From: Anaeromyxobacter paludicola
GTDB taxonomy: Bacteria; Myxococcota; Myxococcia; Myxococcales; Anaeromyxobacteraceae
DNA length: 64,000 nt
Assembly (NCBI RefSeq): GCF_023169965.1
Contig: NZ_AP025592.1
Span: forward strand, 3,534,001 to 3,598,000
Reading direction: 5' to 3'
How positions within the stretch are numbered: the first letter of the stretch is position 1; each line of letters begins with the position of its first letter. Below the pieces are notes generated by a model. It was not told where the DNA came from, did not search any database, and was given only the letters and a program-made list of their open reading frames with translations. This document shows, piece by piece, positions 1 through 64,000 of this stretch. The position numbers and the translations under genes were made by a program.

Positions 1-1
1 C

Positions 2-2287
2 GGGCCTGACGGCGCGAGGTGCCGTCCGATGGAGGGCAAGTTCCTGCTCGCCTTCAACAAGGCCGAGATCGTGGACGTGCTCGAGCAGGCGAGCCGCTGG
101 ACCTGCCGGAACTTCGCATACACCGACGAGGTGGCGCGCGGGCGCATCACGCTCGTCTCGCGGACGCCGGTGACGGCCGAGGAGGCCTGGGCCGCCTTCC
201 TGGCGGCGCTCTCGGCCAACAACCTCGCCCTCTACTCCTCCGGCCGCTACGAGAAGCTGGTCCGGAGCGCCGACGCCCGCAAGGCGCCCATCCCGACCGT
301 GGGCGAGGGCGGCGAGACGCCCGCCACCGAGCAGCCGGTGACGAAGCTCATCCGGCTGCGCTACGCCGACCCCGACCAGCTCCGGGGGCTGCTCGGCAAC
401 TTCACCTCCCCGCAGGGCGCCGACGTCCAGGTGGTCTCCCCGGACCTGCTCATCGTCACCGACGTCGGGCTCAACCTGCGGCGCATCGAGCGGCTGGTGG
501 AGGCGGTGGACCGGCCGGGCGGCGGCGACCTCATCCGCGTGGTCCAGGTGCAGTACGCCTCGGCGAAGGACCTCGCCGACAAGGTGAACCAGGTCTTCCA
601 GCAGGGCGGCGGCTCCGGCGCGTCCGCGAAGGGCGGCGGGAGGCGCGCGCTGCTCGGCGGCGTGACCGCCTCGGCCCCGGGCGCTCCCGCGGCGGCGCCG
701 GCGGCCGGGAGCGAGCCGGCCGAGGTCTCGGTCTCGAAGGTGCTCGCCGACGACCGGACCAACAAGCTCATCGTCATCGCCGACGACAAGAGCTTCCAGC
801 GCATCCTCGACCTCGTGAAGCAGCTCGACCTGCCGGCGGGCGGCACGGGCGGGATCCACGTGGTGTTCCTCAAGAACGCCAGCGCCGAGGACCTGGCGCA
901 GACGCTCCAGGCGCTGGCGCAGGGGTCCGCCTCGGCCCGCAAGGCGCAGGGGACCGCGGCGCCGGGGGCGGCGCAGCCCGGGGCGGCGGCCCCGCAGCCG
1001 GTCCCCGCGTCGGCGGCCCGCGCCGCCGCCGCCGAGCTCCTGAGCGGCGAGGTGAAGGTCACGGCCGACAAGGCGCAGAACGCCCTCGTCGTCATGGCGA
1101 GCGGCAGCGACTTCGCGGTGATGACCCGGCTCATCGACGAGCTCGATCGGCCGCGCCGGCAGGTGTTCGTCGAGGCGGTCATCATGGAGGTGAACCTCAA
1201 CCACGAGAACCAGTTCGGCGTGTCGATGCACGGGGTGAGCCCGTACCAGACCTCGAGCGGCACCGGGTACATCCCGCTCGGCTCGGAGACCGGCCGGGTG
1301 AGCTCGCTCGACACCGCCAGCCTGCTCTCGCTGGGCGGCTTCCTCACCGGCGTGGTGGCGCCGGTCTCGTCGGAGCTGAAGAGCATCTTCCCGTACTCGA
1401 GCGCCGCCATCCTGGTGCAGGCGCTCCAGACCTCGTCCGACGTGAACGTGCTCTCGACGCCGCACCTGCTCGCCTCCGACAACGAGGAGTCGGAGATCTC
1501 GGTGGGCCAGAACGTGCCCTTCCAGTCCGGCTACTCGGCGGCCTCGACCTCCTCGAGCACCAGCACCAGCTCCACCCTCACCAGCCTGCTCGCGAGCAGC
1601 TACGCCCCCATCCAGCGGCAGAACGTGGAGCTGAAGCTCAAGCTCAAGCCGCAGATCAGCGAGGGCGACATGGTCCGGCTCGACCTCGAGGAGCAGACCG
1701 AGGAGATCGCCTCCAAGGACGCGACCCTGGGTCCCACCACCTCCAAGCGGAGCGTGAAGACCAAGATCGTGGTGAAGGACCAGTCCACGGTGGTCATCGG
1801 CGGGCTCATCCAGGAGCGCACGCTCCAGTCGGTGCACAAGGTGCCGGTGCTCGGCGACGTGCCGCTCCTCGGCTGGCTCTTCCGCGACACCGTCACCACC
1901 AAGGCGAAGACCAACCTGCTCCTCTTCCTCACGCCCTACGTCATCCGCGACGCCTCCGACTTCCGGCGCATCCTCGAGCGCAAGCAGAAGGAGCGGGAGG
2001 AGTTCGCGCGCCAGTTCCAGGGCGAGGCGCCGCGGTACGCCGTCCCGGTGGACTGGGCGCGCAAGCCCGGCCTGCTCACGCGGCTGCGGCGCGACGTCGC
2101 CGAGGAGGCGCGCAAGCTCGAGAACGGCGGCCCGGGAGCGCCGGGGGAGGGCGTGATCACGCCGGAGGGGAAGGCACCTCGGGAGGGTGCGCCGGCGGAG
2201 CCCGCTCCGGCGCCGCCCGCGGCTCAGGACGCGGCGCGGCGCCCGGCCGCCTCGAGGAGCGTGCTCTCGAGCTCCTCCGAGGTGTAG
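2..2287 (+). CDS. gspD: type II secretion system secretin GspD, 5' end outside window
   Basis: Outer-membrane secretin that forms the exit pore of a type II secretion system. The frame is open to the window edge, and the first methionine (base 29) lies only about ten residues before N0-domain sequence ([14 protein letters not shown]), so the signal peptide and true start are upstream. N0, N1, N2 and N3 modules follow, with Ala/Pro-rich inserts in the N2 and N3 region. The secretin core starts near visible residue 390 ([11 protein letters not shown]) and has a Ser/Thr-rich loop near 515-530 and the typical [15 protein letters not shown] near 616. The tail is Ala/Pro-rich. The last 64 bases overlap the convergent kinase gene. 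No other gsp gene is visible. Confidence 0.93.
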
Positions 2288-4701
2288 GGCTTCGGCAGGA
2301 ACCAGACGCCCGGCTCGGTCCGCAGCGCGTCGTGCTCGGCGCCGGCGCCGAGGCCGGAGGAGACCACCACCGGGAAGCCGGGGCGGATCTCGCGCAGCCG
2401 CGCCACCACCTCGCGGCCGGTCATGTCGGGCATCATCATGTCCACGATGGCGAGGTCGAGCGCGCCCTGGTCGGCGCGGAACCGCTCCACCGCCTCGGCG
2501 CCCCCGGCGCACTCCACCACCTCGTGGCCGCAGCTCCGGAGCAGCAGCCCGAGCGACCGGCGCACGTTGAGCTCGTCGTCGGCGAGCAGCACCCGGAGCG
2601 CCGGGGAGGGCTCGGGGGCCGCGGCGCGCGCCGGGGCTGCGGCGGCTGCGGCGGCCTGCTCGGCGGCGAGCGGCAGGAGGAGCGCCACGCAGGTGCCCCG
2701 CCCCACCGCGCTCTCGACCGTCACCGCCCCGCGGTGCGCCTGCACTGTGCCGTACACCTCCGCGAGGCCGAGCCCGGAGCCCTGGCCCACCGGCTTGGTC
2801 GTGAAGAACGGCTCGAAGAGGTGGGCCCGCTCCTCCGGGCTCATGCCCACGCCGGTGTCGCAGACCCGCACCTGCACGTGCGGGCCCGGCTCGAGGTCGA
2901 ACGGGAGGGCGGCGCACGCGGCCGCGTCGAGGTCCACCCGCCGGGTCTCGACCGTCAGGTCGCCGCCCTGCGGCATGGCGTCGCGGGCGTTGAGCGCGAG
3001 GTTGAGCAGCGCGGCGTGGAGCCGGTCGGGATCCCCGGTGACCCGCGCCGGCCCGTCCGCGAGCGCGCTCCGCACCGCGATCCGCTTGTCCACCGCGTGC
3101 GGCAGCAGCCCGAGGACGTCCTCCACCATCTGGTTCACGTCCACCGCCACCGCGCGCGGCGGCTCCTTGCGCGCGAAGTTGAGGAGCTGGCGGGTGAGGC
3201 CGGCCGAGCGGAGCGCCGCGTCGCGGATCCGGTCGGCCACGGCGCGGAGCTCCCCCTGGCCGGCGAGCGCGGCCCGGAGGTGCTCGGCGCCGTTCACGAT
3301 GCCGGTGAGCTGGTTGTTGAAGTCGTGGGCCACCCCGCCCGCGAGCCGGCCGATGGCCTCGAGCTTCTCCGATTGCCGGAGCCGCTCCTCCATCTCCCGC
3401 CGCTCGGTCACGTCGCGCCCCACGCCGACGATCTCCACCACGCGCCCCTCGGCGTCGCGGATGGCGGTGTCGGCCCAGGCGAGCCAGCGCCAGCCGCTCA
3501 CCGTGAGCGCCCGCTGCTCCATGTAGGCGGCCCACGGCGGACGGAAGAGCGCCTCCATGGCGCGCGCGGTGGGCACGCGGTCGTCCTCGTGGACGAGCGG
3601 CATGAAGCCGCGGCCGAGCAGCTCCGCCTCGGTCTTGCCGAAGGTGCGGCAGTAGCTCGGGCTCGCGAAGAGGAACCGGCCGGCGACGTCCACCTTGACC
3701 ACGAGGTCGGTCTGGTTCTCGACCAGGAGCCGGTAGTCCTCCTCGCTCTCGCGCAGCGCCGCGGCCGCCCGCTGCCGGTCCTCCACCACGCTCGCGAGCA
3801 CCATCACGGTGAGGAAGACCACCCCGCAGAAGAGCTGGGCCGCGAGCGCCCCCTGCGACGGCGCGTGGGCCACCGCCTCCAGCGCGAACACGCCGTGGCC
3901 GGTCACGGTGGCCGCGAGCGCCGCCAGGATGACGAGGAAGCCGAGGCCGGTGGCGCCCCGCAGCCCGAAGCGCAGGGCCGCCCAGACCAGCACCGGGATG
4001 AGCAGCACCTCGGTGCGGTGCGCCCCGGAGGGCGGCGCCAGGAAGACGATCCAGGCCGCGGCGGCGAAGGCGGTGAGGAGGCCGGCGCGCTCCAGCGGCC
4101 GTCGCGCCGGGAGGCCGGGCCGCTCGCGCGGCCCCGCCCAGGCGAGGAGGAGCCCGCCCACCGCGACCTGCCCCAGCCCGGAGCCGGCCCAGAGCTCGAG
4201 CCAGAACCGGGTGAAGGTGGGCCCGCCGCCCCCGGCGAGCAGGGCGGCCGGGCCGACCTCGAGGAGCCCGGTCGCGAGCACCGGGCCGGCGGCGACGAAC
4301 GCGAGCACGTGCCCGGTGCGCTCGAGGCGCGGCGGCCCCTCGCAGGCGCGCAGCGTGAGCCAGGCGCTCGAGGCCGCGAGCAGGACGTTGCTCACGGCGA
4401 AGGTCGCGACCAGCGCGAGCCCCTGCCCGGCGAGGTAGTTGAAGAGCGCGATGGGCAGGCTGCCGGCGAGGAGGAGGGGGAGCCACGACCGCCGGCGCTC
4501 GGCGAGGAGCAGCCCGGCCACCAGCAGGCCGGCGGCCGGCCAGAAGAGCGCGACCCGGGAGGCCCCGGGGGTGAGCGCCAGCCCGAGCCGGCACAGGGCG
4601 TAGCTCGTCACGGCGAACAGCCCGAGCCGCGCCGCGAACGGCGTCCGTCCGAGCCAGGCCGCGGCGCGGGACGGCTCGGGGGCTGGGACGCGTTCGGACA
4701 T
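2224..4701 (-). CDS. MASE1-PAS hybrid sensor histidine kinase with C-terminal receiver
   Basis: Membrane hybrid kinase of about 825 residues. The first 310 or so residues are a MASE1-like block of hydrophobic helices. A PAS domain follows (about 330-440), then a HisKA box with [12 protein letters not shown], a HATPase domain ([21 protein letters not shown]) and a receiver with the phospho-acceptor in [11 protein letters not shown] chose the ATG at 4701 ([10 protein letters not shown]) because the in-frame sequence upstream is Arg/Gly-rich and does not look like protein. The 3' end overlaps gspD on the other strand. No partner gene is adjacent, so the attached receiver probably relays the signal. 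The ligand is unknown; MASE1 kinases sense varied cues. Confidence 0.88.
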
Positions 4702-4824
4702 GGCTCGCTCGCCGGCGGGGAGCGGGTGCCCCGCCCGGTCCGGCCACTCTACGGCCAGCGCTCCGCGCTCGCCAACTCCGCGCGTGCCCGCGACCCGCCG
4801 CCAGGATGCGCGCCCGGGACCCCA

Positions 4825-4840
4825 GCGCACGCCTCTTGCG
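4825..4840 (+). promoter_or_regulatory. weak sigma-54-like promoter match
   Basis: GCGCACG-N4-TTGCG resembles the -24/-12 consensus TGGCACG-N4-TTGCW with a good -12 half. It lacks the usual GG at -24. It sits about 55 bases before the lipoprotein start at 4894. This is a weak candidate only. Confidence 0.2.
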
Positions 4841-4893
4841 CGCCGGGCCGGGGAGGAACTCTGTAGAGGTGCAAGAACCAGCAGGGGGGTCCC

Positions 4894-6396
4894 ATGCGCG
4901 GAGTCCAGACCAGGTGCGTCGTCGCGCTCGCTGGCATGGTGCTCGCCTGCGGAGGCGGCGGAGGCGTCACCGGCCTGAGCACGCCACCTTCCCCCACGCC
5001 CACGCCGTCACCCACGTCCTCGCCCACGCCGGCGCCGGGACCGACCGCGACCCCGAGCCCCCCGCCGACCCCCACGCCCTCGCCGACGACGACGCCTGCC
5101 CCCACGGCGACCCCGGCGCCGACCCCGACGCCCGCTCCCACCCCGCCGCCCACGCCGGCGCCGACCGCGACGCCGACCCCCGTGCCGACCCCCCTGCCCA
5201 CGCCGAGCCCGACGCCGACCAGCGGCGGCCTCCTCTCCGGCGCCACCCGCTGGGTCCAGGTGCTCTCGACCTCCGGAGACGACCGGGTCTGGGGCGTGGG
5301 CGCGGACCGCGCCGGCGAGGCCTTCCTGCTCTGGTTCGACGGCGCCGCGGGGGCGCTGCGGCTCGGGCGCGCCTCCGCGAGCACGACCACGCTCCTCGGG
5401 AGCTTCAACGCGGCCAAGCTGCAGAGCGCCGAGCTCGACGTCGGTCCGGACGAGGCGCTCTACCTCGGCGCCACCGGGCAGGAGACGCCGTACCCCTACG
5501 TCATCGACCTCGGCGGTGGCCCGCAGGGCGTGTCGCAGATCGCCCGCTTCGGCCTCGACGGCCGCTTCGCGAGCGTGGTGGACCGCTGCGGCCTCGACTG
5601 CGAGCGCCACGTCCTCGCGGTGAGCGCCCGGGGCGACGTGGTCGTCGCCATGTCGGGCGCCTTCCAGCTCGAGACCGACCTGATCCGGGCCGACGGGGCC
5701 CGCCTCCCGCTCTTCGCCAACTCGCTCGGCGCCATCACGGGACCGCTCGCCGACATGGGCTGCTGGGCGGCGGCGTTCGGGCCCGACGGCAACCCCGTGT
5801 GCGGCGGCATCACCGCCAACGGCGCGGCGGTCATGCCCGGGCTGGTGGGCCAGGCCACCTTCGCGGGCCACCCCGCGGTGGCGAAGCTCGACCTCGCCGG
5901 CCGCGTCCTCTGGCGGCAGGCGCTCGGGGTCACCGGCCTCGTCACCGGCCTCGGCACGAGCGCGCTGGGCACGGTGGTGGCCGCGGGCGCCTTCACGGGC
6001 AAGGCCCGCTTCGGCACGGACGACCTCGACCGCTCCGGCGGGGCCTTCGCCGGGTTCCTCGCGACCATCGAGGCGAACGGAGCGCCGCGGTGGGCCCGGC
6101 AGCTCGACGATCCGGCGCTCGAGCTGGCCGTGGATCCGGCGGGGCGGGCGGCGGTCTGCACCGAGGCGGCGCACTGGCCCGGCGGGACGCCGGCCGGGGC
6201 CTCGGCCACCCTCCGCTACTACGATCTCGCCGGCGCCCTGCACTGGACGCGGCCGCTGCCGCCGCGCCTGGGCGGGCTCGCCATCCGGGCCGGCGACGTC
6301 CTCATGGGCGGCACCTGGCTCGGGAGCTTCGACTTCGGCGCCGGGCTGGCCACGTCGAGCGGGGACGATGCCTACCTGCTCGACGTGGCGCCCTGA
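4894..6396 (+). CDS. lipoprotein with long Pro/Thr linker and propeller-like domain
   Basis: 500-residue predicted lipoprotein. A short signal sequence ends in MVLAC, a plausible lipobox, followed by a glycine run. Residues about 30-110 are an almost pure Pro/Thr/Ser/Ala linker, presumably a flexible spacer holding the globular part off the membrane. The remainder has repeated blade-like segments (for example [20 protein letters not shown]), resembling beta-propeller repeat proteins common in myxobacterial genomes. No catalytic motif was recognised. A ribosome-binding site (GGGGGG) lies just before the ATG. It stands alone, between the kinase and a convergent small gene. Surface exposure is inferred. 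Confidence 0.8.
4981..5222 (+). repeat. low-complexity Pro/Thr coding repeat
   Basis: C-rich degenerate repeat (cccacgccg, ccgaccgcg and similar units) encoding the PT linker of the lipoprotein. The units are irregular, as expected for a repeat that changes length by slippage. Confidence 0.85.
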
Positions 6397-6409
6397 GGGG
6401 CGGGGGCGG

Positions 6410-6766
6410 CTACTTCAGCGGCTTCGGCGCCGGCTTGCCCTTCTCGAAGGCGGCGCCGTCGCCGAACCTGGCCACGATGGCCTTCTTCGTGTCGAGGCCG
6501 GTGGCCTGGATGACGAAGTTGGGCACGCGGCGGGCCCGCTTGTCGGCCACCCACCTCGTCACCTCGACCCGGGGGCGCGAGCGGCCGCGGCGGGCCAGGC
6601 CGGCCGGCGCGGAGGCGGCCGCGCCGGGCGAGAGGCTCTTCTCGAGCTCGCGGGCGGCGATGTCGGCGACCGAGCGGGCGATCGCGGAGGAGACCTGGGC
6701 GACGACCTCGGCCGCGGCGGTCTGGATGATCTGCTCGAGGGTCTGGGCGGTGGTGGGACGGGGCAC
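6410..6766 (-). CDS. small conserved-looking protein of unknown function
   Basis: 118 residues starting at a GTG preceded by GAGGAG at good spacing. Longer versions of the frame start in sequence that does not look coding. The N-terminal half (TLEQIIQTAAAEVVAQVSS) is predicted amphipathic helix. The middle is Arg-rich, and the C-terminal part (VRNFV-like core and GLDTKKAIVARFGDG) looks like a small folded basic domain ending in KPAPKPLK. There is no signal peptide. I do not recognise the family; a nucleic-acid-binding role is possible because of the basic C-terminus, but that is a guess. It converges with the lipoprotein gene. Confidence 0.65.
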   Translation of the reverse strand: MPRPTTAQTLEQIIQTAAAEVVAQVSSAIARSVADIAARELEKSLSPGAAASAPAGLARRGRSRPRVEVTRWVADKRARRVPNFVIQATGLDTKKAIVARFGDGAAFEKGKPAPKPLK

Positions 6767-6917
6767 GTGGCGCTCCTCGACGAAAGGGCCGGATTGTCCG
6801 GTGGGGGGCCGGCGATTTACCGCGACATTGTGCGCCAGGCAAGCCGAACGCGGCCCGCGGGCATTCGGGGCCGCCGGCATTGGCTCGACGATTGCGCCGG
6901 AAAAATGGCGCGGCCGG

Positions 6918-7979
6918 TCAGCGGAGCGCCTGGGCGAGGGCGTCCGCGACCTCCCGGGTGGTGGCGCGCCCGCCCAGATCGCGGGTCCGCGTCGCCGGAT
7001 CCGAGAGGACGGCCTCGATCGCGCGCTCCACGTCCCGGGCCGCCTCCGGGTGGCCCAGGTGCTCGAGCATCATGGCGCCCGACCAGACCTGCGCCACCGG
7101 ATTGGCGATCCCCTTGCCGGCGATGTCGGGGGCCGAGCCGTGCGTCGGCTCGAACATCGAGGGCGCGGTCCGCTCGGGGTTCACGTTGCCGGAGGCGGCC
7201 ACGCCGATGCTGCCGGCGATGGCGGCGCCGAGGTCGGAGAGGATGTCGCCGAAGAGGTTGCTCGCGACCACCACGTCGAACCAGTCCGGGTGCTGGACGA
7301 AGTGCGCGCTCAGGATGTCGATGTGGTACTGCGCCGTCCGCACGCCGGGGTGGCGCGCCGCCATGAGCGCGAAGCGCTCGTCCCAGAACGGCATGGAGTG
7401 GAAGATGCCGTTCGACTTGGTGGCGGAGGTGACGTGCCCGCGCCGGCGCCCCGCCAGCTCGAAGGCGTAGGCCAGGATCCGGTCCACGCCGCGGCGGGTG
7501 AACACCGCCTCCTGGATCACCAGCTCGTCGTCGGTCCCCTCGTAGATCCGCCCGCCCATCTTCGAGTACTCGCCCTCGTTGTTCTCGCGCACCACCACGA
7601 GGTCGATGTCCTTCGCCGCGCGCCCCGCGAGCGGGGTGGTCACGCCCGGGAGCAGCTTGAGGGGCCGGACGCAGGCGTACTGCGCGAAGCCGCGCCGGAT
7701 GGGCAGCAGCAGCCCCCAGAGCGAGACGTGGTCGGGCACCCCGGGGTAGCCGACCGCGCCGAGGAAGATGGCGTCGGAGGGGCGGAGCTGGTCGAGGCCG
7801 TCCTCGGGCATCATCTGGCCGGTCCGCGCGTACCGCTCGCAGCTCCAGTCGTACTCCTTCCAGGCCAGCTCGAAGCCGTGCCGGCGCCCGGCCGCCTCCA
7901 GGACCGAGATGGCGGCCGGCACCACCTCGCGGCCGATGCCGTCGCCGGGGATGACCGCGATCTGGTGACGCGTGCGCAT
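6918..7979 (-). CDS. tartrate/D-malate-type decarboxylating dehydrogenase
   Basis: 353-residue member of the isocitrate/isopropylmalate dehydrogenase superfamily, NAD-dependent and metal-requiring. It opens with IAVIPGDGIGREVVP and has the substrate loop Arg residues, VVVRENNEGEYS, the catalytic Lys region TSATKSNGIFHSMPFWDE, metal-binding Asp residues in SNLFGDILSDLGA, and the NAD-binding EPTHGSAPDIAGKGIANP. The ENNEGEY motif and wording of the active site fit tartrate dehydrogenase/D-malate dehydrogenase (TtuC/DmlA) better than LeuB or Icd. Substrate cannot be fixed from sequence alone. A GGAGGG site precedes the ATG at 7979. It is a single gene. Confidence 0.88.
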   Translation of the reverse strand: MRTRHQIAVIPGDGIGREVVPAAISVLEAAGRRHGFELAWKEYDWSCERYARTGQMMPEDGLDQLRPSDAIFLGAVGYPGVPDHVSLWGLLLPIRRGFAQYACVRPLKLLPGVTTPLAGRAAKDIDLVVVRENNEGEYSKMGGRIYEGTDDELVIQEAVFTRRGVDRILAYAFELAGRRRGHVTSATKSNGIFHSMPFWDERFALMAARHPGVRTAQYHIDILSAHFVQHPDWFDVVVASNLFGDILSDLGAAIAGSIGVAASGNVNPERTAPSMFEPTHGSAPDIAGKGIANPVAQVWSGAMMLEHLGHPEAARDVERAIEAVLSDPATRTRDLGGRATTREVADALAQALR

Positions 7980-8337
7980 GAGCCCTCCGGGAGAGGCGGG
8001 AGAGGATAGCGCAGGCGGGAGGGCGGCGCGCCGATCCCGCCCGAGCGCGCGCCGCACCTCTTCGATCCCTTCCGGCGCGGCGACGCCGAGCGGCCGGAGG
8101 GCGAGGGCTGGGCTCGGGCTCTTCGTCGTGCGCGAGGTCGTGCCGGGCCACGGCGGGAGCGCCCCATCCATGACCGGAACCGGGTCCGTCCCGACGCGTT
8201 CCTGTCGCGGAGGGACTCCCACGGAGACGACCGGTCGAACCACCCCCAACGGCCCGCGGCGGCGGGCAGGCGAGCAGCCGATACTCCCCTCCGGCACCCG
8301 GCCGTGGGCCGGGGCGTCCATCCCGGGAGGGAGGCCG
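7980..8337. other. 358-base non-coding region between divergent genes
   Basis: Spacer between the dehydrogenase (minus) and the b561-like gene (plus). It should carry both promoters, but no strong sigma-70 or sigma-54 match was seen. A hairpin with arms CCCGGCC and GGCCGGG (8297-8313, loop GTG) lies in the leader of the b561-like gene, just before its GGGAGGGAGG ribosome-binding site. Confidence 0.5.
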
Positions 8338-9099
8338 ATGATCGCCGCCAGCTTTGCCGCCGCGATGCTCGTGGCACAGTTCCCCTCGGGCCCGGAGCCC
8401 CACCTCCTCGACGGCCCGCTGCGCCCTCCCGTCCTGCTCGCGCTCTCGGCGCCCGCCCCGGGCGGCTCGCCGCTGCTGCTCCGGGTCTCCGAGGCGGAGC
8501 CGCCGCAGGGCGGCGCCGGGGGCTCGGGTGAGCAGGGCGCCCCGGGCGAGGGCGCCAAGCCGCCGTCCCCGCCGCCGCGGCCGCCGGGCGCCCGTCCGGC
8601 TCCGGGCACGCTCGACTTCGACCTCCTCGGCGCGCCGCAGCAGCGCGAGAAGGTGGACGAGCACGCCCTCCGCCTGCGGCGCACCCTGCTCACCTGGCAC
8701 CAGGGGGTGGGGCTCGGGATGTTCGCGCTGCAGCTCGCCACGACCGCGGTGGGCCAGCTCAACTACGGCGACAAGTTCGGGGGCGACAACACCGGCAAGT
8801 ACGTCCAGCCCCACGCCATCCTCGCGGCCGGCACCCTCGCGGCCTTCGCCGCGACCGGCGCCCTGGCGCTCTTCGCCCCCTCGCCGGTCCGGCGCGACGA
8901 GGGCTTCGATCGGGTGTCGCTCCACAAGTACGCCATGCTGGTGGCCACGGTGGGCATGGTCGCGCAGGGCGTGCTCGGCGTCTGGACGCAGTCGCGCGAG
9001 GGCTACCTGAACCAGCAGTCGATCGGGACGGCGCACCTCGCCATCGGCTACGTGACGCTCGCCGCGGTCGCGGCCGGCGTGAGCGCGCTCGTGTTCTGA
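8338..9099 (+). CDS. four-helix membrane protein, b561-like di-heme candidate
   Basis: 253 residues with a signal-like N-terminus, a Gly/Pro-rich linker, then four predicted membrane helices in the last 150 residues. Each helix begins with a histidine: TWHQG, QPHAI, LHKYA and TAHLA. Because alternate helices face opposite sides, His from helices 1 and 3 could ligate one heme and His from 2 and 4 a second, as in cytochrome b561. The ATG at 8338 has an excellent ribosome-binding site. YceI and a c-type cytochrome lipoprotein follow in the same operon, supporting an electron-transfer role. Heme binding is inferred; no database family was confirmed. Confidence 0.72.
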   Translation: MIAASFAAAMLVAQFPSGPEPHLLDGPLRPPVLLALSAPAPGGSPLLLRVSEAEPPQGGAGGSGEQGAPGEGAKPPSPPPRPPGARPAPGTLDFDLLGAPQQREKVDEHALRLRRTLLTWHQGVGLGMFALQLATTAVGQLNYGDKFGGDNTGKYVQPHAILAAGTLAAFAATGALALFAPSPVRRDEGFDRVSLHKYAMLVATVGMVAQGVLGVWTQSREGYLNQQSIGTAHLAIGYVTLAAVAAGVSALVF

Positions 9100-9115
9100 C
9101 AACGAGGTCCATGTG

Positions 9116-9661
9116 ATGCCCGGCGCGCTCCTGTCCCTGCTCCTCGCCGCCGCCCTGCCGGCCGGCTCCTTCTCGGTGGACGCCCCGGCGAGCGAGGTCC
9201 GCTACACCATCGTCCACAAGCTCCACCAGGTCCACGGCGTCTCGCGCGAGGCGGAGGCCCGGGCGGTGGTGAAGGAGGACGGCACCGTCCAGGCCATGGC
9301 GCGCGTGCCGGTGGTCTCCTTCCGCTCCGGGGACGGCAACCGCGACGAGCACATGCTGGAGGCGATGGAGGCGGGCAAGTTCCCCTTCGTCGTGTTCAAG
9401 GGGATCGCGCACCTCGGCCCCTCGCGCGAGCTGCCGGCGGGACCGGTGCCGTTCGAGGGCGAGGTCGAGCTGCACGGGGTGACGACGCCGCTCCAGGTGC
9501 CGCTCACGCTCGCGCCGCAGCCCGACGGGAGCGTCCGCGCCACCGGCGCGTTCGAGGTGAGCCTCGACGCGCACCACGTGCAGCGCCCGTCGCTGCTCTT
9601 CGTGAAGATCGAGGACGGCTGCCGCGTCGAGCTCGACCTGCGCATGCGGGGTGGGCGGTGA
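9116..9661 (+). CDS. YceI-family periplasmic lipid/isoprenoid-binding protein
   Basis: About 181 residues with a signal peptide (LLSLLLAAALPAGS) and a YceI fold: SEVRYTIVHKLHQVHGVSREAEA, FRSGDGNRDEHMLEAMEAGKFP, the conserved EGEVELHGVT, then a C-terminal strand pair. YceI proteins are lipocalin-like barrels that bind polyisoprenoids and are often neighbours of cytochrome b561 genes. Start may be the ATG at 9116 or the GTG just before it. The stop overlaps the next gene's GTG by four bases, so the two are probably translationally coupled. Confidence 0.9.
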   Translation: MPGALLSLLLAAALPAGSFSVDAPASEVRYTIVHKLHQVHGVSREAEARAVVKEDGTVQAMARVPVVSFRSGDGNRDEHMLEAMEAGKFPFVVFKGIAHLGPSRELPAGPVPFEGEVELHGVTTPLQVPLTLAPQPDGSVRATGAFEVSLDAHHVQRPSLLFVKIEDGCRVELDLRMRGGR

Positions 9662-10101
9662 GCGGCCGGGCCCTCCGGGCGACCCTGGCGCTCGCCGCCC
9701 TCGCGGCCTGCACGCCGGAGAACGGGCCCACCATGCGCCCGGGCGAGGACTGCCTGAGGTGTCACGGCGGCAGCCCGGCCAGCGGGGGCGGGGAGGAGGA
9801 GCGCGCGACGCCGTGGAGCCTCGCCGGCACGGTCTACGCCGCGCCGGGGGCCGACGCGAGCGCCGGGATCGAGGGGGCCGCGGTGCAGGTGACCGACGCG
9901 AACGGCTTCGCGTTCACGCTCACCTCCAACCTGGTCGGCAACTTCTACTCGGCCGAGACGGTGGCCTTCCCCATCCGCGTCTGCGTGGCGCGCGGCGGCG
10001 CGGTCCGCTGCATGGAGAGCCCGTCGCCCCACGGCGCCTGCAACGCCTGCCACGCGCTGCCGCCGCAGGGGAACGCGGAGGGGCGGATCGCGGCGCCGTA
10101 G
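9658..10101 (+). CDS. lipoprotein with two CXXCH heme-c motifs
   Basis: 147 residues. The signal peptide ends in a lipobox (LAAC), so the protein is likely membrane-anchored in the periplasm. Two heme c attachment motifs are present, CLRCH after the lipobox and CNACH near the C-terminus. Between them is a small beta-rich domain (LAGTVYAAPGADASAGIEGA) like a carboxypeptidase-regulatory or transthyretin-like fold. It overlaps the YceI gene by four bases and ends at a bidirectional terminator. It is the likely periplasmic redox partner of the upstream b561-like protein, which is inference from context. Confidence 0.82.
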   Translation: MSGRALRATLALAALAACTPENGPTMRPGEDCLRCHGGSPASGGGEEERATPWSLAGTVYAAPGADASAGIEGAAVQVTDANGFAFTLTSNLVGNFYSAETVAFPIRVCVARGGAVRCMESPSPHGACNACHALPPQGNAEGRIAAP

Positions 10102-10108
10102 GGGGCGA

Positions 10109-10132
10109 GCCCGCGCCCGCGGCGGCGCGGGC
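10109..10132. terminator. GC hairpin between convergent genes
   Basis: Perfect 9-base arms GCCCGCGCC and GGCGCGGGC around a 6-base loop, between the cytochrome lipoprotein and the HD protein. There is no T-tract on either side, so it is a structural candidate for bidirectional termination. Confidence 0.55.
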
Positions 10133-10146
10133 GGGAGGCTCCCGCG

Positions 10147-10779
10147 TCAGGGCGCGGGCGGCTCCGGCGGCACCGGCGCGTCCTCGAGGTCGGGCGCGGG
10201 CGCGCCCCCCACGCCGAGGAGGTCGGCGATGGGCGCCTGGGCCGCGATCACCAGCGTGACCAGCTCCGGGAGCGGCAGCCCCACCAGCTCGGCCCCGCGC
10301 TTCAGCTCGCCCCGGTCCACCGCGCGGGCAAAGGCCTTGTCCTTCATCTTCTTCAGCACCGACTCGGGCGGCAGGTCGCGGACGCTCCGCGACGGCCGCA
10401 CCAGCGCGCAGGCCCCGACGAAGCCGGAGAGCTCGTCGGCCGCCACGATGGCGCGCTCGAGCGGCGACTCGGGGACGACGTCGCTGTAGCTCGCGTGCGC
10501 CCCCACGCCGCGGACGATCCGCTCCGGCCAGCCGCGCTCCCGCAGGATCTCCATCCCCCGCCAGACGTGGTCGGCGGCGGTGGGGAACCGCTCGTAGTCG
10601 AAGTCGTGGATCATCCCGACCACGCCCCAGGCCTCGAGCTCCGCGGGATCGCCCACCCCGGCGCGGCGGGCGAGGGCGCGCATGCTGGCCTCGACCGACA
10701 GGGCGTGGCGCCGGAGCGGCTGGGTCTTCGTGAACTCGCAGAGGAGCGCCCAGGCGTGGGCGCGGGTGGGCTCGGTCAT
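10147..10779 (-). CDS. HD-domain phosphohydrolase
   Basis: 210-residue cytoplasmic protein with the metal-binding HD pattern: RRHALSVEASM, then GVVGMIHDFDYERFP (the HD pair), and later VGAHASYSDVVP and IVAADELSGFVGA. It matches the group of small HD hydrolases whose substrates are undefined (probably nucleotides or phosphorylated metabolites). The C-terminus is an acidic, Pro-rich tail. It is the last gene of the minus-strand operon, nine bases after the rhodanese gene, so it may be co-transcribed with the arsenosugar-type genes. Confidence 0.85.
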   Translation of the reverse strand: MTEPTRAHAWALLCEFTKTQPLRRHALSVEASMRALARRAGVGDPAELEAWGVVGMIHDFDYERFPTAADHVWRGMEILRERGWPERIVRGVGAHASYSDVVPESPLERAIVAADELSGFVGACALVRPSRSVRDLPPESVLKKMKDKAFARAVDRGELKRGAELVGLPLPELVTLVIAAQAPIADLLGVGGAPAPDLEDAPVPPEPPAP

Positions 10780-10788
10780 GGAGTGGAC

Positions 10789-11196
10789 CTAGCGCTTCGG
10801 CTCGGACGCGGTCCAGCGATCGTAGGCCTGCAGGTCGTAGAGGGTCGTGAAGCCCTTCTCGCGCAGGGCCTCGGCGGCGATGCGGGTGCGGTGGCCGGTC
10901 CGGCAGTAGAGCAGCACCGGCGTGGAGGGCGGGCCGATCTCGGCGTGGCGCGCCGCCATCTGGTCGTGCGGGATGTTGAGCGCGCCCGGCACGTGCCCGG
11001 CCGCGTACTCGGCCGGCGTCCGCACGTCCACCACCTTTACCCCGCTCGCGACGAGCCGGTGCGCGGTCGGGCCGTCCACGAGCCCGGGCGCGACGCCGGC
11101 CACCGGCCCCTGCGCCGGAGCCGCGGCGCGGGCGGAGCCGGCCAGCAGGGAGAGGGTGAGGAGCGCCAGCCGCGTGGTCTGGGGTCGGATCCGCAT
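10789..11196 (-). CDS. secreted single-domain rhodanese-like protein
   Basis: 135 residues with a signal peptide (LALLTLSLLAGSARA), so probably periplasmic. The rhodanese domain has VVDVRTPAEYAAGHVPGALN and the active-site loop LLYCRTGHRTR with the catalytic Cys. It could carry persulfide sulfur or act as a redox or oxyanion-binding protein. The ATG at 11196 fits the signal peptide; the ribosome-binding site is poor. It lies 59 bases after the DUF2064 glycosyltransferase gene in the same direction. Confidence 0.88.
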   Translation of the reverse strand: MRIRPQTTRLALLTLSLLAGSARAAAPAQGPVAGVAPGLVDGPTAHRLVASGVKVVDVRTPAEYAAGHVPGALNIPHDQMAARHAEIGPPSTPVLLYCRTGHRTRIAAEALREKGFTTLYDLQAYDRWTASEPKR

Positions 11197-11255
11197 GGGA
11201 GCAGGAGTAACGCCCCCCGGCGGGCGAGTCCAACCGGAAACCGCGGCGCCGCCCC

Positions 11256-11924
11256 TCAGAGATGCCGCGCCAGCCGCGCCCGCTCCTCGGCCGTGAGCCG
11301 CCCGCTCGCGAGCAGCCACTCGAGGTCCTCGGGGAGGTCCACGTCCCGCTCCGGGGGAAGCTCGCGGCAGCGCCAGCCGAGGCGGGCGATGCGGGCGCGG
11401 GTCTCGGCGAGCACCGCCGAGCTGCCCCAGGGCACGCCGTCGAAGAGCGACGGGTGGAGCCGCGAGAGCCCGATGGCCGCGTAGCCGCCGTCCTCGGCCG
11501 GCACGAGGACCACCTCGGCGCCGTCCCACAGGGCCCCGCGCGCGGCGGCCAGCTCCGCCGGGCCGAGCGCCGGGCAGTCGGTCCCCACCAGCACCACCGG
11601 ACCGGCGGCGAGGTGCGCCTCGAACGCGGCCCGCATCCGCGCGCCGAGGTCGCCCTCGGGCTGGTCGCGGAGCGCGAGCCCGGGCAGGCGGCGCACGGCG
11701 TCGAGCCCCGGCGCGTGACGGTCCGGCGCGCACCAGAGCGCCGCCTCGTCGAAGCCGGCGGCGAGGACGGCCCGGGCCGTGCGCTCGAGCAGGAGCGCGT
11801 GCAGCGCGGCCGCGCCCTCGGGGCCGAGGCGCGGGATGAGCCGGGTCTTGGCGAAGCCCGGGATGGGCGCCTTCGCCAGGATCGCCGCCGTCGCGCGGCG
11901 CGCCGTGGCGGGTGGCTCAGCCAT
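11256..11924 (-). CDS. DUF2064/TIGR04282-type glycosyltransferase
   Basis: 222 residues, GT-A/nucleotidyltransferase-like fold. It opens with AAILAKAPIPGFAKTRLIPRLG, the usual substrate-nucleotide loop of this family. VVLVGTDCPALGPAEL is the family's central TDCP motif and AEDGGYAAIGL is the DGGYxxxGL motif. Proteins of this group regularly sit next to TIGR04283 transferases and ArsS in arsenosugar-type clusters, as here. It overlaps the upstream TIGR04283 gene by eight bases. The actual donor and acceptor are not known. Confidence 0.9.
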   Translation of the reverse strand: MAEPPATARRATAAILAKAPIPGFAKTRLIPRLGPEGAAALHALLLERTARAVLAAGFDEAALWCAPDRHAPGLDAVRRLPGLALRDQPEGDLGARMRAAFEAHLAAGPVVLVGTDCPALGPAELAAARGALWDGAEVVLVPAEDGGYAAIGLSRLHPSLFDGVPWGSSAVLAETRARIARLGWRCRELPPERDVDLPEDLEWLLASGRLTAEERARLARHL

Positions 11925-12597
11925 AGCGCCGCGCCAGGTCGGCCGGGTCGCGCCCGGCCCAGAAGAGGAACCGCAGCCACCACATGAGCAGGACGGTGCG
12001 GAGCACGCCGCGCGACTCCCAGCGGCGGCCCGAGGTGACGACCCGCTCGCGCAGGCAGGCCGGGCGCCCGGCGCGGCGCAGCGCCGCCGAGAGCGCCAGA
12101 TCCTCCATGAGCGGGATCTCGGGGAAGCGCCCGGCGGCCTCGAACCGGGCCCGCCGCACGAAGATGGCCTGGTCGCCGGTGGCGATCCCGGTGAAGCGCG
12201 AGCGCCAGCTCACGAGCCGCGCCACGAGCGGCAGGAGCGGGTGGCGCCCGGCGATCGCGAGGTCGAACCGCCCCCAGTCGCGGCGGCCGCCGGCGAGCGC
12301 GGCGCGGACGGCGGCCACCGCGCCGGGCGGGAGCCGGGTGTCGGCGTGCAGGAAGAGGAGCAGGTCGGCCCGCGCCGCCGCCGCCCCGGCGTTGAGCTGC
12401 GGCCCGCGGCCCCGCGGCGCCGAGAGCACCGCGTCGGCGAGCGGCCGGGCGAGCGCGGGGGTGCCGTCGCGGCTGCCGCCGTCCACCACGATCACCTCGC
12501 ACCCCTCCGCCCGCAGCGGCTGGAGCGGCGCCAGGTGGGCGGCGATCCCGGCCGCCTCGTCGAGCGTCGGGACGACGATGGAGAGGACCGGCGCCAT
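11917..12597 (-). CDS. TIGR04283-type family 2 glycosyltransferase
   Basis: 226 residues. GT2 core: LSIVVPTLDEAAGIAAHL, EVIVVDGGSRDGTPALA, the metal-binding LLFLHADTRLPPGA, and GDQAIFVRRARFEAAGRFPEIPLMED for the acceptor side. C-terminal hydrophobic/aromatic helix (LLMWWLRFLFWAG) may bind membrane. The ATG at 12597 shares one base with the stop of the TVP38 gene (TGATG), which fixes the start. The family pairs with TIGR04282 and ArsS in putative arsenosugar loci. Confidence 0.9.
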   Translation of the reverse strand: MAPVLSIVVPTLDEAAGIAAHLAPLQPLRAEGCEVIVVDGGSRDGTPALARPLADAVLSAPRGRGPQLNAGAAAARADLLLFLHADTRLPPGAVAAVRAALAGGRRDWGRFDLAIAGRHPLLPLVARLVSWRSRFTGIATGDQAIFVRRARFEAAGRFPEIPLMEDLALSAALRRAGRPACLRERVVTSGRRWESRGVLRTVLLMWWLRFLFWAGRDPADLARRYG

Positions 12598-13342
12598 CAC
12601 CGGCCCCCGCCGCGGCCCGCGCCCGGGAGCGGGGCGGCCCGGGCCTCGGCGGCGCCCCGGAGCGCCCGGCGGCCCGCGAGCCAGTAGAGCGCCAGGAGCG
12701 CGGTCGCGAGCGAGAAGCCCCAGCACAGCACCCGGACCGAGCCGGTGAGGCTCTCGCCCAGGTACGAGTAGAGGAGCGTGGCCGGAAGCTGCCCGAGCCC
12801 GGTCGCCGCGAGGAACGGCCAGAAGCCGATGGCGGTGAGCCCGGCGCCGTAGCTCACGAGGTCGAACGGCACGAAGGGCAGGAGCCGCGCCAGGAGCACC
12901 GCCCACCGCCCGTGCCGCGCGAAGAACCGATCGGCCCGCTCCAGCGCCGCGGCCCCGCCGGCGAGCCGCTCCACCGCCGGCCGCCCGAGCGCGCGCGAGA
13001 GCCAGAAGCAGAGCGCCGCGCCGGCGAGGGCGCTCGACCAGGAGAGGAGCGCGCCCCAGGCCCACCCGAAGAGGAGCCCGTTCGCGAAGGTGATGACGAA
13101 GGCCGGCAGCGGCGCGACGACCGCCTGCAGCACCATCAGGGCGGCCGAGGCGACGGGGGCCCAGGGACCGAACCCGCGCAGCCAGGTCCGGGCGGCCTCC
13201 ACGGCGCGCCGCGCGTCCGGGAGGGAGAGGGCGCGGACCGCCTCGTCCACCGCCGCCCGCACCGGCGGGACGAGGTAGGCGCCCGCCCCGAGCGCGAGCA
13301 CCCCGAGGGCCGCGGCCGCCCCGGCGCGTCCGCCGCCGAGCC

Positions 13343-13346
<4 letters not shown>
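12597..13346 (-). CDS. TVP38/TMEM64 (DedA-like) membrane protein
   Basis: 249 residues with about six membrane segments. The conserved SNARE-associated/VTT core is clear: PAFVITFANGLLFGWAWGAL, the charged RLLPFVPFDLVSYGAGLT motif with Pro-Phe, and GQLPATLLYSYLG. Related proteins act as lipid scramblases or flippases. The start is GTG at 13346, which overlaps the stop of arsS by four bases (GTGA); the longer reading frame upstream is low-complexity and discarded. Its presence inside the glycosyltransferase cluster suggests lipid-linked substrate handling, but that is inference. Confidence 0.9.
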
Positions 13347-14340
<994 letters not shown>

Positions 14341-14344
<4 letters not shown>

Positions 14345-14949
14345 GGCTGGCTCCGGGCCGGGGGCCGGCCGGCCTCCGCTCGCCGCTCGCCGCGCGGGGC
14401 TCGCGCCGCCCGCTCCGCCTCGCCGAGGAGCCGCTCCAGGGCGGCGCCCGGCTCGCCGGCGCGCCAGTCGCGCTCGCCGAAGGCCGAGGCGCGCACCTGG
14501 CCGCCCGCGTCCACCAGGAAGGCCATCGGCACCCCGCCCACGCCCCAGGCCTTCGCGACCCGCTGGTCGCGATCGAGGACCACCGGCAGCTCGAGCCGGT
14601 GCGCCGCGAGGAACTGCTCCACCCGCGCCGGCCCCTCGCCGAAGTTCACGGTCACGAGCGCGAACGGCCTCGCGGCGAGGGCCGCGCGGAGGCGCGCCAG
14701 CTCCTCGAGCTCCGCCTCGCACGGCTCGCACCAGCTGGCCCAGAAGGCGACCAGCACCACCCGGCCCCGGAGCGCCTCGAGCGACACCGGCCGCCCGGCG
14801 AGGTCGGCGCCGGCGAGGGGCGGGGTGTCGCCGCGGGTCCACGGGCGGAGCGGCGCGGCGCCCCCGTCGCCCGCGGCGGGCGGGGCGGGCGCGCCGGGCG
14901 AGGCGGCGGCGAGCGCCAGGGCCGCCAGGGCGCCCACCGCTCCCGTCAC
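14341..14949 (-). CDS. TlpA-like exported thioredoxin-fold protein
   Basis: 202 residues with a signal peptide-like start (GALAALALAAASPGAPA). The AhpC/TlpA fold carries VVLVAFWASWCEPCEAELEE with active-site CEPC, VTVNFGEGP and the cis-Pro loop GVGGVPMAFLVDAGG. It probably reduces disulfides in the periplasm. The C-terminus is Arg/Ala-rich. It starts at GTG 14949, overlapping the transglutaminase stop, and its own stop overlaps arsS, so three genes are coupled. It may keep the cysteines of the operon's exported proteins reduced; this is inference. Confidence 0.88.
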
Positions 14950-16058
14950 GCGAGCTCCCTGGCGCTGATGGCGTACCGGAAGTTCGCCGGGTCGAGGCTG
15001 TCGAGCCGGGCCTCGCCGGTCTCCGCCTGCGGGTACATGAGGAAGCCCACCTTGCCGCAGGTCGCGCCCGGCAGCGCGAGGTCGTGGGCGTAGTTGAGCG
15101 CGAGCCAGTTCATCTCCCACGAGCCGAACAGCCGCTGGCGGGCGGCGACCACCATCGGGTCGTCCGGCGTCTTCCCGCCGCCCTCTTCGAGGATCACCTT
15201 GCGCACGTCGGCCGGATCGACCGGCACCCACCCGTGCGTCGGCAGGTAGAACTCGGCCCGGCAGTGCTGCGCCTGGGTGATGACGCCGCCGGCCTTTCCC
15301 AGGCTGGCGTAGCCGAGCGCCGAGGGGGCCACCCGCACGCCGTACACGTCGCGCGCCGGGATGCCCTCGGCCCGGGCGAGCGCCACGAAGAGCGCGTTGA
15401 GGTCGGCGCACTTGCCGCCCATGGCGTGGTTCTCGAGCATGAACTTCACGTCGCCCACGCCGCAGCCGCGGGTCTTCGGATCGCGGTAGCCGTTCTCGAC
15501 CACCCACGCGTAGATGGCCCGCGCCTTCTCGAGGTCGCCCCGCGCCCCCTTCACGATCTCGGCCGCGGTGGACTTCACCACGCCGTCGGTGGGCAGGAGC
15601 TCGGTCGCCGCGGTGAAGCGGGCCAGGGTCGCCGGGCTCTCGGCGGGCGCGCTGCCCGGCCGCGAGAGGTCCACCGCCACGTCGCGGGTGGCGAAGCGGC
15701 TCGTGAGCTCGACCACCGGCTGCGCGCCCGCGGGGAACTCGGCCCAGACCACGCCGGCGCCGTAGACCGGGTCGATCCACTGCGCCACGGTCCCGCCCTC
15801 GGCCTTCCAGGCGTTCCCGAGCGACCGCTGGAACGGGGTGTCGCGGGTGAGCGGGGTGGGGAGCCAGACGCGGGTCGCGCCGGCCGCCTTCAGCACCTCG
15901 ACGCGGGTGGTGACCTCGAAGGTGCGCCAGCGGGGCGGGGCGGACGGGCGCGGCGCGGGGCCGGCGGGCGCCTCCGCGCGCGCGGCGGAGAGGGGGTTGG
16001 GGAGGGCGAGGCCGGCGGTCACGGCGCCGGTGAGGCGAAGGAAGTCGCGACGATCCAT
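14946..16058 (-). CDS. Tat-exported transglutaminase-like protein
   Basis: 370 residues. The N-terminus MDRRDFLRLTG plus a hydrophobic stretch is a twin-arginine signal. A beta-rich domain follows, then a transglutaminase-like (papain-fold) core: catalytic Cys in HAMGGKCADLNALFVALAR, His in QAQHCRAEFYLPTHGWVPVDP and the Asp in VDPADV. It could be a protease or cross-linking enzyme in the periplasm. It is the first gene of the eight-gene operon. The ATG at 16058 is chosen for the Tat motif; an upstream ATG would put 31 unrelated residues before it. Confidence 0.88.
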   Translation of the reverse strand: MDRRDFLRLTGAVTAGLALPNPLSAARAEAPAGPAPRPSAPPRWRTFEVTTRVEVLKAAGATRVWLPTPLTRDTPFQRSLGNAWKAEGGTVAQWIDPVYGAGVVWAEFPAGAQPVVELTSRFATRDVAVDLSRPGSAPAESPATLARFTAATELLPTDGVVKSTAAEIVKGARGDLEKARAIYAWVVENGYRDPKTRGCGVGDVKFMLENHAMGGKCADLNALFVALARAEGIPARDVYGVRVAPSALGYASLGKAGGVITQAQHCRAEFYLPTHGWVPVDPADVRKVILEEGGGKTPDDPMVVAARQRLFGSWEMNWLALNYAHDLALPGATCGKVGFLMYPQAETGEARLDSLDPANFRYAISARELA

Positions 16059-16133
16059 GGTTCGAAGCTCCGGTTTGGGACGGTGGTCGGGCGGCGCGCG
16101 CCGCGCGCGAGCCGCGAAGACGGTTCTGGTTGG

Positions 16134-16149
16134 GAAGTGGACGCACTTC
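16134..16149. promoter_or_regulatory. inverted repeat in operon leader
   Basis: Perfect 6-base arms GAAGTG and CACTTC around GACG, about 75 bases upstream of the transglutaminase start and downstream of the proposed promoter. It could be a repressor operator or an RNA hairpin. No regulator gene is adjacent. Confidence 0.4.
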
Positions 16150-16211
16150 ACCGGCGCGACGCGCTGGTCGCGGGCCGTCGTCAGGTGAAGCCGGAGCGGG
16201 CCACGGGCTGA

Positions 16212-16240
16212 AAGATGCCCGGCGGGGGTGGCCGAGTCAA
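16212..16240 (-). promoter_or_regulatory. sigma-70-like promoter for the transglutaminase-arsS operon
   Basis: TTGACT, 17 bases, then CATCTT on the minus strand. The -35 box is good and the -10 box weak (three of six). It would give a leader of about 145 bases containing the inverted repeat. Confidence 0.3.
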
Positions 16241-16286
16241 CCCGACCTGAAGGACGGCCGGGCGCCTCCGCCGGAGCCCCGGCGGG

Positions 16287-17207
16287 TCAGGTCCCGGGCG
16301 CGCCGGCGACCCGGCGGCGCCGGCGCCCCAGCGCGAAGAGCGGCGCGCCCGGCAGGCTCGCCAGCGCCACCACCAGGAAGAAGAGGAGCGACGCCGTCAC
16401 CGCGTCGGCCCGCGACACGCCGGCCCGGGCGAAGAACCAGGCGTAGGCCGCCTCCCGCACGCCGAAGCCCGAGAGCGACACCGGGAGCATCGTGACCGTG
16501 AAGATCATGGGCGTGTAGACGACGCAGCGCGCCAGCGACACCGGCGCGCCCAGCCCCGCGAAGAGGCAGGCGTTCACCGCCGCGACGAGGACCTGGAACG
16601 CGATCGAGGCGAGGAAGACGCGCGCCGCGAGCGGCCGCGACCGGAGGCTCTCGCGCACGCTCGCGAGCGTCGACTGCACGGTGGCGCGGGCCCCGGTGAG
16701 CCGGGCCGGGAGCACCGAGGCCGCCACCCGCTCCGCCACCCGCGGCACGAGGAACGCGCCGAGCAGCGACAGGTTCAGGACGAGGAACAGCAGCACCAGC
16801 CCGGCGAGCCGCGGGGTGGGGTCGGCGAAGGGGAGGCCGAGCAGGGCGGTGAAGCCCAGCGCCGCGCCGGCCACGAGCCGCTCCGAGAGCACGGAGCCGA
16901 CGGCGTCCGGCACCTCGCCGGTGTCGCGCGCGGTCTCCCAGGCCCGGACCGCGTCCCCGCCCACGGTCGTGGGCAGGACGTTGTTGAAGAAGAGGCCGAC
17001 GAGGTAGTGGCGGAAGAGGCGCGCGTACGGGAGGTGCCGCCCGCGGGCGGCGAGGAGGAGCCCCCACTTCCACGCCGAGAGGGCCACCGCGGCAAGCACG
17101 GCGAGGAGGGCCGCGGCGGCCCAGCCCGGATCGAGGCGCGCCGCCTTGCGCGCCAGGGCGCCCAGGTCGAGCCGCCAGCAGACCGCGAGGAGCAGCGCCA
17201 GCGTCAC
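16287..17207 (-). CDS. lysylphosphatidylglycerol synthase TM-region / YbhN-like flippase-domain protein
   Basis: At least 306 residues and about eight membrane segments. The family signature FRHYLVGLFFNNVLPTTVGGDAVRAWE is present, as are LSERLVAGAALGF and the late VSLSGFGVREAAYAWFF segment. Proteins of this type are implicated in moving or modifying membrane lipids and glycolipids. The listed GTG start (17207) seems late: family-like sequence (SAKLAARLAVTLALLL) continues upstream, and an in-frame CTG at 17294 follows AGAGGAG. True start is therefore uncertain. The gene is separate from, but co-directional with, the downstream operon. Confidence 0.85.
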   Translation of the reverse strand: MTLALLLAVCWRLDLGALARKAARLDPGWAAAALLAVLAAVALSAWKWGLLLAARGRHLPYARLFRHYLVGLFFNNVLPTTVGGDAVRAWETARDTGEVPDAVGSVLSERLVAGAALGFTALLGLPFADPTPRLAGLVLLFLVLNLSLLGAFLVPRVAERVAASVLPARLTGARATVQSTLASVRESLRSRPLAARVFLASIAFQVLVAAVNACLFAGLGAPVSLARCVVYTPMIFTVTMLPVSLSGFGVREAAYAWFFARAGVSRADAVTASLLFFLVVALASLPGAPLFALGRRRRRVAGAPGT

Positions 17208-17508
17208 GGCCAGGCGGGCCGCCAGCTTGGCCGAGGTGCGGCCGGATCCGGTGGCCGGGCCTGTCGTCGCCGTCGGTCCTCCCGTCCTGGCCAGGGTGCT
17301 CCTCTCTCTCCGAGCTCGAGGCCCGATCGCTCGGCCTTCTCGGCCGGGGCGGCGGCCCCGGGCGCCCAGGGTAGCACCCAGGTCGACGTGCGCGCCCCAG
17401 CGCGCGTCGATTCCGGACCGCCCCCGCCGCGCTGCGTCGGGCGGGGCCCCTCCCTCCCCGGTCGGCGAGGATGATAGATCTCAGGGCTCGGACTGACGGG
17501 GGGTCGTC
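17208..17508. other. divergent promoter region, 301 bases
   Basis: Spacer between the flippase-like gene (minus) and the MerR-type regulator (plus). The first 87 bases may encode an N-terminal extension of the flippase-like gene. No convincing -35/-10 or sigma-54 pair was seen; GATGATAGAT near 17469 is the only AT-rich -10-like sequence. Confidence 0.4.
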
Positions 17509-18393
17509 TTGGCGCGCGTGCTGCTGGAGAGGGGCGAGGCGATCGGGCAGGCCGGCTTCGGCGGCCCGCCCTGCGGCGAGGTTCCGGCCCTGGCGGGCGA
17601 GCGTTGGGTCTCGAGCTCCGAGGCGGCCCGGCTCCTCGGGGTGTCGGTCACCACCCTCAAGCGCTGGGCCGACGACGAGCTGATCGGCTCGGGGCGCACC
17701 AACGGCGGTCATCGCCGCTTCCGCCGCGCCGACGTGGAGCGCTTCGGCGCGCGCTGCTCGCCGGAGCGGCAGGCCCCACCCCGCCTCGAGGCGCTGCTCG
17801 CGGCCGAGGGGACGCTGGCCCTCCAGCAGGAGCTCCTCGCCGAGCGGGCGCGCAGCGCGAGCTGGTGGGACGTGTGGCTCGGGCTGCAGCCCACCCTGGA
17901 GCGGCTCGGCGAGCGGTGGCGCGAGGGGGCGTGGACGCGGGTCCAGCTCCTCGCCGCCTTCGACCGGCTCGGACGCGCCGCCGGTGGGCTCGCGGAGCTC
18001 ATCGCGCCGGCGCCGGGGGCGCGCGGCCTGCTGCTGTCCTCCGCGCCCGGCGCGGTCGGGCTCGCGCCGCTGCGCTTCCTCGAGCTGTGCGCCCGCGAGG
18101 CGGGCTGGCGGGTGCGCTTCGCCGGGTGCGCGTCCCTCGCCGACCTCGCGGCCGAGCTGGACCGCGAGCCCGCCAGCGCGATCGCGTCGGTGCCGGGCGC
18201 CGGCTGCGCCCCGGACGAGGCGGACGCGTTCACAGCCGGCCTGGCGGCGCTGGGCGAGGCGCGCGGGGTCCCGGCGGCGGTCCTCGGCCTGGGCGCGTGG
18301 CCCGAGGACCTCGACCTCGCGGATCGCCGGAGCGCCTGCGCGCGCGCCCGGGACTGGCTGACCGGGGCCGGCGACACCCGGCGACCGGCCTGA
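17509..18393 (+). CDS. MerR-type HTH regulator with degenerate B12-binding-like C-terminal domain
   Basis: 294 residues. Residues about 32-75 are a MerR winged helix (SSSEAARLLGVSVTTLKRWA, then NGGHRRFRRADVERF). The C-terminal part follows the CarA/CarH plan: a helical bundle (LGERWREGAWTRVQ) and a Rossmann-like domain (LLLSSAPGAVGLAPLRFLEL). The EH of the bundle and the E-x-H-x-x-G cobalamin ligand motif are missing, so adenosylcobalamin or light sensing is unlikely. Start is TTG 17509 after GGGGGG; GTG 17518 is an alternative. A UUCG hairpin follows the stop. The target is unknown; the downstream chemoreceptor is a candidate. Confidence 0.82.
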   Translation: MARVLLERGEAIGQAGFGGPPCGEVPALAGERWVSSSEAARLLGVSVTTLKRWADDELIGSGRTNGGHRRFRRADVERFGARCSPERQAPPRLEALLAAEGTLALQQELLAERARSASWWDVWLGLQPTLERLGERWREGAWTRVQLLAAFDRLGRAAGGLAELIAPAPGARGLLLSSAPGAVGLAPLRFLELCAREAGWRVRFAGCASLADLAAELDREPASAIASVPGAGCAPDEADAFTAGLAALGEARGVPAAVLGLGAWPEDLDLADRRSACARARDWLTGAGDTRRPA

Positions 18394-18409
18394 CCCGCCG
18401 CTCCCGGAA

Positions 18410-18427
18410 GTAGGGGTTCGCCCCTAC
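18410..18427 (+). terminator. UUCG-loop terminator hairpin
   Basis: Perfect stem GTAGGGG / CCCCTAC closed by the very stable TTCG tetraloop, 17 bases after the regulator stop. No T-run follows, which is common in very GC-rich genomes. Confidence 0.7.
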
Positions 18428-18500
18428 CCGGGGCCGGCGCCTGGACCCAGCGTCAAGGCGGCCGGTCGCGACCATTCGTCCAAATCGACCGCGGGTGACG

Positions 18501-18516
18501 GTTGACGTCCATCAAC
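18501..18516. promoter_or_regulatory. inverted repeat at enhancer distance upstream of chemoreceptor promoter
   Basis: GTTGA-CGTCCA-TCAAC, perfect 5-base arms, about 110-125 bases before the expected start of transcription. This spacing is normal for NtrC-type activator sites. The cognate activator is not known. Confidence 0.4.
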
Positions 18517-18600
18517 GAGGGCGCGCCATCCGTCTCTCCACTCGCGCTCCGATGCTCCCGGTCCAGGCGCCGCGGCCGTGCGACCCGGACGGATCGTCCG

Positions 18601-18616
18601 TGGCACGACACGTGCG
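18601..18616 (+). promoter_or_regulatory. sigma-54 promoter candidate for the chemoreceptor gene
   Basis: TGGCACG-N4-GTGCG: the -24 element matches the consensus exactly, and the -12 element keeps the essential GC with T to G at its first base and G at its last. The predicted start, near 18627, leaves a leader of about 65 bases before the ATG at 18692. Confidence 0.6.
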
Positions 18617-18691
18617 GTGCCATCCCTCAGCGACGCCAGCTCTGGCCGGCCCACGGGGGGTCGCGCGGCCTCGCGAAAGGAACGCTGACGC

Positions 18692-21600
18692 ATGTTCGCG
18701 ACGCTCCGGATCGGACAGAAGATCGGCCTCGGCTTTGCCCTCGCGGTGGTCCTCGCCGCGGTGACCGCGGCGGTGAGCTACCGCTGCTCCTCGGAGGTGG
18801 CCTTCCAGCTCGACGACATCGCGAGCCACAAGGTGCCGAGCATCGACGCCCTGCAGGTGATCAACGAGGCCCAGACCGCCATGGCGGGCGCGGCCAACGG
18901 GCTCGTCTCCCGGCGCCTCATGGATCCGCAGTTCCGCGGCCGATTCTACAAGGACTTCGAGGCGGCCCAGAAGCGGTTGGACGCGGGCTTCAAGGACTAC
19001 GAGGCCCTCCCCCACGGGCCGAAGGCGCTGGAGAAGTGGAAGGCGATGGCGAAGCCCTGGGCCGAGTGGCGCGCCGCGGCGGAGCAGGTCGCCGCCCTGG
19101 CGCACCAGAAGGACGGGCTCCTCTCCGGCGGCGCCGCGGTGGAGGACCCGCGCGTCCTCGAGCTCGACCGCAAGAGCGTCGAGTGCCTGCTGCGGCAGCT
19201 CGCGGCCTTCGACCCGGCCACCGACGCCATCAACGCCGTCATCGACCAGACCAAGGCCGACGTGAAGACGCGGGAGGACGAGGCGATGGGCTCGGCGCGC
19301 GCCCAGAACGTGACCCTCGGGGTCTCGCTCCTCGTCTCCGCGGGGGTGCTGGCGCTCCTCGGCGTCCTGCTCTCCCGCGGCATCTCCCGCATCCTCGCCG
19401 CGCTCTCCGGGGAGTCGCGGAAGCTCACCGAGGCGGTGGCGCAGGGCGACCTCGCGGTCCGCGGCGACCTCTCCCGGGTCAGCTTCGAGTTCCGTCCCAT
19501 CGTGGAGGGCATGAACTCGACCATGGACGCCTTCGCGAAGCCGATCGGCGTGACCGAGGACTACGTCACCCGGATCGCGCAGGGCGACCTGCCGCCCAGG
19601 ATCACCGACGAGTACCGGGGCGACTTCGGGGCCATCAAGGAGGCGCTCAACGGCTGCATCGAGAACCTCTCCGCGCTCATCGGCGAGATGAACCGGATGA
19701 GCGCCGACCACGACCGGGGCGAGATCGACGCGGCCCTCCCGGCGGAGCGGTTCCAGGGCGCCTACCGGAAGATGGCGGAGGGCGTGAACGGGATGGTCTT
19801 CGGCCACATCGCGGTGAAGAAGAAGGCGATGGCCTGCGTGGCGGAGTTCGGGAAGGGGAACTTCGAGGCGCCGCTCGAGAAGTTCCCGGGCAAGAAGGCG
19901 TTCATCAACGACACCATCGAGGAGGTGCGCCGGAACATCCAGGCCTTCATCGGCGAGATGAACCGGATGAGCGCCGACCACGACCGGGGCGAGATCGACA
20001 CCGCCATCCCGGTGGAGAAGTTCCAGGGCGACTACCGGAAGATGGCGGACGGCGTGAACGGGATGGCCTTCGGGCACCTCGCATTGAACAAGAAGGCGAT
20101 GGCCTGCGTGGCCGAGTTCGGGAAGGGGAACTTCGCCGCGCCGCTGGAGAAGTTCCCGGGCAAGAAGGCGTTCATCAACGACACCGTCGAGGAGGTGCGG
20201 CGGAACATCCAGGGCTTCATCGCCGAGATGAACCGGATGAGCGCGGAGCACGACCGGGGCGACATCGACGTCTTCATCCCGGCGGAGAAGTTCCAGGGCG
20301 ACTACCGGAAGATGGCGGAGGGCGTGAACGGGATGGTGGCGGGGCACGTCGCCCTGAACAAGAGCGCGATGGGGTGCGTGGCGGAGTTCGGGAAGGGGAA
20401 CTTCGAGGCGCCGCTCGAGAAGTTCCCGGGCAAGAAGGCGTTCATCAACGAGACCATCGAGCAGGTGCGGTCGAACCTGAAGGCGCTCATCGCCGACGCG
20501 AACGGTCTCGTGGAGAAGGCGGTGGCGGGCGACCTGAAGTACCGGGCCGACGCGCAGCGGCACCTGGGCGACTTCCGGAAGATCGTGGAGGGCGTGAACG
20601 CGACGCTCGACGCGGTGCTGAAGCCGATCCAGGAGGCCGCGGCGGTCCTGGACCAGCTGGCGGAGCGGAACCTGACGGCGCGGGTGCAGGGCGCCTACCA
20701 GGGCGACCACGCCCGCATCAAGGACGCGCTCAACGGCACGGCGCAGGCGCTCGACGAAGCGCTCGGGCAGGTGTCGGCGTCGGTGGGGCAGGTGTCCTCG
20801 GCGGCGAGCCAGATCGCGTCGTCGTCGCAGGCGGTGGCGAGCGGGGCGTCGGAGCAGGCGGCGAGCCTGGAGGAGACGTCGTCGAGCCTGGAGTCGGTGG
20901 CGTCGATGGCGCGGTCGTCGGCGGAGCACGCCATCCAGGCGGACGCGCTGGCGCAGGGGGCGAAGGGGTCGGCGGTGGAGGGCGCGGCGGCGATGGAGCA
21001 GATGCAGGGGGCGATGGAGAAGATCCGGTCGTCGGCGGAGGGCACGAGCGCCATCATCCGGGACATCAACGAGATCGCCTTCCAGACCAACCTGCTGGCG
21101 CTGAACGCGGCGGTGGAGGCGGCGCGGGCGGGCGAGGCGGGGCGGGGCTTCGCGGTGGTGGCGGAGGAGGTGCGGAGCCTGGCGATGCGGAGCAAGGACG
21201 CGGCGCAGAAGACGGAGGCGCTCATCCAGCAGTCGGTGAAGCAGGCGGCGGAGGGGGCGCAGACGTCGAAGCACGTGGCGGCGAAGCTCTCGGAGATCGT
21301 GGGGTCGATCGGGAAGGTGACCGAGATCGTCGCGGAGATCACGGCGGCGGCGAAGGAGCAGTCGAGCGGGATCGAGCAGCTCAACAAGGCCGTGTCGGAG
21401 ATGGACAAGGTGACGCAGCAGAACGCGGCCAGCTCCGAGGAGTCGTCCTCGGCGGCGAGCGAGCTCTCCGGCCAGTCGGAGGAGCTCGCGGCCATGGTGG
21501 GCGCGTTCCGGCTGACCGGGCTGCAGGCCCACTACGCCGTGGCGCCGGTGCGCCGCGCCGCGCCCGCCCGCTCCCTGGCGGCGGCTGCGCCCCGGGCCGT

Positions 21601-21730
21601 CCCGCCGCGCGCCTCCGAGCCGCAGCCCAACGTCGATCCCTGGAAGAAGCCGCTCGCGCCGTCGAGCATCCCGGTGAACCCCGAGGAGGTCATCCCGCTC
21701 GAGAGCGAGCCTTTCGAGAAGCTGTTCTGA
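18692..21730 (+). CDS. methyl-accepting chemotaxis protein with three tandem HAMP-type repeats
   Basis: 1012 residues. One membrane helix lies near residues 12-30 and a second near 210-230, enclosing a helical periplasmic domain of about 180 residues. A HAMP domain follows, then three almost identical 90-residue modules (332-421, 422-511, 512-601), each with [30 protein letters not shown] and [19 protein letters not shown]. Two more HAMP-like stretches precede the signalling coiled coil, whose tip is [20 protein letters not shown] and [15 protein letters not shown]. The C-terminus has no NWETF-like pentapeptide. No che genes are in the window. Expression may depend on sigma-54. Confidence 0.95.
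19685..20494 (+). repeat. three 270-base in-frame tandem repeats in the chemoreceptor gene
   Basis: Units begin at 19685, 19955 and 20225 (each at GAGATGAACCGGATGAGC), exactly 270 bases or 90 codons apart. Long stretches are identical in nucleotide sequence, including AAGTTCCCGGGCAAGAAGGC, which suggests recent duplication or ongoing gene conversion. Confidence 0.95.
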
Positions 21731-21756
21731 GCGGGAGCGATCCCCTCGCGTGAGAG

Positions 21757-21790
21757 GCGCGCGCCGACCGGGCTCCCGGCCGGCGCGCGC
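21757..21790 (+). terminator. strong GC stem-loop after the chemoreceptor gene
   Basis: 15-base arms (GCGCGCGCCGACCGG and CCGGCCGGCGCGCGC) with one mismatch and a 4-base loop, 27 bases after the stop codon. No T-tract. It is the clearest intrinsic-terminator-like hairpin in the window. Confidence 0.7.
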
Positions 21791-21959
21791 TCGCTTCCGG
21801 GCTCCTGCGCTCGCCGCTCCGCGAGGCGGCGGACGCCCCGCCGGGCGGTTGCCCGGGCGGGGCCACCTCCCTTAACGTCTCGGCGGGCCACGGGTCCTGC
21901 AGCTGGGCCGTCGGGCCCGACGTGTGCCCGCCGGCCTACCCTGGAGAGGCGAGTCCATC

Positions 21960-22490
21960 ATGAGCAAACGATACCTTCCAGCGGCGGCCCTCCTGCTCCT
22001 CCTCGGCGCCTGCGCGACCACCACGCGCACCACCCGCACCTACTACGGCGAGGCGCCCCCGCCCCGGCGCGGCCAGGTGGCCTGGGTCCGAGAGACGGTC
22101 GAGCAGCAGCAGGGCAACCCGGCGGGCGGCGCCGCGGCCGGCGCGGTGATCGGCGGCCTCCTCGGGCACGGCATCTTCGGCCACTCCGGCGGCACGCTGT
22201 TCGGCGCCGTGGGTGGGGCGGCGGTCGGCGCGGCGGCCAGCCAGGACGGCCCCGAGCTCCGCTCCTACCAGGTCGCGGTCCGCTTCGAGGATGGCGACCA
22301 GCGGGTCTACCTCTACCGGAACCACTGCCCCTTCCGCCCCGGCGACGCGGTGGTCTGGACGCCCGCCGGGCTCGCGCTCACGCGGCCGCGGAGCGCCGCG
22401 ACGCCCCCGCCGCCCACCTCGGCGCCTCCCGGCGAGGCCTACCCGCCCGCGCCCGACTACGCCCCGCCGCCGCCGCCCGGCCAGCCCTAG
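21960..22490 (+). CDS. glycine-zipper lipoprotein
   Basis: 176 residues. Signal peptide with lipobox LLGAC, then a Thr/Arg-rich stretch. A glycine zipper follows (GGAAAGAVIGGLLGHGIFGH and GGTLFGAVGGAAVGAAAS), as in SlyB/17-kDa surface antigen-type outer-membrane lipoproteins. A small beta domain comes next (SYQVAVRFEDGDQRVYLYR), where the modified zipper proteins usually end, and then a Pro-rich tail. The ATG at 21960 gives the signal peptide directly; an in-frame upstream ATG adds 12 residues. Probably stabilises the envelope. It is monocistronic. Confidence 0.85.
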   Translation: MSKRYLPAAALLLLLGACATTTRTTRTYYGEAPPPRRGQVAWVRETVEQQQGNPAGGAAAGAVIGGLLGHGIFGHSGGTLFGAVGGAAVGAAASQDGPELRSYQVAVRFEDGDQRVYLYRNHCPFRPGDAVVWTPAGLALTRPRSAATPPPPTSAPPGEAYPPAPDYAPPPPPGQP

Positions 22491-22550
22491 CCTCACGTCT
22501 CACCCCCTCCCTTTCCCTCCCCCGCTCCGCGGGAGAGGGGAAGAGTTCCC

Positions 22551-22630
22551 TTCCTGCTGCGCGAGCAGCAGAAGCCTCCCTTCCTATCGCGCGAGCAGCA
22601 GAAGCCTCCCTTCCTGCTGCGCGGAGAGGC
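22551..22630. repeat. 30-base intergenic tandem repeat
   Basis: Unit starting TTCCTGCTGCGCGAGCAGCA repeats at 22551 and 22581, with a partial third copy at 22611. Each copy contains the inverted repeat CTGCTGCGCGAGCAGCAG. Flanking sequence (22500-22545 and 22640-22680) is rich in CCCTCCC/GGGAGGG inverted segments that could pair across the element. The rest of the 304-base gap before the Hsp70-like gene holds no gene I can support. It resembles a REP/BIME-type intergenic repeat. Confidence 0.7.
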
Positions 22631-22794
22631 GAAGGGAAGCTCTCCCTCCCCGCCTGGCGGGGAGGGCCGGGGAGGGGGCACCGGCGCGATCTGCGGCGCC
22701 GGTTGCGGACGGGCCCGGATTCTGCCATCTCAGCGGGCCCTCCCCCGCACCCGTCCCGGCCCCGGCCGCGGCGCGCGGGGCGGAAGAGCCCGCG

Positions 22795-24078
22795 ATGCCC
22801 CACGACAACCCGACCCGCTACGCCATCGACTTCGGCACGAGCAACTCGCTCCTCGCGGCCGCCTCCGCGGACCGCGTCTTCGACCCGGTGCCGCTCGATC
22901 CGCTGGCCGGCGATCCGACCGTCCTCCGCAGCATCCTCGCCTTCCCCGACGCCGGCGGCCTCTTCGTGGGCGAGGCGGCGCTCCAGGCCTTCCGGGACAG
23001 CCAGGGCGAGGCGCGGCTCCTCCGCTCGATCAAGCGCCACCTGGGCGCGCGCTCCTTCCGGGGCACGCTCATCCGCAACCGGCTGGTCACCCCGGAGGAG
23101 CTGGTGGGGGCCTTCCTGCGGCAGGTCCGGGAGCGGGCCGACGCGCACTTCGGGGTGGAGGTCCGGCGCGCGCTCCTCGGGCGCCCGGTCCACTTCGACG
23201 GCGAGGACGACGCCTTCGCCGAGGCCCGGCTCCGCAAGGCGGCGGAGCTGGCCGGCTTCGAGGACGTCCTGTTCCTGCCAGAGCCGGTGGCGGCGGCGCG
23301 CACCTTCGGGGCGGCGGCCCGCCGGGAGGAGCTCGCGCTCATCGGCGACTTCGGCGGCGGCACCTCGGACTACACCGTCCTGCGCGTCGGGCCGCGGCCG
23401 CTCGAGCGGAGCGACGTGCTCGCGGTGGGCGGCGTGGCGGTGGCGGGCGACGCCCTCGACGCGGCGCTGATGCGGTCGCAGGTGGCCCGCCACTTCGGCG
23501 CGGAGGTCCGCTACCGGGCGCCCTTCGGCGCGAACGTGCTGCAGATGCCGCAGGGCGTGATCTCGCTGCTCTGCTCGCCGGCGCACCTCTCCATGCTGCA
23601 GCGCCGCGACGTCGCGTCCTTCCTGGCGGACGTGCGCCGCTGGTCCCTCTCCGAGGACGACCGGGCCCGCATGGACCAGCTCACCGTGCTCGTGGACGAC
23701 GGGCAGGGCTTCCAGCTCTTCGAGGCCATCGAGCAGGCCAAGCGCCGGCTCTCCGAGGCGCAGCAGGCGGAGGTCCGCTTCTCGTACCCGGGCATCGAGG
23801 TGCGCGAGCGGGTGACGCGGGCCGGCTTCGAGGCGGCGAGCCGTCGCGAGGTGGACGCGATCGTGGCCTGCCTCGAGGAGACGGTCCGGGCGGCGGGCGT
23901 GCCGCTCGAGGAGATCACCACCGTCTGCTGCACCGGCGGCACCGCCAAGGTGCCGCGCATCGCGGCGGAGCTCCGGGCGCGGCTCCCGTCGGCCCGCATG
24001 GAGCAGTTCAAGAACTTCCACTCGGTGGTGCAGGGGCTGGCGGTGGCGGCGCAGGCGGCGGAGCGGGGAGAGGCGTAG
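22795..24078 (+). CDS. Hsp70-like actin-fold ATPase (YegD type)
   Basis: 427 residues. Actin-fold ATPase motifs: phosphate 1 YAIDFGTSNSLLA, phosphate 2 ALIGDFGGGTSDYTVLRV, adenosine motif VCCTGGTAKVPRIAAEL. FLPEPVAAARTFG matches the connect 1 region of Hsp70s. There is no C-terminal peptide-binding domain with lid, so it matches the short YegD-like group rather than DnaK. The substrate and role are unknown. The ATG at 22795 is chosen because the upstream frame is Arg/Ser-rich. It converges with the efflux operon, 25 bases away. Confidence 0.88.
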   Translation: MPHDNPTRYAIDFGTSNSLLAAASADRVFDPVPLDPLAGDPTVLRSILAFPDAGGLFVGEAALQAFRDSQGEARLLRSIKRHLGARSFRGTLIRNRLVTPEELVGAFLRQVRERADAHFGVEVRRALLGRPVHFDGEDDAFAEARLRKAAELAGFEDVLFLPEPVAAARTFGAAARREELALIGDFGGGTSDYTVLRVGPRPLERSDVLAVGGVAVAGDALDAALMRSQVARHFGAEVRYRAPFGANVLQMPQGVISLLCSPAHLSMLQRRDVASFLADVRRWSLSEDDRARMDQLTVLVDDGQGFQLFEAIEQAKRRLSEAQQAEVRFSYPGIEVRERVTRAGFEAASRREVDAIVACLEETVRAAGVPLEEITTVCCTGGTAKVPRIAAELRARLPSARMEQFKNFHSVVQGLAVAAQAAERGEA

Positions 24079-24102
24079 CCCGGCGCCGGCCCCGCCGGTC
24101 GT

Positions 24103-25470
24103 TCACAGCGGCAGCGTGTCCCCCCCGAGCGCCTCGGTCAGCGTCACGTGGGCCTGGAGCTGGTCGAGCCGGTTCTGGAGCGCGGCCACCTCGGCCTGGC
24201 GCCGCGCCTCCTGGGCGTCGAGCCAGACCTTGAGCAGCACCGCGCCGGCCCGGTAGCGGATCTCGGAGAGCGACTCCGCGCGACGCGCGGCGGAAAGCGA
24301 TCGGTCGAGCCGCTCCGCCTGCAGCCGGTACTGCGTCCGCGCCGACAGCGCGTCCTCGACGTCGGCGAGCGCCTTGTAGAGGGTCTGCCGGAAGGTGAGG
24401 ACGGTGCCCTCGGCCTCCACCTCGGCGATCCCGGTCTTGCGCTGGGCGTCTCGGTACTGGAGGAAGGGCAGGGCCAGGGCGGCGCCGAGGGTGCCGATCG
24501 GGTTCTGGACGAGGCGCGACAGCGCGTCGCTCGTGACGCCGAGGCTGCCGGTGAGGGTGAGGGTGGGGTAGAAGCTCGCGCGGGTCGCGTCGGCGGTGGC
24601 CCAGGCGGCACGGACCCGGAGCTCGGCGGCGCGCACGTCGGGCCGGCGCGACAGGAGCTCGGCCGGCAGGCCCGCCGCCACGTCGGGGAGCGCCGCCGGG
24701 AGGGTCTCCGGCTCGTCGGCGACGGCGCCCGGCGCGCGGTCGAAGAGGATGGCGAGCGCGTTGCGCGCCTCGACGAGCTGCTGCTCGAGCTGCGTGTGGG
24801 CGGCCTCCTGGCTCGCCGTGGTCTGCTCCGCCTGGGCCACGTCGAGCCCCGAGCCGCCGCCCGCGTCCTTCAGGGCCCGCGCGATCTCGAGCGCCCGCTT
24901 CGCCGCGGCCACGCTCTGCGCGCTCAGGGCCAGCCGCTGCTTCAGGTACGCCACCTTCCAGTAGAGGGTGGCGGTGGTGCCGGTGAGTGCCAGCGCCGCG
25001 CTCTCGCGGTCGAGCTCGGTGGCGCTCGCCTCCCACTCCGCGGCGCTCCGCTGGCTCGCGAGCCGGCCCCAGAGGTCGGCCTCCCAGGTGACCGTGCCGG
25101 AGAGGCCGTAGGTGGCCGAGGTGCCCGCCCCCGGGCCGAAGCTCCGCGCCACCGCGGCGCTCGGGCCGGCGGCGACCGAGGGGAGCTGCGCGCCGGCCGC
25201 GAGCCCGGCCTCGAGCCGGGCCCGGCGCACCTTGAGCGCCGCGGCGGCGAGGTCGTTGTTGCGGCGGAGCGCCTCCGCCACCAGGCGGTCGAGGGCGGGG
25301 TCGCCGAAGCGGGACCACCAGCGCGAGTCCGCGGCGGGCGCGCCGGAGGCCTCCGCCTGCCGGTTCCAGGTGGGCGGGACGTCGGCCTGGGGCCGCTCGT
25401 GCGCGCGCGAGGCGGCGCAGGCGCAGAGCCCGAGGGCGAGGGCGGCGGGGAGGAGCGCGCGGGAGGTCAC
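24103..25470 (-). CDS. NodT-type outer-membrane efflux lipoprotein (TolC superfamily)
   Basis: 455 residues. Signal peptide with lipobox LCAC, then the usual [21 protein letters not shown] start of the OMF family. Two repeats of long helices and beta-strand segments follow ([18 protein letters not shown] and [14 protein letters not shown], the LxxRPDxxxAE hallmark). It forms the outer-membrane tunnel for the MacAB-type pump encoded upstream; its ATG overlaps the macB stop by four bases. It is the last gene of the operon. Confidence 0.92.
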
Positions 25471-27425
25471 CGGGAGAGCGCCTCCACCGGGTCGAGCCGG
25501 GCCGCGTTCCGCGCCGGCCAGAAGCCGAAGAGGATGCCGACGAAGGAGGAGCAGCCGAACGCGCCGGCGATCGACGCGCCCGAGTAGACCATCCGGAAGC
25601 TGGCGCCGGCCTGGGCGAAGACCACCCCCATCCCGAGCGCGAGCAGCACCCCGAGGACCCCGCCCGCGAGGCAGACCAGCAGGGCCTCGACGAGGAACTG
25701 GCGCAGGATGTCGCCCTGGCGGGCGCCGACGGCCATGCGGACGCCGATCTCCTGCGTCCGCTCGGTGACCGACACCAGCATGATGTTCATCACGCCGATG
25801 CCGCCCACCGCGAGCGAGATGAGCGCGATGGCGGAGAGCAGGAGCGTCATGGTCTCGGTGGTCTTCTCGAACATCTGGCGGATGGCGTCGGTGTTCATGA
25901 CGAAGAAGTCCTTGGTGCCGTGCCGGCGCGTCAGCGTCTGCACGATGCCCGCCTCGGCCGCGTCGGTGGGCGCCGCGTCGCTCACCCGGACGGTGAGGCT
26001 CCGCAGCGTGGACTGGCCGAGGAGCCGGCTCATGCAGGTGGTGTAGGGGACCCAGGCGTTGAGGTTCTGGTCGTTGCCGAAGGCGCTCTGCCGCTTGGCG
26101 GTGACGCCGACCACCCGCACCGGCAGCGCGCCGAGCAGGATCACCTGGCCCACCGGGTCCTCGCCGTCGGGGAAGAGCGCCTTGCGGGTGTTCGGGTCGA
26201 TCACCGCCTCCTGGGCGAGCCGCCGCACGCCCTCGCGGTCGAGGCCGCGGCCCTGCGCGAGGGTGTAGCCGCGCACCCGGAAGAACTGCTCGCCCACGCC
26301 GTTGACGGTGCCGGTCACCGCCACGTTGCCGCGGCGGAGGGTCACGCTCGTGGACACGCCTGGCGTGACGCTGTCCACGTAGGAGAGCCGGGCCAGCGCG
26401 TCGGCGTCGGCGACCCGGAGGGTCTCGATCGCGCCCGCGCGCCGGTCGCCGAAGTCCTTGCCCGGGAACACGTCGATGGTGTTCGTCCCCATGCCGCTGA
26501 GCTCGGTCAGGATCCGCTGCCGCGACCCCTCTCCCAGGGCGACCATCGACACCACCGAGGCGATGCCGATGATGATGCCGAGCATGGTGAGGAGGGTCCG
26601 CAGCCGGTGGGTGGCCAGGGCCCGCACCGCCATGTGGGTGGCCTCCGAGAGCCGGCCCCAGTGGCCGGCCCAGCGCGACCCGCCGGCGGGCAGGGCGGCC
26701 GCGGGCGCGGCGCCCCGGGCGGGCGGGGGCCCGAGCGGCGCCGGGTTCGGGCGATCGGAGACGACGCGGCCATCGGAGATCTCGACGATGCGCCGGGCGT
26801 GCGCGGCGACGCGCGCGTCGTGGGTCACGAGGATCACCGTGTGCCCGTCGGCGTTCAGCTCGCGGAGGATGGCCATCACCTCCTCGCCGCTCGCCCGGTC
26901 GAGCGCGCCGGTCGGCTCGTCGGCCAGGATGACCGGGCCGCCGTTCATGAGCGCCCGCGCGATGCTCACCCGCTGCTGCTGGCCGCCCGAGAGCTGGCCG
27001 GGCCGGTGGTGCGCCCGATCGGCCATCCCGAGCCGGTCGAGCAGCGCCGCGGCGCGCCGGCGCCGGTCGGCCCGCGCCGCGCCGCCGTAGACGGACGGGA
27101 TCTCCACGTTCCCGAGGGCGTCGAGGTCGCCGAGCAGGTGGTAGCGCTGGAAGATGAAGCCGAAGTGCTCGCGCCGCAGCCTCGCGAGGTCGTCGGGAGG
27201 GAGGGCGGCGGTCTCCTGGCCGGCCACGGCGTAGCTCCCGCGGGTGGGCCGGTCGAGGCAGCCGAGCACGTTCATCAGGGTGGACTTGCCCGAGCCCGAC
27301 GGGCCGATGATGGCCACGAGCTCGCCTGAGTCGATGCGCAGGTCCACGTCGCGGAGCGCGGCGACGCCGCCGTCGCCGGCGCCGTACTCCCGCCAGACCC
27401 CGCGCAGCTCCAGGAGGGCCGCCAT
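25467..27425 (-). CDS. macB: MacB-type ABC transporter, fused ATPase and permease
   Basis: 652 residues. N-terminal ATPase: Walker [10 protein letters not shown], signature [15 protein letters not shown], Walker [14 protein letters not shown] and H-loop VTHD. A Pro/Ala linker leads to the first membrane helix ([20 protein letters not shown]), a long periplasmic domain, then three C-terminal helices ([20 protein letters not shown] is typical). The fusion order and size fit MacB, which uses ATP to expel peptides, macrolides or lipopeptides through MacA and a TolC-like channel. It starts two bases after the macA stop. The substrate is unknown here. Confidence 0.93.
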
Positions 27426-27427
27426 GG

Positions 27428-28663
27428 CTAGAACATCCCCGGCGGGCGCGGCATCCCCGGCCCCTGCGCCGCGGCGGCCTCGCTCACGACCACCCGCTCG
27501 CCCTCGGCGAGCCCCTCGAGCACCTCGACCTGGACCCGGTCGTCGAGCCCCAGGCGCACGCGGCGGGAGACCACCGCGCCGTCGGGGCGCTGCACCCGGA
27601 CCGTGGCGCCGCCGTCCGGGCCGTGGCCCACCGCGCCCGCGGGGACGGTGAGCGCCTGGCGGGCGCGCGCCAGCACGATGGTGACCTGCGCGGTCATGGA
27701 GATGCGCAGCGCGCCGTCCGCGTTGGGCGCGTCGCAGAGGCCGTTGTAGTAGATGGCGGTGCTCGTCGAGCTCGCGCTCGAGGAGGACGTGGTGGTGGAC
27801 TCGGTGGCGTAGGAGGTGGGCGCCGGCTCCACCGCCCGGAGCGTGGCCTCGCGCCGGAGGTCGGGCTGGCCGAGGATGGTGAAGAAGACCGGCAGCCCGG
27901 GCTTCACCCGCGGGACGTCGGCCTCCGAGATCTGCGCCTTCACCGTGATGGTGTCGAGCTTCGCCACCTTCACGATGGTCGGCGCGGTCTGGACCGCGTT
28001 GACCGTCTGCCCCTGCTCGGCGACGACCGCCACCACCACGCCGTCCATCGGGGAGGTGATGCGGGTGTAGCCGAGGTTCACCCGCGCCGTGTCCACCGCG
28101 ATCCGCGCCTGCTCGAGCTGGGCGTCGAGCTGCGAGAGCTCCGCCCGCGTGGTGGCGAGGGTCGCCTCGGCCGCCTCGTAGTCGGCGCGCGTGCCGGCCT
28201 CGGAGGGGAGGAGCTTCTCCTGCCGCGCGAAGGCGAGCTCGGCCTGCTTGAGCGCCGCCTTCCTGGCCCGCCGCTGCGCCTCGACGGTGGCGCGGGCCGC
28301 CTCGGCGTTGCGCAGCGTGTTCTCCTGCGGCACGGCGTCGATCTCGGCCACGAGCTGGCCCTGCTTCACCTGGTCGCCCAGCTTGACGAGGAGCGACTTC
28401 ACCTGCCCGGAGACCTGCGCGCCCACGCTCACCACCTTGGCCGGCTCGAGCGTGCCGGTGGCGAGCACCGTGGACTCGACGTCGGCCCGGGTCACGGGGG
28501 CGGTGATGACGGCCGGGCGCGGTCCCGGGCCGCGGGCGCGCAGCGCGACGAAGGCCCCGGCCGCGGCCAGCGAGAGGGCGAGGGCCACGACTGCGAGGCG
28601 CCGGCGGCGCGCAGGGGGCGCGACGGGGCGCGGCGGCGGGGGGGCGGCTTCGAGGCGGAGCAT
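27428..28663 (-). CDS. macA: MacA-type periplasmic adaptor protein
   Basis: 411 residues. One N-terminal membrane anchor (residues about 23-42), then a lipoyl/beta-barrel half ([20 protein letters not shown]), a long alpha-hairpin (about 105-185), [19 protein letters not shown] and a membrane-proximal domain. Just before the family motif [12 protein letters not shown] is a Ser/Thr-rich insertion of about 17 residues absent from typical MacA. It bridges MacB and the outer-membrane channel. It is first in the macA-macB-OMF operon, 122 bases after the PAS kinase stop on the same strand. Confidence 0.92.
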
Positions 28664-28785
28664 GCGGGGCGCATCCTAGGCCCGCCCGCGCCGGGAACCG
28701 CCGCCGCGAAACTTCGGGCACAATCCCGCAACCCGGGGCGCACACGGCGGCCCCGCCGGCGCCGCTCCGCGGCTGGCCGCGCCGT

Positions 28786-29958
28786 CTACGCCGAGGGGCC
28801 CCGGGGTCGGCGGGGCAGCCGGATCCAGAAGACGGTCCCGTCCTGTGGCGACGACGAGAAGGAGACCTCCCCGCCCAGGTAGCGCTCCCCGAAGAGCTTC
28901 ATCGAGTAGGTGCCGAGCCCCCGTCCGCGCTGCCCCTTGGTGCTGAACGAGCGCTGGAAGACCCGGGCCTGCACGTGGGGCGGGATGACGCCCTCGTTGC
29001 GGACGCTGAAGCGCACGCCGTCGGGCTCGCTGTCGCAGGCGAGGCCGACCACGCCGGCCTCCGGGCTCGCCTCGAGCGCGTTGCGGACCATGTTCACGAG
29101 GACCCGCGCGAGCAGCGAGCGGTCGGTGGCGAGCTCGGGCTCTCCGGGCGCCGGGGCGACCTCGATCCGCCGGCCGCGCGCCGCCGAGTGGCCGGAGGAG
29201 ACCTTCTCCACGTCCCGCAGGAGGTCGTTGGCGCGCAGCGGGAGCTCCTCCGGCAGGAGCCGGCCGCTCTCCGCCAGGAGCAGGCTCCGGTGGTCCCGGA
29301 TCTCCTGCGCGACGTGGTCCGAGAGGAAGACGAGCCGGTCGCTCGCCTTGGCCACGTCGCCGCCGCGCTGGAGCAGGCGGGCCCAGCCCTGCAGGCCGCC
29401 GATGGTGTTGAGCACGTCGTGGAAGAAGACCTGCTCCAGCACCTCCCGTCGCTTCTCGCTGGAGATGTCCCGGAGCGAGACGACGGTGAACGGCGCCCCC
29501 TCCACCCGCACCGGGGTGGCGCGGACGTTGAGCTCGAGCGCCCGATCCGCCCGGTCGGTGCGGATGAGGCACTCCGACTCCACCGGACGATCGCGGGCCT
29601 GGCAGCCGAGGATCGCGCCGAGGGCGCCGCAGGTCTCGCAGGCCGGCAGGCTGCCGCAGCCGCCGGGGCCGCGCGCGTTCACGCACCCGAGGGCCTCTCC
29701 CGCGCGGCGCCCCAGCACGTCCTCCGGCCCGCGCAGCTCGCGCAGGCGGCTGTTGAAGCCGACGATCTGCCGCTCGGGGTTGAGGACCAGGAGCGCCGCG
29801 TCGGCCACCTCGAGGACGGCGGTAACCACCGGGCTGCGGCTGATGGAGTCGATCTCGCGCTTCAGCCGGTCGGGCTCCGCCCGGCGCAGCGCCGGGAGGG
29901 GCTGGCGGTGGTCCGGCGGGAGCCGGTCGAAGTGCCGCGGCGGGTCGAGCGTCGTCAT
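28786..29958 (-). CDS. soluble PAS histidine kinase with five-cysteine cluster
   Basis: 390 residues, no membrane segments. A PAS domain (about 45-180) contains, in place of a normal loop, a cysteine-rich insert with spacing C-x8/9-C-x5-C-x2-C-x7/8-C (residues about 90-120, includes [15 protein letters not shown]). The phospho-acceptor region is [15 protein letters not shown], followed by a HATPase with [14 protein letters not shown] and [19 protein letters not shown]. The insert may bind Fe-S or zinc, so redox or metal sensing is possible. ATG 29958 has GAGGT upstream. No response regulator is adjacent; the macAB operon lies just downstream and may be its target. Confidence 0.87.
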
Positions 29959-30180
29959 TCCGGTGACCTCTCGTGCCACCTTGTCGCATGACCGCGCCGA
30001 TCCTGTCACCCGCGAGGGTGTTCCTGGCGGGCGCCCGGCCCCTCGCTACGCCCCCCGAACGTTTCGTCATCATCGGATCATTCCGCGGTCACGGCGGGCC
30101 GCCACGCTGGCGTGGAATGGACGCGGGCGGGCGGCGGCTTTACTTCGAGCGTCGGCGCGTGTTCTACCCCCGGCCCGGCG

Positions 30181-30196
30181 GGCTCCCTCCGGAGCC
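30181..30196 (+). promoter_or_regulatory. hairpin in leader of small protein-sedolisin operon
   Basis: GGCTCC-CTCC-GGAGCC, perfect 6-base arms, 39 bases upstream of the ATG at 30235. It could be an attenuator or simple leader structure. It does not match a riboswitch I know. Confidence 0.3.
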
Positions 30197-30234
30197 GGGG
30201 CAGGCAGGCGCCTCCACTTCCGCCGAGGAATCCG

Positions 30235-30525
30235 ATGAGCAAGCACGAATCTCCCACCGACGGCTCGCACGCCCCGCGCCGGGGGAGCCCGCCGCTCGGC
30301 TGGCGGCGCTGGGTGCCGGGGGACCGGGGGCGCGTCCTCGGCGGGTTCGTGCGCGTCGAGGAGGAGCGCCGGACCGAGGAGCGGATGGTGAGGCTGCGCG
30401 AGGCGGGGCTCTCGCTCCGGCAGATCTGCGACGCCCTGGAGGCCGAGGGGCGGCGGACCAAGCGCGGCGGCCGCTGGGCGGCGCAGACCGTCTCCCGGGT
30501 CCTCGCGCGCTGGGGGAGGCAGTGA
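30235..30525 (+). CDS. 96-residue protein with recombinase-like helices
   Basis: The C-terminal half (ERMVRLREAGLSLRQICDAL, then KRGGRWAAQTVSRVLARWG) is like the Recombinase domain of large serine integrases: two helices and a basic DNA-contact segment. The catalytic serine resolvase domain and the rest of a large recombinase are absent. The basic N-terminus carries GSPPLGWRRWVPGDRGRV. ATG 30235 follows GAGGAA. Its stop overlaps the GTG of the protease gene by four bases. It may be a domesticated DNA-binding protein that regulates the downstream gene, or a decayed integrase fragment. The intact frame and coupling favour the first. Confidence 0.7.
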   Translation: MSKHESPTDGSHAPRRGSPPLGWRRWVPGDRGRVLGGFVRVEEERRTEERMVRLREAGLSLRQICDALEAEGRRTKRGGRWAAQTVSRVLARWGRQ

Positions 30526-32867
30526 GGCGCGGGCTGGCGGCGCTCGCCGCCCTCGCGCTCTCGCTCGGGCCGTCGGACGGGCGCGCCGCGGCCTCCTCGT
30601 CCGGCGACAGCGCCCGCGTGGCGCTGCGCGGGACGGTTCACCCCCTGGTCCGCGGCGGAGCGGACGCGGGCCGCCTCGCCGGTGACGCGGTGATCTCCGG
30701 CGCCACGCTGGTGCTCGCCCCCTCGGCGGCGCAGCAGGCCGCGCTCGAGGCGCTCCTCGGCGCGCAGCAGGATCCGGCCTCGCCCGAGTACCGCCGCTTC
30801 CTCACGCCCGAGGCGTACGCGGCGCGCTTCGCGCCGGGCGAGGCGGCGCTCGGAGCGGCCGCGGCCTGGCTGCGGTCGCAGGGGCTCACGGTGGACGACG
30901 CCTCCCGCAGCCGCACCCGGCTCCACTTCTCCGGGCCGGTCTCGGCCGTCGAGGCGGCCTTCGGGACCGAGCTCCACGGCTACCTCGTGGACGGGCAGCG
31001 CCACTTCGCCAACGCGACCGAGCTCACCCTGCCGGCGTCGCTCGCCGGGATCGTGGTGGGGGTGCGCCACCTCGACGACTTCCGGCTCGCGCCCCGCCCG
31101 CGGGCGTCGCGCGCCGTCGCGCGGTTCACCTCGAGCATCTCCGGCGCGCACTTCCTCGCGCCCGACGACCTCGCCACCCTCTACGACCTGCAGCCGCTCT
31201 ACGCGGCCGGGTTCACCGGCTCCGGCCGGAAGGTGGCGGTGGTCGGCCAGACCTCGATCTCGCTCGCCGACGTGGCCGCCTTCCGCGCCGCCTCCGGCCT
31301 GCCGGCGAACCCGCCGCAGACCGTGCTCGTGCCGGGGTCGGGCGCCTCGACCGCCGTCGCCGCCGACCTCGACGAGGCGCACCTCGACGTCGAGTGGGCG
31401 GGGGCCGTCGCGCGGGACGCGCAGGTGGTCTACGTCTACACCGGCGGCAACACCAGCTACGGCGTCCTCGACGCGCTCACGTACGCGGTGGATCAGGACC
31501 TCGCGCCGGTCGTCAGCATCAGCTACGGCGACTGCGAGCCGCACTTCAGCGCGGCCGAGGTGCAGTCCCTGCGGCAGGTGCTGCAGCAGGCCAACGCCCA
31601 GGGGCAGACCGTGATCGCCGCCTCCGGCGACGAGGGGGCCGCCGACTGCGAGGTGGCGGGCGCGAAGTCGGCCACCACCGGGCTCGCGGTGGACCTCCCG
31701 GCGAGCGCCCCCGAGGTGACCGGGATGGGCGGGACCTCCTTCGCGGGCGACCTCACGCAGCCGGCCGCCTACTGGAGCGCCTCCAACGACGCGCGCTCCG
31801 GCTCGGCGCTCCAGTACATCCCCGAGGCGGCCTGGAACGACACCGTCGCCGACGGCGTGCTCTCGGCGAGCGGCGGCGGTGTGAGCGCCCTGTTCCAGAA
31901 GCCGGCGTGGCAGGCCGCCTCGGGCGTCCCCGCCGACGGGATGCGCGACGTCCCCGACCTCTCGCTCGCCGCCTCCGCGGACCACGACGGCTACCTCGTC
32001 TGCACCCAGGGGAGCTGCGTCAACGGCTACCGCGACGCGAAGAACGGGCTCACGGTGTTCGGCGGCACCTCGGCCGCGGCCCCCTCGTTCGCGGGGATGC
32101 TGGTGCTGCTCGAGCAGGCCGCCGGGGCGAGCGCGCTCGGGAACGTGAACGCCACCCTCTACGCGCTCGCGGCGAGCGCGCCGGCGTCGCTCCACGACGT
32201 GCAGGCGGGGAGCAACGCCGTCCCCTGCACCGCCGGCAGCGCGGGCTGCCCGGCGACGCTCCAGCTCGGCTACGGCGCCGGCGCGGGCTACGACCTCGTC
32301 ACCGGCCTCGGCACCCCGGACGTCTGGGCCCTGGCCCAGGGGTGGCCCGCCGCGCAGGGGACGGGCGACTTCGGCCTCAGCGCCTCGTCGAGCAGCGTGA
32401 GCGTGGCGCGGGGGCAGGCGGCCGCGCTCGACCTGACCGTCACCCCGGTGCCGCTCGCCGGGCTCTCGCGCGCCGTGACCTTCTCCTGCGCCGGGCTGCC
32501 GGCGGGCGCGCAGTGCGCCTTCTCGCCGTCGAGCGTGACCCCGAGCGCCGGCCCCGTCCACGCGTCGGTCACCATCCAGACCACCGGCGTGGCGACGGCC
32601 GCCCGCTCCGGGTCGGGCGGCGGGTCCGGGACCTTCCTGGCGCTGCTCCTGCCCGCGTCCGCGCTGCCCGCCCTGCGGCGGCGCCGCCTCCGGGCCGCCC
32701 TGGCGCTGGCCGGGCTGCTCGCGCTGGGCTGCGGCTCGGGGGGCGGCGCGAGCCCGAGCGGCGCCGCGGCGACGCCGCTCGGCTCGAGCACCGTCACCGT
32801 CACCGCCACCGCGGCCGGCACGCCCGCGCTCACCCACGCGGTGCAGGTGACGGTGTCGGTGCAGTAG
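30522..32867 (+). CDS. secreted S53 (sedolisin/kumamolisin) serine-carboxyl peptidase
   Basis: 781 residues. Signal peptide from the GTG start (LAALAALALSLGPSDGRAAA), then a pro-kumamolisin activation domain to about residue 195. The catalytic domain has Glu285 and Asp289 (DEAHLDVEW), oxyanion Asp370 (SGDEG) and Ser517 (GGTSAAAPS), plus the C-terminal calcium-site-like DLVTGLGTPDV. A beta domain follows, then a short hydrophobic stretch with RRRR and a second stretch ending LALGCGSGGG. These proteases act in acid and self-process. The GTG overlaps the small recombinase-like gene. The tail may retain or sort the protein at the envelope. Confidence 0.93.
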   Translation: MRRGLAALAALALSLGPSDGRAAASSSGDSARVALRGTVHPLVRGGADAGRLAGDAVISGATLVLAPSAAQQAALEALLGAQQDPASPEYRRFLTPEAYAARFAPGEAALGAAAAWLRSQGLTVDDASRSRTRLHFSGPVSAVEAAFGTELHGYLVDGQRHFANATELTLPASLAGIVVGVRHLDDFRLAPRPRASRAVARFTSSISGAHFLAPDDLATLYDLQPLYAAGFTGSGRKVAVVGQTSISLADVAAFRAASGLPANPPQTVLVPGSGASTAVAADLDEAHLDVEWAGAVARDAQVVYVYTGGNTSYGVLDALTYAVDQDLAPVVSISYGDCEPHFSAAEVQSLRQVLQQANAQGQTVIAASGDEGAADCEVAGAKSATTGLAVDLPASAPEVTGMGGTSFAGDLTQPAAYWSASNDARSGSALQYIPEAAWNDTVADGVLSASGGGVSALFQKPAWQAASGVPADGMRDVPDLSLAASADHDGYLVCTQGSCVNGYRDAKNGLTVFGGTSAAAPSFAGMLVLLEQAAGASALGNVNATLYALAASAPASLHDVQAGSNAVPCTAGSAGCPATLQLGYGAGAGYDLVTGLGTPDVWALAQGWPAAQGTGDFGLSASSSSVSVARGQAAALDLTVTPVPLAGLSRAVTFSCAGLPAGAQCAFSPSSVTPSAGPVHASVTIQTTGVATAARSGSGGGSGTFLALLLPASALPALRRRRLRAALALAGLLALGCGSGGGASPSGAAATPLGSSTVTVTATAAGTPALTHAVQVTVSVQ

Positions 32868-32886
32868 GGGCGCGTCCCGGGACGGC

Positions 32887-33825
32887 TCAGCGCCGCCCGG
32901 TGGGGGTCCCGCCGGCGTGCCGGCGCCAGGCGCGCCGGAGCTCTCGCGCCGAGCCGAAGCCGGCGAGCTCGGCGGCGCGCTCCACGGTGACGCGCTCGTC
33001 GGCGAGGAGCCGCCGCGCCCGGGCGACGCAGAGCGCGCGCCGGTAGTCGGCGACCGAGACGCCCGCGTGCGCCTGGAAGAGGCGCGACAGGTGGCGCTCG
33101 CTCACGTGGCCCACCCCGGCGAGCTCGGCGCGCGACCAGCGCCGCTGCGGCTCGCGCGCGATGGCGTCCTGCACCCGGTGCACCGCCGGGTGGACGTGGT
33201 TGCGGTGCGCGAGCCAGGGCGAGAGCTGCGGGTCGTCGCCGCTCCGCCGCAGGAACACCACCATCTCCCGGGCCACCGCCTGCGCCACCTGCGGGCCGCC
33301 GATCCCCTCCACGAGGTGGAGGGCGAGGTCGATGCCGGCGGTGATGCCGGCGCTCGACATCGCCGGCCCGTCCTCGACGAAGATCCGGTCCTCGAGCACG
33401 CGGGCCCGGGGCGCCTCCCGGCGCAGCCGCTCCGCCAGGGTGTGGTGGGTGGTGCAGGCCCGCCCGTCGAAGCGCCCCGCGCGCCCGAGCAGGAGCGCCG
33501 CCGAGCAGACGCTCGCGAGCCGGGTCCCGGCGGGCAGGCGCCGCAGCCAGGCCACGAGCTCGGCGGCCTCCGGGCCGGCGTAGTGGCGGGCCGAGTCCTC
33601 GCACCCGGCCACCATCACCACCGCGCCCTCCGGGAGCGACGCGGGGAGCGGCTCGAGCGCCCCGAGCGACAGCCCGACCGAGGTCCGCACCTCCGGGCGC
33701 GGCCCGGCGAGGTGGAGGGAGAGCGGCGCGCCGGCCCGCCGCGCCAGCCGGAAGGTCTCGGCCGGCCCGGCGAGGTCGAGCAGCAGGACGTTGGAGGTGG
33801 CGACGAGCCAGACGGGCGTGGTCAT
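32887..33825 (-). CDS. GlxA-type AraC-family transcriptional regulator
   Basis: 312 residues. The N-terminal DJ-1/PfpI-like domain has LASVCSAALLLGRAGRFDGR (nucleophile-elbow Cys of the fold) and SSAGITAGIDLALHLVEG. The C-terminal AraC HTH pair has HPAVHRVQDAIAREPQRRWS, HVSERHLSRLFQAHAGVSVA and VERAAELAGFGSARELRRAW. Family members control nearby enzyme genes. It overlaps the cysteine hydrolase gene by four bases, so the two are in one unit, and the hydrolase gene may be its target or share its signal. Confidence 0.92.
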   Translation of the reverse strand: MTTPVWLVATSNVLLLDLAGPAETFRLARRAGAPLSLHLAGPRPEVRTSVGLSLGALEPLPASLPEGAVVMVAGCEDSARHYAGPEAAELVAWLRRLPAGTRLASVCSAALLLGRAGRFDGRACTTHHTLAERLRREAPRARVLEDRIFVEDGPAMSSAGITAGIDLALHLVEGIGGPQVAQAVAREMVVFLRRSGDDPQLSPWLAHRNHVHPAVHRVQDAIAREPQRRWSRAELAGVGHVSERHLSRLFQAHAGVSVADYRRALCVARARRLLADERVTVERAAELAGFGSARELRRAWRRHAGGTPTGRR

Positions 33826-34394
33826 GGCGCGGCCGGGCGCTCCTCCGCGTCGAGCCCGGCCAGCGCCTCGGCCACGGTGGCGATCCGGGCGAAGCGGCCG
33901 TCGAGGACGAGCTCGGTCCGCTCGCGGAGCTCGGCGGCGCTGTAGGTCCGGCCGGAGGAGTGGGTCATGGGGAAGGTGAGGGTGGCCTCGGTGACGTAGG
34001 TTACCTCGAAGCCCAGGTCGGAGGCGTTCCGGGTGGTGGTCTCGCAGCACTGCTCGGTCCGGATGCCGCTCACCACCAGGTGGCCGAGGCCGCGGGCGCG
34101 CAGCCACTCGGGGAGGCCGGTCCCGACCATGGCGCTGTGGACCCGCTTGCGGAAGCGGGCGTCGGGCTCGCCGTCGAGCCAGTCGAGCTCGCGGACGTGG
34201 CCGCTGGCGGGGTCGAACGGGCCGCCGCTCCCCGGCTCTTCATGGAGCACGTGGACCACCGGCACGCCGCGGGCGCGGCACCCGGCGACGAGCGCGAGGA
34301 GCCGGTCGCGGAAGGCGGCGGCCTCCTCGTCGCGCCAGTAGGGGCGGTGCAGGAAGGACTGCTGGACGTCGATCACGAGCAGGGCGGTGTTCAT
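33822..34394 (-). CDS. isochorismatase-family cysteine hydrolase
   Basis: 190 residues, single-domain alpha/beta hydrolase of the isochorismatase/nicotinamidase superfamily. The triad is visible: Asp in ALLVIDVQQSFL, Lys in FRKRVHSAMVGT and Cys in SGIRTEQCCETTTRNA. Metal-binding histidines of nicotinamidase are not seen, so an amidase or isochorismatase-like activity is more likely, substrate unknown. It is first of a two-gene operon with the GlxA-type regulator. Confidence 0.9.
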   Translation of the reverse strand: MNTALLVIDVQQSFLHRPYWRDEEAAAFRDRLLALVAGCRARGVPVVHVLHEEPGSGGPFDPASGHVRELDWLDGEPDARFRKRVHSAMVGTGLPEWLRARGLGHLVVSGIRTEQCCETTTRNASDLGFEVTYVTEATLTFPMTHSSGRTYSAAELRERTELVLDGRFARIATVAEALAGLDAEERPAAP

Positions 34395-34603
34395 CGGGGC
34401 TCCGGTGGGGGCCGGGAGCGGCCCCATTACCCAGCAGCTTGCCTTCGCCCGGGCCCCGCCGCGAGGCCAGGAGAGGACGGGGATGGGACAGACGCGGCCA
34501 CGCGCCCCGCCGCCGAAAGCGGACTTTTTCGCGAAGCAGGCGCACGGGGCGCCTCGCGCGCGCCGCCCGCGTGCGATGATGCCAGATCCACGAGAGGATC
34601 CCC

Positions 34604-36295
34604 TTGAACCACCCGACCGATGCCTTCCGCGCCGCACGCGACTTCCTCGTCGAGCACCGCCTCGACTACGACCGGGCCTACCGCGACTTCCGCTGGCCCG
34701 CGCTCGACGCGTTCAACTACGCGACGGACTGGTTCGACGCCGTGGCCCGAGGGAACCGCCGGCTCGCCATCCACCTGGTCGGGGACGACGGCCGCTCGGT
34801 CGCGCTGACGTACGAGGAGCTCTCGGAGCGGTCCACGCGCGTCGCGGCCTTCCTGCGCCGGCACGGCTGCGGGCAGGGCGACCGCATCCTCATGATGCTC
34901 CCGAACTGCGCCGCCATCTGGGAGCTCATGCTCGGCGCCATGAAGCTCGGGGCGGCGGTCATCCCGGCGAGCACGCTGCTCACGCCCGACGACCTGCGGG
35001 ACCGGCTCTCGCGCGGCGGCGTGCGCCACGTGGTCACCCACGCCGCCGGGACGGCGAAGCTCCACGGCCTCGCCGAGGGCGTGACGCGGATCGCCGTCGG
35101 CGCGCCGGTCCCAGGCTGGGTCCGGTACGAGGACGCGTACGACGAGCGCGCCGACCTCGGCCGCCCGGTCGTGACCCGCGGCAGCGACCCGGTGCTGATC
35201 TACTTCACCTCCGGCACCACCGCCCGCCCCAAGCTCGTCGCCCACACGCAGCAGAGCTACGCCGCGGGCCACCTCTCCACGCTCTACTGGATCGGCTCGC
35301 GCGAGGGCGACGTCCACATGAACGTCAGCTCTCCGGGCTGGGGGAAGCACGCCTGGTCGAGCTTCTTCGTCCCGTTCACGGCCGGCGCGACGGCCTTCGT
35401 GCACGACTACACCCGCTTCAGCGCCGCGGCCACGCTGGAGGTGCTGGCGCGGCACGAGGTGACGACGCTCTGCGCGCCGCCGACCGTCTGGCGGCTCCTC
35501 ATCCTCGAGGATCTGGCGCGCCACCCGGTCCGGCTGCGCGAGGCGCTCAGCGCGGGCGAGCCGCTCAACCCGGAGGTGATCGAGCGGGTCCGGCAGGCCT
35601 GGGGCCTCACCATCCGCGACGGCTACGGCCAGACCGAGACCACGGCGCTCGTCGGGAACAGCCCGGGCCAGCCGATCGTCCCCGGCTCGATGGGCCGTCC
35701 GCTCCCCGGGTTCCGGGTGGCGCTCCTCGACGGCGCCGGGGCCGAGGCGGAGGAGGGGGAGATCGCGGTGGCGCTCTCGCCGCGCCCCGCCGGCGTCATG
35801 GCCGGCTACCTGGACGATCCCGAGCTGACGGCCAACGCCACGCGCGGCGGCTTCTACCGGACCGGCGACGTCGCGCGCCGGGACGCGAACGGGTACGTGA
35901 CCTACGTCGGCCGCGCCGACGACCTCTTCAAGAGCTCCGACTACCGGATCAGCCCCTTCGAGCTCGAGAGCGCGCTCGTCGAGCACGCCGCGGTGGCCGA
36001 GGCGGCCGTCGTCCCGAGCCCGGACCCGGTCCGCGGCACCGTGCCGAAGGCCTTCCTCGTGCTGCGCCCCGGCGCCGAGCCGACCCGCGCGCTCGCGCTC
36101 GACGTCTTCCGCTTCGTGCGGGAGCGGCTCGCGCCGTACAAGCGCGTCCGCCGGATCGAGTTCGGAGACCTCCCCAAGACCATCTCCGGCAAGATCCGGC
36201 GCATCGCCCTGCGCGGCGTCGAGTCGGCGCGACGCGCGGAGGGCGGGCGCGTCGAGGGCGAGTACTGGCAGGAGGACTTCCCGGAGCTGGGCTGA
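34604..36295 (+). CDS. acyl-CoA synthetase (AMP-forming, MACS/benzoate-CoA ligase-like)
   Basis: 563 residues, ANL superfamily. Motifs: A3 YFTSGTTARPKLVAHT, A5 RDGYGQTETTALVG, A7 YRTGDVARRDANGY and the C-terminal catalytic Lys in LPKTISGKIRRIAL. The overall pattern, with VSSPGWGKHAWSSFFVPF, is like medium-chain acyl-CoA or benzoate-CoA ligases. It activates a carboxylic acid to its CoA ester. The start is a TTG at 34604 preceded by AGAGGA at good spacing. No partner genes lie next to it, so the acid is unknown. Confidence 0.9.
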   Translation: MNHPTDAFRAARDFLVEHRLDYDRAYRDFRWPALDAFNYATDWFDAVARGNRRLAIHLVGDDGRSVALTYEELSERSTRVAAFLRRHGCGQGDRILMMLPNCAAIWELMLGAMKLGAAVIPASTLLTPDDLRDRLSRGGVRHVVTHAAGTAKLHGLAEGVTRIAVGAPVPGWVRYEDAYDERADLGRPVVTRGSDPVLIYFTSGTTARPKLVAHTQQSYAAGHLSTLYWIGSREGDVHMNVSSPGWGKHAWSSFFVPFTAGATAFVHDYTRFSAAATLEVLARHEVTTLCAPPTVWRLLILEDLARHPVRLREALSAGEPLNPEVIERVRQAWGLTIRDGYGQTETTALVGNSPGQPIVPGSMGRPLPGFRVALLDGAGAEAEEGEIAVALSPRPAGVMAGYLDDPELTANATRGGFYRTGDVARRDANGYVTYVGRADDLFKSSDYRISPFELESALVEHAAVAEAAVVPSPDPVRGTVPKAFLVLRPGAEPTRALALDVFRFVRERLAPYKRVRRIEFGDLPKTISGKIRRIALRGVESARRAEGGRVEGEYWQEDFPELG

Positions 36296-36311
36296 CCGGC
36301 GCGCGCCGCCG

Positions 36312-36518
36312 CTACGGGGCGGCGCCGGCCGCGGAGCCGGCCTCGTCGGGCACCGCCCCGAGCTGGGGCCGCTCGCCGATGAGGGCGACGCACGGCTCGC
36401 AGGTCACCTGCCGCGGGTGCTTGCTGGAGCGGAGGTCCGCGCCGCGCACCCCGCAGGCGATCCGCCGGGAGCGGACATCGTAGAAGTGGACCAGCGAGAC
36501 GGGCGTGAGCGATTCCAT
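36312..36518 (-). CDS. 68-residue Cys-containing protein, unknown
   Basis: Starts MESLTPVSLVHFYDVRSRRI. A cysteine at residue 22 (ACGVRG) and a CEPC pair near 40-43 (VTCEPCVALIG) suggest a small metal (zinc) site of the form Cys-x~17-Cys-x2-Cys. The acidic/Ala tail looks disordered. GAGGGAG precedes the ATG. I do not recognise a named family, and no neighbour suggests a role. It converges with the acyl-CoA synthetase. Confidence 0.6.
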   Translation of the reverse strand: MESLTPVSLVHFYDVRSRRIACGVRGADLRSSKHPRQVTCEPCVALIGERPQLGAVPDEAGSAAGAAP

Positions 36519-36742
36519 GTGGGCTCCCTCGGAGGCGGCCGGTGAGGGAGCGGAGCGCTCCGTGCGCAGGCTGCGGTCGTGACGGTCTAGAGAGATAACG
36601 GGCGCGGCCGGGCGGCGCATCGGCGCGCCGCACGCCCTCGCGAAGCGACCGCTCGGTCCACCACCCCGGCGGCGGCGCCGGCGCCCGTCGCGCGCTCGGG
36701 CTCGGGCGGTGCGCTCCCATTGTCCGGGGCGCGACCGACCCA

Positions 36743-36760
36743 GGGGAGGTATACCCCCCA
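36743..36760 (+). promoter_or_regulatory. near-perfect inverted repeat overlapping ribosome-binding site
   Basis: GGGGAGGTA / TACCCCCCA: 9-base arms centred on GGTATACC with one internal mismatch and an unpaired edge. It contains the GGAGG of the next gene and lies two bases before its ATG. A repressor or RNA structure here would block translation of that gene. Confidence 0.4.
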
Positions 36761-36761
36761 C

Positions 36762-36983
36762 ATGAACGAGAACCTGGGTGACCTGAAGGTTCGCCTCCGC
36801 AAGCTGAGCACGTGGCTCGAGTCGGAGGATGGCCGGATCCTGCAGAACCTGGACTGTGCGCGCGCGGTGAGCCAGGCGAAGCGGCTCCTGCGCAGCTCGG
36901 CTCGTTCTCGCGAGCCTTCCTCCACGCTCAAGGCGGCGGTGGAGAGGGCGGAGCTCCTGGGCCGCACCGCCGGCGTGCGCTGA
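36762..36983 (+). CDS. 73-residue helical protein, unknown
   Basis: MNENLGDLKVRLRKLSTWLE is predicted helix, followed by a second helix with AVSQAKRLLRSSARSRE and a third, KAAVERAELLGRT. Likely a small cytoplasmic helical bundle. The GGAGG site is 12 bases before this ATG, slightly far; an ATG at 36720 would add 14 residues. Codon bias is normal for the genome. It precedes a lone receiver-domain protein by 137 bases. Function not recognised. Confidence 0.6.
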   Translation: MNENLGDLKVRLRKLSTWLESEDGRILQNLDCARAVSQAKRLLRSSARSREPSSTLKAAVERAELLGRTAGVR

Positions 36984-37083
36984 GGTTTCGAGCCGCCGGG
37001 GCATCCCGCTCCGTGCTCCCCGCGGCGCTCCGGGGAGGCGCTCGGCCGCCGCTTTCCCCCCGTGGCGGCAACCCTCTTCCATA

Positions 37084-37101
37084 CGTACCCTCCGAAGTAC
37101 G
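37084..37101. promoter_or_regulatory. inverted repeat before the receiver gene
   Basis: CGTAC-N8-GTACG, perfect arms, 19 bases upstream of the receiver start. Possible operator or leader hairpin. Confidence 0.3.
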
Positions 37102-37120
37102 GGTCTCGAGCGAGGGGGAC

Positions 37121-37531
37121 ATGGAATCGGGCGGCGAGGCGGTACACGCGGAGCGCCGGGCGAGCGGAGGCTGCGTCTCCGTGCTCGTGGTGGACGACGA
37201 CGCGGCCGGCCGGGAGCTGCTCGCCGAGTGGTTGCGCGGGCGGGGCTACGCGGTCGAGGAGGCGGAGGACGGGGAGCGCGCGCTGCAGCTCCTCGCCCAG
37301 GGCCCGTGCGTGGACGTGATCGTGCTCGACCTGGCCATGCCGGGGATGGACGGCTGGACCTTCCTGGCCCGCCTGCGCGCCGATCCCCGGCTCGCGCCCT
37401 GCCGGGTGCTGGTCCTCACCGCCGAGCCGGTGCGGAACGCCCCGGCCGAGGCGGACGCCTTCGTCTGCAAGCCGTTCGTCCCGGAGCGCTTCGCGGTGGT
37501 GCTGTCGCGGGTGGCGGCGAACGCGCGCTGA
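37121..37531 (+). CDS. single-domain response regulator
   Basis: 136 residues. A receiver domain: VSVLVVDDDAAGRELLAEWL (acidic pair), phospho-acceptor Asp in VIVLDLAMPGMDGW, conserved Thr in VLVLTAEPV and Lys in AFVCKPF. There is no output domain, so it must act through another protein (relay or diffusible receiver). A strong GAGGGGG precedes the ATG at 37121. It has no adjacent kinase; the PocR-domain kinase at 39.2-40.5 kb and the hybrid kinase at 2.2 kb are possible partners, but there is no direct evidence. Confidence 0.88.
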   Translation: MESGGEAVHAERRASGGCVSVLVVDDDAAGRELLAEWLRGRGYAVEEAEDGERALQLLAQGPCVDVIVLDLAMPGMDGWTFLARLRADPRLAPCRVLVLTAEPVRNAPAEADAFVCKPFVPERFAVVLSRVAANAR

Positions 37532-37535
37532 GCGC

Positions 37536-37568
37536 GGCGCGGGGCGCCCCGAAAAATCGCTCCGCGCC
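37536..37568 (+). terminator. hairpin with A-rich internal loop
   Basis: Arms GGCGCGG and CCGCGCC enclose the self-complementary GGGGCGCCCC and a GAAAAATCG segment, five bases after the receiver stop. A plausible terminator without a T-tract. Confidence 0.35.
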
Positions 37569-37635
37569 CGGGCTCCTCCCCGCGCTAACGTAGTAAGCCA
37601 GCAGGCGGCCCGACCGCCTCGGCCCGGGGCGCCCC

Positions 37636-39243
37636 GTGGCCACGGAAAGGCAGCTCCCGATTCCCGTCCACGCGCTGCTGGTGCACCCCCGCTTCTCCGC
37701 CGCGTCCTTCTGGAACTACCAGGCGACGTGCGACGCGGTCGGCGCGCGCTATCCCGCGTCTCCCCTCGGCCTCATCACCGTCGCCGCGCTCCTGCCGGCG
37801 CGCTGGGAGCTGCGCCTCGTCGATCGGAACGTGCAGGAGCTCCGGGACGAGGACCTCGCCTGGGCCGACGTGGTGATGACCGGGGGCATGCTGCCGCAGC
37901 AGCCCGACACCCTGGCGATCGTCGCGCTCGCCGCGGCGGCCGGCAAGCTCTCGGTCGTCGGCGGCGCCGACGTCTCGGCCTCTCCCGCGGTCTACGCCGC
38001 CGCCGACTTCCAGGTGCGCGGCGAGGCCGAGGAGCTCCTCGGCGCCTTCGCCGCCGACCTGGAGGCGGGCGCGCGGCGCGGCACCTACGAGGCGAAGCGG
38101 TTCCCCGACCTCTCCCGCTCCCCCGTCCCGAGGTTCGATCTCCTCGACCTCGGGAAGTACCTGAACATCGGCGTGCAGTTCTCGCGCGGCTGCCCGTTCG
38201 GCTGCGAGTTCTGCAACGTGGTCGAGCTGAACGGCCGCACCCCCCGGACCAAGGGGGTGGCGCAGGTGCTCCGGGAGCTCGACGCGCTCTACGCCCTCGG
38301 CTACCGGGGCCACGTGGACTTCGTGGACGACAACCTCATCGGCGGCCGGAAGGCGGCGAAGGCGCTGCTCGCCGCGCTCGCCGGCTGGCTTTCGGAGCGC
38401 GGCCACCCCTTCGAGTTCTCCACCGAGGCCAGCATCGACCTCGCCGACGACCCGCAGCTCCTGTCGCTGCTGCGGGCCGCCAACTTCTTCGCCCTCTTCG
38501 TGGGGATCGAGACCCCCGACGTCGCCTCGCTGGTCCAGTCCCACAAGCTGCAGAACACGCGGCGGGACCTGGCCGAGAGCGTCCGGCGGATCCTGGCGGC
38601 CGGCATGTTCGTGAACGCCGGCTTCATCCTCGGCTTCGACGCCGAGGGCGACGGCGCGGCCGGCGAGATGATCGCCCTCGTCGAGCGGGCCAGCGTCCCG
38701 GTCTGCATGGTCGGCCTGCTCTACGCGCTGCCCGGCACCCGGCTCGCGCGGCGCCTGGAGGCGGAGGGGCGGCTCGGCGCCGGCGCGTACGCGGTCGACG
38801 ACGGCGACGCCGACCAGTGCACCTCGGGGCTCAACTTCGCGACGCGGCGCCCGGCCGCGGCGGTGCTGCGCGACTACCGGGAGGTGCTGCGGGAGATCTA
38901 CGCGCCGGCCGCCTACTTCGGGCGCGTGCGGCGGGCGTGCCGGGAGCTCGACGTCTCCGGGCACCGGGTCGCGCTCGCCTGGCGGCACCGCGTCCGCGAC
39001 CTCCGGGCGTTCGGGCGGATCGCGCGCCGCCTCGGCTGGGCCGACCGGAGCGCGCGGCGCGAGTTCTGGCGCACCGTCGCCGACTGCGCCCTCCACAACC
39101 CGGCCGCGCTCAAGATCGCCGTGTCGCTCTCGGCGCTCTACCTGCACCTCGGGCCGTTCGCGCGGTCCGTCGGCGATCGCGCCGCGGCCCGGATCGCGCG
39201 CGAGGGCGACCCGGGGCGGCCCGGCCGCGACCGGCCCGGCTAG
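37636..39243 (+). CDS. B12-binding-domain radical SAM protein with DUF4070-like tail
   Basis: 535 residues. An N-terminal cobalamin-binding-like Rossmann domain (YPASPLGLITVAALLPA, VDRNVQELRDEDLAWADVVMTGG) is followed by radical SAM with C186-x3-C190-x2-C193 (CPFGCEFC) and a C-terminal helical domain of the DUF4070 type. These enzymes usually methylate or rearrange unreactive carbon, for example on lipids or natural products. The order resembles hopanoid C-2 methylase HpnP, but the N-terminal motifs differ from what I know of HpnP. Start GTG 37636, weak ribosome-binding site. No pathway genes are nearby. The stop is shared with the convergent kinase (CTAG). Confidence 0.87.
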   Translation: MATERQLPIPVHALLVHPRFSAASFWNYQATCDAVGARYPASPLGLITVAALLPARWELRLVDRNVQELRDEDLAWADVVMTGGMLPQQPDTLAIVALAAAAGKLSVVGGADVSASPAVYAAADFQVRGEAEELLGAFAADLEAGARRGTYEAKRFPDLSRSPVPRFDLLDLGKYLNIGVQFSRGCPFGCEFCNVVELNGRTPRTKGVAQVLRELDALYALGYRGHVDFVDDNLIGGRKAAKALLAALAGWLSERGHPFEFSTEASIDLADDPQLLSLLRAANFFALFVGIETPDVASLVQSHKLQNTRRDLAESVRRILAAGMFVNAGFILGFDAEGDGAAGEMIALVERASVPVCMVGLLYALPGTRLARRLEAEGRLGAGAYAVDDGDADQCTSGLNFATRRPAAAVLRDYREVLREIYAPAAYFGRVRRACRELDVSGHRVALAWRHRVRDLRAFGRIARRLGWADRSARREFWRTVADCALHNPAALKIAVSLSALYLHLGPFARSVGDRAAARIAREGDPGRPGRDRPG

Positions 39244-40508
39244 CTGGACGGCTCGTCGGCGAGCGGCAGCCGGAACGCGACCTCGGTGCCCCGCCCCGCG
39301 CCGGGGCTCGACACGCGGACGCTGCCGCCGTGCAGCTCGACCATCGCCTTCACGAGCGAGAGCCCGAGCCCGAGGCCGCCCTCGCTCCGCGCGAGCGACT
39401 GGCCCGCCTGGACGAACGGGTCGAAGACGCGCTCGAGCAGCTCCGGGGGGATCCCCGCGCCGGTGTCGCGCACGAGCACCGTCGCCTCCCCCGGCGCGGT
39501 CCGGACCTCGAGCGTCACGCGGCCGCCGGCCGGGGTGAACTTGGCCGCGTTCTGGAGGAGGTTCCCGATGGCCTGCGCCAGCCGGGTCTCGTCGCCCATC
39601 ACGATCACCGGGGCGTCCGGGGTCCGGACCTCGAGCGCGAGCCCCCGCTGCTCGGCCTGGGCCCGGTGGTCCTCGCCGGCCCGCCGCGCCAGGTCGGCGA
39701 GGTCGAGCCGGGTCCGGCGGAGCTCCACCTTGCCCTTGGCGATGCGCGTGACGTCGAGCAGGTCGTCCACCATCCGCTTGAGGTGGCGCAGCTGCCGCCC
39801 GGCCACCTGCTTCGCGAGCAGCGCCTGCTGGCCGGCGGGCTCCGCGTGCTCGAGCAGGTAGAGCGCGTTCTGGATGGCGGCGAGCGGGTTCCGCAGCTCG
39901 TGCGAGAGCATCGCCAGGAACTCGTCCTTGGCGCGGCTCGCGTCCCGGAGCTCCTGCTCCAGCCGCTCGCGGTCGGCGTCGGCCCGGCGGCGGCGCACGG
40001 CCGCCTCCGCGAGATCGGAGACGAACGCGGCGAGCGCCGCGTCGTAGGCGAGGATGTTGGCGACCGCCGCGCGGCTGAAGACCGGGACCCGGTCCAGGGC
40101 GGCGAGGTAGGCGCCCTCGTCGAACCCGAACTGGCGGGCCTGCTGCACGAAGAAGGCCCGGTCCGGCCGCTCGTCCTCGTACAGGAACTGGCCGAGGAAC
40201 AGGGTGGCGAGGTGCTGGCCCTCCACGCGAATGGGCAGGCCGATGTCCCGCAGCCCGTTGTGGCAGGTGTACTCGCACGGCGCGCCGTCCTGCGCGTGGA
40301 GCTTGATGTGATCGTCGCTCTCGCGGCAGCGGCGCGCCGTCTCGGGGTGCGCCCGGTGGTACATCACGCAGATGTCCTGCCAGCCCACGCCGACGAGGAC
40401 CGAGCCGTCGGCGGCGTCGATGATGCCGATGGGCATGCCGCTCGCCGCGAAGTTCGCTTCGGCGAGCTTCTGGAGCATCCCGAGATCGAGCAGGTCCGCC
40501 AGCTGCAC
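39240..40508 (-). CDS. PocR-domain sensor histidine kinase
   Basis: About 422 residues, cytoplasmic. The N-terminal sensory domain is PocR-type: ICVMYHRAHPETARRCRESD and APCEYTCHNGLRDIGLPIRV with conserved cysteines, followed by LFLGQFLYEDE. A short coiled coil leads to HisKA with MLSHELRNPLAAIQ and HATPase with NLLQNAAKFTPAGG, DTGAGIPPELLERV and GLGLGLSLVKAMVELHGG. PocR domains sense small hydrocarbon derivatives such as diols, so a metabolite signal is likely. GTG 40508 gives the domain start; a GTG at 40601 is an alternative. The response regulator is not adjacent. Confidence 0.87.
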   Translation of the reverse strand: MQLADLLDLGMLQKLAEANFAASGMPIGIIDAADGSVLVGVGWQDICVMYHRAHPETARRCRESDDHIKLHAQDGAPCEYTCHNGLRDIGLPIRVEGQHLATLFLGQFLYEDERPDRAFFVQQARQFGFDEGAYLAALDRVPVFSRAAVANILAYDAALAAFVSDLAEAAVRRRRADADRERLEQELRDASRAKDEFLAMLSHELRNPLAAIQNALYLLEHAEPAGQQALLAKQVAGRQLRHLKRMVDDLLDVTRIAKGKVELRRTRLDLADLARRAGEDHRAQAEQRGLALEVRTPDAPVIVMGDETRLAQAIGNLLQNAAKFTPAGGRVTLEVRTAPGEATVLVRDTGAGIPPELLERVFDPFVQAGQSLARSEGGLGLGLSLVKAMVELHGGSVRVSSPGAGRGTEVAFRLPLADEPSS

Positions 40509-40631
40509 GGGGCGGAGCCTAGCCCTAGTCCGTTCGAGGGGAGAGACCCCAGACGGTGCCGACGTGCGGTAAGCGCTCGTTTGGTATGCACGCTCAGTCA
40601 CGAACGAGGACGGGCGGGCGCGCGAGCGCCT

Positions 40632-41375
40632 TCACGCCGGCCAGGGGCCACCCGGCCCGGCCGCGGCCGCGTGGTCCGCGATCCAGAGGGCCCCGCCCGC
40701 CGGCTGGACCCGCGCGGCCGGGAGCGGCTCGTCGCCCGGCGCGGGCGCGAGCGCACGGGCGAGCGCCGGCGCCTTCTCGCCGCCGCTCACGAGGAAGATC
40801 ACCGCGCGCGCCCGGTCCAGGACCGGCAGGGTGAGCGTCGTGCGCCGGCTCCCGAGCCGGGCCACGAACGGCGACACCACCCAGCGGACGCGCTCGTCGA
40901 GGGCGAGCGAGCCGGGGAAGAGCGAGGCGGTGTGGCCGTCCGCGCCGAGCCCGAGCAGCGCGAGGTCGAGGCGCGGGGGCGCGCCGCCCGGCGGGATCCC
41001 GAACCAGCGCCGCAGCTCCTCCTCGTAGCGCTCCGCCGCCGCGGGGTCCTCGCCCCGGATCCGGTGGACGCCCGCGACCGGGACGTGGTCGAGCAGCGCC
41101 TCGCGCGCCATCCGGTAGTTGCTGTCCGGGTGGTCCGGCGGGACCGGCCGCTCGTCGCCGAAGAAGACCTGGGTCCGGTCCCACGGGACGCGCCCGCGGA
41201 AGGGCTCGGCGGCGAGCAGGGCGTAGAGCCGCCGCGGCGTGGTGCCGCCCGCGAGCGCCAGCGTGAAGGCGCCGCGCGCGGCGACGGCGCGCGCGGCGGC
41301 GAGGACGAGCTCCTCCGCGGCGGCGCGCGCCACCGCCTCGGCGTCTCGCACCCGGCGGAGCCGGGGCGGCGTCAT
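40632..41375 (-). CDS. pgl: 6-phosphogluconolactonase
   Basis: 247 residues. It hydrolyses 6-phosphogluconolactone in the oxidative pentose phosphate pathway. Family motifs: FTLALAGGTTPRRLYALLA, VFFGDERPVPPDHPDSNYRM, LALLGLGADGHTASLFPGS and the late FLVSGGEKAPALARAL. Length is typical. It lies 61 bases after the zwf stop in the same direction, and gnd precedes zwf, so all three oxidative steps are grouped. Confidence 0.94.
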   Translation of the reverse strand: MTPPRLRRVRDAEAVARAAAEELVLAAARAVAARGAFTLALAGGTTPRRLYALLAAEPFRGRVPWDRTQVFFGDERPVPPDHPDSNYRMAREALLDHVPVAGVHRIRGEDPAAAERYEEELRRWFGIPPGGAPPRLDLALLGLGADGHTASLFPGSLALDERVRWVVSPFVARLGSRRTTLTLPVLDRARAVIFLVSGGEKAPALARALAPAPGDEPLPAARVQPAGGALWIADHAAAAGPGGPWPA

Positions 41376-41436
41376 GGGAGCGGCTCCGCGCCGCGCGCGG
41401 GGCCGGGGGGCGCGGCCGGCGCGTCCTTGCCCCGGC

Positions 41437-42944
41437 TCATCCCGGGCCCGCCCACCGTCGCCCGTCGCGGGCGAGGAGCTCCGCCGACGCGGCGGGGCCC
41501 CAGGCGCCGGCCTCGTAGTTGGGGAAGTCGCGCGCCGGCAGCGAGGCCCAGACGTCCAGCACCGGGGTGACGATCCGCCAGCTCGCCTCGACCAGATCGG
41601 CCCGGTGGAAGAGCTCGGCGTCGCCGATCATCACGTCGTGGAGCAGCCGCTCGTAGCCGGTCGCCGGCGGGAGCGGGCCGAACTGCGCGTAGCTGAAGTC
41701 GAGCTTCACCTGCTCGAGCACGATGCCCGGGCCGGGCCGCTTGGCCTTCATCGAGATGCAGATCGCCTCCTCCGGCTGGATGAGGATGTCGAGCCGGTTC
41801 GGGTCGATCTGCTCGACCCCGGCCTCCTCGAAGAGGAGCAGGGGCGGGCGCCGGAACTGGATGGAGATCTGGGTGTCGCGGCGCGCGAGCCGCTTCCCGG
41901 AGCGCAGGTAGAAGGGGACGCCGGCCCAGCGCCAGTTCTCCACCTGGAGCCGGAGCGCGGCGAAGGTCTCGGTCCGCGACTCCGGAGAGACGCCGGGCTC
42001 CTCGCGGTACCCCGGCACCCGCGCCCCGCCGACGATCCCGGCGCCGTACTGGCCGCGCACGCAGTCGCGGAGCACCTGCTCCGGCTCCATCGGGCGGATC
42101 GCCTCGAGCACCTTCACCTTCTCGTTCCGCACCGCCTCGGGGGCGAGCGTGGAGGGCGGCTCCATGGCGACGAGCGCGAGGAGCTGCAGCATGTGGTTCT
42201 GGACGATGTCCCGGACGAGCCCGGCCTGCTCGTAGTACCCGCCGCGCCCCTCCACCCCGAGCTCCTCGGCCACGGTGATCTGCACGTGGTCGACGTAGCG
42301 CCGGTTCCAGATCGGCTCGAACATCCCGTTCGCGAACCGGAACACCATCAGGTTCTGGACCGTCTCCTTCCCGAGGTAGTGGTCGATGCGGAAGACCTGG
42401 CCCTCGTCGAGGGCCTGGGTGAGCTCGCGGTTGAGGGCGCGGGCCGAGTCGAGGTCCCGGCCGAAGGGCTTCTCCACCACCACCCGGCGCCAGCCGGCGT
42501 CCTGGCGCGTCAGGCCGGCGCCCGCCAGCCCGCGCACGATCGCGGAGAACTCGCCCGGCGGCGTGGCGAGGTAGAAGAGCGCGTTCCCCGAGGTGCCGTG
42601 CTCCTTGGCGGCGTGGGCGAGCGCGTCGGAGAGCCGGGCGTAGGTGGCCGGGTCCTCGAAGTCGCCCTGCACGTAGTGGACGCAGGTCGTGAAGTCCGCG
42701 GCGGGCGGGGCGCCGGCCGGGCGCGCCGCCCCGGCCCGCGCCGCGGCCTCCGCGTAGGCGCGGAACCCGGCGTCGTCGAGCGCGCGCCTCGCCACCCCGA
42801 TGAACGCCAGCTCGCGCGGGAGGAGCTGGTTCGCCTGCAGGTTGTAGAGCGCCGGGAGGAGCTTGCGCCGCGTGAGGTCGCCCATCGCCCCGAAGGCCAC
42901 GAAGGCGCAGGGCTCGCCGGGCCGGAGCCGCCTCGCGGGGCTGG

Positions 42945-42948
<4 letters not shown>
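41437..42948 (-). CDS. zwf: glucose-6-phosphate 1-dehydrogenase
   Basis: 503 residues. NADP-binding [20 protein letters not shown] (Met in place of the usual Ser of GASGDL), substrate motif [14 protein letters not shown] with catalytic His/Lys, and [14 protein letters not shown]. First step of the oxidative pentose phosphate pathway. The GTG start at 42948 overlaps the gnd stop by four bases. NADP versus NAD preference cannot be told here. Confidence 0.94.
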
Positions 42949-43934
<986 letters not shown>

Positions 43935-44029
43935 CGACGGCTCCTCCGGCCTCGCGCCGGCTCTGGACCTAACCGCGCCGGCGGTGGCCGGGCCAGACCC
44001 CGCCCGTGGGCCGCTCCCGGCCGCGGATC

Positions 44030-44046
44030 GTGAAGGGAGCCTTCAC
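44030..44046. promoter_or_regulatory. perfect inverted repeat, LysR-type operator candidate
   Basis: GTGAAGG-GAG-CCTTCAC, perfect 7-base arms with T-N11-A-like symmetry, 114 bases before the aldo/keto reductase. CTTCACGG recurs at 45237 immediately before the LysR start codon (GGAAAGCTTCACGG), suggesting that the downstream LysR protein binds both. Confidence 0.55.
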
Positions 44047-44093
44047 GGCCCATGCACTTCGCGCCGGTTTCGGGTACGGGCCCGCGCGCGTAG

Positions 44094-46160
<2,067 letters not shown>

Positions 46161-46176
46161 CCGGCGGTCACCCTCG

Positions 46177-46208
46177 GGGAGCGCTCGCTCCCTGCGGGGC
46201 CACCCCGC
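46177..46208 (+). terminator. two tandem hairpins after the LysR gene
   Basis: GGGAGC-GCTC-GCTCCC (46177-46192) is followed directly by GCGGGG-CCA-CCCCGC (46194-46208) and then TT. Together they could terminate the aldo/keto reductase-LysR transcript. Confidence 0.6.
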
Positions 46209-46236
46209 TTGAAAGTGCGGCGCGCGTGCATAGGGT
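46209..46236 (+). promoter_or_regulatory. sigma-70-like promoter candidate
   Basis: TTGAAA, 16 bases, TAGGGT, directly after the tandem hairpins and about 60 bases before the ATG at 46297. The -35 box is good, the -10 weak. Confidence 0.3.
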
Positions 46237-46296
46237 CACCGGGCTGGCTGCCCGCTCTCCCGCGGTAGGGGAGCGTCGCGCCGCCGAGGGGGCCTC

Positions 46297-47283
46297 ATGC
46301 GGGACCAGCTGGCGGATGCGTGCCGGGGCGAGGTCTCGCCGGACGCCCCTTGCGGAGCGCGCGCCCCGGCGGCCGAGGGGAGCCTGCGCCCCGGGGATTG
46401 GGTCGAGGTCCGCTCGCCGGCCGAGATCGCCTCCACCCTGGACGGCGACGGCGCCGTCGAGGGGCTCCCTTTCATGCCGGAGATGGTGCCCTGGTGCGGG
46501 CAGCGCCTCCGCGTGGCGCTCCGGGCGGAGCACACCTGCGTCCATCCGCCCGAGGGGAGGCTGCGGCGGCTGCGTAACGCCGTGACGCTCGAGGGCCTTC
46601 GCTGCGACGGGGCCTCGCACGCGGGGTGCCAGCTCGGCTGCGCCCTGTTCTGGAAGGAGTGCTGGCTCAGGCCCGTGACCGGGCCCTCCGCGCCGGCGGT
46701 CCCGGCGGGCCCGGCGGCGTCGGCGGACCTCGCGAACCTGCCGGTCCACCCGCGCGGCGCCCCCGACCGCTGGCAGTGCCAGGGCACCGCGCTGCCGGCG
46801 GCGACCTCGCGCGGCGAGCCGCTCTGGAGCCCGGGTCAGTACGTCCGGATGGTCGAGGTCCGGACCTTCACGGCCCGGCAGGTGGTCGAGATGCTGCTGG
46901 CCGGCGGCATGCGGCGGGTCCGGAAGGTGCTGCGGCGCCGGGCCTCGTCCCCGCCCGCTCCCGCGCCCTCGGCGGCGCCGCTGCGCGTCGGCGACTGGGT
47001 GCAGGTGCGCGGCCGCGAGGAGATCTTCGCGACCCTGGACGAGCACGGCAAGCTGCAGGGGCTCGCGTTCGGCGGAGACATGGAGGACTACTGCGGGGTC
47101 AGGGCCCGCGTCGGCGCGCGGGTGGAGCGGATCATCGAGGAGGCGACGGGACGGCTGCGGACCGTGCGCGGGACCGTGATCCTGGAGCGCGTGAGCTGCC
47201 GCCGCTACCTGGGCTGCGCGCGGGCCATGCCGATCCTCTGGCGCGAGGCGTGGCTCCGGCCGGCGCCTCCGCCCGGCCGCTGA
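46297..47283 (+). CDS. protein with two copies of a Cys-rich domain, unknown
   Basis: 328 residues. Two copies of one domain, about 30-125 and 225-322: GDWVEVRSPAEIASTLDGDG versus GDWVQVRGREEIFATLDEHG, GLPFMPEMVPWCG versus GLAFGGDMEDYCG, and LGCALFWKECWLRP versus ILWREAWLRP. Copy 1 keeps more cysteines (WCG, HTC, RCDG, GCQLGC, ECW) and could bind a metal or cluster; copy 2 has lost several. A single-domain version occurs, as far as I recall, in other bacteria near biosynthetic genes. No signal peptide. It is followed by a cysteine synthase in the same direction, 27 bases apart. Confidence 0.78.
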   Translation: MRDQLADACRGEVSPDAPCGARAPAAEGSLRPGDWVEVRSPAEIASTLDGDGAVEGLPFMPEMVPWCGQRLRVALRAEHTCVHPPEGRLRRLRNAVTLEGLRCDGASHAGCQLGCALFWKECWLRPVTGPSAPAVPAGPAASADLANLPVHPRGAPDRWQCQGTALPAATSRGEPLWSPGQYVRMVEVRTFTARQVVEMLLAGGMRRVRKVLRRRASSPPAPAPSAAPLRVGDWVQVRGREEIFATLDEHGKLQGLAFGGDMEDYCGVRARVGARVERIIEEATGRLRTVRGTVILERVSCRRYLGCARAMPILWREAWLRPAPPPGR

Positions 47284-47310
47284 CGGCCGCGCGGCAACCG
47301 AGGGGAGCAC

Positions 47311-48261
47311 ATGCGCATCGCCGCGGACGTCACCAGGCTCGTCGGGAACACGCCGCTCGTCAGGCTCAACCGGCTCTCGCGCGGGCTGAGGGCCGAGGTG
47401 GTGCTGAAGCTCGAGTCCTTCAACCCGGCGGCGTCGGTCAAGGATCGGGTCGCCGTGTCGATGATCGAGGCCGCGGAGGCGGCCGGGCGGATCGGCCCGG
47501 GGACGATCCTGCTCGAGCCGACGAGCGGCAACACCGGCATCGGGCTCGCCTTCGCGGCGGCCGCGCGGGGCTACCGGCTCGCGCTCACCATGCCGGAGGA
47601 CATGAGCTTGGAGCGGCGCAAGCTCCTGCAGGCCCTCGGCGCGCAGCTGGTGCTCACCCCGCGGGACGAGGGCATGGGCGGCGCCATCCGGGCGGCGCGC
47701 CGGATGGCGGAGGAGGATCCGAGGTACCTCCTCCTGCAGCAGTTCGACAACCCGGCGAACCCCGGGATCCACCGGCGGACCACCGGCGAGGAGATCTGGC
47801 GGGACACCGAGGGGCGGCTCGACTTCTTCGTGGCCGGCATCGGCACCGGCGGGACCATCACCGGGGTCGCGGAGGCGCTGAAGGAGAGGAGGCCCGGCAT
47901 CCGGATCGTGGGGGCCGAGCCGAAGGACTCGCCGGTCCTGGCGGGCGGCAAGCCCGGGCCCCACCGGATCCAGGGCTGGGGGCCCGGCTTCGTCCCCAAG
48001 GTGCTCCGGACCGAGCTGCTGGACGAGGTCCTGGGGGTCGCCGCGGGGGACGCGGCGCGCACCGCGCGCCGGCTGTGCCGGGAGGAGGGGATCCTGGCCG
48101 GCATCTCGGGCGGCGGGGCGGTCTGGGCCGCGCTGGAGGTGGCGCGCCGGCCGGAGAACGAGGGGCGCCGGATCGTGACCCTCCTGCCCGACACGGGCGA
48201 GCGCTACCTCTCGACCTGGCTGTTCGAGCCCGAGCCGGAGGCGGAGCCGCTCTGGTTCTGA
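47311..48261 (+). CDS. cysK: cysteine synthase-type PLP enzyme
   Basis: 316 residues, O-acetylserine sulfhydrylase fold. PLP Lys44 in [12 protein letters not shown], phosphate-side [26 protein letters not shown] and the C-terminal [13 protein letters not shown]. The pattern [13 protein letters not shown] is typical of CysK. It would form cysteine from O-acetylserine and sulfide. Strong GAGGGGAG site. The upstream Cys-rich duplicated-domain gene is probably co-transcribed, so this enzyme may serve that pathway rather than general cysteine supply. Confidence 0.9.
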
Positions 48262-48280
48262 GCGGCGCGGCGGGACGCGA

Positions 48281-49522
48281 TCACCCGGTCCGGCGCCGCG
48301 CGCGGAGCGCCGCCGCCAGGCGGGCGCGTGCGGCCGCCGGCACGGTCTCGCGGAGGCGGACCTCGGGCGTCCCGTGCCAGCGCGCGCAGGCGGCGATGGC
48401 CCCGGCGACGTCCCGGGCGAGCGCGTCGCTCGGGCGCACCGAAGGCTCGAGCTGCAGCGCCTTCACCTCGAAGACGCCCTCCGCGCGGTGCGCCTTCGCG
48501 TCGAGCCGGCCCACGAGCGCCCCGCGCCGGAGGATGGGCAGGACGTAGTAGCCGTAGCGGCGCTTCGGCGCCGGCAGGTAGCACTCGAGGCGGTAGTCGA
48601 AGCCGAACAGGGCCGCGACCCGCTCGCGATCCCAGACCACCGGGTCGAACGGGGAGAGGAGGGTGGTGTGCGTGGCCGCGCGCTCGCCGGCCGCGATCCG
48701 CTCCGCCGCGGCGAGGTGATCGCGGTGGACGACGCCGGGGACCGCCCAGCCCTCCACCTCCACCGGGAGGAGCGTGCCGTCCTCGAGGAGCGGCGCGAGC
48801 TCCTTCATCCCGAGGCGAGGCCGCGTCCGGAAGTAGTCGTGGATCCAGCGCGGCTGCGTGACGCCGAGCGCGCGGACCGCCCGCTCCACCATCGCGCGCC
48901 GCGCCGCCGAGGCCGAGGGCAGCTCCAGCGCGTCCGCGGCCGGGTAGACGCGGCGCCGCAGATCGTAGACGCGGTGGAAGTTCACCCGCCGCGCGACCAT
49001 GAGCTCGCCCAGGGCGAACCAGGCCTCGAGGAGCGTCTTCTCCTTCTTCCAGCCCCACCAGCCGGAGCGCGCCGGCTCCGGGCCCTTGAAGTCGGCCGCC
49101 TTCACCGGTCCGTGCTCGGCCACGTGGGCGAGGAGCGCCCCCATCGCCTCGCGCTCCTCGCGGAAGAGGCGGCGCGCCCGGTTCACGAACCAGTGGTCCC
49201 GCGTCTCGAGGAACCGCCGGTGCAGCGCGTACTCCTCGATGGGCGCGAGGCAGGCCTCGTGCGCCCAGCACTCGAAGAGCCGGCCGGACGCCAGCAGCTC
49301 GTCGAGCCAGCGGGGCTCGTAGGCGCCGAGCCGGGAGAAGAGGACCAGGTACGGGCTGCGCGCCACCACGTGGATGGTGTCGAGCTGCAGGAGCTCCATG
49401 CGCGCGACGGCGTCCCGGACGTCCTCGGGCGTGGCCCGCCGCCGGGGCGGCGCGAGCAGCCCCTGGGCCGCGAGGTGGAGCGCGCGGGCGTGACGGACGC
49501 TGAGCTCTAGGCGCGGGCGCAT
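48281..49522 (-). CDS. YcaQ/AlkX-type DNA glycosylase (winged-helix HTH_42)
   Basis: 413 residues. The family's catalytic Q-x-D motif is present in MELLQLDTIHVVARSPYLVL, followed by LFECWAHEACLAPIEEY. Tandem winged helices and a C-terminal beta domain (LPILRRGALVGRLDAKAHRA) complete the family plan. Related proteins unhook interstrand crosslinks or remove alkylated bases, but substrate varies. I chose ATG 49522; upstream in-frame sequence is Arg-rich and dubious. It is a single gene, convergent with cysK. Confidence 0.88.
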   Translation of the reverse strand: MRPRLELSVRHARALHLAAQGLLAPPRRRATPEDVRDAVARMELLQLDTIHVVARSPYLVLFSRLGAYEPRWLDELLASGRLFECWAHEACLAPIEEYALHRRFLETRDHWFVNRARRLFREEREAMGALLAHVAEHGPVKAADFKGPEPARSGWWGWKKEKTLLEAWFALGELMVARRVNFHRVYDLRRRVYPAADALELPSASAARRAMVERAVRALGVTQPRWIHDYFRTRPRLGMKELAPLLEDGTLLPVEVEGWAVPGVVHRDHLAAAERIAAGERAATHTTLLSPFDPVVWDRERVAALFGFDYRLECYLPAPKRRYGYYVLPILRRGALVGRLDAKAHRAEGVFEVKALQLEPSVRPSDALARDVAGAIAACARWHGTPEVRLRETVPAAARARLAAALRARRRTG

Positions 49523-49592
49523 GTCGCGCGGAATATAGACGATGCCTGCCGAGGCGCGGTGCCCGGCGGTGCTGTGCCGGCCCCGGACGCGC

Positions 49593-50000
49593 TCACCGGC
49601 CGGAGCGCTCCTCGCGGTCCTCGCGACCCCTGCCAGGCTCGCCGGCCGGCTCGCCGCGCTCCCGGTGATCGCGGTCGGCGCGCGGAGGCGCCGGGCGCGC
49701 CCGGGGGTCGTCGCGCGCGCCCTCGCGGTGCTCCCAGCGCTCCTCGTCCTCTCCGCGCGGCCCGCGCCCGTACTCTTCCGGCGTCCCGTAGGGGGCGACG
49801 GGGCCCAGGTACTCCTCCGGCGCATACTCGTAGGGTGGGCAGGGCTGCCCCGGCGGGCACTCGTAGGGCGCCTGGCACTGCTCGCCCGGACCGCAGTACG
49901 GGTACGACTCCGGGTACACGACCGGCGCCGGCCGGGTGGTCACGCAGCCGGCCATCGAGGCGAACGCGACGGCAGCCGTGGCGGGCAGGACGAGCTTCAT
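49593..50000 (-). CDS. small Cys/Pro/Tyr-rich lipoprotein
   Basis: 135 residues. Signal peptide and lipobox (MKLVLPATAAVAFASMAGCV). After it comes a Tyr/Pro/Cys-rich stretch (YCGPGEQCQAPYECPPGQPC) and a charged Arg/Asp/Glu-rich tail that is likely disordered. No known family. ATG 50000 is preferred for the signal peptide; an in-frame ATG at 50015 would add five residues. Separated by 70 bases from the YcaQ-type gene and probably independent. Confidence 0.65.
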   Translation of the reverse strand: MKLVLPATAAVAFASMAGCVTTRPAPVVYPESYPYCGPGEQCQAPYECPPGQPCPPYEYAPEEYLGPVAPYGTPEEYGRGPRGEDEERWEHREGARDDPRARPAPPRADRDHRERGEPAGEPGRGREDREERSGR

Positions 50001-50123
50001 GGCGGCGGCTCCCACCCCGAAGATAGGCCCGGGCGCTCCGCGGGGTTAGGCTCTTCCCAGGGAATGCTCCCGGTGCGCCCGCCGCCCCGGCGGGGCGCAC
50101 CTGGACGCCAGGAGCGTGAGCGG

Positions 50124-50458
50124 ATGCCGGACGCCGGTGCGAGGGAGGGCCATTCCAGCGGTCGCGAGCGGCGCGTCGTGGCCGGCATCCTCCTCGTCGG
50201 GTTCGCCATCGCCGTGGCGCTGTACGCGACCGCGCCGCCGGTCGAGGAGGACGAGGACGTCCTCGCCTGGGAGCGCTCGAAGAGGTACCAGCGCCAGCTG
50301 GAGCAGATCGGCGGCAAGGCGGTGGTCCTGACGAGCGAGCTGAACGACCGGGTGGCGAGCCTCTGGGAAGGCAAGGCCCGCGCCTGCACCACCGCGGTCG
50401 CCACGCTGCTCGTGGCCGGCGGCTACCTCCTCGTGCGCCGCGCGGGGAGGAGGGGCGA

Positions 50459-50462
<4 letters not shown>
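50124..50462 (+). CDS. small two-helix membrane protein
   Basis: 112 residues. Helix 1: VVAGILLVGFAIAVALYATA; an acidic loop (VEEDEDVLAW) and a basic amphipathic stretch (KRYQRQLEQIGGKAVVL) lead to helix 2: AVATLLVAGGYLLVRRAG. Weak GGAGCG site before the ATG at 50124. It is divergent from the lipoprotein and its TAG stop is shared with the convergent NtrC-type gene (CTAG). Function unknown. Confidence 0.65.
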
Positions 50463-51805
<1,343 letters not shown>

Positions 51806-51808
51806 ATC

Positions 51809-53056
51809 CTACTCCGCGGCCGGCAGCCGCAGCTCGAAGGCGGCGCCGGGGCGGCCGGTGGGGAGGAGCCGCAGCGACCCCCCGTGCCGCTCGACGATGC
51901 GCCGCGAGATGGCGAGCCCGAGCCCGGTGCCCTCGGCGCGCCCGGTGACGAACGGCTCGAAGAGCCGCGCCTCGAGCGCCGGGGCGATCCCGGGCCCGTC
52001 GTCCTCCAGCACCAGGCGCGCCCCGCCCGCCTCGCGCGCGCCCCGCAGCCGGATCGTCCGGGCCCCGGCCTGGGCGGAGTTGAGGAGGAGGTTCAAGAGC
52101 ACCTGCGCCATCCGGCGGCGGTCCACCTCGACGGGGAGCGGCCCCAGCTCGTCGAGGCGCAGCGCGACGGCCGGGTGCGAGGCCTGGAGCCCCCTCCCGG
52201 CCTCGGCCGCCAGCTCGGCGAGATCGACCGGGGCCGTCTCGATGGCCGGCTCGCGGGCGAGGTCGAGGAAGTCCTCGGTCAGGCCCCGCAGCCGCTCCAC
52301 CTCCCCGAGCACGTCGTCGAGCGCCGCCTGGTCTCGCGGGCCGAGCTGCGCGCCGGACCGGGCGCGCACCAGCTCCACCGCCCCGCGGATCACGCCGAGC
52401 GGGTTGCGGATCTCGTGGGCCACCATGGCGGCCATGCGCGCCACGGCGTCGCCCCGGCTGGCCCGCTCCGCCTCCCGGCGCTGCCGCGCCTCCGCCCGCG
52501 CCCACCGCTGGGCCGCCGCGGCGAGCACCAGCGCCACCAGCGCGGAGAGCCCGACGCTGGCGAGGAGCGCCCGGTGGATGCTCGTCCGGCCGGCCGCGTA
52601 CGAGGCGCCGGCCTCGAGCACCAGCACGGCCCAGGTGGCGCCGTCCGGGCGCGTGAGCGGGAAGTATCCGGTCGCCACCGGCGCGTCCCCCACCGCGTAG
52701 CCGAAGGCGACCGAGCGCTCGCCGCCGAGGGCGCGGCGAGCCCGGCCCTCGTCGACGCGGAGGAGGTCGGCCGGCCCGCTCCCGCCGGCGGCGTCGGCGA
52801 GCAGCGTCAGCGCCGGCGAGAGGACGTAGGCGCCCTCGAGCCGGTTCGCGGCCATGACGCGGCGGAGCGAGGCCGCGTCCGGGCCGACGTGCGCGAGGAG
52901 CTGGGCGGCGGTCTCGCCCGCGCCGCGCAGCCGCTCCTCCTGGACCCGGTCGAGCGAGTCGAGCGCCGCCCGGTGCAGGAAGAGCGTGGCCGCGAGGGCG
53001 CCGGCGAGCCCGAGCAGCCCGGCGGCGAGCGGGGCGAGCGCGCGGGGGGCGGTCAC
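51809..53056 (-). CDS. membrane sensor histidine kinase
   Basis: 415 residues. Membrane helix near residues 8-28, a periplasmic domain of about 140 residues, a second helix near 170-192, then HisKA (MVAHEIRNPLGVIRGAVELV) and HATPase (LNLLLNSAQAGARTI, DDGPGIAPALEARL, GTGLGLAISRRIVERHGG). The periplasmic part has no recognised family; a Cache-like fold is possible from its size. It is translationally coupled both upstream (GTG overlaps the barrel gene stop by four bases) and downstream (three-base gap), tying the sensor to the outer-membrane protein. Confidence 0.9.
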   Translation of the reverse strand: MTAPRALAPLAAGLLGLAGALAATLFLHRAALDSLDRVQEERLRGAGETAAQLLAHVGPDAASLRRVMAANRLEGAYVLSPALTLLADAAGGSGPADLLRVDEGRARRALGGERSVAFGYAVGDAPVATGYFPLTRPDGATWAVLVLEAGASYAAGRTSIHRALLASVGLSALVALVLAAAAQRWARAEARQRREAERASRGDAVARMAAMVAHEIRNPLGVIRGAVELVRARSGAQLGPRDQAALDDVLGEVERLRGLTEDFLDLAREPAIETAPVDLAELAAEAGRGLQASHPAVALRLDELGPLPVEVDRRRMAQVLLNLLLNSAQAGARTIRLRGAREAGGARLVLEDDGPGIAPALEARLFEPFVTGRAEGTGLGLAISRRIVERHGGSLRLLPTGRPGAAFELRLPAAE

Positions 53057-54459
53057 CACCCGCCGATCCAGGCGAGCCCGACCGTGGGCGCGAGCTTGGC
53101 GTAGTCGAAGGCGGCGACGTTGGAGAACGCCTTGCGCCCGGCGAGCGCCACCCGCGCCACGAGGTGCGAGGTCAGGTCGTACTCGGTGAAGGCGGCGGCG
53201 TCGAGGTACGCGTCGCCGCGGCGGGCCGAGAGGGCCGGGTCGTAGGCGCCGTACCGCCGGAAGGCGAGGCCCAGGTCCACGCCCAGCCTGAGCCGGCGCG
53301 CCACGCCGAGGCGCAGGAGGGCGCTCGGGCCGTGCTCGGTGAAGTCCAGCACGGCCTGGCGGGTGGCGTCGCGCGAGACGCCGTAGGCGAGGCCGGCCAG
53401 GGTCTGGCGCCCGAGCGCGAAGGTCGCCCGGGCCTCGCCGCGCTGCAGGAACCCGCTGAACGGATCCCACGGGCCCGCGTAGGACTCGACGCGGCCGAAC
53501 CAGGTGGCGCTCCAGGTGGCGCCCGCGGCCGTGAGCCAGCCGGAGGCGAGGAGGCGGTGCGCGTCGAGGAAGGACGAGCCGCCGAAGGTGCGGTGGCCGA
53601 AGTCGTACTCCGCCAGGGCGCCGCGTCCCGGGCCCCCGAGCTGCCACCCCGCGGCGCCGTCCAGGCCGCCGAGATCGTAGCTGCCCAGGCTGAACTGCTG
53701 GTGCAGGAAGCCGGAGCCGCGGAGGTACGTGCCGGCGGCGCCGAGCGGGCGGTACAGGCCGGTGGCGCTCACGCCCCAGGTGCCGTCCTCCGCCGAGCTC
53801 GGGCCGAAGCCGCCCGGCGCGAGGACCACGTTCGAGTCCCACCCCGACTCGCCGAGCACGGAGAGGACGAGCTTGCCGTCGCGGTGCGCCACCCGCGCCA
53901 GGTCCGAGGCGAGGTGCGCCAGGGCCGGGTTCTCCGAGGCCGCGTCGAAGAGCCGGGCGGCCTCGTCGCTCGCGCCCTCGCGGAGCGCGACGAGCCCCAG
54001 GTAGTAGCGGGCCAGGTCCCGGTGCTCGGGCGCCGACTCGGCCTCCCGGAGCAGCGGGCGCGCCGCGGCGTCCTCGCCGAGCTCGTAGTGGCAGATGCCC
54101 TCCAGGAGCGCCGCCGAGGGATCGGGGCCGGCCGCCCGGGCCTGCTGGAGACGCGGGATGGCGCCGCGGACGTCACCCGCCTGCATGAGGCCGAGCCCCT
54201 GCTGGAAGGCGGCGGGCGCGGGCGGCCCGTCGTGGCAGAGCGCGTCGAGCGCGGTGCGGGCCGCGCGTCCGGCGGGGTCGCGCCGCAGCGCCTCCCGATA
54301 CGCGGCGACCGCCGCGTCGCGCGAGCCGGCGGCGCGCTCGGAGTCGCCGACCTCCTGGTAGACGAGCGCGCCGGCGGGATCGCGGGTGTCGGCCGGCGCG
54401 ACCGCCGCGCAGGGATCGAGCGCCGACAGCAGGAGCGCGGAGAAGAGGGCCGGGATCAC
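53053..54459 (-). CDS. TPR protein with C-terminal outer-membrane barrel-like domain
   Basis: 468 residues with a signal peptide (ALFSALLLSALDP). Residues about 25-200 form TPR repeats (LVYQEVGDSERAAGSRDAAV, RYYLGLVALREGASDEAARL). The C-terminal half has alternating aromatic/Gly strands (GTWGVSATGLYRPLGAAGTY, SGFLHQQFSLGSYDLGG, VARVALAGRKAFSNVAAFDY) typical of an outer-membrane barrel, ending in a Trp-Ile-Gly-Gly-Trp terminus. Likely periplasmic assembly or scaffolding plus membrane anchor. Starts at GTG 54459, overlapping the next gene upstream. Role unknown. Confidence 0.8.
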   Translation of the reverse strand: MIPALFSALLLSALDPCAAVAPADTRDPAGALVYQEVGDSERAAGSRDAAVAAYREALRRDPAGRAARTALDALCHDGPPAPAAFQQGLGLMQAGDVRGAIPRLQQARAAGPDPSAALLEGICHYELGEDAAARPLLREAESAPEHRDLARYYLGLVALREGASDEAARLFDAASENPALAHLASDLARVAHRDGKLVLSVLGESGWDSNVVLAPGGFGPSSAEDGTWGVSATGLYRPLGAAGTYLRGSGFLHQQFSLGSYDLGGLDGAAGWQLGGPGRGALAEYDFGHRTFGGSSFLDAHRLLASGWLTAAGATWSATWFGRVESYAGPWDPFSGFLQRGEARATFALGRQTLAGLAYGVSRDATRQAVLDFTEHGPSALLRLGVARRLRLGVDLGLAFRRYGAYDPALSARRGDAYLDAAAFTEYDLTSHLVARVALAGRKAFSNVAAFDYAKLAPTVGLAWIGGW

Positions 54460-55085
54460 GGCCGGCCCTTCGCCGAGGCCGACTTCGCCGAGGCCGACTT
54501 CGCCGAGGCCGGCTGCGCCGGGCCGCGGCCCTCGGCCCCGTACCGGTCGGCGCGGCGGGCTCCGAGCCCTGCCGCCTCGCGGCAATACGCCTCCGCGAGC
54601 GCCGCGCGACCCTGGGCGCCCGCGGCCTCGCAGCGGGCCAGGTACCAGTCCACGGCGCTCCGGGGAGGCTCCCTGCCGCCGAGCTCCCCCGCGATCGACG
54701 ACCGCAGCTTCGCGGCCTGCTCGGCGATGCGCGGACCCGAGCGGCCGCCGATGCCGGCCAGGATCCGGTCGGCCGCGAGGTACAGCCGCGACTCGTAGCA
54801 GGCGAGGGCCAGGTAGTAGTCGAGGAGGGCGTCGCGGGAGCCGCCCTCCGCGCCGCCGAACGCCTCGACGGCCTCCTCCGGCCGGTTCAGCTTCACGAGC
54901 GACGCCCCGACGTAGGGCGCGGCCTCGGGAGCCCCGAGCTTCTGGGAGACGCGGAACTCCACCAGCGCCTCGGGGAAGCGTCCGTCGCGGAACAGGCGCG
55001 CGCCGGCGAGCAGGTGCTCGCCGGCGCCGCTTCCGCCGGCGGTGAGTGACAGCGCGAGCGCGAGAGACAGGGCGGTGGAGCTCAC
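54456..55085 (-). CDS. exported TPR-like protein
   Basis: 209 residues. Signal peptide (SSTALSLALALSLTAGGSGA), then TPR-type helices: LLAGARLFRDGRFPEALVEF, PYVGASLVKLNRPEEAVEAF and LDYYLALACYESRLYLAAD. The C-terminus ends with (ASAKS)n encoded by a 15-base repeat. Presumably periplasmic, partner of the TPR/barrel protein with which it is coupled by a GTGA overlap. It follows the Met-rich protein gene by 11 bases. GTG 55085 start. Confidence 0.78.
   Translation of the reverse strand: MSSTALSLALALSLTAGGSGAGEHLLAGARLFRDGRFPEALVEFRVSQKLGAPEAAPYVGASLVKLNRPEEAVEAFGGAEGGSRDALLDYYLALACYESRLYLAADRILAGIGGRSGPRIAEQAAKLRSSIAGELGGREPPRSAVDWYLARCEAAGAQGRAALAEAYCREAAGLGARRADRYGAEGRGPAQPASAKSASAKSASAKGRP
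54471..54515 (-). repeat. 15-base tandem repeat encoding Ala-Ser-Ala-Lys-Ser
   Basis: Three units of CGCCGAGGCCGACTT (last one diverged) lie at the extreme 3' end of the TPR gene, within 15 bases of the start of the barrel gene. The unit keeps both frames open; the number of copies could vary by slippage without breaking either. Confidence 0.85.
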
Positions 55086-55096
55086 GGCGTGTTTCC

Positions 55097-55813
55097 TTAC
55101 TTCAGGGGCGCGGCGACGTTGCCCATCATGCCGCCGGCGGTCGGGGTGGAGCCGGTGGTCGTGGTGGTGGAGGTGGTGCCGCCCATCATGCCGCCGGGGG
55201 TCGAGCCGCCCGTGGTGGTGGTCGTGCCGGTGGTGCCGCCCATCATGCCGCCGGGGGTCGAGCCGCCCGTGGTGGTGGTCGTGCCGGTGGTGCCGCCCAT
55301 CATGCCGCCCGGCGTCGAGCCGCCCGTGGTGCCGGTGGTGCCGCCCATCATGCCGCCCGGGGTCGAGCCGCCCATCATGCCGCCGTGCTGCCCCATCGTC
55401 TGCATCATGCCGGCCGCGGTGGTGCTGCCCTGCATGTGGTCGCTGCCGGTGGTGGACTGCGTTCCCATCATGGTGCCCATCACCGTGGCGTTGGCGGCGG
55501 CCGCGTGCGCGGGGTCGGTGGTCATCCCGGGATGCATCGCGTGCTGCTTCGCGATCGCATCCGCCGACGCGGCCGCGCTCGGCGCGCCCATCCGCCCGGG
55601 CATCCCGGCCATCGCCGCGCTCGAGCCATCCGGGAGCGTGGCCGCGTGCATCGGCATGCCGGCCTGGTCCATCATCGCCTGGTGCATGGCGTCGTGCGCC
55701 TGCTGCATCGCGGTGGGCGACGTCGTCGCGGGCGCGCTGGTGTCCTGCGCGAGCGCCGGGCCAGAGGCGGTCAGCGCCAGCGTCGCGCCGGCCAGAAGGA
55801 TCTTCACGTTCAT
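55097..55813 (-). CDS. secreted Met/Gly/Thr-repeat protein
   Basis: 238 residues. Signal peptide MNVKILLAGATLALTASG, cleavage after ALAQD. The mature N-terminal half is Met/His/Ala-rich (HDAMHQAMMDQAGMPMHAAT). The C-terminal half is a repeat of GGSTPGGMMGGTTGTTTTT. There are no cysteines. Dense Met with several His suggests Cu(I) or other soft-metal binding, or a structural surface polymer; neither is proven. AGGAG precedes the ATG at 55813. First gene of the operon and directly behind a sigma-54 promoter, so it is probably the most highly made product. Confidence 0.78.
   Translation of the reverse strand: MNVKILLAGATLALTASGPALAQDTSAPATTSPTAMQQAHDAMHQAMMDQAGMPMHAATLPDGSSAAMAGMPGRMGAPSAAASADAIAKQHAMHPGMTTDPAHAAAANATVMGTMMGTQSTTGSDHMQGSTTAAGMMQTMGQHGGMMGGSTPGGMMGGTTGTTGGSTPGGMMGGTTGTTTTTGGSTPGGMMGGTTGTTTTTGGSTPGGMMGGTTSTTTTTGSTPTAGGMMGNVAAPLK
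55172..55400 (-). repeat. Met/Gly/Thr coding tandem repeats
   Basis: CATCATGCCGCC anchors lie at 55184, 55241, 55298, 55346 and 55373, with periods of 57, 57, 48 and 27 bases (19, 19, 16 and 9 residues). All changes are multiples of three, showing gain and loss of whole codons under selection for frame. Confidence 0.9.
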
Positions 55814-55857
55814 CTCGTTCTCCTGAACGCCGCTCCGTGCGGCTCGCAGGGACCGTG

Positions 55858-55873
55858 AGCAAGCCACGTGCCC
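55858..55873 (-). promoter_or_regulatory. sigma-54 promoter candidate for the Met-rich protein operon
   Basis: On the minus strand GGGCACG-N4-TTGCT: one mismatch in the -24 element and a perfect -12 element. Predicted start near 55847, giving a 35-base leader before the ATG at 55813. The operon it drives ends with its own NtrC-type activator. Confidence 0.62.
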
Positions 55874-55936
55874 ACGTGATCTCGCGCACTTGCGCGCCGC
55901 CACCGCCGCCGGGTGTTCCAGGCGGTGCGGACGACT

Positions 55937-55950
55937 GTACCGGATGGTAC
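55937..55950. promoter_or_regulatory. inverted repeat at enhancer distance upstream of Met-rich operon
   Basis: GTACC-GGAT-GGTAC, perfect 5-base arms, about 90-100 bases upstream of the predicted start. Candidate binding site of an NtrC-type activator. Confidence 0.45.
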
Positions 55951-56046
55951 GGGCTCCCGTCGAACGGCGCGGTCCGGGGAGGGGCGAGCCGCGCCCGTCG
56001 ACCGTCGCTGCCGCGCGTCCGCTCTCGCCGACTCCGGGCCCGGGGC

Positions 56047-57372
56047 TCAGCCCGACAGCCCGTACTTCTTGATCCGGTCGATGAGCGCGGTGCGGCTGAC
56101 GCCGAGGCGGCGCGCCGCCTCCGACTGGTTGCCGGAGGTCGTCGAGAGCATGCGCGCGAGGATGCTCCGCTCGAGGGCCTCGAGCTGCTGGTGGAGGGTG
56201 CCCTCGCCGGTGGCCGGCTCCGCGCCCTCCTGCGCCTCGAACGCCTCCGGCCCGATCACCTCGCCGCCGCCGAGCGCGACCATGCGGGCGACGCAGCTCT
56301 CGAGCTGGCGCACGTTGCCCGGCCAGTCGGCGCGGGCGAGCCGGTCGAGCAGCTCGGGCGCGAGGGTCACGCCGGGCAGCTCGAACCGCTCGCCGTAGCG
56401 CCGGGCGAACTCGGCCGCCAGCTCGGGGATGTCCTCCCGGCGCTCGCGCAGGGGCGGGACCACCAGCTCCACCACCGCGAGCCGGTAGTAGAGGTCCTCG
56501 CGGAACTTCCCGGCGCGGGCCTCGGCGGCGAGATCGCGATTCGTCGAGGCCACCACCCGCACGTCCACGCGCTCCACGGTGCCGGTCCCGACCGGCTGGA
56601 TCTCGCCGTCCTGCAGCACGCGGAGGAGCTTGGCCTGCACGCCGGCGGGGAGCTCGCCGATCTCGTCGAGCACGAGGGTGCCCCCGTCCGCCTTGCCGAA
56701 GAAGCCGCGCCGGGCCTGGGTGGCGCCGGTGAAGGCCCCGCGGGCGTGCCCGAACAGCTCGGCCTCGGCGAGCTCGGGCGGGATGGCGGCGCAGTTGAAG
56801 CGCACCAGCGGCCGCTCGGCGCGGTGACCGCCGGCGTGGAGCAGCGAGGCCACGAGCTCCTTCCCGGTGCCGGTCTCGCCGCGCACGAGGACGGTGAGGT
56901 CCCGGGGGGCGAGCCGCGCGATCAGCGCGAGGAGGCGCTGCATCGCCGCGGACCGCCCCACCACGCGCCGCCCCACCGAGCGCTCCATCTGGAGCTGCCG
57001 GTTCTGCACGCGCAGCGCCCGCGCCTCGAGGGCGCGGTCGAGCACCGTGGAGAGCTCGTCGATGTCGAAGGGCTTGGTCACGTACTCGTACGCGCCGCTG
57101 CGGATGGCCTGCACCGCGATCCGCTCCGAGCCGTGGGCGGTGAGGAGGATGACGGGGAGGGCGGGGTCGCGCTCCCGGATGGCGCGCAGGAGCTCGAGGC
57201 CGTTCATCCCCGGCATGGCGAAGTCGGAGACCACGGCGTCCACGCCGTCGAGGCTCGCCAGCGCCTCCTCGCCGCTCCGCGCGACCACCGGCGCGTCGCC
57301 GCGAGAGGTCAGGAGGGACTCGAGCGCGAAGAGCACGCCCGGCTCGTCGTCCACCAGCAGCACGCGGGCCAT
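56047..57372 (-). CDS. NtrC-family sigma-54 activator (second)
   Basis: 441 residues. Receiver Asp in AVVSDFAMPGMNG and Lys in YVTKPF. AAA+: Walker A GETGTGKEL, GAFTGATQARRG, Walker B GGTLVLDEIGEL. Fis-type HTH at the C-terminus: TTSGNQSEAARRLGVSRTAL. It follows its kinase by 11 bases. The pair is divergent from the RND efflux operon, whose candidate sigma-54 promoter makes it a likely target. It is not the same as the activator at 50.5 kb; the receivers and HTHs differ. Confidence 0.93.
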   Translation of the reverse strand: MARVLLVDDEPGVLFALESLLTSRGDAPVVARSGEEALASLDGVDAVVSDFAMPGMNGLELLRAIRERDPALPVILLTAHGSERIAVQAIRSGAYEYVTKPFDIDELSTVLDRALEARALRVQNRQLQMERSVGRRVVGRSAAMQRLLALIARLAPRDLTVLVRGETGTGKELVASLLHAGGHRAERPLVRFNCAAIPPELAEAELFGHARGAFTGATQARRGFFGKADGGTLVLDEIGELPAGVQAKLLRVLQDGEIQPVGTGTVERVDVRVVASTNRDLAAEARAGKFREDLYYRLAVVELVVPPLRERREDIPELAAEFARRYGERFELPGVTLAPELLDRLARADWPGNVRQLESCVARMVALGGGEVIGPEAFEAQEGAEPATGEGTLHQQLEALERSILARMLSTTSGNQSEAARRLGVSRTALIDRIKKYGLSG

Positions 57373-57383
57373 CGTCGTCCTCC

Positions 57384-58682
57384 TCACCCGGCCCGCGGGC
57401 GCGGGATGGTCCCCAGCGCCGTGGTGCCGCTCCCCGGGACGCTCCGGTACTCGAGCGTCCCGCCGTGCTGCTCGAAGGCCGAGCGCGCCAGCACCACGCC
57501 GAGCCCGGTCCCCTGCTCGCGGGTGGTGAAGAAGGGCGTGCCGACGCGCTCCAGCACCTCGGGCGCCATCCCGGGGCCGCCGTCCACGACCGCGAGCGCG
57601 ACCGCCCCGGCCTCCTCGGAGACCCGCACCTCCACCCGGCCTCCGCGCGGCGAGACGTCCATCGCGTTCGCCACCAGGTTCACGAGCGCGCCCCGGAGCC
57701 GCTGCGGGTCCACGGTGGCGCGGGCCCGGCCGCTCCGGTAGAGCGCCACCCCGGCCGACCGGGCCCGCCCCTCGAGCAGGGCCAGCGCCGAGTCGGCGAG
57801 CTCGGCCAGCTCCACGTCCACCGGCGCGAGCTGCTCGAGCGGCCGCGCGAAGCGCAGGTGGCTCTGGAGGATCCCCGCCATCCGCTCCGCCTCCTGCTCC
57901 ACCACCCCGAGCTGCTTCTCGAGGAGCGGGTCCCGGGCGGAGCGGTGGGCGATCTGGACCAGCGCCTTGATGGCGGTGAGCGGGTTCTTGAGCTCGTGCG
58001 AGAGCTTCGACCCCACGAGCTCGAGCTCGCGGGCGCGCGCCAGCGCCTGCTCGGCGAGCGCGTCGCGGGCCCGGAGCGCCTCGTGCACCGCGCTCGCCGC
58101 GGTCCGCCGCAGCGCCCCGACGAAGTGGGAGTGGATCGTGAGCGTGCCGAGCGCGGCCAGGGTGGCCGCCACCGTGAACCAGGGCTCGGCCAGCACCGGG
58201 CCGAGCCAGGCGCGCGGGAGGAGCGCCAGCCCGAGCACCGCGCCGCACGAGAGCGTCAGGGCGGCGCGGCCGGCCCGCGACCCGCCGTAGCGCGAGTACA
58301 GCGAGGTGAAGTTCATGAAGAGCACGAGCGCGATCGGGCTGTGCAGGCCTCCGGTCACCCCAGCGATGAAGATGTTCTGGAGGGTGGACGTCCAGAGCAG
58401 GGCGCTCGCGAGCTCGCACCGGGTCTCGCCGCAGGGACCCGGCCGGCTCGCCAGGATCGCGAGCGGCGCCTGGCAGATCAGGGCGCCGGCGAACGCCAGG
58501 CAGCGGCCGACCGGGTAGCCGCCCGCCACGAAGCAGCCGAGCACGGCGAACCACATCGGCCAGATGACGAGCCAGACGAAGCGGCTGCGCACCAGCCGCA
58601 GCACCGTCTCGTCGGGGTCCCCGAGGACCTCGGCGACGGCGTGCAGCTCGGGCTCGGAGAGGCTGGGGCGCGGCGGGGGCAT
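57384..58682 (-). CDS. multi-helix membrane histidine kinase
   Basis: 432 residues. About six membrane helices in the first 210 residues (FVWLVIWPMWFAVLGCFVAG, GAVLGLALLPRAWLGPVLAE) with only short loops, so sensing occurs in or at the membrane. Then HisKA (LSHELKNPLTAIKALVQIAH) and HATPase ([47 protein letters not shown]). An intramembrane sensor fits detection of lipid stress, hydrophobic compounds or substrates of the pump. Cognate of the NtrC-type activator that follows. ATG 58682 is divergent from the RND operon. Confidence 0.9.
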   Translation of the reverse strand: MPPPRPSLSEPELHAVAEVLGDPDETVLRLVRSRFVWLVIWPMWFAVLGCFVAGGYPVGRCLAFAGALICQAPLAILASRPGPCGETRCELASALLWTSTLQNIFIAGVTGGLHSPIALVLFMNFTSLYSRYGGSRAGRAALTLSCGAVLGLALLPRAWLGPVLAEPWFTVAATLAALGTLTIHSHFVGALRRTAASAVHEALRARDALAEQALARARELELVGSKLSHELKNPLTAIKALVQIAHRSARDPLLEKQLGVVEQEAERMAGILQSHLRFARPLEQLAPVDVELAELADSALALLEGRARSAGVALYRSGRARATVDPQRLRGALVNLVANAMDVSPRGGRVEVRVSEEAGAVALAVVDGGPGMAPEVLERVGTPFFTTREQGTGLGVVLARSAFEQHGGTLEYRSVPGSGTTALGTIPRPRAG

Positions 58683-58777
58683 GGGCGGGCTCGGTGCAGG
58701 AGGCGCGCCACGCGGCCCCGGGCCGGGCGGCGTCGCCCCGGCCCGATTGTAGCTCCGGCGGCGGCGTCCGGCCGGGC

Positions 58778-58791
58778 TCCCGGTGTCGGGA
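58778..58791. promoter_or_regulatory. inverted repeat at enhancer distance upstream of RND operon
   Basis: TCCCG-GTGT-CGGGA, perfect 5-base arms, about 110-120 bases before the predicted start at 58900. It lies between the divergent kinase gene and the RND operon, where an activator site would be expected. Confidence 0.45.
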
Positions 58792-58873
58792 TGGCGCACA
58801 GGGCTGTCGGAGCGGCGAGCAGGTGAAGGCCCCCGCCGCGCCGCCCAGCGGCGCCCGGCGCGGCTCGCGCCCG

Positions 58874-58889
58874 CGGCACGTGCCGTGCA
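58874..58889 (+). promoter_or_regulatory. sigma-54 promoter candidate for the RND efflux operon
   Basis: CGGCACG-N4-GTGCA: one mismatch at the first base of the -24 element and one (T to G) in the -12 element. The GG and GC pairs are intact and spacing is exact. The predicted start near 58900 leaves a 27-base leader before the ATG at 58927 with its GAAGGAGAA site. Confidence 0.6.
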
Positions 58890-58926
58890 CAGGGCGGCGG
58901 CGACCCGTTCCGAAGGAGAAGATCCG

Positions 58927-60132
58927 ATGCAGCAGCGCACCCACCTCCCTCCGCTCCAGGCCCGGCGCAAAGGCCTCGCCCGGCGCGTCCACCGCCTTGG
59001 CGCGCGACTCGCGCTCGCCGGCGCGCTCGTGGCCGCCGCCGGCTGCGGCGGGAAGCGCGCGGCGCCGCCGCCGGCCGGCGGGCTCCCCGAGGTCGCGGTG
59101 GTGACCGTCCAGCCGGCGCAGGTCGCGCTGACGCAGGAGCTCCCCGGGCGCACCTCGCCCTACCGGATCGCCGAGGTCCGGGCGCGGGTGAGCGGCATCG
59201 TCCAGCGGCGCCTCTTCACCGAGGGCGCCGACGTGAAGGCGGGGCAGCGCCTCTTCCAGCTCGACGCCGCGCCCTACCAGGCCGCGCTCGACAGCGCCCG
59301 GGCGCAGCTCGCGCGCGCCGAGGCGAGCGCCGCCTCCGCGCGCCTGCAGGACGAGCGGACCGCCGCGCTGGTGGAGGCGAAGGCGGTGAGCCGCCAGGAG
59401 CGCGACGACGCCCTCGCGGCCCGGAAGGCGGCCGACGCCGACGTGGCCGCGGCCCGCGCCGCGGTCCAGAGCGCCCGCATCAACCTGGGCTACACCGACG
59501 TGACCTCGCCGCTCACCGGCCGGATCGGCCGCGCCGCGGTGACCGAGGGCGCCTACGCGCAGCAGGCCCAGGCCACGCTCCTCGCCACCGTCCAGCAGCT
59601 CGACCCCATCTACGTGGACGTGACGCAGTCGAGCGCGGAGCTGGCGCGCCTGCGCGGAGAGCTCGCGGCCGGGCGGCTGAGCCGGGCCGGCGGCGGCGCG
59701 CGCGTGAAGCTCGTGCTGGAGGACGGGACCGAGTACGCGCAGGCTGGCGCGCTGCAGTTCTCCGACGTGACGGTGGACCCGGGGACGGGCTCGGTGGCGC
59801 TGCGGGCCCTCTTCCCGAACCCGAAGGGCGAGCTCCTGCCCGGCATGTTCGTCCGGGCCCGCGTGGAGGAGGGGGTCGAGCCGCAGGCCCTCACCGTGCC
59901 GCAGTCGGCGGTGCAGCGCGACGCGCGCGCCCGGGCGACGGTCTTCGTGGTGGCCGCCGGAGATCAGATCGAGGCGCGCGAGGTGCGGCTCGGCCGCACC
60001 GTGGGCGCGAGCTGGGTGGTGGCCGCGGGCCTCGCCCCCGGCGAGCGGGTGGTGGTGGAGGGGCTGCAGAAGATCCGGCCGGGCGCCAAGGTCCGCCCGG
60101 TCGCGGCCCCCGCCCTGGCCGCGGTGCCCTGA
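58927..60132 (+). CDS. RND efflux periplasmic adaptor (AcrA/MexA type)
   Basis: 401 residues. N-terminal basic stretch, hydrophobic helix and a lipobox (VAAAGCGG), so a lipoprotein. Lipoyl half-motif LPGRTSPYRIAEVRARVSGI and VSPL-like INLGYTDVTSPLTGRIGRAA, an alpha-hairpin (about 115-185), then beta-barrel and membrane-proximal domains. It links the RND pump to the outer-membrane channel. It is the first gene of the operon behind a candidate sigma-54 promoter. Confidence 0.93.
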   Translation: MQQRTHLPPLQARRKGLARRVHRLGARLALAGALVAAAGCGGKRAAPPPAGGLPEVAVVTVQPAQVALTQELPGRTSPYRIAEVRARVSGIVQRRLFTEGADVKAGQRLFQLDAAPYQAALDSARAQLARAEASAASARLQDERTAALVEAKAVSRQERDDALAARKAADADVAAARAAVQSARINLGYTDVTSPLTGRIGRAAVTEGAYAQQAQATLLATVQQLDPIYVDVTQSSAELARLRGELAAGRLSRAGGGARVKLVLEDGTEYAQAGALQFSDVTVDPGTGSVALRALFPNPKGELLPGMFVRARVEEGVEPQALTVPQSAVQRDARARATVFVVAAGDQIEAREVRLGRTVGASWVVAAGLAPGERVVVEGLQKIRPGAKVRPVAAPALAAVP

Positions 60133-60156
60133 GCCCTCCTCGAAAGCGAGCACACG

Positions 60157-63100
60157 GTGTCCAAGTTCTTCATCGACCGGCCGGTCTTCGCCTGGGTCAT
60201 CGCCATCGTGGTGATGGTCGCGGGGGCGATCTCGATCCTCCGGCTCCCCATCGCGCAGTACCCGGCCATCGCGCCGCCGACCATCAGCATCAGCGCCACC
60301 TACCCCGGCGCGTCCTCGAAGACGGTCGAGGACAGCGTCACGCAGGTGATCGAGCAGAAGATGAACGGGCTCGACCACCTCCGCTACATGTCGGCGACCA
60401 GCGACGCCACCGGCAGCGCCACCATCACCCTCACCTTCGACGCCGGGACCGACCCGGACATCGCCCAGGTCCAGACGCAGAACAAGCTGCAGCTCGCCAT
60501 GCCGCTCCTGCCGCAGGAGGTGCAGCGGCAGGGCGTGCGGGTGACGAAGGCGGTCAACAACTTCCTGCTCATCGCGGCGCTGGTGTCGGAGGACGGCCGG
60601 CTCGGCCGGGCCGACCTCGCCGACTACGCGGCGGCGTCGGTCGTCGATCCCCTCGGCCGCGTGAACGGCGTGGGCGAGGTGATGCTCTTCGGCTCGCAGT
60701 ACTCGATGCACGTCTGGCTGAAGCCGGATCGCCTGCTCGAGTACGGGCTCACGCCGGCCGACGTGAGCCGGGCCATCCAGGCCCAGAACGCGCTCGTCTC
60801 CGCCGGCCAGCTCGGCGGCGCGCCGGCGGTGCCCGGCCAGCGGCTCAACGCCACCGTGACGGCCCAGTCCCGCCTGCGGACCGCGGCCGAGTTCGAGGAC
60901 GTGCTCCTGCGGGTGAACCCCGACGGCTCGAAGCTGCACCTGCGCGACGTGGCGCGGGTGGAGCTCGCGGGCGAGACCGCCGAGATCGAGACCAGCTACA
61001 ACGGCCGGCCCACTGCGGGCATCGGCGTGAAGCTCGCGAGCGGCGCCAACGCCCTCGCCACCGCCGACGCGGTGCGCGCCCGGCTGAAGGAGCTCTCCCC
61101 CTTCTTCCCGGCGGGCGTGAGCGTGCAGTACCCGATGGACACCACCCCCTTCGTCCGGCTCTCGATCGAGGAGGTGGTGAAGACCCTGCTCGAGGCCATC
61201 GCGCTCGTGTTCCTGGTGATGCTGGTGTTCCTCGGGAACCTGCGCGCCACGCTCATCCCCACCATCGCGGTGCCGGTGGTGCTGCTCGGCACCTTCGGCG
61301 TCCTCGCCGCCGCCGGCTTCACCCTCAACACCCTCACGATGTTCGGGGTGGTGCTCGCCATCGGTCTCCTCGTGGACGACGCCATCGTGGTGGTCGAGAA
61401 CGTCGAGCGGGTGATGGCCGAGGAGGGGCTCTCGCCGCGGGAGGCCACCCGCAAGTCGATGGGGCAGATCACCGGCGCGCTCGTGGGCATCGCGCTCGTG
61501 CTCTCGGCGGTCTTCGTGCCGATGGCGTTCTTCGGCGGGTCGGTCGGCGTCATCTACCGCCAGTTCTCGATCACCCTCGTCTCGGCGATGGTGCTCTCGG
61601 TGCTGGTTGCGATGATCCTCACCCCCGCGCTCTGCGCCACCTTCCTGAAGCCGGTCGAGCGCGGGCACCGCGCCGGCGGCTTCTTCGGCTGGTTCGACCG
61701 GAACTACGACCGGGCCCGCGAGTCCTACGAGGGGGTGCTGGCGCGGGTGCTGCGCCGCACCGGGCGCGCCCTGCTGGTCTACGGCGCGCTCGCCGGCGCC
61801 ATGGCCTTCCTGCTGCTGCGCCTGCCCTCGGGCTTCCTGCCCGACGAGGACCAGGGCGTGGTCTTCGCCCAGGTGATGCTGCCCCCCGGCAGCACCCTCG
61901 AGCAGACCCGCGAGGTCTCGCGGCGGGTGGGCGACTACTTCCTCCAGCAGGAGAAGGAGGCGGTGCAGTCGGTCCTGGTGGTGGACGGGTTCGGCTTCGC
62001 CGGCCGCGGCCAGAACGTGGCCATCGCCTTCGTGAGCCTGAAGGACTGGTCGCAGCGCAAGGCGCCGGGGCTAAAGGCCGCGGCGGTGGCGGGCCGGGCC
62101 ATGGGCGCGTTCGCGCAGTACCGCGGCGCCCTGGCCTTCGCCTTCACGCCCCCGGCGGTGATGGAGCTCGGCAACGCCACCGGCTTCGACCTGCAGCTCC
62201 AGGACCGGGGCGGGGTGGGGCACGAGGCGCTCATGGCCGCGCGCAACCAGCTCCTCGGCGCCGTCCGCGGCGAGGCCGGGGTGGCCGGCGTGCGGCCGAA
62301 CGGGCTCGAGGACACCTCCGAGTACAAGATCGACGTGGACCGCCAGAAGGCCTCGGCGCTCGGCGTCTCGCTCGCCGACGTGAACGCCACGCTCGCCTCG
62401 ACCTGGGGCACGAGCTACGTGGACGACTTCCTCGACGGCGGGCGCATCAAGAAGGTCTACATGCAGGCCGACGCGCCGTACCGGATGCGCCCCGAGGACG
62501 TGAGCCGGCTCTACGTCCGCAACGCGCAGGGGCAGATGACCCCCTTCTCCGCCTTCACCACCGGCCGGTGGACCACCGGCTCCCCCAGGCTGGAGCGCTT
62601 CAACGGCGTGCCCTCGCTCGAGATCCTCGGCGCGCCCGCGCCGGGCCGGAGCTCCGGCGAGGCGATGGCGGCGATGGAGCGGCTCGCGCGCCAGCTGCCG
62701 CCGGGCGTGGGCTACGAGTGGACCGGCCTCTCCTTCGAGGAGCGGCTCTCTGGCTCGCAGGCGCCCGCGCTCTACGCCATCTCGCTCCTGGTGGTGTTCC
62801 TCTGCCTCTGCGCGCTCTACGAGAGCTGGTCGATCCCGCTGGCCGTCATCCTGGTGGTGCCGCTCGGCGTGCTCGGCGCGGTCGGCGCCGCCTGGGCCTT
62901 CGGCCTCTCGAACGACGTCTACTTCCAGGTGGCGCTGCTCACCACCATCGGCCTCTCCACCAAGAACGCCATCCTGATCGTCGAGTTCGCGAAGGAGCTC
63001 GAGGGGAGGGAGGGACGCACGCTGGTGCAGGCGGCGCTGGAGGCGGCGCGGCTCCGGCTCCGCCCCATCCTCATGACCTCGATCGCCTTCGTCCTCGGCG

Positions 63101-63321
63101 TGCTGCCGCTCGCCCTCTCCCGCGGCGCCGGCGCCGGCAGCCAGAACGCCATCGGCATCAGCCTCATCGGCGGCATGCTCTCGGCCACCTTCCTCGCCGT
63201 CCTGCTCGTCCCCGTCTTCTTCGTGGTCATCCGCCGCCTCGCCGGGGCGGAGCGGCCGGTCCCGGTGGCCGCGCCCCCACCGGCCGCGATCGCCGCCTCC
63301 GGAGGGCGCGCCGATGTCTAG
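60157..63321 (+). CDS. RND multidrug efflux pump, HAE1 type (AcrB/MexB-like)
   Basis: 1054 residues, 12 membrane helices and two large periplasmic loops. Proton-relay residues are present: the Asp pair in [18 protein letters not shown] (helix 4) and Lys in [17 protein letters not shown] (helix 10). Starts [19 protein letters not shown], typical of HAE1 pumps for hydrophobic and amphiphilic drugs. GTG start at 60157, 24 bases after the adaptor stop. The C-terminal tail is Ala/Pro-rich. The stop overlaps the channel gene by eight bases. Confidence 0.95.
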
Positions 63322-64000
63322 TCCCCTGTCCCGCATCGTCCCCTGCCTGCTCCTGCTCGCGGGCTGCACCCTCGCTCCCCGCTACCAGCGGCCCGACGCG
63401 CCGGTGGCGCGCGACTGGCCCGCGACCCCCGGCGCGACCGCGCCCGCGGGCGGCGTCGCCGCCGCCGACGTCGGCTGGCGCGACTTCTTCGAGGACCCCC
63501 GGCTGCAGGCGCTGGTGGCGCTGGCGCTCGAGGAGAACCGCGATCTGCGCGTCGCGGTCGAGCGGGTCGAGCTCGCGCGGGCGCAGTACCGCATCGAGCG
63601 CGCGCCGCTCCTCCCGAGCGTGGGCGGCAGCGCCAGCTTCACCCGCCAGCGCGTCCCCGCCGACCTGAGCGGCACCGGCCAGGCGGTCACCTCGAGCCAG
63701 CTCAGCGTGGGCGCCGGCGTGTCGGCGTACGAGCTCGACCTGTTCGGCCGGGTGCGGAGCCTCGCCGACGCGGCCCGGGCGCAGTACCTCGCCACCGGGG
63801 AGGCGCGGCGGGCCGCGCAGCTCGCGGTGGTCTCGGAGGTGGCGGCCCAGTACCTCGCCGAGCGCGCCACGGACGAGCAGCTCGCGCTCGCGCGGCGCAC
63901 CCTCGAGGCCGTCCAGGCCACCTGCGAGCTCACCCGGCGCGCCCACGACGTCGGGCGGCGCTCGGAGCTCGACCTGCGCGCGGCCGAGGGGCAGGTGGAG
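63314..64000 (+). CDS. outer-membrane efflux channel lipoprotein, 3' end outside window
   Basis: At least 229 residues visible. Signal peptide with lipobox LLAGC, then [16 protein letters not shown] and [24 protein letters not shown], the usual NodT-type OMF start. Helical hairpin segments follow ([41 protein letters not shown]). It completes the tripartite RND system, like OprM. The ATG at 63314 lies inside the last codons of the pump gene (8-base overlap). The frame stays open to the window end. A second, unrelated OMF serves the MacAB pump at 24.1 kb. Confidence 0.93.

Follow-up and report, generated by a model that had tools for sequence, protein, structure and literature searches.

The window analysed here is a 64,000-nucleotide stretch of Anaeromyxobacter paludicola DNA (contig NZ_AP025592.1, positions 3,534,001 to 3,598,000), from a genome that consists of a single contig of 4.59 Mb. 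We focused on three tightly coupled open reading frames on the same strand (8338-10101, +), the first for a membrane protein of four helices, the second for a YceI lipocalin and the third for a lipoprotein that carries two CXXCH motifs (Table 1). The first gene begins with ATG, with GGGAGG just upstream, and its product carries an N-terminal hydrophobic stretch and a Pro-rich tail ahead of the four-helix core. The sequence-only reading had placed the genes correctly: the third gene opens at a GTG within the YceI stop codon, such that the 4-base overlap (GTGA, 9658-9661) is exact, and the 13-base spacer between the first two genes is true for a YceI start at GTG 9113 (16 bases for a start at ATG 9116). 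We found no sigma-70-like promoters or terminators around the operon. Divergent from it lies a gene for a tartrate dehydrogenase (6918-7976, -; TIGR02089 above cut-off).

Table 1. Features of the operon, in window positions; residue numbers of the membrane-protein core refer to the translation of window:8593-9096.
Feature	Position	Strand	Remarks
Four-helix four-His membrane protein CDS (b561-like)	8338..9099	+	253 aa
Four-helix core used for alignment and model	8593..9096	+	
Invariant His36 codon, helix 1	8698..8700	+	61/61 homologues
Invariant His74 codon, helix 2	8812..8814	+	61/61 homologues
Invariant His111 codon, helix 3	8923..8925	+	61/61 homologues
Invariant His148 codon, helix 4	9034..9036	+	61/61 homologues
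YceI lipocalin CDS with signal peptide	9113..9661	+	start GTG 9113 or ATG 9116; PF04264 2.8e-13
HxxH motif (HKLH), diagnostic of module YceI subfamily	9215..9226	+	31/31 module YceI compared to 1/20 canonical YceI
Di-haem lipoprotein CDS	9658..10101	+	147 aa; homologues occupy the same slot in 14 loci
Lipobox Cys (LAAC)	9709..9711	+	Cys invariant in alignment
First haem motif CLRCH	9751..9765	+	
Second haem motif CNACH	10039..10053	+	

An AlphaFold2 model of the membrane-protein core, built from a 37-sequence alignment, has exactly four helices (residues 23-63, 71-94, 107-134 and 141-167) at a mean pLDDT of 93.9. Each helix contains one of the four invariant histidines (spacing 38, 37 and 37 residues), located near the membrane start of its own helix, as the earlier reading of these letters had claimed. 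Arg29-Arg30 and the Gly residues four positions past His36 and His148 are likewise invariant in the 37-sequence alignment. The His lies within 5 degrees of the conserved face in helices 2-4 and within 52 degrees in helix 1; with each helix taken singly, the conservation moment is significant for helix 3 only. Since successive helices run antiparallel, the four His would form two pairs, one on each side of the membrane, like those of two-haem b561 proteins.

In nearly all homologues of the membrane protein, the N-terminus resembles a Sec signal and leads into a low-complexity tail; the periplasm would then contain this tail and the His36/His111 side. The positive-inside rule contradicts this topology: Lys plus Arg average 4.3 ahead of helix 1 and 3.3 within loop 2, compared to 2.3 within loop 1 and 1.8 within loop 3. 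Weighing these two predictors, we tentatively favour the topology indicated by the signal peptides.

The protein had been described as b561-like, which stands as a likeness, given four helices with one invariant His each, but not as family membership. No Pfam or NCBIfam model reached its cut-off with the membrane protein, and in the proposed comparison to b561 and DUF4405 families, PF03188, PF01292 and DUF4405 all fell below their cut-offs. Specifically, PF01292 gave 10.4 bits with the window protein (curated 30.1; best family member 9e-5), a PF01292 search of its own genome did not include the operon site among the matches, and an HHalign comparison with 21 members of PF01292, CybB and YceJ among them, yielded a probability of 2%. 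PF03188 gave 14.9 bits with the full-length protein and 17 bits with the core, compared to a curated 23; 14 of the 37 family members matched it weakly (best member E 8e-4). A PF03188 search over the relatives was silent everywhere, controls included, and thus uninformative. DUF4405 (PF14358) had no match in the window protein and matched two of the 37 members (best 0.0012). The weak Pfam matches of family members are mostly to transmembrane haem-b or His-rich families; as far as profile comparison can tell, the link to the haem-b families is one of resemblance, not membership. A sequence search of the PDB with the family profile returned nothing credible, and Foldseek of the model against the PDB had no significant match, which leaves the fold as a prediction.

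Eukaryotic cytochrome b561 (PF03188) has four consecutive core helices that each begin with a His, evenly spaced, and these His form two pairs on opposite membrane sides. The membrane protein here likewise has one His near the start of each predicted core helix, although it lies below the PF03188 cut-off and has no known link to ascorbate. In E. coli CybB and YceJ, His residues are more numerous and their spacing is uneven.

The second protein matches PF04264 at 50.9 bits (curated 23.7) over nearly the whole profile, and a profile of the YceI proteins from such modules matches solved YceI structures. It is distant from the other four YceI proteins of the genome (6e-13, compared to 2e-49 or better). 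By its motif, the operon YceI belongs to a distinct HxxH subfamily (Table 1). We also noted a Cys near the YceI C-terminus in several modules of the di-haem type; this stands out, since cysteines are said to be lacking in BcnA and its homologues (PMC9113575). It is possible that the HxxH motif and the C-terminal Cys have a ligand-binding or redox role.

The third protein has the features of a c-type cytochrome, with a lipobox for export and the two CXXCH motifs that the sequence-only reading had reported, both kept in its relatives; the haems are predicted. The host genome encodes cytochrome c maturation functions (eight PF01578 matches). An Ig/CnaB-like beta-sandwich is predicted between the haem motifs, and Foldseek of the protein gave weak matches only, Ig/CnaB-like domains among these. 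In a genome of the same family (G006; locus L028, 4299-5822, -), a frame of 508 residues starts with the di-haem protein and contains ten CXXCH motifs and two CXXXXCH motifs in all; its tail matches Geobacter-type multi-haem cytochromes (PF09698/TIGR01904), whereas the window protein is the two-haem domain only. This fusion, with ten further c-haem motifs, is a single case.

Other cytochromes also lie near related genes. In a genome of the same genus (G001), the next gene after the module encodes SoxA/TsdA-type and class I cytochrome domains fused to a rhodanese. The window contains a separate rhodanese gene (10789-11160, -), with a domain 64% identical to that of the G001 fusion, and this similarity suggests that the rhodanese partner may have split off or moved to this position. 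At locus L030, a c-type cytochrome is encoded upstream of the module, as is a barrel-like protein that bears haem. Outside the modules, relatives of the di-haem protein stand alone or, at locus L194, lie beside another YceI. At this locus (4151-8326, +), two proteins of the di-haem type, extended by a further cytochrome domain, are followed by YceI and a one-haem barrel-like protein; a b561-like gene is absent, and this is a second di-haem/YceI association.

Homologues of the membrane protein occur in 39 of the 60 relatives and in 76 of the 156 Myxococcota genomes. Ten loci emerged from a scan of named genomes, and each lies in a MAG that carries the name Myxococcales, Anaeromyxobacter or Deltaproteobacteria. 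The synteny that the earlier reading had proposed to examine was clear: YceI is a same-strand neighbour of the membrane-protein gene in 51 of 61 loci, which are phylogenetically non-independent and come in some cases from MAGs, and ten loci, some of them at contig ends, have no nearby same-strand YceI. Among the 156 Myxococcota genomes, both the module YceI and the b561-like gene occur in 72, one of the two alone in 4 and 1, and neither in 79 (Fisher 2e-38, ignoring shared descent). Together with the conserved His, the synteny and co-occurrence indicate a gene association far beyond chance; chance adjacency of the operon genes is ruled out by the last two.

The third slot varies among these 61 loci: 14 of them encode a di-haem lipoprotein there, 35 a twin-Rieske lipoprotein of the Tat type, and two (L054 and L055) a mono-haem lipoprotein. 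A di-haem or twin-Rieske lipoprotein gene adjoins the membrane-protein gene in 49 loci, and 12 have no recognised neighbour of either type, partly at contig ends. The twin-Rieske protein, absent from the genome of the window, is unrelated to the di-haem protein and is predicted to hold two Rieske iron-sulphur clusters; its domains match PF00355 in 18 of 18 proteins, the best solved relatives are b6f Rieske proteins, and nearly all members have CxH, CxCH and an extra Cys pair in both domains. It thus shares the conserved ligand and disulphide Cys of the bc1/b6f Rieske family (PF00355), but its domains stand in tandem on a Tat lipoprotein, with no cytochrome b or c1 genes alongside. The di-haem and twin-Rieske genes never occur together on one strand at these loci. 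At L052, a Rieske gene fills the slot and a divergent di-haem gene lies nearby; at L027, the di-haem gene is divergent; and one genome (G027) has both types as separate modules. Nine genomes have the membrane protein and YceI and no twin-Rieske protein, and all of them have either a di-haem relative or a mono-haem lipoprotein (G034). On the membrane-protein tree, the minimum number of changes between carrier types is two, which marks the swap as old and rare and rules out frequent independent swaps.

The presence of unrelated carrier chemistries in one slot strongly supports electron transfer. The earlier proposal of a membrane electron-transfer module has gained strong support, from the invariant His layout, the synteny, the replacement by twin-Rieske proteins and the one multi-haem fusion. 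Judged from these genomic patterns, it is highly probable that the operon functions in electron transfer of some kind.

The closest known systems are LcoA-BcnA of Burkholderia, the nearest that has been studied, and YceJ-YceI of E. coli, in both of which the gene for a four-helix His-rich membrane protein adjoins that for a periplasmic YceI lipocalin. In Burkholderia cenocepacia, both lcoA and bcnA protect against lipid peroxidation, and it was proposed that the b561 protein reduces a quinone held by the lipocalin, which then quenches lipid peroxyl radicals; relatives of YceI bind a polyisoprenoid or quinone in the barrel (PMC9113575). The operon differs from these systems in that its membrane protein lies outside PF01292, with evenly spaced His and a signal-like N-terminus, its YceI is of the distinct HxxH type, and there is an additional, third gene, which encodes a redox lipoprotein. 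The LcoA-BcnA paper (PMC9113575) makes no mention of Myxococcota, and, going by titles and abstracts, none of the papers found on YceI with Rieske or with Myxococcus describes a module of this kind.

We propose that the genes form a Myxococcota envelope electron-transfer operon, in which a b-haem membrane protein, a quinone-carrying YceI and a lipoprotein carrier act together in redox protection of the envelope, and we give this full scheme a probability of about 0.6. The membrane protein would hold two bis-His b haems, one bound by His36/His111 close to the periplasm and the other by His74/His148 close to the cytoplasm, and would connect the periplasm to the quinone pool by electron exchange. 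The periplasmic YceI would carry a quinone or other isoprenoid as a mobile redox shuttle. The carrier, attached to the membrane by its lipid anchor, would contain a pair of one-electron centres, c haems in this operon and Rieske clusters in most relatives. It would pass electrons onward at the membrane surface and tie the system to the periplasmic cytochrome network, and its two centres would match two-electron quinol chemistry. The sequences themselves show how the genes are arranged, the cofactor motifs, their conservation, the swap of carriers and the one fusion; we infer the haem in the membrane protein, the quinone as YceI ligand, the direction of flow and the antioxidant role. The likeliest use would be to give lipids and quinones of the envelope redox protection, a role also proposed for LcoA-BcnA (PMC9113575).

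We considered that electrons might instead flow inward, from superoxide or periplasmic reductants through the lipoprotein and the membrane protein to quinone, such that the membrane protein would act like the superoxide oxidase CybB. E. coli CybB is, according to work cited in PMC9113575, a four-helix haem-b protein with superoxide oxidase activity, and the SoxA/TsdA-type cytochrome that follows the module in G001 could be a thiosulphate-oxidising donor. However, this donor gene is not conserved at other loci, and, since the twin-Rieske domains belong to the high-potential class typical of bc1/b6f, transfer from quinol to carrier is the easier direction. We consider inward flow unlikely.

Anaeromyxobacter reduces metals, and the operon might be the inner part of an extracellular electron-transfer route, in which the di-haem lipoprotein would pass electrons to outer-membrane multi-haem cytochromes. 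Both the Geobacter-type tail of the G006 fusion and the haem proteins encoded upstream of the module at L030 are consistent with such a route, but the fusion stands alone and the window protein has two haems only. Moreover, the Rieske version dominates the large-genome relatives of the Myxococcaceae type, which are aerobic predators not known for metal reduction. A role in metal reduction thus seems quite improbable.

We regard as still more doubtful the idea that the operon imitates, in minimal form, the quinol-oxidising site of cytochrome bc1. The HxxH YceI would then present quinol, and its two electrons would part: the high-potential carrier, with twin Rieske clusters or twin c haems, would take one, and the four-helix membrane protein with its two haems the other. 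A non-redox core, in which the membrane-protein His would bind metal or lipid and YceI and the lipoprotein would move lipids, is very improbable: it draws on the lipid-binding fold of YceI and on a membrane protein that has neither a significant b561 fold match nor a Pfam family above cut-off, but leaves aside the redox lipoproteins, mono-haem ones included, that accompany the gene at most loci, as well as the placement of His near both membrane interfaces, as bis-His b haems require.

If the envelope electron-transfer scheme is right, it bears on the LcoA-BcnA system, which has a phenotype without a defined electron route: the Myxococcota version adds a genetically linked carrier and would offer a concrete electron path through a YceI system, with a carrier that is haem or Rieske and once fused to a multi-haem wire. 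The operon would also be a case in which evolution exchanged the redox chemistry yet retained the circuit, and its membrane protein represents a family covered by no Pfam or NCBIfam model at cut-off.

Elsewhere in the window, we noted an arsenosugar-biosynthesis cluster (11256-14350, -) with the radical SAM protein ArsS (TIGR04167) and the glycosyltransferases TIGR04282 and TIGR04283, all above cut-off; a gene between these encodes a protein that weakly resembles the transporter UptA. Further downstream (18692-21730, +) lies the gene for a large chemotaxis-transducer-like protein, the C-terminal part of which resembles Aer2.
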